Shown: one piece after another, positions 1 through 64,000 of the stretch | Numbering within the stretch: position 1 is the stretch's first letter | Layout: each line of letters starts with the position of its first letter | From: Bugulina stolonifera | Lineage: Eukaryota; Bryozoa; Gymnolaemata; Cheilostomatida; Bugulidae | DNA: 64,000 nucleotides | Reading direction: 5' to 3' | Assembly (NCBI GenBank): GCA_935421135.1 | Contig: OW285187.1 | Location: forward strand, 11,433,929 to 11,497,928 | Notes under the pieces: generated by a model | Database searches by the model: none | Seen by the model: only the letters and a program-made list of their open reading frames with translations | Told to the model about the DNA's origin: nothing | Program-made: the position numbers and the translations under genes

Positions 1-108
1 TCTTTAAGAAGCTAGTGTGACTCTTGCACTTGGGGAAAGTTCTGTGAACTGATTGGACAAATACTTGGAGGCTGCATTTGCTAATATATGAAGTTGTGAG
101 AATTTGAT
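1..108 (-). CDS. Caspase p10, continuing exon (cut by window edge)
   Basis: With the phase set by the previous exon (one base carried over), the exon after the TTCCTTAG acceptor reads SLQVFVQSVHRTF then SHTSFLK without stop to the window edge. This resembles the p10 segment with the pattern x-F-V-Q-S-x-x-x-x-F seen in caspases. The usual SWR motif is not clear. Another frame ends in TAA at 4-6 but would need a different phase. Confidence 0.5.
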
Positions 109-3100
109 CTAAGGAAAACCAACTCTTGGACTATTCTGTTTTATATGACTGTTCTACAATTTATGTACTTATACACAATAAATAATGTTATTTATGCAAG
201 GAATTTGTCTATTGAGACAAATTTCTTGCATAAATAACATCGTATGAGATGAAATTGCCAAACCCCCTAACACCCTAAGATGGCCATAATATGACGGGTA
301 CCTTGTGTGCCGTTGGCTCAGAGCATATTTACTAGAGGCCCTAGGTTCAAAGCTCAGTCACAGGGACTGGTATTTCCATGGATGTGAAAGAAGTCTCTGA
401 CTGCTCAATTAACAAATTCCTTACATAAATAATACCATAATGTATATTAGACTTACTTTCAAAACTCGACTTTATGATAAGCATATTGTCATAGTTCACT
501 CTTTCCATTTCTTTTCCACCAGGTTTATTAATAGCAGAAGGTAGAGGTCTAGCAACCATTAGCTGGTTTTCAGTTGATTCTGCTGTGCTGGTGGTAGAGT
601 CTGGTTGTAGAACGATATCAACACCTCTCTTACCTTCATCTTTCCTTACTAACAAAATATTAATTCAAATTATGTGCAATGTATACTACAACATGATTAC
701 ATCATGAGGTCATAGCATCAAATATCAATATGTAATTATAAATAATAAATAAAAGTTTCACTATAGAATATAAATAAATAATAATCTTACCTCCACTACA
801 AGCTTGAATGATTACAAGTTTTGGTCTATCAGCCATTGCAGGGAAGTTGAGAGGTGCTAGTAGATCATAGACATCTGTAAGATTGACTAGAATACCATCT
901 GAACCAAAGACGTAGTTTGCATCAATTCCATGGGATAAGATACACAGCCAGAAAGTACCGTAGTCAAGTCAGCATGTCGTCTGTCTTTCACTTCATTCTT
1001 GATTATATGCAGCATATCCTGTTGAATAACATGAAAGGCCTACTGATATTCTAATTATACTACATTATGTTGCATTTTTCCTGGGTTACAGAGCCTCCCC
1101 TTACTATGGGTTCTGAAAGTATCTCGGACCCTCACCAAGGCCTCGGAGACCATTTTCGATCCAGCTGTATCGGGTCAAAACTGATCTCACCAAGCCATTT
1201 TCAAATTAGGCATACAGCCACTGTGCATGCACAGATATCCGCCAAGAAAGTAACTTGAAAGATACTTTCAGAGCGCATGATTCAAATTTTATTTCAGTTG
1301 GAATTATTTGCTTATTTATTTTCAGAGACTGGTTGGTAGGGTTTCCCATCAGATTAGTTAAAACTGGTAGCCAATAGCAGTCTGTCCGCTCAAGACTCCA
1401 CTATTCCCATTTGGAGGTACTCATCTGTATTAGGTAGGATAATAGTGGTGCTGACCAGTTATACGTTGCCCAGGAACTGCCATCCATACCAATCCGTACA
1501 GATCGAGTTCCTCTGGCCTATCTTTAGCAATGAACGGCATCCCTAGGATGGTTTTCTGACTAATGTGGCACCACAAGTCTAACTCCCTAGTGACCCTAGC
1601 ACACCTAAGAAGAGGAGTTGCATCCAGTCAGCCATTACCCAATCAAGCCCCAGTTTTCCAGGTTTATTTTCGCATACCTGTGATTAGGTGATACACCCAG
1701 TGTTGATCAAGAAGTGCATGGCCTTGCCTACTACCTTTCCAGGCAGGAAATGGCTAGACTGGAGTGGTTTTTAAAGGTCTATGGGTTCTGAAGCCTGAGA
1801 GTTTCAAAGGCCACAGTGTTCAACGAAGACTTTGATGTGGGTGTTGCTGTCACCATAGGGATAGCAACCCATGAGGTATATTTAATAGGAACCCTCTTTC
1901 AGCTTCTAGAATCCTGGTCTTGCTTTTTCCCAGGTTACTCTGTCTATAGCCACCCACCGAGCTAATAGGCTTGGCAGCCTCATGTGAACCAGTGCAATAT
2001 CAAATACGCCTAATTGTATCCCATTAGTCAATGCCACCAATGTATACCAGGAAAGAGTAGCAAGCACCAACGACATACACCTATGATCTTACTAGTTAAT
2101 AGGAATCATGTGACCAGGTCATACAGTACAGGTTTGGGTAAATGCCAGTAACCCACCACGAGAAGGCATCACCTCATATGTATATACTTTCATACGATTT
2201 TGTATATATTTCTTTCCAAACGGAGATTTAAATTTATATGTTTAAATAAAAATACTACACTAACCAAAATTGCTCTAGAGCCAACCTACAAAATACACAT
2301 AGTTTATCATAGCATAATACCTCTGCTGTGACATCGTTCCATGTTGTGACTTTAAACTTGTGTGCACTGTTGGTCTAATTATATTATAACAGTCACAAAA
2401 TGGTTATTGCCCTACAATATTTCTACATGCATTACTACTACTGCACCGCTGGTACCTCTACTCTACCAGTTACCATAATAGTAAATAACATAGTGATATT
2501 ACCTGTGCTTTAACATCATTCCATGTGCTGACTTTAAACTTGAATGCTTGAAGCATATTCGTCAAATTTTCAACATCAGCCTCAGATCCATGTCTCTCCT
2601 CATAGTTGAGGAATTTATTGTTATTAATTATTAGAGCCCTTCCTCTAATCCTGGTCATAGGGAACACCTATAATAACGATTGTAGCTTTACATCTTGCAT
2701 TGAGCGCTACGAAAGAAAATATGATAGCATTGTTTATTGGGAAGTAAACGGGTTATCTGAAACAATGATGAATGAACTACCTTGTCAGTGTTAAGGTAGA
2801 GTCTTGTAATCTTAGCTAAGGAGGTGGGTACAGGCCTCTGATCTAAAGAGATCTTCAGTTGATTACGATCATTCTCAGGTAGTAAGTAGTCATCATCATC
2901 ATCGGAGAGATCACTGAGGTCTTCTGCTGCAACAGTCTGTAGTTTAGGAAGTGGTAGAGGAGACAAACAGGTAGATGACTCCTCATCTACAACTATACAT
3001 AGACATAATATTATACACATAATGCTATATTCTAGCATAAGTACAATATCCACAGAGTAAAAATACGCTCTCATGAAAGGATGACAATCAAAAGGGGCTT

Positions 3101-6100
3101 ATTTGCCAGGGAAATTCATTAATAATTATTCATCAGAGAGCATTCTGTTTTATCTACAGGCGATTTTCTGCATGATTAGAACTTTACAGATATCAGCTTT
3201 AAAACTAATCAGAAATTCCAAGTGAAGGTTGCTTAGTACGAGGTAATTTGAATTTTACGACAAAACTAGTATTTTTACATTCCAATATTCTAATTTTAAC
3301 CTGGTAGACACCAGTTTCTGCTTGGACAATCTACATGAAGCTATTATAAAATATATCAACCACACTGCAACAATAAAACTGAAAGTAGGTCTATGATACT
3401 TATACAATTTTTCATCAATTTAGAATTTATCCAACCAATGACATGGTCCCTTGAGTGTTAGTATCATCTGTTAAAGTTGTAACGCATAACTGTTGCACAT
3501 GTAGTACAATACACCTTTAGAGCTCTCTGGTAACGGCTAACCTGATGAACTACTATTGTATACCTCAATTTCTCTAAATTTTGCAAAGAGCCCCTAATTT
3601 TCTTGTTGATGTTTGAGATTAGAAAGTGTCTATTATCTGTAAATTAAACAACCGCACACTTTTCACCCATGGAGTACAGACAACTAATACACCAAAACTT
3701 ACAAGCAGGGTTTGAGCTCATTTCCTTTTCAATCCTCAACTCATCTACAGCCAACTGAAGACTTTCCATGTCCTCTCTGTTCAATCCGAAGCCTAATGCA
3801 ATAATTATAACTGTGATACACATCAGGGGCATAAAGAATAGTTATATAAAATATATGCGCAGAAAAATTGCAATAAACTGGGCCAAGCGTATTCATCAAA
3901 ACAGAAATAATGACAATCCCATCACTTACATGGATAGACAAGAGGACTTGGTACTTTGTCTGTACCACAGAGTACAGTCACCATGCCCTCCTTCATTCTG
4001 GTAGATGGAGTATCAGTCGAGGAGAGGTCATTACACCAAGTTGGGGGAACTTGTTTCTGGGGATGTGGGTTACCCTTCAGTAGACAATGTGGACAATGGA
4101 ATGTGTGAACCATTCTACTAGCTGGCCAGAATTCTTGAACTCGGGTAGAAATAGTTTTGGAGATCCTAACAATTTGTGTCCAGCATCTGGAAACATTCTC
4201 TACACCAGAAGACACCTGGATGGTTGCCAATCTAGAGTGGAAGTTATGAATGAGTTGAATGTGCAAGAGGTCATGGAACACTCGTACTCCATTCTTTCTG
4301 ATGGTCAAAGTATTTGTGTCATCAGGAAACATTCTCAACACCTCGATGCTCATTTGATGGAAAACGTAATGTGGCAAAGAAAGACCTTTGAACAGAATCT
4401 CCATTTTTAGAGTGAAGCCTTCAGCTTCAGAAGAATTTTCATTGAGGTACCCTGAGGAGAAGTACGGTAGAACCACACAGTTCTTGGACTGAAGAGAGAA
4501 TGGCCCATGTAAGAGACGGAATGTCTGTAACAAGGTGATGGCTACTTGCATATCGGTTTCAGTTCTGAATGCTGTCTCTGTTATAATCAGGTAGCGAAGG
4601 AGAACTTCCTCCATGATTCCGTCTTGTTGGAATGTAGTAACCAGTGCTGCATAGCGCTCTTTCTCAAGAAGTTGTCTGTTCATGACTATAGTGGGTTGGA
4701 AAGTGTTAAGCCTGGTCTGCCAAACCCCTTCATCATGGTTATACAAGACTGTAAGCAGTTTAGTAACTTCTGTGATTTGATGAAAGACGTAAGGTTGAAG
4801 ACCTTCAATATTGTCATAACGCAGCACATCTCCACAGTCATGCAAATAATTAAGAATAATGTTCAACTGATCCAACTCAATATTTCCGTCAGATTTGCGT
4901 AATGCTACGTAGATTTGATCAAAGACAGAACACTTTCCTTCACATCCTCCCAGATCTTTGGTAGAACCTTTACAAAATCTTGGCTGGATTGAAATATGCT
5001 CGACTTGAGTTTTTCAAACACTGGGTAGTCGCTATCATCATTACCAACTTCAAATATATCTTCAGGTAAGAACACATCGGTCGTGGTGTCAGAGAGGTGC
5101 TTTATCTCCTTAAATTTCCCTCCTAATAATTCTCCCTCCTTAATGTGTTCTTCACACAAATCGTTGGATATTTTGAGAAACGTGGCCCTAAGCTCAGTGA
5201 GGTCATCCGGAACAAATTTATCTTTGTGGGTAAAAATCAGTTTTGGAGGCCCCAAATCAGGATTTGCCAGGTACAAGTGAGACAACCAGTTGAATGCGAG
5301 TCTCCGTACAGCTTCTCTGTGACCTGATGTGTCTGATAGCTCCTTGTACTGTTCCATGCTTACAACTATTACTGGTATACAGTTCTGTTTCAGTGTCAGC
5401 TGGTAAGTCACATGATACACACTCTGACCACCCATGTCTATTAGCCTGAGTTCTGTGTTCTTGACTTTCACCTTTTCAACATTGAACACCTTCGTAGCTT
5501 CATCTACCTTAGCATCAGAGCTTCGCTTTGTCAGAATTCGTTTCCTATCACTTCATTGTAGAGTTTTAATTAAACTAGTCTTGCCAGCCATTGTGTTACC
5601 AATAACGGCTATGGTAACCAACGGAAGATTCTGACCTTTACCTTTAGCCAAGTCCGTGTAGAATTGTCTGATTGCGGGTAATCCTCGCTTACTCACCTCA
5701 AATGGCGGTGATCTAATAGCGTCACATCCAGTAATATTGAAGTTTATTAACTGAGTTAGCTGTAGTATCTGTGGATCTAGAGATGCCAATGATTTGTTAT
5801 AGCAGATGCTTAGTTCTACTAAACTCCTCAATTCGCACACAACTGCAGGTAGAGTTACGAACTGGTTATAGGATATAACAAGACTCTTGAGCTGCTGTAG
5901 GTTACTCATACTAAAACAGTCATAATAATACAATACAATGGCACATTGTACTGTATCCTATTTCAGTAGACAAATCCGGAATGATGTAATCTTTATATTA
6001 CAAGTAAGACTTATCTTCCCAGAAGGATGGTCAATTATCCACAGCTATGTAATAGCTATGGATAATTGACTATGTATGAAAATTTAGTAGTAGGTTCACT

Positions 6101-9100
6101 TGTGATAATATAATTGGTATCCAGAAAGCAGATGATATTAGTGGTTTCAAGTTTAGCTAGTAATAAATCCTCTACTGATTTCCATCACAATCAAATTCTT
6201 CTTCCAAAATAATCTATATAGCTATTTAGTGTAGGTGCAAGACAGTCAAGTATCAAATACAGTAGCCTACATAATTGAAGGTTCTTGATGAATGATACTA
6301 TTCTGCACTTGCCATATGTATCAGGGATATAACTGTGGCCAACAATATCAAAGGTCTGGGTATTGTTTTATCAAAGGAATGCAGCTTCGCACAAGATGAG
6401 CTAATCCATTAAGCCGTCCTCTTCTCCTAGGCCTACTCACCATCAACCACCACATTGAACCAAACACTACTTACTGATTAGTATCAAAGAAAAGGCCTGA
6501 TTCTTCGGCTAGTTCAAACCAGAGCCATTGAGAGACGGCTCTGGTCCAAACCACCCAACAGCGTGATGGTCTCTGTTTTGGTGGAACATGGCCAGTTCTA
6601 CTACTGGACCCACTATGACTAATGCATAATATGAATATATATGTACAATATTATACTCATGTCTATACAAAACTGTGGACTCAAGTGGAAAGTATTGATA
6701 TACTGACCTCTCTGGCAGATGGATTAGTCTACAGCTACCCATGTCCAACTCTCTGAGGGATACCATAGATGTGATTATATCTGGTACACCATTGGGTGAG
6801 AAATCATTGTTGGATAGACCCAACTTTTCCAGTTTGTTCAGTCTAGACATGCTACACATTAAATATAAGAACATTGTAATATAAGAACCTGCAGAGTATA
6901 GCTTCTGTAGTATTGTGATATTAGGATATTAGGGATAGCGGGCATAGCCATACAACACATGTAAAAATAGGGCATAACTCCGATAGACTGCATCAAATCA
7001 TACTTCTGTAGTATATGCAATTACGATTGAGATTGATAAGTACTGATACCTTATTTTGGTAACTACTTACAATGTATCTATGATCGACATGGAATGACAT
7101 GGTATATTTCGAGTGCTTACTCCTTTGTAAGACCCTCACGGAGAATATACCTAGCAATGTCATATAAAAGCAGTGAAGCGAGACCTCGTCCGAGCGACAA
7201 TAAGCACAGAGATATGCTAGTTTGACTTTATAATTTTAATTGAAAAGGCCGAGTAAGACAAATTCAATAAGAGCATAAAAAGACATAAGGCCATGGAAAA
7301 TCATATTTTACAAAACCTTTATTATCTGTGTCAGGTTTAAAAAATGCATGAAGGTGGGAGGTACAATTTTATATAAAAATATAAATTTTTTATTTGATTG
7401 GGATGAAATTTCCTTGACAATGGAGGTGTTGCAACACTACCTGAAGAGGGAGCCAACACAGATCTAAAGTAAGACTTTTAATGGTTGAAAGGAAAAAAAC
7501 CAGTGGTATACAAGTAATATACAAAATACAATAAATATGATTAGATAACCCTGACTAGTAATTTATAGGGTCACTCGTTCAGGAGCGTCCCCTAGGTGCA
7601 AAGCAGTACAGCTCTGAGTTCTAACTACATGTAACTAAAATTCAGCAAATCCTTCTAACTTAGATTTAGATTCTCTCAAACTGGCAGGATTTGAAAATGA
7701 TTTGAGAGAAAATTTCTAATTCTCCATTGTAAATTAGATTTAGAATCTTTTTTATTACAGCCACCTACCACCCTACCACCTAATATTTTCTGATTTGAAA
7801 ACCAAACCTTTCTAATTTGCCACATATTTTTAGAAAAATAGAAGCGCAATTTCCCATTATAATTTTCTCATACTGATTCTTGTCCACAATGATATGTTAC
7901 CTCTAAATTTGTATCATATAAAGCTACTACTACAAGTACTAGTATTGTGTACTCATATTATAAGTACAAGTATAATTGATATATATTGACCTTTCTGGTA
8001 GATGGGTTAGTCTACATCTAGACACATACAACTCTCTGAGGGATACCATAGATGTGACTACATCTGGTACACCATTGGATGAGAAATCATTGTCAGATAT
8101 CACCAGCTTCTCCAGTTTGTTCAGTTTAGACATGCTAAACATAACATACAAGAAAATTGTAATATACATATAAGTCAGTATGAATGTGCTGTACTTAGTC
8201 TAATAGAAATCTGAGTCTGCGGCACCAATCCTCATTAACCTCATCAATTCTCATCTCTAATCACATACTGATTTGAGTAACCTAAATTACTAAATAAAAT
8301 GGTCCATGTGCTAAGTTTCTTGAAGACCTTTAGGTTTAAATTTCTACATGATCTTTACTTAGCATAGGCACCACCTTAACATTGCAATAAGCACCCGTTT
8401 TCAAATCTACAAATCCCATGAAAATGAGCGGAATATCACATATCCTGTGTCTGCTGCTTCTGATGAACTACCTCATAAGCTCCTGTACTACTACTGGCAC
8501 TAGAACCAGTATCAACGCCACCAATAGTTGGTTGAATACTTTTTAGCATTTTTGCAACTGACATTATTTTTTATAATTTTACTTTGTTGTTTTTATTTTT
8601 CAAATAAACAAAAGAGCAATCTAGTATTTGTGCCATGCTAATTTTTCATTTTTTACTGAAAAACTACGGCCTGTTTCATACTGAACTGGGTTACTGGGTT
8701 ACTACTGTATGACTCCTGGGTAGAGAGTGTTTACATGACCTAATTGTTATCTAAGGCCATTTTACAAAAGTCATTACCTGTTAGTATCCTAACTATAACC
8801 TATCCTAACATCAGTGATTACTTTTTTAGAAATCCATCCCTTGGTTGTTGTCATTGTTTAAACATTCTGATTACCATCTTATCAAGTCTTTATAATTATA
8901 TGCATAATATCCAATTTTGATATCAAATTTAAGTATTACTAGTACATGAAAACGAGCAGAGTATCTACGGCATATTACATATCCATGATGTATTTTTTTA
9001 TCAACTATTTAAGGTAAACTGCTTTGACTGCTCACATAACATTACACAAGAACATTGTCAATATATGAGCTTGATGAACTACAAATGTATGAATATGGTA

Positions 9101-12100
9101 TATTATTATTGTATATAAATGCATTACTACTAGTATTGTGTGGAGGTGGAACGAGACTCGAGATTTCTCGAGTCTCGTATCGACTTTTCTTGTCTCGAAA
9201 GTCGTCTCGAGATGGCAATTAATATTCGAGACTGGAAAACAAATAGCAGCTAATAGTTTTTATTTATATTAAATTAATAATTATAATACAATCAATTGCT
9301 TATCAACAATAAATCTATCAAATAGAAAATTATTATTCAAATTATTTAGTAATACTACCTACATGTACATTCCCAGGACTGATTTCCTAGTAATAGCATT
9401 GCAGCTAACGCTGAGCTACTAGTCGATCACTACAAGTCATACAGAATTACTAACGACTGTCAATCACCACTTCCATAATGCAATGTTATGTTCTTACCAA
9501 AAGTTGTCTACTCGTGAGATTATTTCATTAAAGTAAACATAACTCCATACTAATTTGTCAAATTACATTATTATTTTAGTACCAATGTACAATGTACATG
9601 CAATGTAATGTACATGGAATTCATGTGCAATATATTTCACATCCTCCTTCCTGCTCACCTTTTATTGAAATGCATAATGATAAAATACAGAGTTTACAGA
9701 GTAGCAATTGAAACTATTGGAGTTCTAACATGCAGATATATAAAATTTGGCAAACTTTTTAGGAAATTTCCCTTCAATCCTAAAACCCAGTCTCGTCTTG
9801 AATTTTTTAGAAGTAGTGTCTCGAATCTCGTCTCGAATCCAAAAATGCTGTTTCGATCCACCTCTAGTATTGCATACTCATATTATAGATATTGATACAC
9901 ACTGACCTCTCTGGTAGGCGGGTTAATTTACAGTTAGACATGTCAAGTTCTCTCAAGGATTCCATATATGTGAACAAATCTGGTACACCATTGGATGAGA
10001 ACAGGTTGTTAGAGATATCCAGCTTCTCCAGTTTGTTCAGTTTAGACATGCTACACATTATACACAAGATTATTGTAATATATGAACATGTAGACTATAT
10101 GAACATGTAGACTATAAATATATGAATATGGTATATTATTGTATACAAATGTATTACTACAACCAGTATTGTGTACTCATATTATAAGTATTGATATATA
10201 CTGACCTCTCTGGTAAATGGATTAGTCTACAGCTATTCATGTACAACTCTCTGAGGGATACCATAGATGTGAATATATCTGGTACACCATTGGATGAGAA
10301 ATCATTGTCAGATATCATCAGCTTCTCCAATTTGCTCAGTTTAGACATGCTACATGTTATACACAAGAATATTGTAATATACAATGTACATGGTATAAAA
10401 TAGATACTTTGTTGGTGAAAGTCTACAAATTGCTTTCAATTCCCATTACAAGTATTGGTCTATCAGTATATACCAATCTCCAGATAAAAATGAATAGAGG
10501 TTCCACAGAAAACCACTAGAATATTATTAGTGTTAGCCATAGCAGCATTAGTTAACACTGTAGTAATATTGGGTGTAAATATTTTGTAGAGAGTAGATAA
10601 CACAGTATACTACATATTGGATCTTGCACTATCCTGGGTTTCTGGTTCTTTCCAAAAATGAGTGTGGTATTCTGTGTTTTGTACTACTTCAATGGCCACA
10701 TCAATGACATCAGTTCTAACCATTATACAAACACAAGTCAGGTCATCGAATGAGTGTGGCAGAAGATGTACGAAACCGGAATTTGTGTAATAGAAATGGG
10801 AAATTCTCAAAGTTGGTCGAAGGGTAAACAACTCCAATTAAAACTAACTTCACACGATTGAAGTTTTCACATTTTTGTGGATTTGAATTACTGACCTCTC
10901 TGGTAGGTGTGTTAGTTTACATCTACCCATGTCCAACTCTGTCAAGGTTACCATAGATGCAAATATATCAGGTACACCATTGGATGAGAAGTCATTGCTA
11001 GATATCACCAGCTTCTCCAGTTTGTTCAGTTTGTTTCAGTTGACTATAAATTTATGAATATGGTATATTATTGTATATAAAGGTATTACTACTAGTGTTG
11101 TGTACTCACATTACAAGTATTGATATAAATTATACTGACCTCCCTGGTAGGTGGGTTAGTCTAGAGCTATACATGTCCAACTCTCTGAGGGATACCATAG
11201 ATGTGAATATATCTGGTACACCATTGGATGAGAAATCATTGTCAGATAATACCAGCTCCTCAAGGTTCTCTAAGCCAGATATTCTACAAGCAAGCAAGTA
11301 CATAGTAGATACTGCGTGCATAAGGAGTTATGCAAATGTTAAAATGTGTTCGTAAGCAAAATAGTTAGAGGTACGTATATAGAGGCCCCAAACCCAGGGC
11401 CTCTACGGCACCTAATCACCTAGCAGAGTGATCAGAACATGCTACCTACTTCAAACCCCAGTCAGGGACTGGTATTTTCATGGATTTGAAACAAGTCACT
11501 GACTGCTCAAAGATAAATTCCTTGCTAAAAATAAATTATATATGTATATAATGTTCTACTAATTCACTACAAGTACAAAAGACTACAGCATAAAACTACT
11601 GCTTGCTACTGCTCCTCCGCCTACTACTACTGCTGCTGCTACTACTGCTACTGCTACTACTACTGCTGATACTACAACTGCTGATACTACTGCTGATACT
11701 ATACTACTACTGCTACTACTACTACCGCTACTACTAATATTATGTTGTGCATAGAGACGGGAAAATAACTCCAAGCTAAGAAAACAAGCAGTATCTCTAT
11801 TAAATCGATGGATATACTGGTATTAGCTGTGATGTAAGGTTTACTATGGGTGCCCTTAGTTGTCACAATTATATTTTAGTTGGTGGGTATGTACAGAAAA
11901 CTTTCCTGAACCTGTCAGTAAATATTGGATTCAAATCTGTGTAGTGATCTGGGCAACACAATTTGAAACAAAATAATCTTTGAAATAATTGCTATAACCA
12001 ATTTCATGCATAGTTGAATGGGTGGGGTTTTCGCAGCAGTGGCCTAATACTACAATTGTAATGGCCAATGTGTTGGTGTCCGAGTGGTCTAGCGCTAGTC

Positions 12101-13356
12101 ACTATGATCTTGCAGCAAAGACGCAAGTTATCTGTAAGGACATGAGTTCGAGTCCCGCCAATGACCTGAAGGTTTTCGTCCCAAAGAAGGTTTCCCTCCG
12201 TGCCATATTGGACTATAATAATATCCAGCACTAGGAGCTGTGGTGGCTCCTCGATTAGCTCTGCGATTGGGCAGCTACATTAAAGAATTGTGCTTGGCAC
12301 CATGGATATTATATTCATCAACTGCAGAGCAAATATGAGAGAAGTTAAGATACCCCTTGTCTCGGAGGTGAAGGCGCATCCTCTTCCCTTCCGCTACCTT
12401 TGCATGAGAACTTTTCTCAACTTATCAAATGTATATATACTAATACAATGCTATATGTGTTAGAATACTGTACCTTGAAAGCTGAGAGCTGTCTTCAAGG
12501 TTCCTCACAGTAAGATGAGTTAGATCTGAGGCTAATAGATGAATATCAGGAGGAATAACTCCACCTATCACCATGTGAGTAATTACATGGCCTATAGCCG
12601 CTCCCTTGATCTCATATATACTGTACCAAGATGTGGGTTTGTATCTCCAGTATTCACCAGGAAGACCCTCTCCTGAATGTCTGAACCAGACATTGTATTT
12701 TTCTACAGTAGGAATTACATGTTTGAGCAAGTACCACATGAAAAAGATGTGGAGAATACAACTATTGTGGACTCTACACCACAGACTCATCAAGTTACCC
12801 TCTCTCATTCCTTTGTTTCCATGAGGGGAAGGAAACAACGTTAGGATGAAAGTAGAATAGGGGTTAAAAAGAATAAGGGGCAGCATTGACGACCTCCATA
12901 TACACAGAGTCATAAAGGACTCCGCATCATGTGCACTACTTTTTATTTTGTTAAACCAATACTCATAAATTTATGATGATCACACAAGGAAGTAAATACA
13001 ATGAAGAAATGGATTGTAAGAAATCATACAGCATGCAGAGTATATAGTTCAGAGTATATAATATACAAATAGTTGCACATTAATAGAATACATCACAAAT
13101 GTATACAACACATTTGTAAGATTCCACTAATTCATGGACAATAAAATTAATAATGGTATTGGAAGTCAGTGTAAATTATATGAACAAGTAGGGGCATGTA
13201 GGGAAATTATGTAGTACAGCAGCACTCATGCTTAATCCATTTCTTCAATCTTACCTAAAAACTTGCCATAGATACTGTATACCGTCTTGTAGGCAACACG
13301 ACTTAGCATTTTCTAGCAGCAGTGTACTTGTACGTACACCTACATGACTTGCATAT
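1..13356 (-). CDS. LRR-ROC-COR-caspase fusion gene, disrupted, 3' end outside window
   Basis: Coding exons in transcript order (minus strand): 13255-13356, 12474-12773, 11140-11283, [10896-11030, decayed], 10206-10349, 9907-10050, 7991-8134, 6708-6851, 3930-5910, 3703-3792, 2781-2992, 2503-2667, 791-1018, 457-648 and <1-108. Each junction has GT-AG signals and matching phase, which joins the LRR, ROC-COR and caspase parts into one reading unit. By family knowledge, ROCO proteins use LRRs for sensing or dimerising and ROC-COR as a GTPase switch; caspases are Cys-His proteases of cell death. The product would be a GTPase-gated caspase, by inference. Three lesions (TGA at 5553-5555, one-base losses near 4905-4940 and near 968-978) interrupt this copy. 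The start codon was not found. The most N-terminal exons are uncertain. Confidence 0.75.
184..240. repeat. 26-bp inverted repeat (hairpin) of SINE-tail type
   Basis: ATGTTATTTATGCAAG... pairs with ...CTTGCATAAATAACAT around a 4-base loop, with one mismatch. The arms resemble the SINE tail at 405-440, suggesting two SINE tails inserted head to head. Confidence 0.6.
301..440 (+). mobile_element. tRNA-derived SINE copy
   Basis: A box-B-like stretch (GGTTCAAAGCTC) follows a box-A-like TTGGCTCAGAGC, and the body CAGGGACTGG..CATGGAT..GACTGCTCAA matches a second copy at 11,386-11,530. It lies in an intron of the caspase region. Its AT-rich tail (AAATTCCTTACATAAATAA) resembles the arms of the hairpin at 184-240. 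Confidence 0.55.
457..648 (-). CDS. Caspase inter-domain linker and start of p10
   Basis: Continues the QACSG motif across the splice into RKDEGKRGVDI, then a Ser/Thr/Pro-rich linker and DNMLIIKSSFE, which matches the first strand of p10 (the A-x-S-T region of typical caspases). Acceptor TTGTTAG, donor GAAA|GTAAGT. The 5' end has two bases of a split codon, consistent with the upstream exon. Confidence 0.75.
791..1018 (-). CDS. Caspase p20 exon with catalytic His and Cys (one-base frameshift)
   Basis: The exon starts as DMLHIIKNEVKDRRHAD. After a one-base loss near 968-978 it continues as DYGTFWLCILSHGIDANYVF and ends VIIQACSG across the splice. His of SHG and Cys of QACSG are the catalytic dyad. 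The exon is 228 nt, whereas phases at both ends require 229, so a base is missing. Donor GGAG|GTAAGA. Confidence 0.85.
1020..2320. other. Intron of the caspase region, no gene seen
   Basis: Intron between the caspase exons at 791-1018 and 2503-2667. From about 1,070 to 2,170 it is less AT-rich than its surroundings and reads like an old inserted repeat, but I found no clear terminal repeats, coding frame or second copy in the window. Confidence 0.4.
2328..2375 (-). pseudogene. Partial duplicate of the caspase p20 exon end
   Basis: The stretch CCTCTGCTGTGACATC... and ..GTGACTTTAAACTTG matches 2500-2546, the 3' end of the p20 exon (codons for FKFKVSTWNDVKAQ) with its donor. It is a short diverged exon fragment, probably left by local tandem duplication. 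Confidence 0.55.
2503..2667 (-). CDS. Caspase p20, N-terminal exon
   Basis: Encodes RGRALIINNNKFLN, then RHGSEADVENLTNML and FKFKVSTWNDVKAQ. This is the first strand and helix of the caspase fold, with the conserved Arg of the R-x-G-S-E/D substrate pocket. Acceptor TTATAG|GTG, donor CACAG|GTAATA, phase 0 at both ends. Confidence 0.85.
2781..2992 (-). CDS. Acidic linker exon before the caspase domain
   Basis: A 212-nt exon with a run of aspartates (EDLSDLSDDDDDY) and a helical end (TSLAKITRLYLNTDK). An acidic, unstructured linker before a caspase unit resembles a cleavable prodomain, but no processing site is proven. It joins in phase 0 to the first p20 exon. Confidence 0.65.
3703..3792 (-). 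CDS. Linker exon between COR and caspase domains
   Basis: A 90-nt exon (acceptor GCATTAG, donor GCTT|GTAAGT) encoding a helical, charged linker (LNREDMESLQLAVDELRIEK). It takes one base from the ROC-COR exon and gives one base to the next exon, so phases agree on both sides. It has coiled-coil character. Confidence 0.65.
3930..5910 (-). CDS. Large exon: terminal LRRs, ROC GTPase and COR domain (TGA and frameshift inside)
   Basis: It reads LRRs (MSNLQQLKSL...), the connector RSPPFEVSKRGLPAIRQFY, then a ROC domain: P-loop GNTMAGKTS (G1) at about 5580-5610, G3-like LIDMGGQ at about 5425-5445 and G4-like THKD at about 5220. COR follows (NYLHDCGDVLRY near 4850). An in-frame TGA at 5553-5555 follows SLIKTLQ, yet homology resumes in the same frame (SDRKRILTKRSSDAKVDE). 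The frame stops at 4905 while COR continues in another frame. The length of 1981 nt is one base short of the 1982 required by the exon phases, which supports a one-base loss. Donor is T|GTAAGT. Confidence 0.85.
6031..6072. repeat. 18-bp hairpin in an intron
   Basis: GTCAATTATCCACAGCTA is followed by a 5-base spacer and its reverse complement with one mismatch. No role is evident; it lies in the intron between the ROC exon and the first upstream LRR exon. Confidence 0.55.
6708..6851 (-). CDS. LRR exon of the array (144 nt), next to the ROC exon
   Basis: Two LRRs (MSRLNKLEKLGLSNNDFS..., SLRELDMGSCRLIHLPE), TGTAG|C acceptor, AG|GTCAGT donor, phase 2-2. It splices in frame to the LRR start of the large ROC-COR exon (T|ATG at 5910). 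Confidence 0.8.
7991..8134 (-). CDS. LRR exon of the array (144 nt)
   Basis: Two LRRs (MSKLNKLEKLVISDNDFS..., SLRELYVSRCRLTHLPE) between a TTTAG|C acceptor and a GTCAAT donor, phase 2-2. The donor (AAAG|GTCAAT) is weaker than the GTCAGT of the other units. Confidence 0.8.
9141..9866. mobile_element. hAT-type MITE inserted in the LRR array
   Basis: The ends are TGGAGGTGGAACGA and the inverse of TAGAGGTGGATCGA, with TCTCG-rich subterminal repeats. Flanking 8-mers are GTATTGTG (9133-9140) and GTATTGCA (9867-9874). The same intron position is uninterrupted in the units at 7,950, 10,170 and 11,095, giving paralogous empty sites. There is no transposase, so it is non-autonomous. Confidence 0.75.
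9907..10050 (-). CDS. LRR exon of the array (144 nt)
   Basis: Two LRRs (MSKLNKLEKLDISNNLFS..., SLRELDMSNCKLTRLPE), phase 2-2 with the same splice sites as its neighbours. A hAT-type MITE (9141-9866) sits 40 bp from its donor end, inside intron sequence shared with the other units. Confidence 0.8.
10206..10349 (-). CDS. LRR exon of the array (144 nt)
   Basis: Two LRRs (MSKLSKLEKLMISDNDFS..., SLRELYMNSCRLIHLPE). The acceptor is ATGTAG|C, the donor AG|GTCAGT, phase 2-2. It is nearly identical to the exons at 9907-10050 and 7991-8134, including flanking intron sequence, which indicates recent tandem duplication of an exon plus part of its introns. Confidence 0.8.
10896..11030 (-). pseudogene. 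Decayed LRR exon (acceptor lost)
   Basis: The LRR reading (KLNKLEKL..., NDFSSNGVPDIFASM, LTHLPER) and the GTCAGT donor are intact. The 5' boundary is not: the usual TGTAG|CATGTC acceptor is replaced by sequence near 11,030-11,045 in which a TGA lies in frame just before the repeat. It is probably skipped in splicing. Because all array exons are phase 2-2, skipping would keep the frame. Confidence 0.6.
11140..11283 (-). CDS. LRR exon 1 of the array (144 nt, 48 codons)
   Basis: The exon encodes two leucine-rich repeats (ISGLENLEELVLSDNDFS..., then VSLRELDMYSSRLTHLPGR) between a TTGTAG acceptor and a GTCAGT donor, phase 2 at both ends. It is the most divergent member at its N-terminal half (ISGLENLEELV instead of MSKLNKLEKL), as expected for the first unit of the array. 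Confidence 0.75.
11386..11530 (+). mobile_element. tRNA-derived SINE, second copy
   Basis: Shares the body CAGGGACTGGTATTTTCATGG...ACTGACTGCTCAA with the copy at 301-440, preceded by a tRNA-like segment with a CTTCAAACCCC box B. It lies in the intron upstream of the first LRR exon. Confidence 0.5.
11585..11750. repeat. Trinucleotide-rich microsatellite (CTA/CTG)
   Basis: Degenerate run of ACT, GCT and ACTACTACTGCTGCTG units. It produces an artificial Ser/Val-rich open frame on the minus strand. Confidence 0.8.
12065..12310 (+). mobile_element. tRNA-derived SINE with class II tRNA-like head
   Basis: The head carries box A (TCCGAGTGGTCTAGCGC) and box B (GAGTTCGAGTCCC) at class II (Leu/Ser-like) spacing. 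The 5' and 3' ends do not pair as an acceptor stem, so it is not a working tRNA. An unrelated body follows to about 12,310. Confidence 0.6.
12474..12773 (-). CDS. N-terminal exon of unknown domain preceding the LRR array (100 codons)
   Basis: A 300-nt exon with a GTGTAG acceptor and a TTTCAAG|GTACAG donor, phase 2 at both ends like the LRR exons. The peptide is rich in aromatic residues (WFRHSGEG, EYWRYKPTSWYS) and ends with the hydrophobic, LRR-like pattern DLTHLTVRNLEDSSQLS. It probably forms a cap or an N-terminal domain before the repeats. I do not recognise the family; no CARD, death or TIR signature is visible. Homology to other ROCO proteins of the same genome would settle it. Confidence 0.5.
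13255..13356 (-). CDS. Candidate upstream exon of the ROCO-caspase gene (34 codons)
   Basis: A 102-nt open segment lies between a TATACAG acceptor and an AG|GTAAGA donor, phase 2 at both ends, so it splices in frame to the 12474-12773 exon. The peptide matches nothing I recognise. Support is splice signals and phase only, and a chance exon of this size is possible. The true 5' end may lie further right, where LINE debris begins near 13,897. Confidence 0.35.
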
Positions 13357-13359
13357 CTG

Positions 13360-13896
13360 TATATAAAACAAAATAATATTAGACCATTAGAACACAGAAT
13401 TCTTCAATCTGGCCACCATGTCCCTTCATTTGAGTACATAAGCTTGACATTATATACTGTATGTAGTACAGATTAGAATGAATGGCAGTAAATCTGTATG
13501 TAGCCTAGAGGATATGCGAGTTGAAGATCCTACTGGATTACTGGTGACGATGATGATTTAACAAAATATCCAATTACATATTAATATATAGGCCTACTAC
13601 ATATTAGCCTACATATATTGACTTTGACAGAAAATATTATAATAAATTAAAAAATCTATGTCTATGATCTATGGCCATTCCAATTTTAGTTGTGTTTTCT
13701 GTTTCCTGTGAACTTCCAGCATTTTCAAAAGTATTGAATTAGCATTTGGGATGAGTCTTAATTTAATTAATTTAAAATTTTGAAAACAGTAGGAATAAAT
13801 TTGATTAATATGAAGCAAAAATCTAGCACAACAATATACAGCAGATGTTGGTAACACTGACAAATATGTGCACTCAGTTTTTATAGAATAGGGACT
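13360..13896. other. AT-rich stretch without a recognised gene
   Basis: Between the most upstream candidate exon and the LINE remnant. Open frames on either strand are short and carry no recognisable motif. It may hold the missing first exon and promoter of the ROCO gene, but nothing can be assigned. Confidence 0.4.
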
Positions 13897-14970
13897 TTTT
13901 GTAGACAATCAACATGGTTTTCGTCTGCATAGATCATGTGAGACTCGGTTGAGACATACTCTTGGGTACATAGCTCATCTTTATGAAAAAACCGTTAACC
14001 TGATTATTTTAGGTTTTTCGAAGGAGTTTGACTCCGCATGTCATTTTTAAACTACAGAACACTGGTCTAAATAAGAAATTAGTTTAATGGGTTAAAAACT
14101 TTCTTATAGATAGACTACGATTTGGGGAAATTGAAGGACAAAAATCCAGTAAAACACCTGTAGCTTCTGGGACACCACAAGGTTTAGCGTTGGGCCCACT
14201 TCTTTTCTTAGTCCACATTAATGAATTGCCAGACCTGTTTAAATCTCAATGTCCCTTATTTGCTGATGATGTAATAATTTATAATACTACTGAAAATATA
14301 GCGGTTCTTAAGGAAAACTTAATTTCAGTGGAGGCAGATGAAATTTAACGTATCAAAGGTCGTTTTTCTTCAGGTTAGCGTACAAAGGAAGGAACACTCT
14401 GGTTACAGCTTTTGAGAAAGTCCACATACAAAAGTTGACTCTTGTCTCAATCTTAGGTTGCAACGCCAGTCAAACTTGAAATGGGATAAGCATATTGAGG
14501 AAATGACAACTAGATAGACTCAAAGAATTGCTTTACTTCGCCGAGTCCTTAAGTTTGCTGATACCCCCACAAGAATGATAGCATGTTTTTCATTTACAAG
14601 AAAAATTTTAGAATTTACTTCTCAGGACACCTACTAAAAGACCCAGATGTAAAAACTTGAAAAGGTGCAAAATAAAGTTCTTAATTTCATTTTTAGAATC
14701 AAAGGGCAAACAGGTTTTACAAAGTTGAGGAAGCATACAAATTTTTAGTCTCTAAAAGAGCGCAGAGAGGATGGGAGACTCAGGCCCTTTGCAAAATAAT
14801 TGAGTGAAGAAATTGAGCCAGTTTTTCGATATGACCTGGATAAAAGGCAAAAGAGAAATACTTCCACTCGATACATACGAACTAATGTTTTTTTATTAAA
14901 ATCCTTCTGGCCTATAACGTTACGAGACACAAGGCAATATATTCATATTGTCAAAAACCCGAATCATTAA
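13897..14970 (+). mobile_element. Decayed LINE reverse transcriptase
   Basis: Frames joined across stops and shifts give NQHGFRLHRSCETRLRH, FSKEFDSA, VASGTPQGLALGPLLFL and the catalytic LFADDVIIY box at about 14,255. A C-terminal segment ends with a PITLRD motif. This is the order of a non-LTR retrotransposon RT. Many lesions make it non-functional; 5' truncated. Confidence 0.85.
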
Positions 14971-15076
14971 CATTCGCAAATAATCTATATTTACAAACAC
15001 AAACGATAATCTGAACTACAAGGTAATAATTCTAAGGTGAACAATAAAACATAAGCTTAAATAACTATGCAATCTG

Positions 15077-15559
15077 TGTTGTAATGGAATTTGGGAGTTT
15101 TGGGTTATCCGTTATAACAGTTATTTGGAGTAAAAATACTTCGGACTCACCAGCTGTACGTAGTCTGTAGAGGTAGTATGCTGTCTGTAAGTCCTGCCGT
15201 CAGCGCTTTGATCTCTGATGTAGTAAGCTGCGTGATGTAGATTCTGTTTCTGTAGACTAGAATGTAGCGGTGTAGACTCTATTTCATGATCTACAACAAG
15301 ACAGTGGTTCCGCATTCATGCATATGTATATGTCCTTGCTCTTTAGTACGCATTAATATGAGTTACATAGTAGCATACATCCATTTACGCTCTACATGCT
15401 GCACAATGTTGCAGTTTACTTTAATTTTAAATGTTTTTTTGTGCTTTATTGGTTTTTAATGTGGTTTCCTGTTTTGTAGTTTTCCGGTCATTTTTTCGTT
15501 TTCCTGTAGCTTGCGTGTGTACATGTAGACGCCTATATCATTGCACACTCGTGTCACTG
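15077..15559 (+). mobile_element. Truncated LTR copy
   Basis: Begins TGTTGTAATGG and aligns with the solo LTRs at 16686-17399 and 57694-58427 through ..GTGTCACTGT, then stops where LINE sequence begins. The 3' third is missing. Confidence 0.65.
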
Positions 15560-16615
15560 TCATTTTTCTTCCTTAAGATCTCGAATGGTTCGCGGGAGGA
15601 AGCTATTGTGGAATAACGAACTGTTTGTGCGGAATGTGGCATGGAGTCCATGAGTCTGGGATCTGGTGGCCATTGTGGTGAGTGGTTTGTTGATGATATT
15701 ATCATAGGAGGCTGACAGAGAAGGGTGGTGCTCTTCCTTCGCTAGGATGCGCATCAGAAGATTCACTCTTTGGTTTTTTCTTCTCTTATGCAGTGGGACA
15801 AGACCAAGTTTGGTTTTCACTTCTTCTATACCAAACCTCCCCTTGATATTTGCAATGAATCTCACCGCTTGGTCCTGCAGCAGCTCAATACTGGAGATTT
15901 CTTGTTTGCAACTAGGATCCCAAGCAGCTGCTGCATACTCAAGATGTGGGAGACAAAGCGTTTTGTAGGCTAGTAATTTAGCCTTCCTAGGAGCCCAGAA
16001 AAGTGCCCTCTTTACCATTTCCAGTTGCTGTTTTGTGGTCATCAATTTCCACTGAATGTGAGCGGTAAACTTCATGTCAGCTTGGATTATGACCCCCAGA
16101 TATCGGACTTCGTCAACAGTGTCTAGTAACTGCCCATCAAGTGAGTAGCTTGGAGAGAGGCCTTTGTTGTTGAACTGGATAATTTTACTCTTTTTTATGT
16201 TGAAGTCCATTCCCCGTCTAATAGCCCAGCCGCTCAATTCTTCCAGGTTTTTCTAGAACTCCAATGTGTCCTCATGGCAAGTGATAGCTTGGTACATTAG
16301 TGTGTCATCAGCAAATAGTGCGACTTTACAGTCCACTTCTTTTGGGAGATAATTTATAAAGATAAGGAACAATACAGGCCCGAGGACCGAGCCCTGGGGT
16401 ACACCGGAGGTGACTGGTAGTTTATCTGATTTTTTTGCCATTGAGAATCACACATTGGGTCCTTCCTAGCAAGAAGTCATATATCCATTGCTTTATGTAA
16501 TAATCTAGGCTATCAATACTAAACAGCTTCTCTATAAGTAGGGCATGAGGTACTCTATCAAATGCCTTCTTGAAATCAAGCACAGTTGTGTGAACACTGT
16601 GAATTCAATATCTAT
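15560..16615 (-). mobile_element. LINE fragment: RT and C-terminal region
   Basis: The minus strand encodes [26 protein letters not shown], a break, then SKIIQFN, DEVRYLGVII, KLLAYKTLCLPHLEYA and FLPRTIRDL, in the usual order of a jockey/CR1-like non-LTR element. Upstream, DFKKAFD is readable in another frame. Frame breaks near 16,250 and 16,440 show decay. It is 5' truncated. Confidence 0.9.
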
Positions 16616-16685
16616 AAATGAGCAACATTACTTACACTTTCCTAAGTTAAAGTAGGCCTATATCCTACAACTATAATGATAAGAG

Positions 16686-17399
16686 TGTTATAACTAAAAT
16701 TGGAGGTTTTGGTATTGTCAGTTATAACATTTAACTGGAGCCAAAGTACTTAGTATGTAGTGGTAGTACGCTGTCTGTAGGTCCTTTTGTCAGCACCTTG
16801 ATCTCCAATGTAGTAAGCTGTGTGGCGTAGGTTCGGGCTCTGTGGTCTAGGATGTGATGGTGTCGACTCTATTCCAAGGTCTACAACGAGTTAGTTGCTC
16901 TGCATATATCCTTACTCCTTAGTACGCATTGATATGAGTTACTGGTTAGCATACGATCCACCTACACTCCACATGCTCCACACTGTTGTAGTTTAGTTTA
17001 GTTTTTAGTGTTTTTGTTTTAGTGTTTTATTGGTTTTTATTTGGTTTTCTATTTTGCAGTTTTTCTTTCATTTTCGTGTTTTCCACTAGCTTATACATTT
17101 TGATAATATGTACGTGTAACGTCTATGTAGTCGTCCACTCTTGTCACTGTGTGACTTATCTACAGGTATGTCGACAGTCTATACTGCCGTTTCTCCATGC
17201 CTCATTTTCACAGTCCACTCTAGGTATCTGTCTATCTATCTCTCTACTGAGACTACTCTACAGTGTAGGTACTCCTCTCATATATATACCTGTCCTATCT
17301 ACAGTCAGCCAATCAATTTTAGTGAGGAGCTATATTCTCTCAAGTGCGCAAGAGTGGACAACTCTTAAATATACTAATTGTCACTATTTACATGCAACA
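16686..17399 (+). mobile_element. Solo LTR (TG...CA, 4-bp TSD)
   Basis: The 714-bp unit starts TGTTATAACTAAAATTGG and ends ATGCAACA, flanked by AGAG at 16682-16685 and 17400-17403. It has no internal retrotransposon region on either side. A near-identical copy is at 57694-58427. Confidence 0.8.
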
Positions 17400-17604
17400 A
17401 GAGTCTATAAATAATATTAACCATGACTATTTCAATCAATGTCTAGAAATATATATATAACTGTTACTGATCAGTAAGTCAAGATGACTCTTTGGCAATA
17501 ATTGACAACCAAAGAGACAAGAGTTTAATATACTAGGAAATGTCCGAAATACTATTATACTTCACTATGGATGACAACCATAGTCCACAGAGTAATGATA
17601 ATAA

Positions 17605-18000
17605 TTATAATAGAATACTATGATCATTGCACAGAGATATTGATAGAGATAACCATAGAACCATAGGTAATTTCATAACTCTATAAATAATAATGGGTAA
17701 TTCTATGGAGATGACTCTATGCATAGTGTTTGGAACATGATTTGATAGAGTTACCTCTATGGTTTGGAATACCAAACCCATAGAGGTAGGTAGGTAGGAA
17801 TATCTACCTCTATGACCAAACCATAGAGTTACCTCTCTGTACCAAAGGGGTATATAAGGGGTAATATACCCCTTTGCCAATGATAATATACTATCATTAT
17901 CATTGCCTTTGCTCTGTACCAAAGGGGTATATACCCCTTTGCTCTGTACTAAACTCCATAGAGTTACCTCTATGCTAAACTCTATGACAACAACGATGCC
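17605..18000. repeat. Palindrome-rich block
   Basis: Repeated short motifs occur in both orientations: ATAGAGTTACCTCTATGG and its complement, ACCCATAGAGGTAGG, and the perfect palindrome AAAGGGGTATATACCCCTTT near 17,923. The block could fold into several alternative hairpins. An open frame of 151 codons here is a by-product of the repeats. Confidence 0.7.
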
Positions 18001-18059
18001 ATCGCATTCTACCTTCTGCGCAAGAAAAAGGCAGCATGTAGCGTTTGCTCCATGACACA

Positions 18060-19440
18060 TAAGACCAACAGATGTATTCTACATATATGTCTATGATACA
18101 ACGGGTACACTTAATGCTTAGAGCGTAGAGTATTAGGTAATGGAATTTTCTTTTCCGGTCGTCGAAAGTGCAACTCGGGGAAAACTTAGTACAGTACTAT
18201 CTTTGCTTAGTATTTAGAAATATGGTGCAACCATAGAGCTGCAAGGCAACTCAATAATATGAGTGTGACACTGCATGCAGTGGTTATATCCAAAAGTTGC
18301 GTCCATTTCCCTGTGGTACCTCTACCTGTCAGGTTTCCAGGTTTTACATGCCTCCCGGTTTTATAGGCACATCCACTGATCCAGGCCGCTTTTCTTTACT
18401 TTTAAACCTCCCTGTTCCCTCCAGCTTTTTGTTTTACAACATACATAAGGAATTTTCAACAATGTTTTAGTTTTGATGAGAATTAGCAGTGAGTAGAGTA
18501 TTGTATGATTATGAATATCATCCCCAATCATGCAACTTTTTTTATGTATTTGTTGAAAATTTGTATAGAAATTTAATTAATTTTCTACTCTTTAATTTGA
18601 AACTGAATATTAATTCAAACTTGAAACAAAGAGGAATAGGGGAAAGGGGCTTTAAAGGTTGTATATTATATTACTATGGAATTTACGGTGTACGATGTGC
18701 ACCTTGGGTACTCACCAGTTATTAACAAAGCTTGTCAAAAATATTAAAATTCACACAGCTTCCAAGCTAATTTGTTTATTCAAATAACAAATAAGCATAC
18801 TAAACTTGCAATTAGCTCAACGTAAATTGCCTGAAAGTCTCCTCAATTGAAGTTATTAGGATTATGAAGTTGCGATTTCGGTTAAAGACTTACGCTCTGC
18901 ACACATGTTATGTTTACATTTTAAAAGAGTTACAGCTGTGATAAACCAACCATAATTTATTTACCTCTAGAATAAAACTTCTATTCTTGTAGTTGGTAGG
19001 CTATAATTAAAAATGAAGTCTTTACTATTTCATAATGATAATAAATAAATTGCAATAAAGCCCACATTTTGGTGAAAATACTCGACACATTTCTCTTTAC
19101 ACGAAACTTTCTTGTGCAACATCTACATGTAATGCTCATGTGATAGTAAGGATTCTGCTGGTAGGTGACCTGCTGAAACAGACCTTAATGAATAAAACTA
19201 ATGGTCTAAAACCTGGGTTACTTCACATGAGTTTGCCATAGCAAGTAACTATTAGCAATGTGATTTGCTACTATTTCTATGTCACCAAACTTTACTAATA
19301 CAATAATATTAGTAGCGTGCAAACTAATATTAATACACTACTGGGCCCACTACCGGCTTATATAGAACTCCTGATGTAACCTTTAGAGGTTCCTAGTACA
19401 TGCCCACAACAACTACTTGTTGAGTTCTTCCAGTGAGAAA
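18060..19440. other. No recognised feature
   Basis: AT-rich non-coding stretch. I see no splice-flanked coding segment, RNA gene or terminal repeat. Confidence 0.4.
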
Positions 19441-19454
19441 TTGCCAAATCCATT

Positions 19455-19720
19455 TTACAATTTTTTATTTAGCTTTGCTTCAATTAATTTTTCAATTAGA
19501 ATTGAGTGGACTACTTTAGCAATAGCTTTAGGAAAATCCATTACTGAAGCATGCACTACATGACCTTTGTCGACTTCTCTCATTAGACCATGCACAACAG
19601 TGGCAAGTTGTGTAGTGCATGATAGTCTAGTCCTAAAAATCTGCTGGAAGTCTTTCAAGTGACTATCCAAGTCAAGATTAAAATCATTTATGTAACTTAC
19701 AACAAAGACACTGGTCGATA
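19455..19720 (-). mobile_element. LINE reverse transcriptase fragment
   Basis: A minus-strand frame reads FRTRLSCTTQLATVVHGL, DFPKAIAKVVHSILIEKL, matching the QxGFRxxxSCTTQL...LDFSKAFDxVxHxxLLxKL block of non-LTR RTs. Key residues are changed (FPKAIA), so it is decayed. Confidence 0.75.
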
Positions 19721-19799
19721 GTTAGAAGGCAAAGCTCATGGGCCTTTTTTTGTGGATGGGGATCACATTGGCGCTTATCCAGAATCCAACAGATACTAA

Positions 19800-21315
19800 T
19801 AAATATGAGGCATGATTTTGAAAATGATAGACAAATAAACTGTCAGATCTTCTTTCTTTAGACCATCTGGGCTAGGCGCTTAGCCTGTTTTAAGACTTAA
19901 ATAAACCTAGCAAACCATTGGCGAAAATTAGAGCTGCATGGAGAATGACAACCAAACCAAAGCCTAGACCATAAAATCGTTCTAGTCGCATCGATTGACT
20001 GTGAAGAGAGAATTAATTTCGCCACCCCTCCTGTATTTATAATAATATAAATTGTTTGACAAAACGTTTACACTTTAACAGGACTGAGAACACTTTGTAA
20101 ATATTTGTTAAAAGTATTTTATATTATGTTCTACAGAAGAAATTTCATTCATTACCGATACGAGTGATGTTTATTACCATACACCCTCTTCATAAGATTT
20201 AAAGAAATGTTTTGACTGACCTTTTGACAATGGGTCATAAATATATTTATGGTAGTAATCTACTTCCGTTATTCAAAATCGCTTTTTGTTCTCTCACGTT
20301 TAGGATTTATATAGCAAGTAAAATCTCATATCATTCATTTTCATAATCTAACTTGTTGAAATATTGTAAACTTTACTTTATTTAGAACCACATGGGGAAA
20401 TTAATGGGGAAACTGGTGTTTTAGTCGAATCAAATAAATTGCTTCATGTGGAGAATCCCTGAAAAAGTGCGCTGATCAAAACTTCCAGGTTTTTGTTTCT
20501 GTTTACCTGACAGGTATGGACCATATTTGTTGCCATGGTGAAATCTCACGCAATTACTAACTTTGAAAATATACAAAATATACATTCCCATTACCAATTT
20601 GCAACTGATAGACCAAGGATATTTTTATTGATGTTGTGTTCACGTGGTGTTCTACGGTTCTGTCAATTCAGCATTCACTTCAGATGATGATCGATGCCTT
20701 GTTTCTTGGTGACCAATTGATCGTGTTAGCGGAGTTTCTCGAAACACCTGTGTATTAAGCTAAATGCTGCTGGAAAAATTGCTTAAATTAGTGCAATTAC
20801 GCATGGTTGTAATATCCATTCCCAAAAAGAAAATTTGTTTAATTAATATAAATTTTTAAGAGCACAAGTTGACTTTCTCTTGGATTTCGCTATCGGTAGA
20901 AATTTTGCATAAGAGAAGCCCATGGAAGAACTATATTTATCTGTACTACATGTATTTCACAGTCATACTGGATTAAAATATCAAACCAGCTCTTGTAAAT
21001 ATTACCTATTCCATTCATCAATTTATATAACACTCGTATAGTGTTTCCAGTAACTAACTAACGTGGATGTGTTTCTGTCAGATCTCGATTGTTCAATCAG
21101 GGCTCGCACAAACGTTCTACCGATAACAAAATTCTTTTCACTTAGCATTCACTTTCAAGTTTTTGTTGTGATTACAATAACTATTAGCATCTGTAGCAGA
21201 TTCAATTTGATCCGTTTTCCTAACAAGTCAACACGGAAGTTTTGGACCGCAAGCATTGAAGTATAAGTCCATTCGATAAACGCACAGCCTATGTATATTT
21301 GCGACTGGTGCTGTT
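19800..21315. other. Intergenic region upstream of CSN1
   Basis: No coding segment recognised. It should contain the CSN1 promoter, but no TATA box or initiator can be placed with confidence. Confidence 0.4.
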
Positions 21316-24300
21316 ATGTCAATGATGTTGAGCCGGGGATCTCGTTCAGGCATTATGGCAATGGTATGTATAAAAAATAATGGCACTATGTAATACAAAA
21401 TAGACATATTGCAACACCTTATTAACTACATAGAACTACAAGCAACAATAAGCAACAGACACGGTAGGGGCCTATGCATCGCTCAGGTCATTTGTAGAGA
21501 ATCGTGTTTCCTCTGGTGCTGCAGTTGGCATCATCTCATAGCTCACCCAAGGCCTATCAGCTCTCTGCCTGGTTGGCATTGGATTCTCACTGTTTGACTT
21601 TCATGGTATATGCCGTCATGGTTATACCGAGCTAGACAACAATATCAAATGACTAATTCGGCCTACTGTAGGCTATGCTATTTCAGTTCAACTGCTTTTA
21701 AACAAACCTAATGTATTTGGCTAGTTTGATTAATATACAAACATGATTATCAATTGCGAATTGGTGTAACAGTATTTGAGTTCTATGAGTAACGAAAAGC
21801 TTAAATTTATATGCAGGTTCCTGAACCAATGCAGGTTGATGACGCGGGTGAGGGAGAGATACCAGAGGTTGAAGAGCTGCCTTCAGTGGAAAATCCGTCA
21901 TTGGTGAGCTTAGGTTTCCTTGTTACATCGATTGGCCTTGCCTGCTACTAACTTCAACTAGCAGAAGTATCCTGTCTTGACAAATTTTATCATATGCATG
22001 TCAAGTATCATTGATCTGGAACCAGGTGTACTACATATTACTGCAGTAGAGTTGTGTATGGTTGTATTAAATACATTGCACTACAATATGCTGCAAATGG
22101 CAGTATAACAACATCATTTGTATGATAGTGTATGCTGTGCTAACACTCCTTAATGCTCCAATGTATTGCATTCAGTTAATCAAAATTTGGTTGTTTTATA
22201 TTGTGCAGGATTTAGACACATATATGGCCAGCTACCAGGGCATGGCAAAACTTCAACGGCTCTTGTTTATTGCTGACCGGTGTCCTAGTCTGCAACATGA
22301 GGCACTTAGAATGGCCCTGACTGCGGTTATGCATACATATAATACTGGAATGTATCAGACTATCCACCGCAAACTCTCAGACGCTATAACCAGGCAAGTA
22401 CACAGTCTATTTATGTGCTGAGAGTCTCTCAGTTATCTGTAATTCAGGGCATTTAGTAATGTTTAAATTTATATCTGCAGTGGGTCGGTGTTACCAGATG
22501 CAATAGCAGGATTTATCCGTAATGTACCACAACTAGACTCGGCCTGGATTGATACGACATCTAAACGAGCTGCCCAGAAATTAGAGAAACTTGATACAGA
22601 CTTGAAGAACTACAGAGGGAATTCTATCAAAGAGAGTATAAGGTTTGATGGCTATTTCATGTCATGTGTGCAATGTATGTAATGACTCAACTTCGACTAT
22701 TTCACTGTCAACTGGGTCATGGTCTACTCTGACCAAAGAACATGGAGCGCAGCATAAATACACTCAGATAAATATGATGGTGATATACTTATAGGGTGGG
22801 CAGAGGGACAACATTATCATGGAATGACATATCTGCTCCTCCACTAAGCTTTATCTATAGTATACTGCGATGTAATACGAGCTAACAAATCCACAGCAAC
22901 GTACCAATGATTGGATATTTTTCCAAACCTTCTTGTAGATAAATTCATGGCTGATATTTCAAGTTCACTGGCGCCCATATCATTTATTCTTATATGAGTT
23001 TGACACAGGTCTTAATGCACAACATCTACAGTACATGGTATGGATTGTAGGAGAGCACAAGATGACTTGGGAGATCATCACCTTGAGTGTGGTGACCTAC
23101 ATAGTGCCCTTAAATGTTACTCCAGAGCCAGAGATTACTGTACCAATGCTAAGCACCTCATCAACACCTGTATCAATGTTATAAAGGTATAGTTATGTGA
23201 TACATATAGTGTAATTATCACTCTACATCAACTAGTGCCTGTTTACAGGCTGCGCTTGTCTTCCAATAAGTGAATTTGTCAGCTACTTGGCAATGACAGC
23301 CTGCAAACTCGTCAGCAAACACAGTTGGGTGTAATTTTGTGACTGTGAGGCAGCACAGTTTGTTCTGTATAGTAATCTATGCATGTGCTTGTAAGAATGA
23401 TATGGAGTGCTGTGATGTATGTACACAATATGGTAGTCTAGCCAAGTACATGTACATGCATGTCTACTGCAGGTCAGTATATACCTACAGAACTGGCCAC
23501 ATGTACTAAATTATACCAAGAAAGCTGAAAGTCTCATGGATAATGTAAGTTATTGCATAACTATAATATAATATTATGATTTATATGCTGTATATTACTT
23601 ACAGGAATATTAGGTAAATACTGCAGCTTGCAATGTGCTGTGGATATGTATGAGTAATAAGTATTTGATGTTATTATCAGTTTAGTAGTATCTAAACTCT
23701 TAAATCGAGATGATTTGCATTGTGAACTGTACTATTTCATTTTCAATGCGGTAAACTTGGTTGATATTGAGGAGTAAATGAGGATTAAAGTGGAAAACTG
23801 GTTTTTGAATACTTAGGTTGGTAACGACACAATTAACAAAGATTGGTGTGTTGTTATTAATATCTTTGTTGTATGTTATTGTTCTCACTATCAATAGGAG
23901 ATAAAAGCAATGGGAACCTCTGCACAGCCTGTCCCTCTGTTAGACTATGCTGCCGGTTTAGTGGAGTTGGCTCATAAAAAATACAAGGAGGCTGCCAAGC
24001 ACTTCCTCAAATGTCAGTTTGACAGTTGTGACTTCCCTGAGGTAAAGTATAGATGGGCGTGTGTCTAGAATCACCTTTGTCTTGTGTTATTGATGTAATA
24101 TAATGTTACGAGTCTGTATTGGACGGTTATAGTATTCCCTGCCGCTAACATATCATGTATTCTAACTCAACTGCCGTCTAATCTGAGACTAGTAGAGGGC
24201 ACTGCCATAGCTGTAAGTTGATACACTAAACGTTCCCATCTCAAATGGTCGATTTCATATTATATTCCTGTTGCTTTAGGTTACTTCAACAAATAGTATA

Positions 24301-27236
24301 GCTGTGTATGGGTCACTATGTGCATTGGCGACTTTTACTCGGGCCGACTTACATAAGAGTGTCATAGCCAACAGGTAAGTGTGACATGTTTACAATTGAC
24401 TCATCTCCACTCTGTTACCAAACCGATGGGGATTGATGCTGATGGCTCCGTAGTCGGGCCATCTCCAGTTGCAGCCAATTTTATTAGTTATACATGTATG
24501 TGAATGAAGTTACAGTAATACATATACAAGATCAACAGCTGACTGTTGGATGTAGAATATCTTCTGCGATATGGTTTCCTTGAGTTGTTTTCATGTGTAA
24601 CATTCTACTTCTACATATTGCATAATTATGCAAATATGCATGTACATGTATGATAACACATCATCTATTTTGGAGTTGTTCTTTCCTGCCCTCAGAATTT
24701 CTATAAATCATTGAGGAGATAAATCCAAATATTTGACACTAGCCTGTTACTTCTACATGTAGTTGCAGTTTTAACTCCATAAACTGAGATTGTCAAACTA
24801 GATTGTGTAAATAATCTCCAATATGATGTCATAAGGGGTTGTTTGTTGTACATGCTGGGTTATAGCATAATATGTGTAACAATCTGTGCTCTGTTTAGTT
24901 CATTCAAGTTGTTCTTGGAACTGGAGCCACAGATCAGGGAGACACTGAATGCATTCTATAGTTCTAAATACGGAGTCTGTCTCAAGATATTAGATGACAT
25001 GAAGGTATTTAAAGTGGGAGTAGCACCAAAGACTGGGTAGTCTTCCTGAGTTGTCCTCTCTTGTATGAGCAGAGAAATATAATTGGAAACCATTTATGCT
25101 AAATTTAGTTATTTATTTCTCTTTCGGCGCTAATATTGTTTTACCACAAGTAGTTATGTGTATTTTGAAAAAATACTGGAAATTAGGCTACCCATTACCT
25201 CTATTCACTCATGGGAGTTTTTAGAAAATATGAAGAAGTTGTCTTCTCATTGTAGTATACCCTCAAATATATGAGAAGTTTTCTTGCAAATTGCACTTTC
25301 TTGATGTTTGAAATAAAAAAGACAAGTGAATATATGTGGCTAAGTATCATGTTATTAAAAGTGTAGAAGGAATTTATAAACTCTTGGCTAGTAGAAAAGT
25401 TATTGAATAAGAGCCTTTCCATGTGCTTTATAACAAGGTTAACTGGGTTACTCAGATGACATAGACTGCCTTTGTTTGAGATCCATTTGTGGTAGATGAC
25501 ATCATCTGCTGTTGCACTGGCAGACCTTTTTGAATAGCTCTAGGCAAGTACTATTCAACAAGCTATTCAGCCTTTTGATTGGTTTTGGTCAATTTTGGAA
25601 ATACTCCCTCTTTAAACTATATTACTTATTCTCCAATTGTCTAGTATGGCATAAATGTTACTGTAAATAAAGTTCTACTGTTTGTTTACTGTTTATAGGA
25701 CAACTTGCTGCTGGACATATACTTGGCAAAACATGTAAATTATCTGTATACACAGATTAGGAACCGTGCCTTATGTCAGGTAGGTGTACATAGTACATAT
25801 ATATATCATACAATGTATTATACAGTGTACATAGTAATATACCATGCAATGTCTTATACAGTGTGCATGTTATGCCTTCCAATCGACATTGATAATAGTG
25901 TAGAAGATTATGCTATATTTGTTATAGTCAAATAGAACTGCTGCATTATAAATTGCTTGATTTGCATGTATCTTCAGTATTAAATTACTTACTTTAGAAA
26001 ATTCTATACTCTACAGGTGTCTTGGTTCTACTCAATCCTTATGTTAGAAGCTGGCAGCTATGTCTTTGTATCACAGTACTAAATTATAATATTGTTATCT
26101 GCTATCCTTACAGTACTTTAGTCCTTATGTGTCAGCAAATATGAACAAAATGGCAGAGGCATTCAACACATCTCTTGGTGACTTGGAAAATGAGCTGATG
26201 CAGCTGATATTAGATGGACAGATAAACGCTAGAATAGATTCTCATAATAAGGTAATGTATTACACTCCCAGATGTCTACTCGCATCTAGTAGTAGTAGCA
26301 GCAGCAGTGGTAGTAATAGTTGTATTGGTAGTGATAGTTGTATTGGTAGTGATAGTTGTATTGGTAGTGATAGTGTTAGTGGCAGCAGTAATGATAGTAG
26401 TATTAGTGGTAGTGGTAGGTAGTTGTGATGGTATCAGTGGTGATAGTTGAGGTAGTAGTGGTGGTAGTATTAGTGGCAATAGTTGTAGTAGAGGCGGTAG
26501 CAGTAGTTTTAGTCATGTTGAGTTGCTGTACTTTGTATCTCACAGGCCATTTATAATAATTTATATTGACAGATTTTATACGCCAAGGATACCAACTTGA
26601 GGCAGCACACATTTGAGAAAGCTCTTGCAGTGGGAGAAAATTACCAAAAGAGTGCAGCATTCCTTGTTCTACGCTCGGCTGTGTTCAAGCGGTGTGTGCA
26701 TGTGTCGGCTAGTATAACAGCAGGTAAATGTTTCGCAATTTATTACCCATTATTTTGCAAAATATGCCAGCACTAACAATGTAGGGTTAAGATAATAATA
26801 TAATGACCGTGTTCTACCGATTTACGGGTACATGGAGTTGGTAATGTTGCATGTAAATGTTCACTAAAAGCCAAGTGTAATTCACTTTCTGGTAGCAAAG
26901 TTTAGAAAGCCTACATAAACACGCAAGTCCAGAGAATGCAAGGATCACAAATCTTTAAATTTTGTTGAAGGCTGTTTGGGCTAACACTTGTTTTCATGTG
27001 GACATATATTACTATTACTTACAAGTAAGTAATAGTAATATGTCCACATGAAAATGAGTGTTAGTCCAAACAGCCTTCAACAAAATTTAAAAGTTTAAAG
27101 AACTTTTATATGTAGATTTTAGTAGCAAACACAAATTTGTATACAAGAGTATTTAGTAATCTGATGGTGAAGGTGATAGTATATTTTACATCTATATATA
27201 ATTATCAGTGTATGTTTTACAGAAGCTCAGGTTTGA
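21316..27236 (+). CDS. GPS1: COP9 signalosome complex subunit 1 (CSN1)
   Basis: Coding exons: 21316-21363, 21817-21903, 22209-22393, 22481-22642, 23051-23186, 23473-23544, 23898-24041, 24280-24374, 24899-25004, 25697/25699-25779, 26114-26251, 26573-26723 and 27223-27236; about 472 codons against about 490 in human. CSN1 is a PCI-domain scaffold of the complex that removes NEDD8 from cullins. Matches to the family include [70 protein letters not shown] and [16 protein letters not shown] (winged helix of PCI). A TAA lies in frame upstream of the ATG at 21316. Intron 3 has a GC donor. The last exon is short and its frame is set by phase; another frame there would give a basic tail. Confidence 0.93.
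26283..26500. repeat. AGT/GGT microsatellite in a CSN1 intron
   Basis: Degenerate TAGTAGTAGCAGCAG and GGTAGTGATAGTTGTATT units. The apparent Ser-rich or Thr-rich frames on both strands are artefacts. Confidence 0.8.
26955..27095. mobile_element. Foldback element with arms of about 65 nt
   Basis: TTTAAATTTTGTTGAAGG...TACTATTACTTAC is followed almost at once by its reverse complement, with only a few mismatches. The compact hairpin with almost no loop is typical of a foldback MITE or a recent inverted duplication. It lies in the last intron of CSN1. Confidence 0.75.
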
Positions 27237-27679
27237 GAATGTTCCACTGAAGAAGAAACCAAAAGAACCCTAAGGAGAGACTGCTCACACAGGTCGCATA
27301 ACCCTCAGTAGCTTATAGCCTCTCTTCCTGTTATATAACTGATGTAATGCCATAATTATTGTACACTAGGCTATCAGTAGGACTAGAAGTTTATTGCCAC
27401 AAGTAGAAATGGACATTTCAATTTTAAAACAAATTTGTGTAAAATATAAAGCCATTGCTAAATATTATATATAGGGTATCTGTTGGTAGGAAAATACATT
27501 ATACAATTGAAAACAATCTTGTAATGTTATTTACCCTGTATAATATAAAATAGAATAATACAGCCTAACTGTAACAAAAATACATGCAAATGCTTAGTAA
27601 AATCAATAAGAACACTAAAACATCATTTTCTTCCTAAAATACTCATCCATGTATGGCAAGTGCAGCATATAAGAACATT
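27237..27679. other. Intergenic, between the converging CSN1 and V-ATPase genes
   Basis: 3' untranslated sequence of both genes is expected here. A minus-strand AATAAA-type signal (TTTATT at 27390-27395) could serve the V-ATPase transcript; no clear signal for CSN1 was seen. Confidence 0.35.
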
Positions 27680-27990
27680 CCAAGTCAGTGTCAGTCCGAC
27701 CTAGTCAGGTGTGATTCAGACCTAGTCAGGTGTCAGTCAGACTTGGTCAGTGTCAGTCTGACCTAGTCAGGTGTCAGTCTGACCTAGTCAGGTGTCACTC
27801 AGACTTGATCAGTGTCAGTCTGACCTAGTCAGGTGTGATTCAGACCTAGTCAGGTGTCAGTCAGACTTGGTCAGTGTCAGTCTGACCTAGTCAGGTGTCA
27901 CTCAGACTTGGTCAGTGTCAGTCTGACCTAGTCAGATGTCAGACCTAGTCAAGTGTCAGTCTGACCTAGTCAGGTGTCAGACCTAGTCGG
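27680..27990. repeat. Minisatellite (unit about 21 nt) overlapping the V-ATPase stop codon
   Basis: Some 14 units of the type GTGTCAGTCTGACCTAGTCAG, alternating with CAGACTTGGTCA variants. The last partial unit supplies the TAG stop of the V-ATPase gene on the minus strand (27983-27985). Confidence 0.85.
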
Positions 27991-30900
27991 CATCAGTTGA
28001 GAGACGGGCTGCTGTTGCCTCTTTGAATGTGAAAGGTACAAACTTAATACCATCACCATAGAAGAACTTGCTGTTAAACTCTACCCAGTGGAGACGTAGG
28101 GCATGGAGAAAAGCAGAAAGACCCTCCATCATAAGCAACACGGCAACTGTTAGTACAGCAAAGGGGGCAAATGTAAGAGATAGCACAGCTCCTCCAGCCA
28201 TATTGCTGTTCATTGTGAACCCATTCTTCAGCACCATGTTCCACAACACTTCTGACAATTCTACAACGAGGGATATGCATTGACACCACTATGAACTTAC
28301 CAATGTAGAGATGTATATACATGCAATATTATATCTACATTATGCTCAAAATTCTCTGTTACACTGTATAGTTAGCCAGTGGTGTACTTACGGGCATGAG
28401 CTAGACTGAGAGCCCAGAGTCGGAGATAGGAGGCTGTATTAGAGACGCACCCCAAACAGTACTCAATAGTGTGGATACACTGATGGACTATGACTTCACC
28501 CATACCGTGCTCCTCAGTTTCTGGTTCATCATCGTCTGTCTGGCTCTACAGGAAGGATATTCAAATCTGGACTACATATATGTGCACATTTCCTGTAGAA
28601 AGGAGCCAAAGAGCTCAATCACAGCATGCCTAAACATGCTATAGATTGTACACATTGACACATTTTACAAGTCTTGGGGTAATTACATTACTAACCATTT
28701 GAGCCTCGACCCCAGCAGGATGATGTCCATTTCCATGTAGAGCTGCATTATCATCCTCATGTAGAGGTGCTGCTCCCTAAAAATATATGCATTATAACAA
28801 TAAGAATGCAAATATATATTCACTGTATATATTCCCAAGACAGTCGTTCCATCACCTAAATATCCGAGGGTCGTCATCTCATGACAAGGTGACTAATGTT
28901 GGAAAACTGATGCAGATCATATTATGCAGTAGCAGCGCAGATGTGATCAGGCGAGCTCTAGGTAGAATGAACAGCATCATTCAACCAGTTATCATTTGTA
29001 AGCGCAGCCAATTTAATTTTAGTAATTACTTTGCTCTTTACAGTACACAGTACAATACATAAAATATTAGATGTACATGCTTCGTTAATTTTATAAAAAG
29101 TATGATAGGATGTATTTAGCTAAATTTACATGCATTTAGGAAATAATGATCAAAACAGTAAAATTATTTGCTCATGCAGCCGGAATTGAGGAAACTAAAG
29201 GTTAGTAGCTGTAGACGCTAAGAGAAGGCAGTCATCCGAGAGAATAAGAGAGGACAACTTCAGCTATTGATCCATTACAGCTAATGGATAGCCATGTTGA
29301 TGGCTATAACAGCAAAAAACTTTTCAACGACAGCAATGGATGGCCAGCTTGAGGAGTTGCCTTGTCTTCACTTTTAATTAGAACACAATTTAAGGTTCAA
29401 CTACAAGAAATGTAGTTTGTTTGCTTTGTTTGAAAATTCACTCTTAAGGTGAAAAAGCAAGTCGTTTGTTTGCCTAGAGCTAAAACCAAAATGTAGATGT
29501 TTTTAACCCACAAACAACTGAGTTAGCCTGCCAAAGCTCATGACCTCCCGTTTCGCCGAGCAATTACACATAGATACTATAAAGGAGGCAACAACTCCAC
29601 ATTACTGGCACATTGCTGTGAAGTTGATAAAATTGGGAGAATTGTTGTAGGAAGTAGAACAATATTCTAAATGCAGTGTGAAGCTGCTTTACCTTATTTG
29701 GCCTACGCCCAGTTGCCATTACTGCTGCATTCTGACAGGATAATAACATGAATGTACATGTATACATTAAAAATTCTATAAGTAGTACAATATTGTCATA
29801 TTAATAGCTTTCTTCTTTCCATGACAGAAACAGAATAGGCAGACTGTAGAATAGATACTCTTTTACAAGTTAATATAAACACTCACATGCTTATTACTCA
29901 TACACCTCTGGATTCCAATCACAACAGGTTTAGTGATCAGCAGCCATGGGATACAAATTCCAGCAGCTCCGACCAAAATTGTTTGCACAAATTTCTACAA
30001 ATTAATATAGATTACATGACAGTAGCCAGTACCAGCAGTTAGCATTTTATCTAAGTAATGGTTATGACATATCTATATGAACACATGCTAGGTTACTGTA
30101 TATACTATAGTACATGTAAACAGTGCATGTGGTTGCATTACATATTTTGGAGTTGTCCCCTTATCTCTCCCACCACTTGGTTAGCAATAAAAGCTATAAT
30201 TTCATTGGTCAATTATTGAGCTTGTACATGTATAACTGAATCACAAAGAAAACAATTTATTCAAAGTGCATGGTGTTCATATTTGCTACTATTTTATGAC
30301 TATGGTGTAAAAGGTGTCTACTCTATCTTTCTATTAGGAAAACTTATGACGGTGCAATCGTAGGATTTCCATTGCTCAAACTAATATACAGCTCGCACTA
30401 ATAACGGCTGTGGCTAGCAGTGGCTGACAGTGCGTACTAAGTCAGCAGAAGCATTTCATAGCTCAGCTGCGCTTAAACTGCACTGAGTTCAAACTATAGA
30501 AATCCTGTGAATGTGTCTCAGAATACGGCGTTTTTGACATGATAAGATTCCACCAGACAATGTTCAATATAATTATATGATATGAACTGTTTGCAATGAT
30601 AGTTAATAGAAGCAAACATACCATGCTGGCCAAGTCATTAAATAAGACAAACTTAGGGTTGCAATCTGGGTTTGCATCTGAATAACTGAAGAGGAACATA
30701 TTGATGAAACCTACAAAATAGAATTGATAATTAAACTTGTTCTTTGAAAGAACTGTAACATGTTACCTTACCAGTTATATTATACATGTACATGTTTGTA
30801 GTACTGTGTATACTCAACACTACAATAACTGTAACATGTCACCTTACCAGTTATATTATACATGTACATGTTTGTAGTACTGTGTATACACAACACTACA

Positions 30901-33900
30901 ACTCATGCAGATGATTCTAAGTCGTTGGTAAGAATGGCCGCTGAAATATTTGGTAGAAGAACTTACCGACCAGGATACTGGGAGCACAGTTAGAATTGTT
31001 GAAGACTGTCAGCCACTTAGCCACAATCAGCAGCAACATATAACCAAAGATACTCAATATAAATATCATTTCAGGGATGAATTCACAGAAGATGCTCTTC
31101 CAGCTGCGGAAATATCTACATAAATAGAGGAGCAGACATGGTAAAGTGGTATATTACTCAGTTAAGAGGAGCAGACATGGTAAAGTGGTATATTATTCAG
31201 CTAAGAGGAGCAGACATGGTACAGTGGTATATTACTGAGCTTAGAAATGGCACCATAAGTACCTTAACCCATGGTCATCAAACAGTTTAATAGATCACAC
31301 CTACATGTAGATGGAACTAGCTCAGAGTAGGAAAACTATTTAGAGAAAATGGGTTGGAACCAATGCTAAGTGAGTGACATTTACATGTATATCCATGTAT
31401 ATCCTTTCTCTGGACAAACAGAAAGCTAGATATAATATACATGTACATATGCAAGTACATTATAATAGTAAAACACATATTGTATTACATACAACTGCAT
31501 AGAATATACTTACATGTGGTTGACAAAGCTAATAAGTAGACCAAACAACATTTGAAGAATTCCAACAGTAATAGACATCTTCATCTTGTAAGAATTGATG
31601 AAAGTGATCTTGTTGCTTGATATCATCCATATCTGCAAGTAGATGTACATGATCACAAATATTGCTCAATGAAATAAATTCTGTTAAACATATTGAATAA
31701 ACACTTGCATTATATTGAGTGCCAATATTAGAAATAACGGAATTAAAATAGTCGTCAGTATTTATGAATGAAGAATAGTTGATTATGAGATTTAGTGATT
31801 TTCACAGAATTGGTGCCAGTAATTGTGGAGCACAGAGTGATCACAACACATAGACAAAGATTAGATTACTATACTTTAACTTTAAGACATCTAACTAAAC
31901 ATGGTGAAACGTAGGTGCATGTGTACTGTGTTATCTAATTATTCTATCTGTACTTTGGATAGCCCCATTCCATAACTACATGGTGATACGTAGGTGCATA
32001 CTCTATCTGTACCTTAGATAGTTCTATTCAATCACCTTAGTGTGTAAATTGTATAGCTTGTAAACATGTATACAAGATCCCATATAGTAAAATAAACATA
32101 TAATAGGTAGATTTACAATGAATATCATAAAACGCTAACATTTGGTACACATGAGCTTTTGGTAAAAATCCAGCATGTTTTGCAAGGTGCGAATGAATGC
32201 TCAGCCATTGGCATTCTACCAAAAGCTGCACTCGTGTGGACCAGACAATGCACTAATGCAGACACATATACTCTAAATTGCATTTGTGTAACATGTATGT
32301 TACAAAGTAGTTTGTAGACTAACTTACAGGGTCGACTCCAATGGGATAGACTGTTCCTATTCTATCACCACTCTGAAGTTGGGTAAAGGCAGGTATGCTA
32401 TGCAGATCTATGTACCGTCTCCCATCAATGTATTCTGGGTAAGAATGTGTCATGTTACCTAGTTCCGTAGAATTTCCATCAACAGTTGAATTGCTATGGT
32501 TACCATGGCTACCTCTAGAAAGACAGGAGTAGAACGTAGACTGTACTTTGTATTTAGTTGAGTAAACTGGACATAGTACATTACGATGTATTACGGAATA
32601 TACATTCTACATGACTTGTATCGACTACTGCAATGGAAGTGTATGTATAAGTCGGGAACATTGTCTTAACAAGACTACCCCAATGGCATACAAATTCCGC
32701 TAACAAGTATTCTAACCCAAGTAGTTATTTGCTTGCATCCATAAAAAATCTGTATTCTTACTACAGAAAGGATTGTCTCCCCTTTTTTTACCAGTAATAT
32801 AACAAGCTTTTGACGACCTCGCACAATCACTATGGAAAATACCATGTTGGTGGTAATCTATGCCAGAATATTTATAAAACAATGGTAGCTTACCCATCTA
32901 GAGGCACTCTCCATGATGACCCAAACAGGTTGACAGATTTAGAGAAGAAGTCATTGTATATAAACCCTGTATAGATGGAGAACAGTCCCATGAGTAAGAT
33001 AATGTACCGACCTCCAAATATCATGTTCCATATCTGCAAACCACAAAACATTATATTAGACCACTTGACCTCTCCATAACACATTATATTGGACCACTTG
33101 ACCTCTCCATAATACATAATATTAGACCACTTGACCTCTCCATAACACATATTAGACCACTTGATCTCTCCATAACACATTATATTGGACCACTTGACCT
33201 CTCCATAACACATTATATTAGACCACTTGACCTCTCCATAAAACATAATATTAGACCACTTGACCTCTCCATAACACATTATATTAGACCACTTGACCTC
33301 TCCATAAAACGTAATATTAGACCACTTGACCTCTCCATAAAACATAATATTAGACCACTTGACCTCTCCAAAACACATAATATTAGACCACTTGACCTCT
33401 CCATAATACATTATATCAGACTACTTGATCTCTCCATAATACATTATATTAGACCACTTGATCTCTCCATAAAACGTAATATTAGACCACTTGACCTCTC
33501 CATAAAACATAATATTAGACCACTTGACCTCTCCAAAACACATTATATTGGACCACTTGACCTCTCCATAATACATTATATCAGACTACTTGATCTCTCC
33601 ATAATACATTATATTAGACCACTTGATCTCTCTCGTCATGCAAACGAAAACTAGCTGAACTCCTTAACTCAACTAATACATAAAATGGGGAAAAAGAAAG
33701 GTGGTTGGATCACTTCATTTAGCTATAGAGACTACCCAGTTATAAAAGTTGTTTCCATAATATCAACCTCGTTAGTACTTTGTCACTCCAACATGCAAAG
33801 CCCATGTTATAACGACAGTTGGTTGTTTCAATAGTTTGTATGACAGTATAGCCACTATATTGTAGAACAAGTATTGCTGGAATAGTTCCAGAACAAGTAC

Positions 33901-36900
33901 AACAAAAGAAATATAGATTACCTCATTTGACCCCTTGTTCTTCATGAACTTGCTTTCCTTAATGACCATCCAGAGAGCAAAACCAGACATAACCACACCA
34001 TGAGCGCAGTCACCAAACATGATCGCAAATATAAACGGGAAGGTTATGATGGTGAAGAGTGCTACAAAACAAATTCACTATTTTTACATTCAAATAATGG
34101 TTGACTGGTGAAAAATTGGTAAAAACTTTGGCATCTGACATCTAAATCATTAGGCGAAGATGGAGCTATATTATGATCTACGAAAACATTTAGAGGTTGC
34201 TTGCTATCTACCCATTGTATGTAAATTTGGTATATTGCTCTCATAGACTACATTGTACTAGTCATATATAAGCACATGTAGAAGCTATCAGTGACATCTT
34301 GAAGTTATCCTCTCTCAGCATAAAAACTGAGAGAGGGCAACTCCAAAAACAAAATTATAGGCTTATGAGTACGCACAACTAAAGAGTAATACTCTACAAT
34401 ATACCACTCTATATAGTAAAGCATTATAGAGCATATAGAGCATAGACTATGGACTATAGTATAGACTATGGACCATCAGACTTACCAGGGTTAACCTCTT
34501 GGTATCTGCCAATACCATAAGCGTCTACAATACTCTGGAAGGCTTTAGTAAACTTGTTAGTTCTGTTGAACGTAGGTATAGTCTCATTAGTGGTCAGTCG
34601 GTTCAGTACAGACGGCACCTCACTGTTAGACTTACTCTAGAAACGACATGTCAGTTTTCACTCAATCTTGGAGAAAAAGACATGAAAATCACAATTTTCC
34701 TGTATTAATATAACTTGCATATTATTTGAGACGCATATCTGTACTACTGTGTATATAGGCCTATATAGCATGTAAATTTGCGCAATCTTATTTGAAACAA
34801 TAACTTACCGTTCCTTCGAGGATCGCCTCATTTATCCGGTCCAAATCCCTGACTGGAGCCCAGCATTCTGCTATCAGGCACTTATGGGTCACATCCATGT
34901 TGAACATGTTGAGGGTGTGATATATAGCCTTAGTCTTGAGCACCTTCACTCCAAGAGATCGCACATCTTGGGACGTGTTCACCAGCAGCCTCTTTCTGTG
35001 GTCATCAGTCTTCTCAAGAACCTGCACAAATACAGTTGACTCAACACATGCAGCTTGTATGGTACAGTAAGCTACCATAGTGTATAGTGTGGGGCAGCAG
35101 GGTGCAATGAGCTAGTAGTGGTCAAGTCAAATAACAGAACTTGATCACTAGATGGTCAAGTTGACGGCAGTTGTTGCAAACGTCTCAGTTTATTATTCAA
35201 CCTAAACACAAGCTACCTTAGGGCAAGTGGCGCCATATACAGGTGGAGATTATATACTGCGTTTTCTAAGTTCCACCTAGTGTGACAAGCTGATAGTATC
35301 GGTCGTACCATCACACACTTTACATTAGCTGCTAATACAAGTGGCAACAGTACTGTGAGGCTATAACTCCTGGACTTTATAAACTGTGTATCACACGGTA
35401 TCCATAGTCTTTACACCCCCCCCCCCCCCCCCCAAACCACACCATATCATTATACTCACCACATGGATGTCACCAATCCTCTGAGCCAACTCTTGACTCA
35501 TCCCTGTTCTCTCCTCTGCAGTCTTTGGTATCGTATAAATATTACATCGGAACCTAAATGTATCATGAGAAACATCATTAGTGACAATAACTGTAAGGTA
35601 TAGCATATCAAAGCAATATCATGAAGTATGCGACATATAACATACCCTTCGCAAATCTTGGTGACTTTCTGCTTCAGTTTATCTCCTTGGAAGAAGACAC
35701 AGAACACAGTCTTCCTAATGGGCTCTTCCTAAATAAAGCAGTGAAGTATTGCAGTTATAGCACAACTCACAACTCCACATACAATCCATGTATTATATTA
35801 ATTATTCTACTGTGCCGTTCTGAATTCTACACTGTGGTTTACTAAATGCGTAGGTGATCAAATAAAATGAAACTGCCTGCTAAAAAGAGCTGCTTAATCT
35901 TTTACAATGTATAGTTTCTTAGGCTATGTATTCTGTAGATCTGGACTACTTGTTTTGTCAACATATGAACTAATAAAGTCAAGTTCTGGCTTATTCTAAA
36001 CAATAAAATATTCAGTTTTTAGAATTGCCAGGTATGTTGGTCGTGTAGACTCACAGTTGTGGGATCTTCAAAGGTTGAGTTAATCTCTGTGTAACGGAGA
36101 TAAACGTTTCCTCGGCAGGCAAACCAAAGCATTCTGAGAAAACAAACAGGAAATAGTTTACATACAATTTTATACTCCACATACCAGTCTCCATGTACAT
36201 ATAAAGTATATTATGTAGGCCTACATTGTACATTATAGTGGTAAGCTATACCCCAAAATACAAAATATATTACAACATCCGCCTATATGTGAGCCTGAAG
36301 ACACTCTCGAAAAAGTACTTGCTGATACTGAATCTACTACACAGTAAATATAGACACTCAATGATAGGTCAAGGCTAAGTTCAGTGAAAGTCAGTAACAG
36401 AAAGGTGTGTCATATAGGGTGCTGGTAACTCACCACAGACTAAATTAAATGTGTGAAATTTGTGCATCTAATTACAATTATCATGATATATTAATACTCG
36501 TACTAACAACAGGTACTATTCCAGTTCATTAGAATCGGAAGGGTATTGTCAAGAATATATAATATTCAAACTACATGCACAGTGCAGTAACATCCGATGT
36601 CCAATCAGTACACTAAAGGTTACAACTCAGAGTAAATGAAGACAAACAGAACAGAACCAGTGTGTGTTTACCAATAACCGGACTGTGAGATTGAATTGTA
36701 CAACATCGTTTATATTATAGCAACTAAAAATATCACAACAGCACATTGTGCTACAGCTTCTAACAAGGTGACAGGAGAACAGTTGCAACAGTGACTTTCA
36801 TTATAATACATATTAACTTCCATCCACCTACCGTTAGCATAAGCATCTCAACTGTAAATAAGTAAATACACTCAGCTATGTAGTACATGTACAGTGTATG

Positions 36901-39900
36901 TACAAATAAGTAAATACACTCAGCTATGTAGTACATGTACAGTGTATGTACAAATAAGTAAATACACTCAGCTATGTAGTACATGTACAGTGTATGTACA
37001 AATAAGTAAATACACTCAGCTATGTAGTACATGTACAGTGTATGTACAAATAAGTAAATACACTCAGATATGTAGTACATGTACAGTGTATGTACAAATA
37101 AGTAAATACACTCAGCTATGTAGTACATGTACAGTGTATGTACAAATGAACAAAAACATTGCAAAATAATATACTTGATGTCATGAAGGGCTCTACTGTT
37201 AGAAGTTGAAGCAACGCTCCATCACCATCTTTTCTACTCATAACTATATTTGTTGATTCTCTTTATACATGTATAACATAATTTGTATTTCTAGTAACTA
37301 CATGTACTGTATGTTCCCATACCAGCTATACTATACATAACATGTCTTCATGTAGAGTGTAGTATGGTGGCATATAAAGTGTAAACCCAACAATGTACAT
37401 GTACATGAATATAAAATATCAAGCACACATGCATAGATATTATAATAGATATAGAGTAATACAGATAGTGTATATATACCTTTCAAATCCATTGAGTCTC
37501 TCTGTGGGAATAGTTCCAGTTAGAAAGTTTAGTCTCATAGACCCATCTGCACCAGAGGTAGCAGGGGCCGTCTCTGACTTGTCCCCCATTTCTATGTCAT
37601 CAAGACCTCTTTTAGCTAGACTGGTGTTAGCAGCAGATGCTCCTTGGAATGTAGTCTACAAACACATGCAAAGGCTATGCTAGAATAAGAAAAACAACAT
37701 GACCTGACTTTACTTGTAGGCCTATAGCCTGGTGGATAGGAGAAATGAGACCAAGGGTCAACCTAGCGGATGTGGACAGCCAAATAATTTGGTACATAAA
37801 ACAAATTATTCAAAGTGTGAAATATAAAAATATATAATAGACCTTTCTTCTGACATAAATAATTTAGGTCTTAATAGTATGCATGAACCTACATTGTATA
37901 TTATACATGTGTATGATAGTGAAGCTACAGCTCATGTACCTTGTACATTATTACATGTCTGCGAGCCAAGATCTGCTAAGGTAGAAAGAAAAAATTAGTT
38001 AACATTTAGTTTTATAATATCAAAAATATATCATAAATTATATGTAATAGGCTTCATCTTCAGAAATAATAATACCCTCAGTTAAAATTCTATAATTATT
38101 TAGCTCATAGTGTAGTATACATCATACTGTAATTGTGCGCATTGTACACTACATTGTCTAGGTACATGTAGAACAAACTATTACAGAACATACATGTACA
38201 TGTACATGTAGTTACACATTAAATGTTGTATCTTATACAGTAGAGTATGCAGTATGATAATCTATAGCATACACTGCAACTGGTCTAATCAACCCACTGG
38301 AGGAACTCAATCCTCACATTAATCAAGTAAATGTTATCTCAGTGATTAGATTGACAGGTAAGACTAGTGCTATCATAGTAGATTTGCTTCCATAGCAACA
38401 GGAAATCACATGATATCATGTGATTTCCTGTCTGCTGATATCCCTTTGCATAGTAAAGAGGCTGTAAATCAGGCTATTTGAGAACTCTGTACAGTGCAAT
38501 GCCAGTAAGTGTTTTAGTAGGCAAACAAGATTTAGACAGGTAGCTTGAGAAATATTTACATTTTATCTAAAGATAAGAAAATGCAGAGACAGTGGGGATA
38601 ATCTGCATAGCTGGGTGAATCAAAAGTAAGACTACTAATGCAACTGATAAGGGAGATGAGAAACAATTAAACCTAAAGTCGGCAGAAAATCATTAGCTAG
38701 CAAATTCCTACTAGCTCTGTTAGCAAGTAGCAATGTTAAAAATATAATCACTTGCACTCCTTACCTCCTCTAATGCTTCAACAGCTGAAGTTTCTGAAAT
38801 CTAAATAATGTGTAACATTTAAAACATCTACATGTTCTCGTTCTGTATTCACCCATGCTTGAGAGAATCTTTTCATGTTTTTAAATTTTAAACCGTAAAA
38901 CCATTTCAAGTTCAAATAGCCGAAATATGGTGGAATTTACACTCACAGAGTGCTACGAGTATACTACCCACAAGGTATATGTCGTCATGGGAAACTATTG
39001 GGGAGGACATGGGAACCTATAGCATGGTACACAGAAACATATAGCATGGTACACAAGAACTTATAGCATGGTACACAGGAACCTATAGCACGGTACACAG
39101 AAACCTATAGCATGGTACACAGAAACCTATAGCATGGTACACAGAAACCTATAGCATGGTGCATAGTAACACATAGCATGGTACACACCTCCTCGAGAAA
39201 GTGCTCCGATGCATTCAGCACAACTTGTAGCTCCATCAACTCCAGAAAGTTGGCCCTCAGTTGCTGCCTGTTTGCATTGACATCTCTTAAGTCTCCCTCT
39301 ATCTTACTCAGCTCATCCTAAATGAAGACATCGTTGAGTTTATACATCTACTACATTGTATATTGTATATTGTAGGCCTACAGAGTTCCAAGTACATCGG
39401 AAGTACATGTAAGTCTATAATTATTATTAGCTTCACTAACTACCCTACAGTTAACTGGGATCATTAGACCATATAATAACCATGTAGATTTAACATTTAA
39501 TATAATTAATCATAATACACATGTATAATACTTATATTGTAAAGGTGTATTTTCTTTCATAACATGAGCTAACAAGGAAAACGCAAACAAATGGAAAACA
39601 CAATAGGGTTTTATTAGGTAATCGTGATACAGCGCATATCAGAGAATGTAGGCTATGTCATGTTAAAAAATCATGCTTGGAAATTGGAACTAAAGTAATG
39701 TATGGTGAAAGCCAATAAAAGTATATGATGATGGGATACCTGGATGTCCCTAATCTCCTTAGGAAGAGGTGCAGCTGGAACATGCACCAGGTCAGCCGGT
39801 TTGATTTTCTCCTTAGCAATCTCCATCTCCATGAACCTGAGGATCCTCTCCATCTCTTCACACTGCCTCACCTCACTAACAAACTTCCTCTGGAAGGCAC

Positions 39901-41563
39901 TTAGCTCAGGGTTTAGCTAGAGGTACAACACAACATGGTATATACTAATGTGGACATACAAGGAAATTCACGTTCAGAATACAAGTATAGCTTAGCAAAT
40001 ACAAAATTATAAATAATATTTATATACCAAACTAGTAATAGTTGATTTCATACTGGAGTCTTTGGCATCACATTGAGTTGATTTCTGCATTTACGCATTA
40101 CGGTGAAAAAGCAGGTAAAGGATAGAGATTAGGACCACAGGAGAGCATAGCCCCTAAAGACTCATTCTTTACTACATGATGACTGCTATCAACCATTAGG
40201 TTTGTTTTACTGGGAGGGTTGATTGAAGGTGGGGTGTATCAAATGATTTATTGTTTATAATATGGAAGTAGAATGTATATATTTATGGTGACATATAATG
40301 TAATATATTCATAGGATGCCTGCAAACCCTGTGATGCAACCTTCCTGTATTATAGTTCATACACTATTTGATATTCAAACACTTCTCAAATCTTATCTAG
40401 TCCCCTAATCCACTATGCTAGCACTTGGTTATCTCTAATGTGTGCTGAAATCTCTCTAGATAAACGCTGGGGCTCACAGAACATGCCACCTTCTCATGAT
40501 AAGTGCTACTTCATATGTGTGTATCAACAAAGGAGTGAAAGTTGGCTATGCAGAGGTTATATAAATACAATGAATACAATTTTATATAATATAATATCCT
40601 CTGTGTAAATACAACATAATTGTTGTACCTAGATGTGTGCCCAGCAGTTCAAACCTAGTTTCATGTTACATGAATGCTACCATCAGTAGCGAACCTAAAA
40701 TACATTTCTCAGCACAATGCAGGACGAAAGTATTTTTGCCCATAAGTCCACATATAAAAGTTACAATGTCTATTATTGCTCTATTAGGAAGGTAAAAAAC
40801 TACATCAATTGTATAGTGAAACTTTGTATTAATACATGTACAATGTATGTACAAGATACTAGACCATTCTAATACATCTAAATACTTGTACAGTTAGTAG
40901 GTATTGGCCAGTATAATAACATGGGCAATTAATTATATACTATAATACATACGTGTACATGTACTGTATATGCTATATAGAGAATTAATGGACAAGCATA
41001 ATATAGAACAGTGGGTACGGTAGTTCAGCAATTAGCTGAACAGTGGAGCTACATCCAACACAGTTACTATCAGAGGTGTTCCATAAAACAGTTATATTAA
41101 TACTAATGTAGCTGTTACTGGTACATGTATGTGTCTCTGCATGGAACCAGCCTATATGCAGTGTGATAAACTACTCTTTACTTTCTGCAGATATCTGTAT
41201 CACTAGAAATAGTAAACTGTTCTAAATGCATAGCTATATATATGTACATCTACAGTATATAGGTCTGCACCATTTCCGCCAAACATAATTATTTACCTGC
41301 GAACAAGACAGGGCGCATGCAACATGCACATGTACACTATGTTAAGGATATGTACATACTGAACAATACTATGTAAGTTATATGAAGGATAAAAGACTTA
41401 CATCTTTAAACTGGAGCAAACCCAGCTCTCCCAACTCAGCTATGACAGTATAGGCAGCCTCAGACTGCAGGAACAGCTGACAAAGAGTCATCTTCTCACT
41501 CCTAAAGAGTGAATTATGCTCCTTATCAGATTTAGTACATGGGTAGGCGATCCCGTTACCCAT
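27983..41563 (-). CDS. ATP6V0A: V-type proton ATPase 116 kDa subunit a
   Basis: Coding exons (transcript order): 41402-41563, 39740-39916, 39189-39317, 38765-38800, 37940-37975, 37480-37655, 36055-36133, 35646-35728, 35460-35553, 34809-35021, 34486-34636, 33922-34061, 32894-33033, 32328-32514, 31514-31632, 30967-31115, 30622-30710, 29887-29994, 29693-29731, 28696-28776, 28392-28545, 27983-28260. They sum to 2820 nt, 939 residues, with phase agreement at every junction. Subunit a forms the proton half-channels of the V0 sector. Family matches: [66 protein letters not shown], and [15 protein letters not shown] holding the essential Arg, then [18 protein letters not shown]. The usual length is about 830-850; the extra comes from small exons and long loops. 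Confidence 0.95.
30748..30905. repeat. Two-copy tandem duplication in a V-ATPase intron
   Basis: A segment of about 75 nt (CTGTAACATGTTACCTTACC...ACTGTGTATACTCAACAC) is repeated once in tandem with few differences. Confidence 0.7.
31127..31243. repeat. 39-nt tandem repeat, three copies
   Basis: Unit begins GAGGAGCAGACATGGTAAAG and ends ATTACTCAGTTAA; intronic within the V-ATPase gene. Confidence 0.75.
33040..33635. repeat. 33-nt minisatellite in a V-ATPase intron, about 17 copies
   Basis: Units such as CCATAACACATTATATTAGA + CCACTTGACCTCT. As 33 is a multiple of three, the minus strand stays open (YGEVKWSNI repeats) and runs into the exon at 32894-33033, but the phase-correct acceptor is TTTGCAG at 33034-33040, so the repeat is intronic. 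Confidence 0.85.
35415..35433. repeat. Poly-C tract (18 C)
   Basis: A homopolymer 26 bp downstream (in the transcript) of the donor of exon 35460-35553. As G18 in the transcript it could form a G-rich structure; it is also an error-prone site for sequencing. Confidence 0.85.
36850..37145. repeat. 48-nt minisatellite in a V-ATPase intron, six copies
   Basis: Unit AAATAAGTAAATACACTCAG + CTATGTAGTACATGTACAGTGTATGTAC. The length is divisible by three, so both strands show long false open frames. Confidence 0.9.
38399..38430. repeat. 32-bp perfect palindrome
   Basis: CAGGAAATCACATGAT and its exact complement without a loop, in a V-ATPase intron. Confidence 0.85.
39000..39190. repeat. 22-nt minisatellite next to a V-ATPase exon donor
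   Basis: About eight units of the type AACCTATAGCATGGTACACAG end directly at the donor of exon 39189-39317 (GAG|GTGTGTACC). Confidence 0.75.
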
Positions 41564-42394
41564 GTTTGCTTTCAAGCAGCCTTCAAACAATCTACAACAA
41601 TGTAAGACATGTCTACTAATATATGCTGTATATAACGGAATCAATTATCACAGTCATAGTGGTTGTTGGCAATAGCTGCAAACACATTTCAATCATTAAA
41701 ATGACATATTTCTTGTTGGGTAATGCCACAGACACTGTACACTTAGACAAGTGCCTTTGTAAAACTAATACCAGACAAAAAATTAATCACTGAAAATTAA
41801 ATTACTCAAATGATTGGTACCAAAGACTTGGTAACAATAAAGCTAGTTTGATGCAGTAACAACTAACCATATAGGTCTTCAGTAGTCCATTATACAAAGC
41901 CTATACAATGAACAGCTAACTCTGGCAAGGAGGAAAAAATGATGTACATTGTATATCACACAAGCTCATGCAGGAAAACAAGCTGTAAAAACATTAAATC
42001 TGCCAATGTGAGGCAGAGCTGTGGATCCTTCCAAAAAGGTAGCATACTGTTATAACTATGATTATCACTATAATTATTATAACATTGCCTGAAGAGCTAA
42101 AACTGAAATCTACATCTGAATGTATCATAAATTTGTAGCGATGGTAGGATGGTTTGAAGCAACTAATGAATTGCTAAAACAACATGTAGTCTACATGTCA
42201 TATTGTGTGTGTGTGGTCGTGTAAATAAATTATCAATCACCAAAGAAACAACTGTAAATATTATACTGATAAACAGTGTTCGAAGTGGAACAAATGAGGT
42301 GGGTACACGGTGCATGCAATCTTACAGATTAGTATTGTATATCTATCTGCTTGATCTTATAATAGCTAAGAAAACGGCGAATTACTAAAATGAA

Positions 42395-42475
42395 AAAATT
42401 ATGCTCTGGTGAGATTCAAGACCCTGTGAATGATAGTCAAGCACTCTACCACTACACTATCAAGTCCATAGTGCT
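42395..42475 (-). mobile_element. tRNA-like sequence (SINE head or tRNA pseudogene)
   Basis: The minus strand has box A (TAGTGTAGTGGTAGAGTGC) and a box-B-like GGGTCTTGAATCTC at tRNA spacing, but arms do not pair as in a working tRNA. Confidence 0.45.
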
Positions 42476-42593
42476 TGCATACAATGTGGAGTTACTGCTC
42501 CATACAACTGTCATACTTTATAAGTGATAACCATATCACTATTATCAAACTGAATTTGATATTACATGTATATTATGATGACTAATAGAAAAG

Positions 42594-42668
42594 AACCCCA
42601 CAGGGAATTGAACCTGGGACCATCGAAATTAGTGCCAGCAATTTGGCCATCAAGCTATGCTACAATAG
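42594..42668 (-). mobile_element. tRNA-like sequence (SINE head or tRNA pseudogene)
   Basis: The minus strand ends with a good box B and T arm (CAGGTTCAATTCCCTG) and has an upstream TAGCATAGCTTGATGG box-A-like stretch. The acceptor stem does not close, so it is not called as a functional tRNA. Confidence 0.5.
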
Positions 42669-42679
42669 CGGCATCAAAA

Positions 42680-43935
42680 ACATATACTAGAAAAGACAAG
42701 AAATTTGGTAATAATAAGTAAAAGTTGAGACTACAGCACATTTAATACTAAAAATCAAAGTTAACTGTCGTCTCCAAGTCGTTATGGCCAAGCCTGCTAT
42801 TTAGTATTCTGTCAATGGTATACTATACACAGTTACATTATCAGTATAACATAGCATCATCCATAAAACCCTTTACTCCTTCAACTGAGTAGCAGTGAGC
42901 ATTGGTTTTAGTTATATCCTTATCATGCCCTAACCATCTGTATCTACCATTACTTTCAATTAGATTTCTATCACTTATGTACATCCTATATAATATATTA
43001 ATATTTCTCAATTAATGCAGAATTTTACAAAAAGTTCAACCAACTATTTTTAATAAAAAGAAAATAAATAATTGTAATATTATTAATTAATAGGCAATAT
43101 TAATAATACTATAATTACTCAAAATTATGTATTTAACATTATTATTACTTACATTAAACTACCATTATTTATTAGAATACTGTAATAATGATGATTAAAT
43201 AATATTATATTAATATTTATGCAATAATATAATTATAAATTTAGTAAATATCTATTCATTTTTATTTAAGCACTAGACTTAGACTAGACTAAGTTTAATC
43301 TTATTTTAAACATAACTAGCAATAAATATAAATAAATGAATAAATAACTTGAATTGCTGTTGAAACTCAATCTCAATCTGGCATCAGATCGTATTACATG
43401 TAAAGGCATTATACCAAGGATTAAAAAGTACCCCTCTTACTCCTTGATTATACATATACACTATTCAAATCCGACTGCTGATCTGTAGGCCGGTTACCTT
43501 GAGTAAAAAGTCAAGACTTTGCTGCAACCTTAGTTGATCCTTGTATTCAAAATGCCACAACAAAATTACATGCTTTGGTTATTTTGACTAAGATCCTTAA
43601 AACATGACCGGTTCGCAAGTTCGGACATTAACCATATGTCCGCGTAATTTGACATTATAAAGCTGGAGCTCTTGAACTTCTGACCCTAATGCTTTAATCT
43701 CAAAACTGCAAATCTGGCCTGTTAACTAAAACATAAAATAAAAATATTTCAACAAAATATTTAATAAAATTATTTTAATGCATATTTTAGCAATTTTGCC
43801 TTTCTTTTTTCAAAAATTAATAGAAAGTATAATCTTGTTACCATGTAGATTATTTAGCCTGATGTTGTTTTTCACATGACCACTCGGTATAAAATGTAAT
43901 TTTGTTATCATTTTCAATCATTTTGTTATTAGTTA
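42680..43935. other. AT-rich intergenic, no feature seen
   Basis: Very AT-rich from about 43,020 to 43,350. No coding segment or repeat boundary was recognised. The promoter of the V-ATPase gene should lie nearer 41,570-42,390 but cannot be placed. Confidence 0.35.
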
Positions 43936-43943
43936 GTTATTAC

Positions 43944-45017
43944 CAGAGTTGGGTCCAAGTCGACTTGCAAGTCAACAAGTCAAGTCATTTCTAAAATTTT
44001 GGAGGCAAGTCAAGTCCAAGTCAAGTCAGTGCTGCCTCAAGTCAAGTCAAGTCAAGTAATTTCTAAAATTTTGAAGACAAGTCAAGTCGAAGTCAAGTCA
44101 GTGCTGCCTCAAGTCAAGTCAAGTCAAGTCAGCTGTCATGCAAGTCACAAGTCAAGTCAAAGTCAAGTCAAGTCGAAATGCAAGTCAAGTGGAAGACAAC
44201 TTCAAAAAATTTTACATTTTTCAAAACATCATTTTTTTCTTTTAGTAGGCATTCCAATCCATGAAAAACCTATGCCAAGGTGTAGCAGGGCATGGACATG
44301 TATGTGATGCAATCATGGTAAAGAACTAGTCTATATAAGTAGTATTATTGGCACTACGGTCGAGACTGGTCATATAGTATTACATACTGTATATTGTAAT
44401 GGTGATGCAGTGTTACATAGCATATAAACAGCACATGGTACAGCAAGGAGTGTCCACTGGTCAGTCCTGCAATTTAACTCTAGTAATTATTGCACTGCAC
44501 ATTGTATTCACTACTTACACCACACCTACATTGTATGCTACACTTACACTACTTGCACTGTGTGTACTTGTGACTATGCATTGTCGTTGTGTAGTCTCAC
44601 GTACACACAGCTTAGATAGTGCCTGAATTGTGTATCCTCATAGCTAACCTTGATATACTCTGAGTGCTGCTAGTAGCACTGATCTAGTAAAAATGATAAT
44701 TAGGTAGGCAATTGAGACCTTTTTTCCATGTTGGCTAAGCACTGTACAAAATTTTTATTTGCCAGATTGACTTGGCAAAACCCAAGTCAAAATCACAAGT
44801 CATTCCTGTGTCCAAGTCAAGTCAAGTCACATTGATGTGCAAGTCAAAGTCAAGTCAAAATCACAAGTCATTCATGTGTCCAAGTCAAGTCAAGTCACAT
44901 TGATGTGCAAGTCAAAGTCAAGTCAAGTCAGCAAGTTGGCAAGTCCAAGTCAAGTCGACTTGTGACTTGACTTGACTTGGCAAGTCAAGTCAAATCTATG
45001 ACTTGGACCCAGCTCTG
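43944..45017. mobile_element. hAT-type non-autonomous element with AAGTC arrays
   Basis: Terminal inverted repeats CAGAGTTGGGTCCAAGTC and the inverse of CAGAGCTGGGTCCAAGTC. The 8-bp target duplication GTTATTAC is exact at 43936-43943 and 45018-45025. Both subterminal regions are arrays of the pentamer-based unit CAAGTCAAGT around a unique core at about 44,200-44,780. CAGAG ends and an 8-bp duplication are hAT hallmarks. No transposase. Confidence 0.88.
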
Positions 45018-45929
45018 GTTATTACAGGATATATAATTAATTTAAGGGAGTATGCTGTGGTGTAACTGAAGAAAAGGACTTCAAGAACTTTGAGCAATCA
45101 ATACGAAGATTAAATAAGCTATATTGTATGCGAGTAATAAGACACAGTGAACTTACTGTAGCAAAAAAGACCATAATTATATTTATATATAGCCTATATA
45201 TATATTATTATTATTCATATTGATAGTGATAGTTATAGATAGTGATAGTGTTTTAGTGTAGTCACTATAAACTTAAAACTATACTTATACTATGAATAAA
45301 TGATAGCTTACCTCTTACTCCTTGGTGATAGTCATAGTAGTCGATAGTCATAGTCATAGTGATAAAAACATTAACAAGAATATTTTTATGTATTAGAATT
45401 TAAAATTATTATAATTATATCACTGTGAATCTGGACTGTCACATCACTGCGATTGTTATTGATTTAATAACACATACACATAATCATAATGAATTATGGT
45501 TTGATTTCTGAACTCTGTGGTTAGGTTGCTCCAAGGAGACTTGTTATACGGGGTGACACTCCTAGCTAAAGCTAAAACTTAGTTAACTTGAATTGTATCA
45601 TTATCATAATTATAATGATTACTATCAGTAGCGATATTATAACCTCTAGTTCTAGCTTGTTTATTAAACCTTTAGACCCCCTCATTAGTCATTAGGAGGA
45701 AGTGAAGGAAATCCTAATTAAAAATTGAGACTAAAAATCGGTTTGAGGTCGAAATTCTGTTGAGGTGCGATGAATAAAATATAATGTAAAAAATTAAAAT
45801 TTGCCGAACTTGCTTGCAGCAAGGAATGACTGACAGATCTAGTGATATAGACTGCTGAGGATCTACATGTAGTCAAATTATTAAAACTTTGTACTATAAT
45901 ATACTCAATGTCTATTTGTTTGGTTAAAC

Positions 45930-46650
45930 CATTGCTTCCCAACCTTTTTTAGCCCATGTACCCCTTAGAATTCATTTAGCAAATAATGTACCCCTTTGTA
46001 GCGAGCAACGTACCCATCTGTAAAACTGTGTTTAATCAATGACATCTTTGATTTAATTTGATGAATTAGTATCTTCGCAACCTCTTGAACAAACCTGAGT
46101 TTCCAATAAAAATCCCAAGATGGCCGTCCTGCCTAGGTCACAAGGGCTATTGGTCTGGGAGATTTTGCTTGGCTGGACGAAACCATTCCTAGCTCATTGG
46201 CACACCTGGGTTTTTGCACGAAAATGAGGATTTTCCTTTGGCCCAGGCCGGTGCGTTCGCAATATTCTGTGACGGATGTGTGTTAGAAAGTTTTTTGCGA
46301 GTTGGTCTGTGCCTGAAAGTTAGGTTGTGAAGACACTAATTATCACAAAATGTGTCACTTAAACTGGTAAATAAATGCAGTATGGTATGAAATTTTTATT
46401 TATCAATTATTTAATGATAACTACCTCATATAACTTTCATCGATTGTAGTGTTGTATGGCTTTCACACTGGTTTAGCTCAAGTTCATTTGCATCAGCGAA
46501 CCATTAGAAGTTCGGTTTAGTAATAGATAATGATAACTCATAACTGGAAATTACTGTCAAAAGTGTGTCAAGTTGATAACTTGTTTTGTACCCCTTAGAT
46601 TTCTAAAATGTACCCTTAGGGGTACATGTACTCCAAGTTGGGAACCCCTG
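45930..46650. mobile_element. hAT-type MITE
   Basis: The ends CATTGCTTCCCAACC and the inverse of CAGGGGTTCCCAACT are flanked by the exact 8-bp duplication GGTTAAAC (45922-45929, 46651-46658). The GTACCCCTTAGA motif occurs near both ends. No transposase frame. Confidence 0.85.
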
Positions 46651-46659
46651 GGTTAAACC

Positions 46660-47468
46660 CACAAGCGTATCTAGTGTATTCGTTCAAAAAGGCAACATAA
46701 CATGAATCTTGAATTCTTCTATCTACTTCTAGCAGCCATAATTGTTACATATTTTCTTTAGTTATATAAATAACAATATAATTTATTAATTAATTATTAT
46801 ATCATAAAATATAACAAGGACATAATTATATTCCTATGATTATATAATTTAATAAGCAACTGTATTATTATATTCTTTAAATTTACCTTCAATAATTGTA
46901 TATATTTATATCATGTCATCAAAATTTAAATGAAAATAAAAAAATTCTGATAAGTCTAAATTATTAATTTATAATTGATTGCTTAGAAATGAAAGCCGTT
47001 ACTGTTCTACATTGTTAGATTGGTATAATTATGTAATATTTTACAGTTTTATTTTTTATTTGCTGTTGAAATTATTCTTTTGTGGAAAATTAATGTGAAT
47101 ATCTCATTGAAAATTTTATTGTGTTGTACTATGATCTTAGTTCAGTAAAAGTTGTTAGCTGTAGTGATCCTGTAGATATGCTGTAACTTTTTAGTATAAC
47201 ATTCACGCTATTTAACCAAAAAGACTGCATGCAATTACTTTTGATAAACCGGTTAGTTATTTTGAACTTGGCATGAATGAGACAAGCAGTTGCTTTATTT
47301 ACATAGTTTCCTGTCTAATCATTGAATTGTTTTCCTTACAACAAAGTATATATGGCTTCTTTCCTACAATAACTCGGGTTAAATCACTACGTAGTGTTAT
47401 AACACGAAAATGTTATATTTGACTCTGCACATCTATGACTTGTAGCTGAACTGTGGTTGTTGGGGATA
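46660..47468. other. AT-rich region upstream of ceramidase
   Basis: Promoter and 5' untranslated region of the ceramidase gene are expected; no element could be assigned. Confidence 0.35.
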
Positions 47469-50400
47469 ATGGCTATGAAACTGCTTATTGTACTTATTTG
47501 CTGCAACCTTTGTCTAATATTCGGAGCTGTTGCTGTAGCCGATACAAGTTATGTAGTTGGCGCAGGAATTTATGATGTCACAGGGCCTGCATCCGAGATC
47601 AATATGGTAACACTCTTACTAATGATAACCTATGGTGCATTTACCTTGAGTGCAGTTTGTTCTCTTCCTATAACCTAATACATTTCATTAAATTATTTGT
47701 TGTTTAACAGAAAGCGTTTAGCCATCATGACCATAAATATCTGTTGAATGATAATTTGCTTATTTCTATCATTGGTTGGTTTCTGTAGATGGGCTATGCT
47801 AAGGGATCTCAGAAATCCAGTGGTATTCACCTTCGACAATACAGCAGGGCATATGTGATTGCTGACAAAGCTGAAGATAGGCGTGTTGTGTTTGTTAGTG
47901 TGGATGCATGTATGATATCTACACTGGTCAAGGCACAGGTACGTTATCTGCTCAAATCCCTTGCATACACAGATAAGAGTAATGACTTAACATAATCATT
48001 TTATCTCTTCTATGTTTGTTGATAATCATTCTGTTATTATTTTACCATAGATGATAGCTGATAATGTATTTGTAGGTAGTTAAGAGGGTCTCAGCAATGT
48101 ACCCGGGGCTCTACAACGAGTCTAATATATGCATTAGTGGTATTCATACCCACTCCGGCCCTGGAGGTTTTCACCAATATGTACTCCTGGACGTTACTTC
48201 TTTGGGTTTCGTACAGCAAAGCATGGACGCCCTTGTTGAAGGAATCACTATGGTAACTACATGTATATTGTACTAATATGATTACTGTGCATGCTGCTAA
48301 ACTTAATTATGGGGATGTATCATCTTCATACATCGTTAATTATGTTATTTGTCCACTGACCCTTCTAAAACATTTAACTTTATGGTTTAGTTGGAATTTT
48401 CATTACTCATTTTGGCGTGAATATAGCATTAGAATCAGAATTTTGATAACAAACTGATATCCAATAGCCCTGACACATCTACATGCATGTAGTACAGCAT
48501 TGAAATCTGTAGTTGAGCTACACAAATGAGGTGACAACTCCATATTGATGATACTTCAGTTGTTCAAAGGGCAGTGTGAGAATATTCAATGTTAGTATGT
48601 TGACAATCAACTGTGATGTATTTATGGTATTTTAGAGCATAGATAAAGCGCACAATTCCATGAAGGCTGCAAATCTATATGTGACAAGCGGGGAACTTGT
48701 TGGTGCAAACATTAACAGAAGTCCTACTTCGTACACTATTAACCCTGCTAAGGAAAGAGCCATGTACAAGTATGATATTGATACGACAATGACACTAGTG
48801 AAGATTACAGATGAACATAATCATGATATTGGCATGATCAGGTATACTCATATTCTATAGCAGCTGATAATGTTACAGTATATTATTCCCTTCATGCGTG
48901 TGTAAAAAATTCAGCGTAAGCCCATCTTTTAAAAATTTAGAATTCTCATTTAACCCATGAAGCAACTACAATGTTGTGTATATAAAATTTAAAGGAGAAA
49001 TTCACAAATTGTGCCCTACTTTGAAGTTAGTTTTTGTACTGTTCTAAACAAGATATTCGAACAATTATTGTACAGTATATTAAATCAACATATGTTCTTT
49101 TATTAATAACAAAGGATTTGTATTTTATGACCCTCCTTATGCCTCAATTAGTGAAATTAAAACGCCTTCTAAACGATTGAAAAATTAGGAGTTATCTCCT
49201 TTTTGAGATTTCGCCATTCTATTTTGTGAGACTATGGTTTCCGGCGATCGACCATTCCTGGGGAGATAACTTTATACTATTATCCGTATAACATAATGCT
49301 ATGCTAATTATACATGTATTTGTTTTCCTTACTTTCATTTCAATTTCTTGACTGCAGTTCTCAGTGCAGTGCAATCACATAGACCTAGCATCGTCTGCCA
49401 ACAATGCAAATGCATTTATACCTGTACATGTATCAGTAATATAATATACATTTTATCATTATAAAACTTATGTGTGACAAATAAACATGCATGTACATGC
49501 TGAAGGTACCATATTGCACAACACACTGTATTTGTATAAACATTATATGTAATCACGAATTCTTTATTATATCTACATATACATGCATGTATAAAAGGTT
49601 TACACAATATCATTGGAAATAATTTCTGACACTCTGCTACCCATGAAAAACATTGGTAATAGTATTATTAAAAGTACACATTAAAATATTATACTGCAGG
49701 TGGCTAGGCTCCTGTGGATTCTATGATAGCTTTAACTGCTGAATCTATGGCAAAGCACTAATGATTACCATCATGTAGCACTTATGTGCTACTATGGTTT
49801 TATAACATAGCCAACAGATTGTGCTAGAGAGTATTGAGCAGTCAGAGCAGAGGTGTACAAGTGGAGGAAGTTCCAGCAGAGTGCAGAGTGGACTGTGTTA
49901 TGATCAAACTTCAACTTCACTGCCTGGGTTTCAACAGTTGAACACTTGCATAGTTGGTGAGGTAGAGGTCACTGGCAAGCCCTACAGTTATAGACTGACC
50001 TTGTTGACCATATTATGTTGACAGCTAACATAATGGCTGATAGCAAATGGTTGCAAGATTCAGGCCATGGAGGTCAATAATTGTTTAGATGCAGAAGTGG
50101 AGAAATTTGAGATAACCTCTGTTTTTCAGTAAAACTTAAACAGAAATCGCTTTTTCTAGATTTATTCCCCTTCTCCAAAACCCCAACTAAGGAGTCAGGA
50201 GGTCTATCTAGCTTTCACCACTACTGCACCTACATGGAAAAGCAATGGACAAATATTTAACCTCAAGGAGACTGCCGGCAAGGATACCAGACCAACTGCA
50301 ATGATGAATGAGGTTTCTTCCTAAAGTTGTTCCTGTTGAACTGGATAGTTTACCCTCCATCGGTGTCTCTTGCGGTATTCCAAGGCTATAACATTTTGTC

Positions 50401-53400
50401 TGGAACATCTTACCAGAATCTATCTGCAACCAAGAAATGACTGTCTCGTGAATTACTTTCATTTGCACATAGATCTGCCTACACACACAGTCTTTATGCG
50501 TAACAATGAATAATTCATGTAAGTGTAATTACTATAATAACCAAATTCAAAATTATTAGAGACTCTGAAGGAGTATCAGAGATTCTTAATCTTCTTTGCC
50601 GATAAAGCATCAATGTTTAAGATACAGGATTCCGAGTAGTTATTCATACAACCACCTACCATAAGAGCTATATGGATATGAAACTGCATTTTCTTGAAAG
50701 CAACGGCTAGTGCATGGTAAAACTCATTAGTGCTTCAGTACTACAAACTCATAGAATAAAGTAAGAGAGCATATCAGCATCTGGTGGCCCAACTGCAGCA
50801 GGCACTGCAACATCCTACAACACAAGTCAACAAGCTGTATGTGTTAGTATCAACTCAACATTGATAGTATGCCCACTATCGTCAGTATTAGTCGTCGCAG
50901 CAGCAGTTTACTAGCAAAATAAAAGAACCATTTGTGTTGTTAGCTGTAGTTCGTATTAGCAGTAGGAGTAGTTACTTATAGTAGTAGTTAGCAGTAAGTT
51001 AAAGTGATAGCAGTGTAGTAGCAGTAATATGGTGATTTCAGTAGTTAGTTATGATTGCATTAGTAGTAATCATGCAAGTAGTTAAAATCAGCAGTAGTAA
51101 TAGTAGTAGTTGGTTACAATAATAGTTAGTCGTAGAAAAGTGGTAAGTTGTCGCAGTAGTACCAGAGGGTCCAGTAGTAGCTACAGTATCAATAGAATCA
51201 ACAGAAGTTGAATTATCAATAGTAATAGTAGTAGTTAGATATAGTAGTCACCAAGTCACCACAGTGTAGGCCCAATATTCTTAGTCACATAGGCCTATGC
51301 CATTATAGAGAATAGTTAAGAGTAACAATAGGGTTTGTCACAGTCACTGAGGCTAAAGTAAATTTCTTAATGGTCAGCATTGTGGAACAGATTCATAATA
51401 TTGCACAAACATACATAGGATACTAGTTTTTTTCCAGAGATGTTTGCAAGTTTTATTTTGGAAACGAGTCTTTTAATAGGCCATAAAATGTTGCTTGAAT
51501 TAACTGAGTCTGGCATCTCTGTTTTTTTCTTTCAGTCATTGGGCTTACTTACTGCTTATTTTAATTTTATTTATCTGAATGCACGCCATGAAATGAAAAT
51601 TAGCAAGATTAAAATAAAATTAAAATAGGCAGTAAAGAAAGAAATAGAACACCAGGAAAGTATGGAGGTGAAGTGATGTACTGCAATCCAATACAATGGG
51701 AAAAAGACAGTTCCAAACTAAACCTCTCCATGACAGTTTGAACCCCTAACCCCACCCATAAATTTTCCTTTTTAATATTAATTTTTTCATTTAATTAAAC
51801 TTAATTATCGGTGAGTTGTATTCTAATAAATGTAATCTACACAGTTGAGAAACGTCCTGCTGGAACTGTCTTTTTTTGGAAATGTTGCTTTACCATTTCC
51901 AACTAACAGCTTTCATCATTTATATTTAGCCTGTTTTGGTAAAAGCAACACACTAAATAAATTGAATGATATATTATTATATTGATTTGCATTGCCTTCA
52001 ATTGATTGTTTGACTTTTAATCATTAATTTACAGCGGCAAGTAAGCAGTAACTGGTGATTCATTTGTCTTGTGTCTAGCCAACAGCAATCTGATGCCAAA
52101 GAAATAAAAGTGATTTTATTGCAGCCTGAGTTCATGTTATATTTCCCACGAAAACTTACTGAGAGTCACTGCTAGCTGAATCTGACTGAGAGTCACTGCT
52201 AGCTCCGTATTTGACTGAGAGTCACTGCAAGCTCCGAATCTGACTGAGAGTCACTACTAGCTCCGAATCTGACTGAGAGTCACTGCTAGCTCCGCTGAAC
52301 TACCAATGAAACCCATGGTAGAACAGTTATTAATTAATTACGTGCATAAGTAAATAAAAACAAACATAATTGATAATAAATAATTATTTTAAACAAATTG
52401 AAACTAGCGTTTTTTATAGTTCAGTGAAACTGCAGTGACTGTCAGTCAGAGTCGGTGGGAAATAATCTAGTAGGATTAGAAAAGAATGAACAAATACTTA
52501 TTATAATATAACTTGATTTGATTTTTTACCGACGGATAAATATGCATTGTAGAATATGCCGTGAGCTATATTAGTCAGTATAAAAAACAAGCAAGTGTAA
52601 GTAGCAGAAAACTTTGGAAATTACTAAAAAACACAAGTGGCTGTCGCAAACCAGTAAACTGTGAATGCACAAACTTACCGGAAACAGCACGGCTATAGCA
52701 ATATAGTGGATTTAACGGGGCATATATTAATCACCTCGCATATCGGTGTAAGTCTGCAGATCTTAGACTACCAACAAGGATGCGCCCATGACCAGTCAGA
52801 TAAACCGATTTTTTGGATAAAAACGCGGATTTTGGTATTTGTGGAAATGACGTCTGGAACCGCCAGATTTCGAACTATCACTTTAGAGTCACTTCAAAAT
52901 TTGTGATTTTCCCCTTTAAATATACTATAAAAATTCATGTAGTATTTACATGTATTAAATCTTTCAGCTGGTTTCCAGTACACTGCACCTCAATGAATAA
53001 CACAAACGGTCTGATTTCTGGGGATAATAAAGGTCTTGCCTCACAGCTGTTTGAGAAAGACATGAACCCCGGCTCTCTGCCTCACCAGGTGGAGTTTGTC
53101 GCTGCCTTTGGACAAGCTAATGAGGGAGATGTTTCTCCCAACACGAAAGGGCCCCATTGCATGGACACTGGATTACCATGTGATACTGTACACAGCACTT
53201 GTAATGGCAGGGTAGGATGTTAGAACAATTATACCAAGCAGGATTTTCTGTAACAAGTTTTTTTAGAAATAATGCTTTTAATGATTTGATGCTACTGGTT
53301 GTAGAATGAGCAGTGTGTAGCCTCTGGCCCAGGTAAAGACATGTTTGAAAGTACTTACATTATTGGCAGCAAGCAGTATGAGAAGGCTAAGGAGCTCTAC

Positions 53401-56392
53401 AAACAGGCTAACATTACTGGACTCAAGCTATCTGGACCTGTGGATTTCAGGCACCAGTTTGTAGATATGTCTAAGCAACAATTCAAGCTGAAATCTGGTG
53501 AAACGGTGTGTACTCATACAATATGTCTACATTCAGTAATTATATATCAATTTCATATCTGTGACAGTACTTGTATATAATTAATTCAGTGTGAATTGCA
53601 TTTTTTTGTCCATTTTGATACGTTGCTGGGTGACATAGTAGTAAATATTTTGTGTACAACAGAATGATGATGTGTTTTGTTGATTCAAGTTATTGTACAT
53701 GTAGGTGACTACATGTCCTGCAGCAATGGGCTACAGCTTTGCTGCAGGAACAACTGATGGACCAGGAGACTTTGATTTTACACAAGGTACCAACTCTAGC
53801 AACAAGTTCTGGAGCTTTGTTAGTCAGTTCATAAGCAAACCAACACCAGAGCAGGTGGAATGTCAGAAACCCAAACCTATTCTACTCAACACTGGAGAGG
53901 TAAACCTCATCACCTAGTACTGAATCAGCTGGTAGTATCATCCCATTATTAGGCCTACATACTGACATATTGCCCTACTTCATCCTGGCTACAGGAGGTG
54001 TCAGATTATTATATACCTCGGCAACAAAATAGCTATTGCTTTATTTACTTTACTTTATTTGAAGGTTAACTTCCCTTACGCTTGGCAGCCATCTATAATT
54101 CCTGTACAGATTCTGCGAGTGGGAGAACTGATTATCACTGGTCTGCCTGGAGAGTTTACTACCATGTCTGGGCGTAGAGTACGCAACTCCCTCACTCAGG
54201 TAAGTGATTGATTCGACTCCTATAGTACCATAACTTTCAAAGCTTGCACCCAGTTTGGTTACTACAGTGCTGTGGCTCTGTTTCACTAACTTACATGTAT
54301 ACCAGTTATTAGGTATAAATATGATTAGCAGTGAGTCCGTAAATAGATTGGATGATACTTATTATGATATAATATATCACCGAACGTGTCTTACATAGCC
54401 AGTTTCTCAAAACAATTTTATAAATATAATGTTGAGGTTTTTTCTCAGATGTGCGAGCTGTCTATTACATTGCTGCTGTAATCTTCATTATGGTAGAAAA
54501 TGTTTCAGCTTGCTTTGATTATTGTAAAAGGTGAAGGGATACTTTTTATATGTTGTTGTCATTACTTGTCATGATTAACTCCAGATAGATATAATGAACG
54601 TGATCTTCCCATGCTGGCAACATGGCAGTGTGTCTATGCAGGACTTTATAATTTAAAGTTTGTTTGAAATAGCAGGTGTTTGACGAATAGTGTACCCCAA
54701 ACCCTCTCCTGCACCTCGGCTCTGTTATCTGTAATATATACTACTTAGTGATTAATTTAATTCCATGGGGTTGTATGTCTTACCAATTACATTAATAATA
54801 TAAATGGTAAACTTGTTCCTATACATGTCCAGCTCAGTAAGTATAAGCTATAAAATCATTCTCATAAAACTTGTACATCTTTCTGTTTCGGATATACGTA
54901 GATATTCAAGGAGGAAGGAAAGATAACCAATGCTACTGTAGTGTTGGCTGGTCTCTCCAATGCATATGCTGACTATATAACTACATTTGAAGAGTATCAA
55001 GGTCAGAGGTATGAGGCTGGCTCCACTATTTATGGACCACACACTCTCTCAGCATACATCAATCTTTTCAACAAGATGGCCGATGCAATGGTTCAGGTAT
55101 GCAGATGAATATGTTGATATTCAGTTGTACTGTAGCTACACCTGGGGTTCATATTCAAGCCATCTCAGTTGATCTACATTACCTGTGTTATCTACATGAC
55201 TGTCAATTTGTGTCATCCTGTTATATAATATACAGTAGATTTACACCAAAGCTATGCTTATTATTCTTGTTGTCAGACCAGCATGGGCATTGTATGTTAG
55301 GGTATAATACATGTTACAGGGTCAAGCTGTGAGTCCTGGAACACCTCCACCTGATTTGCTGTCAAAGCAGGTGTCCTTTGTTTTACCTGTTGTGATGGAC
55401 TCTGTTCCATACGGAGCCAAGTTTGGTCAGCCCATAACAGATGCTAAAATGGTCTATAAGCAGGTATGAACATAATATGCTTTTATTAACTCTACTGTCT
55501 TTTTTAACATTCATTTCAGTAATATACAGATATTACATATAGTATAAACTAATATTGGCTATTAGCCAAGTAGATTCACTAGCCAGCTAGTTGTAATGTA
55601 ACCAGCTAGTTACCATAGTAGTAATGTTCACAACCACATTCAATCACAAATAGTGAATACTTTGTGTTTGTGAATACAAAAAGGTCACCAGGATGTATAG
55701 ACAGATACATAATTATGGTGTATGTGTTTATATTGTGCTTCTCTCATATCCATATAAAACAAAATTGTTTGAGCCTGTTTACCTACTTGTACACTTACAC
55801 CACTCTTCTGTATTGCAGGGTGATTTGGTTACAGTAACATTCCATTCAGCTGATCCCAGGAACAACTTGATGACTATGAAATCATTCGTAGCTGTGGAGA
55901 AAAGGTCTAGTGATGGAAGTTGGGACGTTGTTTACACTGACAGTCACTGGGAGACAAAGTATGTATGGGCAATGCTGTGTATTCTACACAATGCATTTAA
56001 CTAGATTATTTACATGTCACTGATTGCGATTAACAACTCTATTCATTATTATCATAGTCATATACATGTATATTGAGGCTTCAGTGGTGTTGAGTCCTGT
56101 ATTACAACTTTTTCTCAGGTTTGAATGGGTTCGCACGTCAACCGTACTAGGTAGAAGTAGTGCTGTGATATCCTGGCAGTCTGCTGCTGATGAACCAGTA
56201 GGAATGTACAGGATCCGGCATTCAGGTTATCATAAGGAGCTCTTCCAGTCCCCAACCCCTTTCACTGGTGTTAGCCGAACCTTCCAAATTTTGGGCAAAT
56301 CGAAGTCCTACAAACCATTGTTGCATTCGTATCACAAACATCCATACCACAAGGCACATAACCGTGTTTTAACCTTTCAACCATGGGAATAA
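47469..56392 (+). CDS. ASAH2: Neutral ceramidase
   Basis: Twelve exons: 47469-47606, 47789-47938, 48076-48252, 48636-48841, 52968-53211, 53305-53505, 53705-53899, 54065-54199, 54902-55096, 55320-55463, 55819-55958, 56119-56392; all phases agree, 732 residues (human about 780). It hydrolyses ceramide to sphingosine and fatty acid, at the cell surface or secreted. A hydrophobic signal peptide (residues about 4-25) precedes YVVGAGIYDVTGPASE. Family motifs: ISGIHTHSGPGG (zinc-binding His), NINRSP, WFPVHCTSMNN, GDVSPN with the catalytic Ser at about residue 280, KPILLNTGE, GLPGEFTTMSGRR, YQGQRYEAGSTIYGPHTL, and the C-terminal immunoglobulin-like region ending MYRIRHSG. No Ser/Thr mucin box follows the signal peptide. 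The C-terminus carries about 30 extra basic residues. Polyadenylation signal AATAAA at 56592. Confidence 0.95.
50880..51260. repeat. AGT-rich degenerate microsatellite
   Basis: Interrupted runs of AGTAGTAGT and AGCAGT units in ceramidase intron 4. Confidence 0.7.
52155..52300. repeat. 29-nt tandem repeat, about five copies
   Basis: Unit ACTGAGAGTCACTGCTAGCT + CCGAATCTG, in ceramidase intron 4. Confidence 0.85.
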
Positions 56393-56599
56393 ATTGGCTA
56401 GTTTCTGCTGTGACCGTCAGCTCTTGCCAAAGTTTATATGACAATCTACCTAATTACATTGGCTTTGTTTTTCACAGTTTTTCATCTATATAAATGATAA
56501 CTTGTTATGTAATTTGATTCCCATCTTACACTTCTAAGATTATGATTTCGACATACAATGTACCTTGTAGTCCATACTCATTTTTCAAACCAATAAATT

Positions 56600-57530
56600 T
56601 GTTGCCAAATTTATGTGACATATTTTGTTAGTATGCTAAATTTAATATATATATTTCACAAGACTGATTTTTTAAAAATATTTGCTCAATAAAGTGTCTC
56701 TGAAAATGCCACTCCCGGCCTGTTTTAGTGCTGCTTGGGTTTCGTAAATCCGAAACACAAACATATTTTGAACAGTTTGTGTTACCCAATAATTGAGTAA
56801 TAGATATAAAACAACATTTACATTTGTGCCAAAAAGCAAAAACATGCTGCAATGTACACTTGCATTCCATATACATGAATTGTACATACATGTAGATAGT
56901 CAAGTAGTCATGTAGTACGAATAGTTTTACGGAGTTGTCTTCTGTTATTTGGTTTTCCAAAAAAGAAAAGACAACCTCGTAAAAGTATGGGCGATGCCCA
57001 GTGGTGTGCTGCGCAATTACAAATGTATCTACAGAGTTGTCTTTTCTAGGTACATGTAGTTCTATAGAATTATCATAGTAAATTGCGTTTGTATAAAAAC
57101 ACACCATTGGTCAATCTGACTGCCCTACTCGTATGGCTCTCATTTTGAACGTTGGTAAAAGTGTATTTGACTACCTCGTATAATTATAATATTAGAGTAA
57201 TTTGACTACCTTTTGTCGGCTCAGAAGAGCTATCACGTTAAAGTGAACACCAATAGTTACTAGTTAGTCGTAGTGAATAGAAAGAATAGTTCTCATTTTG
57301 GTTTTGTTTTTGAATTGACTTATCCTTATTATGTTATCGTAAATAAAATAAAAATCTAGTCACTAGTCCTAGTGTAATTTTAATTTAGATTTTTTTTTTT
57401 TTAGGGTTTCTAAAGGATTTTTATTCTATTTTTTATTTGATTTTATTTGCATTTAATAATAATTGATTATATTAATATTATTAAACGATGTTTTTTGCAA
57501 GGAAGTTATCTTGCTTCAATCATTAATTGG
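56600..57530. other. Intergenic, no feature seen
   Basis: AT-rich sequence after the ceramidase polyadenylation signal. Open frames on the minus strand are short and unrecognised. Confidence 0.4.
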
Positions 57531-57540
57531 AGATGTTGAG

Positions 57541-58640
57541 CTGAGGCAGCCATGTATGTTGTGTTCAAGCTTGAGCTACAACCGCTAGACCAGAGGAGAA
57601 AGAATCGCAGGGTAGCACTTCTATTGCGGATTTTGGAGAAGGAAGAGCAATCCCCTGCTTTCAGCGCGGTATATGATGATCTACTGGCCCAGTTGTTATA
57701 ACTAAAATTGGGGGTTTGGTATTCTCAGTTATAACAGTTAATTGAAGCCAAAGTACTTAGGACTCACCAGCTGTACGTAGTATGTAGTGGTAGTACGCTG
57801 TCTGTAGGTTATTTTGTCAGCACCTTGATCTCCAATGTAGTAAGCTGTGTGGGGTAGGTTCTGGCTCTATGGTCTAGGATGTGACGGTGTCGACTCTATT
57901 CTGAGGTCTACAACGAGATAGTTGTTCCGCATATATCCTTACTCCTTAGTACGCATTGGTATGAGCTACTGGGTAGCATGCGATCCACCTACACTCCACA
58001 CGCTCCACACTGTTGTAGTTTAGTTTTTAGTGTTTTTGTTTTAGTGTTTTATTAGTTTTTATTTGGTTTTCTATTTTGAAGTTTTTCTTTCATTTTCGTG
58101 TTTTCCACTAGCTTATACATGTACATTTGTATAATATATATGTGTAACATCTATGTCGTCGTCCACTCTTGTCACTGTGTGAGTTATCTACAGGTATGTC
58201 GACAGTCTATACTGCTGTCTTTCCATGCCTCATTTTCACAGTCTACTCTAGGTATCTGTCTATTAATCTCTCTACTGAGACCATTCTACAGTGTAGGTAC
58301 TCCTCTCCTATATATACCTGTCCCATCTACAGTCAGCCAATCAATTTTAGTGAGGAGTTATATTCTCTCAAGTGCGCAAGAGTGGACAACTCTTAAATAT
58401 ACTAATTGTCACTATTTGTATGCAACACAGTCAACAGTGGAAACGGTACAGACCCGCTCCCAGTCCTTGGGGCTCCCCCGGTCGGTAGGGGCAAACAGCA
58501 ACCGGTATCTCAATAGTTTTTTACCAAGGACTATAAGAGATATGAGGATTGGAACCAACCCAAGAGTACTAACTGAGCGGCCTACAACCGCAACCTACAC
58601 ACAGTCAGGCTAGATAGTCCTGTTCAGTCAATACTGACAA
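57541..58640 (+). mobile_element. LINE C-terminal fragment, split by a solo LTR
   Basis: The first part encodes LDQRRKNRRVALLLRILEKE up to YDDLLAQ; the second part resumes with VETVQTRSQSLGLP and FLPRTIRDM. The segments are homologous to the LINE at 15,560-16,237 (HKRRKNQRVNLLMRILAKE, FLPRTIRDL). Removing 57694-58427 plus one target duplication restores one reading frame. Confidence 0.85.
57694..58427 (+). mobile_element. Solo LTR (TG...CA, 4-bp TSD) nested in a LINE
   Basis: A 734-bp unit, TGTTATAACTAAAATTGG...TATGCAACA, flanked by CAGT at 57690-57693 and 58428-58431. Near-identical to 16686-17399, which has its own AGAG duplication. TG...CA ends and a short fixed duplication are those of an LTR; the internal region is absent. 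Confidence 0.85.
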
Positions 58641-58989
58641 ACACATACCCCAATAGTATGAATACTGTCCGCTAACTGATTAACCCCTGAACCATATGCG
58701 ACACACCCCTTCTACCCTCTAGGGTGGTCCGGTGTGATGCTAACATTGACAGGTAATTCAATATGAATATTTGGACATAGTATTGTTTATCTTGTTTCAG
58801 TAAGATTGATGTTTTTTTGTCTTTGTAAGCCTAGTCGCAGCCAAAATAAACCCATTTTAATATTGTCTATTATGACCTTCAGTCAGCATCGAGGCCTGCT
58901 AAGTTCTTATGGCTATGCATGTGCTAAGTCTATACTGGGAAAGTTTTTGAGTAGGTGAGCGGTAGCATCAAATAGCCAAGTAATCTTAT

Positions 58990-59325
58990 TGCGAGCCAAC
59001 ACTAACTGTCATTCGTAAAAATTCTTTGTGCAGCGATAAACAAGCAAGTCACACTCGATGCCCACAGTAGCAATGTAATGAGTTGCAGGCCCTATGGTAT
59101 GGCTAATCTCTATTGTACAGTTTTGTATTACTGCTTCCAAAATTTCCAACATAGACTGATTGAAGGGGAGAACAACCAGTATTAAAAATAGAGTGTCATC
59201 AGCATAGAGACTCACTTTGCATGACAACCAGTCTGGGAGGTCATTGATATTGCAGAATAATAATTTCAGTCCTAGGAGAGATCCCTGTAGCACTCCTGAC
59301 GCTACTGTGCACATCTGGGAGCTCG
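58990..59325 (-). mobile_element. LINE reverse transcriptase fragment
   Basis: The minus strand encodes VASGVLQGSLLG, NINDLPDWLSCKVSLYADDT, the catalytic YADD block of a non-LTR RT ([11 protein letters not shown] is usual). Short and isolated, in the 5' flank of geminin. Confidence 0.85.
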
Positions 59326-59468
59326 TATGTTATGTGATTGAATAAAACTGGTTTATTCTTCAAGAAATTAAGAAGTTGTAAACTAAATTAATTTCTACAC
59401 TTTGTAGAAACCAAGCGGATTGCCATTGAATAGATCTACAAATACCACTGACAGAAAGCTACAACAAT

Positions 59469-62400
59469 ATGGTAAGACATTATTTTTATGTATATTATGC
59501 ACTATGTGCTGGTAAAGCTTTATTCTTTGCTCTCGCGTTTTCTACTAATATAATAGGTCACTGTGAGGTATGGTTTATGTTTTACCTGCTATCTTCAGCT
59601 ACACATGATTCATATGGTATTTTCAGGCAAGCAAATCTAGTGGGAGATCGGGTTTGAAGGTAATCCAAGCTTCCGCTTCATCTGACAATGTAATGGTTGG
59701 CAATGCCCGCATCACTACAGAGGTAAAAGTTATATGGGTTATAATGGTCTGCAGTATAAATAGAATGTTACTGTATTGCAATTCCATAAGTAACCCTGTC
59801 TACGTACATACGTACTACTCAGGACTTACAGGGAGTTTTTAGGCAACCCTAAATTGATTCAAGAATATATTGTAGTATCTAGTGATAATTGGGGATTTCA
59901 TAGCTTCTCCACAACTGCAGTATTTCTTGAATAATGTTTTCTGTAGTAAGAATATTTCTTATATATTTTTCTGTAGGCGACTAAAAAGAAGAAAAAGCAT
60001 CCCTTCAATGTGTATGCTGATGCAGTCCCTTCTCGGCCAGTGAAGCCCAAAGTGACCTACTGTGATAAATCTGTCAACACTGACGACAGTTTCCCAAATA
60101 ACATCCATATAACTGCCTGTGATCTTACCTCAGGTAATAGCTATCTGTTATCTCGCCTATGCACACTACATGCACACCTACTTATATTTATGAAACCTAT
60201 ACTATAATTGTTACCAATCATCTGTGGAATAGTTTCCAGTACCGTACCTAGCGGACATTACCACCAGTTTACTTGAAAGTTTACTGGAAATGTTTAAAAT
60301 TATTCAGAATTTGACTCAATGTTGTTGGGTGAAGCTTTTTATCTAATCAGTTGATTTCTTCTATGGAGCAAGTTGTATTTACCCAAGTTAATCCAGTACG
60401 ATACATAAACCTGGTGGATAATATACACTGTTCTGTTCTGATTATATAACTTGTCATTCTACGAAATACACAGTCTCTAAGTCTTTCCATACTGAGCCTT
60501 TTCCATTGATGGTTTTTAAGCCGTACCAGTAGACCGTTTGTGCTAATCTCTGTGGCCAAGACTTTTGAGTACCGCAACATTTGATCGACCAATGCATGCA
60601 GGAAGAGCATATTTTTCGTTCAAAATTTAGCTGCTCAACGTTGGCACCATTATTATTGAACATGTTGCCTTTTTTATAAAGCATTGTTTCATTTTGGTGT
60701 ATTATCTTAGAATCTAAATTATTGCGATATAACTCATTTTGCAAAAAGAAAAACTTAAACCATATTCTTATGAAAAATAATTTGATATTCTTTTAGTTTA
60801 CATAATTATAATTTTATTGACTTAAAATTTCCATTTCAACTCCATTATGCAATACCACTGCGTTGTTACCACATACATGTATATAAAGATTTGTTCACAC
60901 TGACTGTTATATTAATGATTGTCATCCCCGGTCCACAGATTTATGAAGTCTCATTATGTTGGCGGTTGAAAATTTTTTTTCGTTTAGTTTGAGTTGACTT
61001 GCCTTGGAACTAAATTGATCCGTGCATACACTAACACAACTCCTATATGCTACACAATAGGATGTCTGGCAACGAACAGCCATTTCTAGCAAAACCACCG
61101 GTTAAAACTCATTCGTGTGCCCAAGTGGTGCAGCTCCAATAGTAGGACAATTCAATGTTGGCCTCAAAGGTTTTTATCATGGAATCCGCAGGAAATTGTA
61201 TTATGTCAGTTGAATTGGAATATGTTATGGAAGTAATCTGCTCAAATGCTGTATGTCCTTCTGTGTACGTTGTTTCAATACCGCTGACACTGTGCTAAGG
61301 TTCCCCCCACATCATATCAGATCAATATTTATACTATACTAACAATTGCAATGTCTGTTCAGCAGAACCTGGCATCGGATACTGGAAAGAGCTAGCAGAA
61401 GCAAGAAAGGATGCATTACAAAGTGCACTAGCTGAGAATGAACAGGTGCTTGTCTATGACATACATACTTGCCTAGATTGCTACTGTGTAGTGTTGTTGT
61501 TTTAACCTATAAACTCCTAGCTTGTTATCAAGCTTAGTTCAGTTGACCTATGCAGTACATATACATAATTATGTATAAATAAATATTTAATTTTATATCG
61601 TCGGGTAGAGTGCTCTATAGGACGTGGTATTGCCCTAGAGCTATTATAAACTATTATAACGTAGGTGGAATTGACGATTTTTAATTTATTTGATTTATTT
61701 CACTACTACGTAGTTTCATACTTCAAGTACTCATCAGGTAAAAAAAAAAACTTGAAGTATGAAACTACGTAGTAGTGAAATAAATTAAAAATCGTCAATT
61801 CCACCTACGTTATAATAGTACATAATTATGTACATGTATATAGCGAAATTTTATAAGGCACAGCTAGTCAAATGGTTACATCTCAATGTTGTTCTTTCTG
61901 AGAATTAATGTGATGGGGATCAAGCCCTACAGGTTCCTAAAATAACTTTCCAGTATCATTGAAGGGGTATTTGGTGACCAAGCTACATGTATGTATGTGA
62001 GTGTACATCTTCTACCGATATATACATGTAGTGCTATGATATCTGTTACAGCTACATGAGAAGGTGGCAAGCCTTGATGCCACTGTGCAAGAGTTGTTAG
62101 TAGAGGGTAATCAGTATGCAGAGCTAATGCATAATGCTTCCCAGCTCGCTGATATGACACAGGTAAGATAACTCTACTACAATAGTCCTTTAAATTACCT
62201 GCATATATTTCTACATCATACCCATATGTATAAGATTATATAATAAATTCTCTACCATTGAGGGATGGGCGGCCATAAACTGTTAGTTATAATTTGAAGT
62301 TGTTCCCTCCTAAGTTTCTTATTCCCATGCTCGTCATTGATACCTCTTACAGTCCACTCGGTATATCCTAGTTTTGTTGTAACAGCCTAGTATGATGACT

Positions 62401-62610
62401 AGCTGGTTTAGTATTTATATACACCTTCACCTCTCATCAGTCAGCTGTTTGGAGATTGATGAATAATTAAATATAATTCGTGTAACCCACTGTACATGCA
62501 TATAATAGACCATGTTACTGCTGGTTGTTGTGACTCTACTACTGTTAATCAAGGTAATTCACAATGTTTTACAGGAGCTTATAAATTCACAGGAGGTTAA
62601 AAAGGCATGA
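59469..62610 (+). CDS. GMNN: Geminin, DNA replication inhibitor
   Basis: Exons: 59469-59471 (ATG only), 59627-59722, 59977-60133, 61363-61445, 62052-62162, 62575-62610; 161 residues, phases consistent (human 209). Geminin binds Cdt1 and blocks re-licensing of origins; its coiled coil dimerises. The diagnostic stretch is YWKELAEARKDALQSALAEN, followed by LHEKVASLDATVQELL, EGNQYAELMHNASQLADMTQ: heptads of the geminin coiled coil, with the conserved Y-W-K-E entry. A basic run (TKKKKKHPF, about residues 33-42) could be a nuclear signal. A canonical N-terminal D-box (RxxLxxxxN) is not evident. The Cdt1-binding part before the coil reads KPKVTYCDKSVNTD. Geminin C-terminal acidic tail is absent. GEMC1 or multicilin are alternatives but are far longer. 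Confidence 0.87.
60200..61360. other. Geminin intron 3, no feature seen
   Basis: AT-rich intron; open frames on the minus strand (60,347-60,744) lack recognisable motifs. Confidence 0.4.
61651..61818. mobile_element. Foldback element with arms of about 70 nt
   Basis: CTATTATAACGTAGGTGG...ATACTTCAAGT, a 20-nt A-rich spacer, then the reverse complement nearly exact (a 9-nt TGATTTATT insertion in one arm). Located in geminin intron 4; the arms start with CTATTATAACG and end with its inverse. Confidence 0.8.
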
Positions 62611-63314
62611 CCTGAGGTCTAGAAGATGATGTCACCTTGGAATCCGGGATATCAGTCTTCTATTGAATGAATCTCTATGCTAGGTATACCTGACTATGTA
62701 CAGTTCAGTGGACAATCTGTGTATATGTAAATATATTTATTAATGTATGTACGACTATGTAAAGGTAGCGGGTGAATGGTCATATATAGTGGAATGTAAA
62801 TAATAGGTACATTAGATATTCTACACAAATCTGTGGTCGTGTTGAATTGACCATGTAACATGCAGTAAAATATATCACAATGTATTGTTATGTAGGCAGA
62901 GCTAATTGATTATGAATGGCTCGTGTCAAATTTAGTGCAATGATTTGTGCTCATGTTAATTGTAATATAGTTTTTTTAGTAACTGATTAGTACTAAACTT
63001 ATATTGTATTCCGAACTTAAATCATAATAATAATTCCATTGGGTTTACTGCTACTTTCTGCAATGCTGGCATCACAAGTGTTATAATGGCACTAAAATAC
63101 AGTGTTAGTAAACAAACCACACGAGTAGTAAACCTCTCATACTGTCAGTACCATTAGATTGTTTAGATCCGTTACCATGGGGGTGATTATACCCGTTGTC
63201 ATGGGGTGTGTATATGCTTGTTATCATTATGAGGGTGTGCATATAAATTACCATGGGAGTGTTTATACCTGTTACCATGGCAACGTTTATATCTGTTAGC
63301 ATGGAAATATTTTC
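62611..63314. other. Intergenic, between converging geminin and the next gene
   Basis: 3' untranslated regions expected. At 63,150-63,300 a degenerate repeat of TTACCATGG + GGTGTTTATACC type (about 30 nt) occurs. Confidence 0.4.
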
Positions 63315-63819
63315 TTAGTAATATCTCTGCATAGTGCTGGGTGTAACTATTTGCTTCTGAGATGCCTTATGCTTTGTTAGCACATTTGTCCATTTCTCAT
63401 AGATCATATCTGAACCATTCTGAACTGTGCAATGCGCATTCATCATTTTCCAGCCTTTTCCTAGGAGAAATTCGCTCATTTCTGGTCTTGTGATGTCATC
63501 AGTGAAGTGTACAGCCAGGTAGCCATTGCCATAGTTGACAACACTAGCTTTTCTTTCATTGGGCTCCTTGTATTTACCTTCATAGTTGCCTGGCTTCTTC
63601 TTGAAGGTTTCTAGTAATTCTCTGTGCATGCTGTGGTGCAATGGTAGCAAACAAAGTAGGTCAATGTGGCCGCAGATGGTTGTTTCTCGCCCATTTCCTA
63701 TTACGTCAACTGTAAGGTGCCGTTCTTCTATTGGGATAGCCTTTGCTGGACGCTTCTTCTCCCTGCGTTCCTTCGGATAGTAAGCTGGGTGGCTGTTAAA
63801 CCTGGACTCCCCATATCTA
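63315..63819 (-). CDS. 3' terminal exon of an unrecognised gene (168 codons)
   Basis: Open from a TTTTCTAG acceptor (63819/63820) to TAA at 63315-63317. The peptide is balanced and soluble: basic start (KERREKKRPAKAIPIEERH), then LTVDVIGNGRETTICGHIDL, a Lys-rich middle, and NYGNGYLAVHFTDDITRPEM near the end. Codon use and length suggest a true exon; upstream exons lie beyond the right edge. I do not recognise the family. The phase of the acceptor (one base before AGA) is inferred. Confidence 0.65.
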
Positions 63820-63845
63820 CTAGAAAATACAGAGGAAGTATTCAC

Positions 63846-64000
63846 AACTTACTATCAGCCAATCAGATTTGCCTAATTGCCAGCCATTTATAATACATGT
63901 GTTTCGATGTAGTCAATCAAACTTATGTTTCTCCGTAATTCTGCTGTCTGATAATAAAGATAGCTACTACTGTTTGAGATTAGTGCCAATCACTGAACAC
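63846..64000. other. Intron or flank to the right edge
   Basis: Short AT-rich stretch, presumably intron of the minus-strand gene; no exon seen. Confidence 0.35.

Follow-up and report, generated by a model that had tools for sequence, protein, structure and literature searches.

LRR exons, a ROC-COR GTPase and a caspase lie side by side in the genome of the bryozoan Bugulina stolonifera. Do they form one gene or two, and what would a protein that joins them do? The original prediction was that a single gene connects all three. In the window (the whole stretch of 64,000 nucleotides that was analysed), the minus strand carries LRR exons, then a ROC domain with P-loop, DMGGQ and THKD, a COR region, and a caspase p20 with SHG and QACSG, in just the order predicted.

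A broken copy in the window

The gene runs from about position 12,700 and exits the window at base 1, with most of the caspase p10 outside. Its features are given below in window positions, except for the last line.

12474..12702, minus strand: N-terminal exon, a cap ahead of the LRRs (VWFRHSGEG...ITHMVIGG); donor alternatively at 12509
11140..11283, minus strand: LRR module exon a, 144 bases, phase 2-2
10896..11039, minus strand: LRR module exon b, probably dead or skipped; acceptor AG changed to AA, first codon a stop
10206..10349, minus strand: LRR module exon c, 144 bases, phase 2-2
9907..10050, minus strand: LRR module exon d, 144 bases, phase 2-2
7991..8134, minus strand: LRR module exon e, 144 bases, phase 2-2
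6708..6851, minus strand: LRR module exon f, 144 bases, phase 2-2
3930..5910, minus strand: large exon with the last LRRs, ROC GTPase, COR and a C-x-H-C motif; donor phase 1; matched in 19 of 19 fetched paralogue loci
5553..5555, minus strand: in-frame TGA in ROC, directly past the P-loop helix
3703..3810, minus strand: linker exon L1, a short helical piece, phase 1-1; paralogues have counterpart exons
2781..2992, minus strand: linker exon L2, an acidic SDLSDDDD piece, phase 1-0; codon-position test made on paralogue L2
2503..2667, minus strand: first p20 exon of the caspase (p20a), containing RGRALIINN..RHGSEAD with the S1-pocket Arg; phase 0-0; PF00656 E 2.5e-11
791..1018, minus strand: second p20 exon of the caspase (p20b), with SHG and QACSG; paralogues have phase 0-1, but here the frame is disrupted; its 3' part matches PF00656 at E 6.6e-8
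967..971, minus strand: 5-base insertion shifting the p20 frame, an apparent short tandem duplication
457..600, minus strand: linker between caspase p20 and p10, with the first part of p10 (NYDNMLIIKSS); phase 1-1
about C1:11433667-11433558 and downstream: p10b and C-terminal exon, outside the window (in L029, past window base 1)

The N-terminal exon matches a predicted protein of the bryozoan Watersipora subatra (P0051) right after the first 45 residues of that protein (E 5.5e-10), and the corresponding piece of P0051 also matches an exon upstream of locus L044. For the window alone the COR-A match is weak (E 0.084), and the Roc match of the large exon is sub-threshold; LRR matches are present in the same exon.

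It had also been claimed that the exon phases agree at every junction. Splice sites with the phases of the family are indeed present at each junction checked (ROC-COR donor 1, L1 1/1, L2 1/0, p20a 0/0, p20b acceptor 0, p10a 1/1), and what was taken as an exon start at 2,992 corresponds to the L2 acceptor of the family, but for L2, p20a and p10b the best-scoring acceptor of the window differs from that of the family. This much of the claim stands, but the gene is not intact, with at least two frame lesions. The lesions of the copy are the TGA in ROC, the 5-base insertion in p20, and the LRR exon without acceptor. One could regard the copy as intact, with the TGA and the 5-base shift as assembly errors or allelic variants, and its remainder does keep sites with the family phases. 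We think this quite improbable, because three separate lesions fall within a single copy and the ROC-COR frames of other paralogues (L033, L039, L045 and L048) are likewise broken. Judged by its sequence, the window carries a broken copy of a real joined LRR-ROC-COR-caspase architecture.

The gene family and the passage from COR to caspase

The main alternative to a joined architecture is a pair of adjacent genes, LRR-ROC-COR (MFHAS1-like) and then an independent caspase, that were co-duplicated many times. Some features of the locus would suit such a pair: a single large exon encodes ROC-COR, introns separate it from the caspase, which is spread over exons of its own, and p20a begins near a conserved Met (VYxM) that is in principle a possible start codon. 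The paralogues bear on this question in several ways.

Counting as Roc places all 30 of 112 whose open frame spans 236 aa or more, and compiling the caspase places by hand with p10-only and duplicate matches left out, we found a same-strand caspase at most 8 kb downstream in 41 of the 45 ROC-COR clusters of the genome. Random placement (n = 1,000) gave a mean of 0.116 such clusters and a maximum of 2. The other four clusters are two COR genes on C6, one ROC on C11, and a split copy (C1:11555061). Across the 19 fetched loci, homology to the frames of the window was found for ROC-COR in 19, p20a in 17, p20b in 18, p10b in 15, and p10a and the C-terminal exon in 6 each.

We scored splice sites in these loci without a frame rule, using core patterns of our own choosing, of which the COR-end pattern anchors near the donor. 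The COR exon ends in a phase-1 donor in 18 of 19 loci found (best-scoring site), which argues against a gene that stops there. Further on, the L2 donor is in phase 0 (8/8); p20a has acceptor 0 (8/9) and donor 0 (9/9), p20b acceptor 0 (10/10) and donor 1 (11/11), p10a donor 1 (8/8), and p10b acceptor 1 (9/11) and donor 0 (10/11). The L2 and p10a acceptors, both phase 1, are less clear (4/8 and 5/8). At the sites so scored, the splice phases from COR to p10 are common to the paralogues. Complete frame-ruled exon chains to a stop codon were obtained for L044, L046 and L036, and also for L035 (without L1), while the chain of L041 reached its stop without the p10a block; the frame rule is built into the chain script, and the chain phases alone are weak evidence. 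The gene models of L031 and L032 were set aside for implausible splice sites arising from misplaced block limits.

The linker exons look coding: differences between paralogues at the three codon positions number 180/150/248 in L2 and 41/29/56 in L1 (the pairs are not independent). Such coding-like substitution in L1 and L2, with open chains connecting both sides, also speaks against two genes. The LRR modules with a site pair are in phase 2-2 in 15 of 18 cases, with exons of 132-147 bases. A search of the junction-spanning protein against its own genome revealed no spliced retrocopy among the 98 candidates scored out of 304; the matches are exon-sized, except for a few overlaps that continue beyond the exon end, through stops. 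Intact paralogues of the same domain order, for which the original prediction had proposed to look, are present with open frames. Taken over the loci compared, this is a family of about 40 linked copies, several of them broken, with the caspase residues kept in most copies examined.

Fused proteins and their domains

The NCBI models P0051 and P0052 of Watersipora subatra contain LRR, ROC-COR and caspase in one predicted protein (P0051 with 97% query coverage, 43% identity, and caspase E 8.3e-38). P0055 of the same species is fused from the P-loop on, without LRRs, and for P0054 the annotation includes just the beginning of the caspase. These fused proteins were recovered by a two-sequence profile, and in that search Watersipora subatra provided the only named relatives covering both halves; bacterial COR proteins appeared in it as weak partial matches only. 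The full-length single-query search returned 24 ROC-COR proteins, none fused to a caspase, which would agree with two genes but probably reflects gene calling on genomic contigs. A search with the junction-spanning alignment gave 26 caspases, and Roc or COR was listed for none of them. Prokaryote genomes scanned with the ROC-COR alignment yielded 85 pattern matches, none confirmed by tblastn, and no relative was confirmed in viral contigs. Against the reading as two genes, P0051, P0052 and P0055 run from ROC through the linker to the caspase as single proteins. Together with the phases of the paralogues and the 41 of 45 co-locations, the Watersipora proteins bear out the prediction of one gene, and we consider a co-duplicated pair highly improbable.

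The joined proteins resemble ROCO proteins in having a ROC GTPase domain with P-loop and DxGG, and COR directly after it. ROC is recognised in the L035 model (PF08477, E 6.6e-7, 30.0 bits, cut-off 27) and falls below the cut-off in the L044 model (20.3 bits), P0051 (22.8), P0052 (26.2), P0054 (26.2) and P0055 (16.7). The P-loop pattern occurs in 13 of the 19 paralogue loci, and P-loop and DxGG are invariant across 24 metagenome relatives. COR-A matches exceed the cut-off in 8 of 20 cases, and the COR of the L035 model has E 0.03. The caspase domain extends over p20 and p10 (PF00656, E 1.4e-34, profile 1-219 of 233; E 4e-33 in the L044 model), and its PDB relatives are caspase-3/6/7, -2, CED-3 and -8. 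The His-Cys dyad and S1-pocket Arg of caspases are present: by regular expressions in 20 loci, the S1-pocket Arg motif was found in 17, SHG in 16, and the catalytic-Cys motif in 14, the caspase patterns being unmatched in L034, L047 and L048, the last of which stops before the place of the caspase. L033, L036 and L037 are without the Arg of the p10 motif, and P0052 and P0055 read CHG, not SHG, so some copies may be inactive.

Pfam scans of two model proteins and the four Watersipora proteins detected no protein kinase family and no NACHT or NB-ARC, the switch being ROC; nor did they reveal a prodomain of the CARD, DED or another death-fold type in the stretch from COR to the caspase. In the structure predicted for P0055, both LRRK1/Roco and caspase-2/CED-3 folds are matched; confidence is low in the region that separates COR from the caspase, and pLDDT is <50 in the p10 part. 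For the P0001 model, the first 24 rows of Foldseek are all Roco or LRRK entries.

Known systems and a possible role

NLR receptors with caspase-1/-8 (the inflammasome) combine an LRR sensor, an NTP switch and a caspase output. The proteins described here may hold the same logic in one polypeptide, with a ROC GTPase in place of the NACHT/NB-ARC ATPase, and no CARD/PYD/DED adaptor in the scans. Among animal ROCO proteins, MFHAS1/MASL1 shares the LRR-ROC-COR order, and P0051, P0052 and P0054 are named MFHAS1-like or MFHAS1 homolog at NCBI. MFHAS1 is described as LRRs followed by ROC-COR, the simplest arrangement (PMC4104024), whereas a caspase follows COR in P0051, P0052, P0055 and two paralogue models, which sets them apart from a protein with no domain beyond LRR-ROC-COR. 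In DAPK1 and LRRK1/2, the latter among the top structural matches, the ROC-COR switch is coupled to an enzyme, as here; that enzyme is a kinase, which follows COR in LRRK but precedes ROC in DAPK1, a protein that carries a death domain as well (PMC6337361), whereas here it is a caspase, with no kinase family in the scans. Trichoplax has an expanded ROCO set (at least 17) with CARD, death, TIR, AAA and TPR domains (PMC4104024); these include cell-death and immune adaptor domains, and the figure legend names no caspase, whereas here the caspase itself is attached. The LRR-ROCO genes of brown algae are likewise a multigene LRR-ROC-COR family, proposed as candidate immune receptors, and their LRR exons are also in phase 2 (72 bp, against the longer modules here), but they are presented there as LRR-ROC-COR only, with no effector domain (PMC11378527).

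The original prediction had ROCO proteins ending in kinase, death or other domains. This was incomplete, because bacterial LRR-ROC-COR proteins with a C-terminal caspase have been described (Kaur et al. 2021, PMC8195603). As described there, these LRR-AP-GTPase(ROC)-COR proteins have the same order of LRR, ROC, COR and C-terminal effector, with at least 24 kinds of effector domain, caspase among them, and, as here, several paralogues per genome and a proposed role in conflict or immunity (PMC8195603). That system is prokaryotic, whereas here the caspase is of animal type (nearest solved structures caspase-3/6/7, -2 and CED-3) and the gene has multiple exons. Among the matches listed in the open-licence literature, we found no description of an animal LRR-ROC-COR-caspase protein; the legend to a drawing of NLR architectures in Dysidea names CASc and COR (PMC12909245), and a partial precedent in sponges may exist.

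We consider it probable that the window contains a degraded gene from a multigene family for single-chain LRR-ROC-COR-caspase proteins, in which sensing by the LRRs would act through a ROC-COR switch or dimer on a caspase activated by proximity. ROC-COR is a known dimerisation device of ROCO proteins. Nucleotide-dependent dimerisation mediated by COR has been described (PMC6337361). The most likely scheme is a single-chain receptor: the array of symmetric phase-2 LRR exons would encode the part that binds a ligand, binding would alter the nucleotide or dimer state of ROC-COR, and two caspase domains, tethered by the disordered acidic linker, would be brought together and activated by induced proximity. 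Cleavage in the long p20-p10 linker could then release the active protease and lead to cell death or inflammation-like signalling. ROC-COR would thereby stand in for the NACHT/NB-ARC switch of an NLR receptor as well as for the adaptor step that leads to the caspase.

Danger sensing and cell death, suggested from the outset, may thus be the role of the family, whose size, exon modularity and broken copies would fit the birth-and-death evolution of immune receptors. The fusion could also be real and the caspase a protease or regulator with other duties (development, differentiation, degeneration and regeneration of colony parts, signalling) rather than one of immune killing. Caspases have non-death roles in animals too, and canonical caspase motifs are altered in some copies. 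We find such duties rather unlikely for a set of about 40 linked copies which, with its broken members and modular LRR exons, resembles immune receptor families, and whose architecture is assigned to conflict systems in bacteria (PMC8195603).

The broader proposition, to which we would give even chances, is that some bryozoans have a one-protein inflammasome, i.e., LRR sensor, ROC-COR switch and executioner or initiator caspase in one polypeptide, in about 40 diversified, exon-modular copies, which arose in animals alongside NLR-adaptor-caspase pathways or in their place and has an architecture otherwise found described only in bacteria. If true, a ROCO switch would be joined directly to a caspase in animals, which would make it possible to test cleanly whether a protease can be driven by ROC-COR dimer switching and would bear on how ROC-COR passes its state to the neighbouring enzyme in LRRK2 and DAPK1. 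An animal group with little-studied immunity would then possess an enlarged family of NLR-like receptors with a GTPase, not a STAND ATPase, at their core, and an architecture common to an animal family and bacterial conflict systems.

The window copy and its lesions

The gene occupies the start of the window (C1:11433929-11497928, on a contig of a 235-Mb genome), where the following features were found.

About 12,700 to 1, minus strand: N-terminal exon, six LRR exons (one defective), then a large exon holding the last LRRs, ROC and COR; 3' of it, two linker exons (L1, L2) and the caspase exons for p20 (p20a, p20b) and the start of p10 (p10a)
11595-11736: imperfect tandem array (CTA / 15-base), which lies between the N-terminal and LRR exons
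14088-14345, plus strand: reverse transcriptase fragment (PF00078, E 4.4e-10)
15563-16252, minus strand: long frame without a Pfam match, resembling by eye the C-terminal part of a non-LTR element

Because base 1 of the window is C1:11433929, the remainder of the caspase lies outside it, and exon p10b and the C-terminal exon were found in the adjoining DNA (L029). The window copy carries three lesions: its second LRR exon lacks an acceptor and has a stop as its first codon, an in-frame TGA interrupts the ROC exon (5555-5553), and exon p20b has five bases more than in the paralogue loci L030, L031 and L032. These may be assembly errors, but their occurrence together in one copy argues against this and suggests that the window copy is a pseudogene. 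Visible breaks in the ROC-COR frame are present as well in at least 4 of the 19 paralogue loci fetched (L033, L039, L045, L048).

ROC-COR and caspase: one gene or two

Searches of the same genome gave at least 139 caspase, 20 COR-A and 112 Roc matches, all lower bounds. We clustered the 30 Roc matches with an open frame of at least 236 aa (the other 82, with frames of at most 220 aa, were left out) with all 20 COR-A and 20 COR-end places, which resulted in 45 clusters. A caspase lies on the same strand within 8 kb downstream in 41 of them (median distance 2.5 kb), and in any other geometry within 8 kb in a single case. Under random placement such clusters averaged 0.116 and numbered at most 2; this calculation used guessed lengths for contigs C8 and C10 and caspase places typed by hand from the search matches. 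Four clusters lack a downstream caspase at this distance: two COR genes on C6, a lone ROC on C11, and C1:11555061, a split copy whose nearest caspase is 11 kb off. The stretch fetched around this last copy (L048, C1:11553061-11566705) stops short of its caspase place; it holds a close paralogue of the window copy, in which about 9.5 kb separate the ROC part from the COR-end part. A proline-rich frame is present at L048:2879-3322, and it looks as if an insertion had split the large exon. Two other paralogue loci have unusual sequence. In one, a tandem repeat of great length that is open in three frames separates the linker exon from the caspase place (L047:4777-6508); in the other, a copy that is open elsewhere, frames that by eye are reverse-transcriptase-like lie within the caspase half (L031:6118-7320).

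All 19 fetched loci have a frame homologous to the window's ROC-COR exon (E 1e-4); p20b is matched in 18, p20a in 17, p10b in 15, and p10a and the C-terminal exon in 6 each. The exon order was displayed for six loci. Splice sites in the paralogues, taken by score with no frame rule applied, agree in phase for the most part. Phase 1 was found for the donors of the COR end (18 of 19 loci), p20b (11/11) and p10a (8/8) and for the p10b acceptor (9/11); phase 0 for the donors of L2 (8/8), p20a (9/9) and p10b (10/11) and for the acceptors of p20a (8/9) and p20b (10/10). The acceptors of L2 (phase 1 in 4/8) and p10a (phase 1 in 5/8) are less clear. With the frame rule, complete chains to a stop codon were obtained in 4 of the 15 loci tried (L044, L046, L036, and L035 without L1). 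Differences between paralogues in L1 and L2, counted over non-independent pairs, are commonest at third codon positions, as expected of translated sequence.

A protein search with a profile of two model proteins scored the 7,996 candidates with most words in common and may therefore have overlooked other species; its 37 matches include NCBI proteins of the bryozoan Watersipora subatra. LRRs, ROC and caspase are all present in P0051 (1,386 aa, 97% of the query covered, 43% identity) and P0052 (1,219 aa). P0054, with LRRs and ROC, includes just the start of the caspase; P0055 (944 aa) starts inside the ROC P-loop and ends with the caspase. We aligned P0051, P0052 and P0054 with five paralogue models. 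The first two run unbroken across the COR-L1 join of L044, L046 and L041 and across the L2-p20a join of L044, L041, L036 and L035; at the latter join the L046 model has ten extra residues, owing to the acceptor that the script picked, and the L1-L2 stretch is of variable length. At the level of sequence, the Watersipora proteins are an independent check on the one-gene reading, and the comparisons indicate that ROC-COR and caspase are, as in the original prediction, one gene and not two.

Domains and diversity of the family

The caspase domain (PF00656) is strong in two paralogue models (E 1.4e-34 and 4e-33) and in P0051 (8.3e-38), with caspase-3/6/7, caspase-2, CED-3 and caspase-8 as nearest solved sequences. 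The catalytic motifs are retained in most of the 20 loci examined; P0052 and P0055 have CHG in place of SHG, and some copies lack the Arg of the p10 motif. Roc clears its cut-off in the L035 model but not in the L044 model or the four Watersipora proteins, and COR-A is weak by sequence in many members. P0001 is a metagenome relative that shares 54% identity with the L035 model; the first matches of its predicted structure (mean pLDDT 77) are the C. tepidum Roco protein, LRRK1 and LRRK2. In the model of P0055, which has both halves, one half matches LRRK1 and Roco entries and the other caspase-2, CED-3 and caspase-1; the linker between them and the p10 part are of low confidence. Comparison of these predicted structures settles the class as ROCO. 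Just after COR, towards the end of that exon, 24 metagenome relatives and five aligned paralogues retain a C-x-H-C motif, then P and W, which is perhaps metal-binding.

Among the 19 LRR modules listed, 18 have a candidate pair of splice sites (sought 130-170 bases apart), of which 15 are in phase 2-2, with lengths of 132-147 bases. Such exons can be gained or lost without loss of frame. Brown-algal ROCO genes (PMC11378527) also have phase-2 LRR exons, but of 72 bp; the likeness may be convergent. The ROC-COR tree (32 rows: 26 from this genome and 6 of the 24 metagenome relatives) requires the label "metagenome" to change four times, and no fewer than three times by its starred branches, so diversity within the family probably predates the split of the Bugulina and metagenome lineages. 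Loci with downstream caspases occur in each of the three main paralogue groups. COX1 lies on C27 and also, as two pieces with in-frame TGA, on two further contigs (C26:34375-36051, C12:7199-8926), which may represent additional mitochondrial genomes in the assembly or copied mitochondrial DNA.

A putative receptor and its known relatives

Initiator-type caspases are activated by being brought together. PMC6337361 describes ROC-COR dimers that alter with nucleotide state, much of the dimer interface being COR. The simplest reading is that a putative ligand would bind the LRRs and alter the ROC-COR dimer, which would change the proximity of two caspase domains. Domain scans of the models and the Watersipora proteins gave no death-fold prodomain. 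P0051 starts with MGAKSS, which resembles an N-myristoylation signal; if the signal is genuine, the receptor may be located at the inner membrane. A first exon matching this start was not found in the first 22 kb of the window or in L049.

Among the papers listed from the open-licence literature, we found no description of an animal LRR-ROC-COR-caspase protein. The review PMC6337361 gives three ROCO groups (LRRs only, kinases, or a death domain), and PMC4104024 reports CARD, death, TIR and other domains in Trichoplax ROCO proteins. The Watersipora sequences are in NCBI already, where their names (MFHAS1-like, MFHAS1 homolog or uncharacterised) are different ones. Section 15 of PMC8195603 describes bacterial proteins of the same architecture, in which a C-terminal caspase follows LRR-ROC-COR. 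Judged by its predicted proteins, the bryozoan family would be an animal example of an architecture already known from bacteria.
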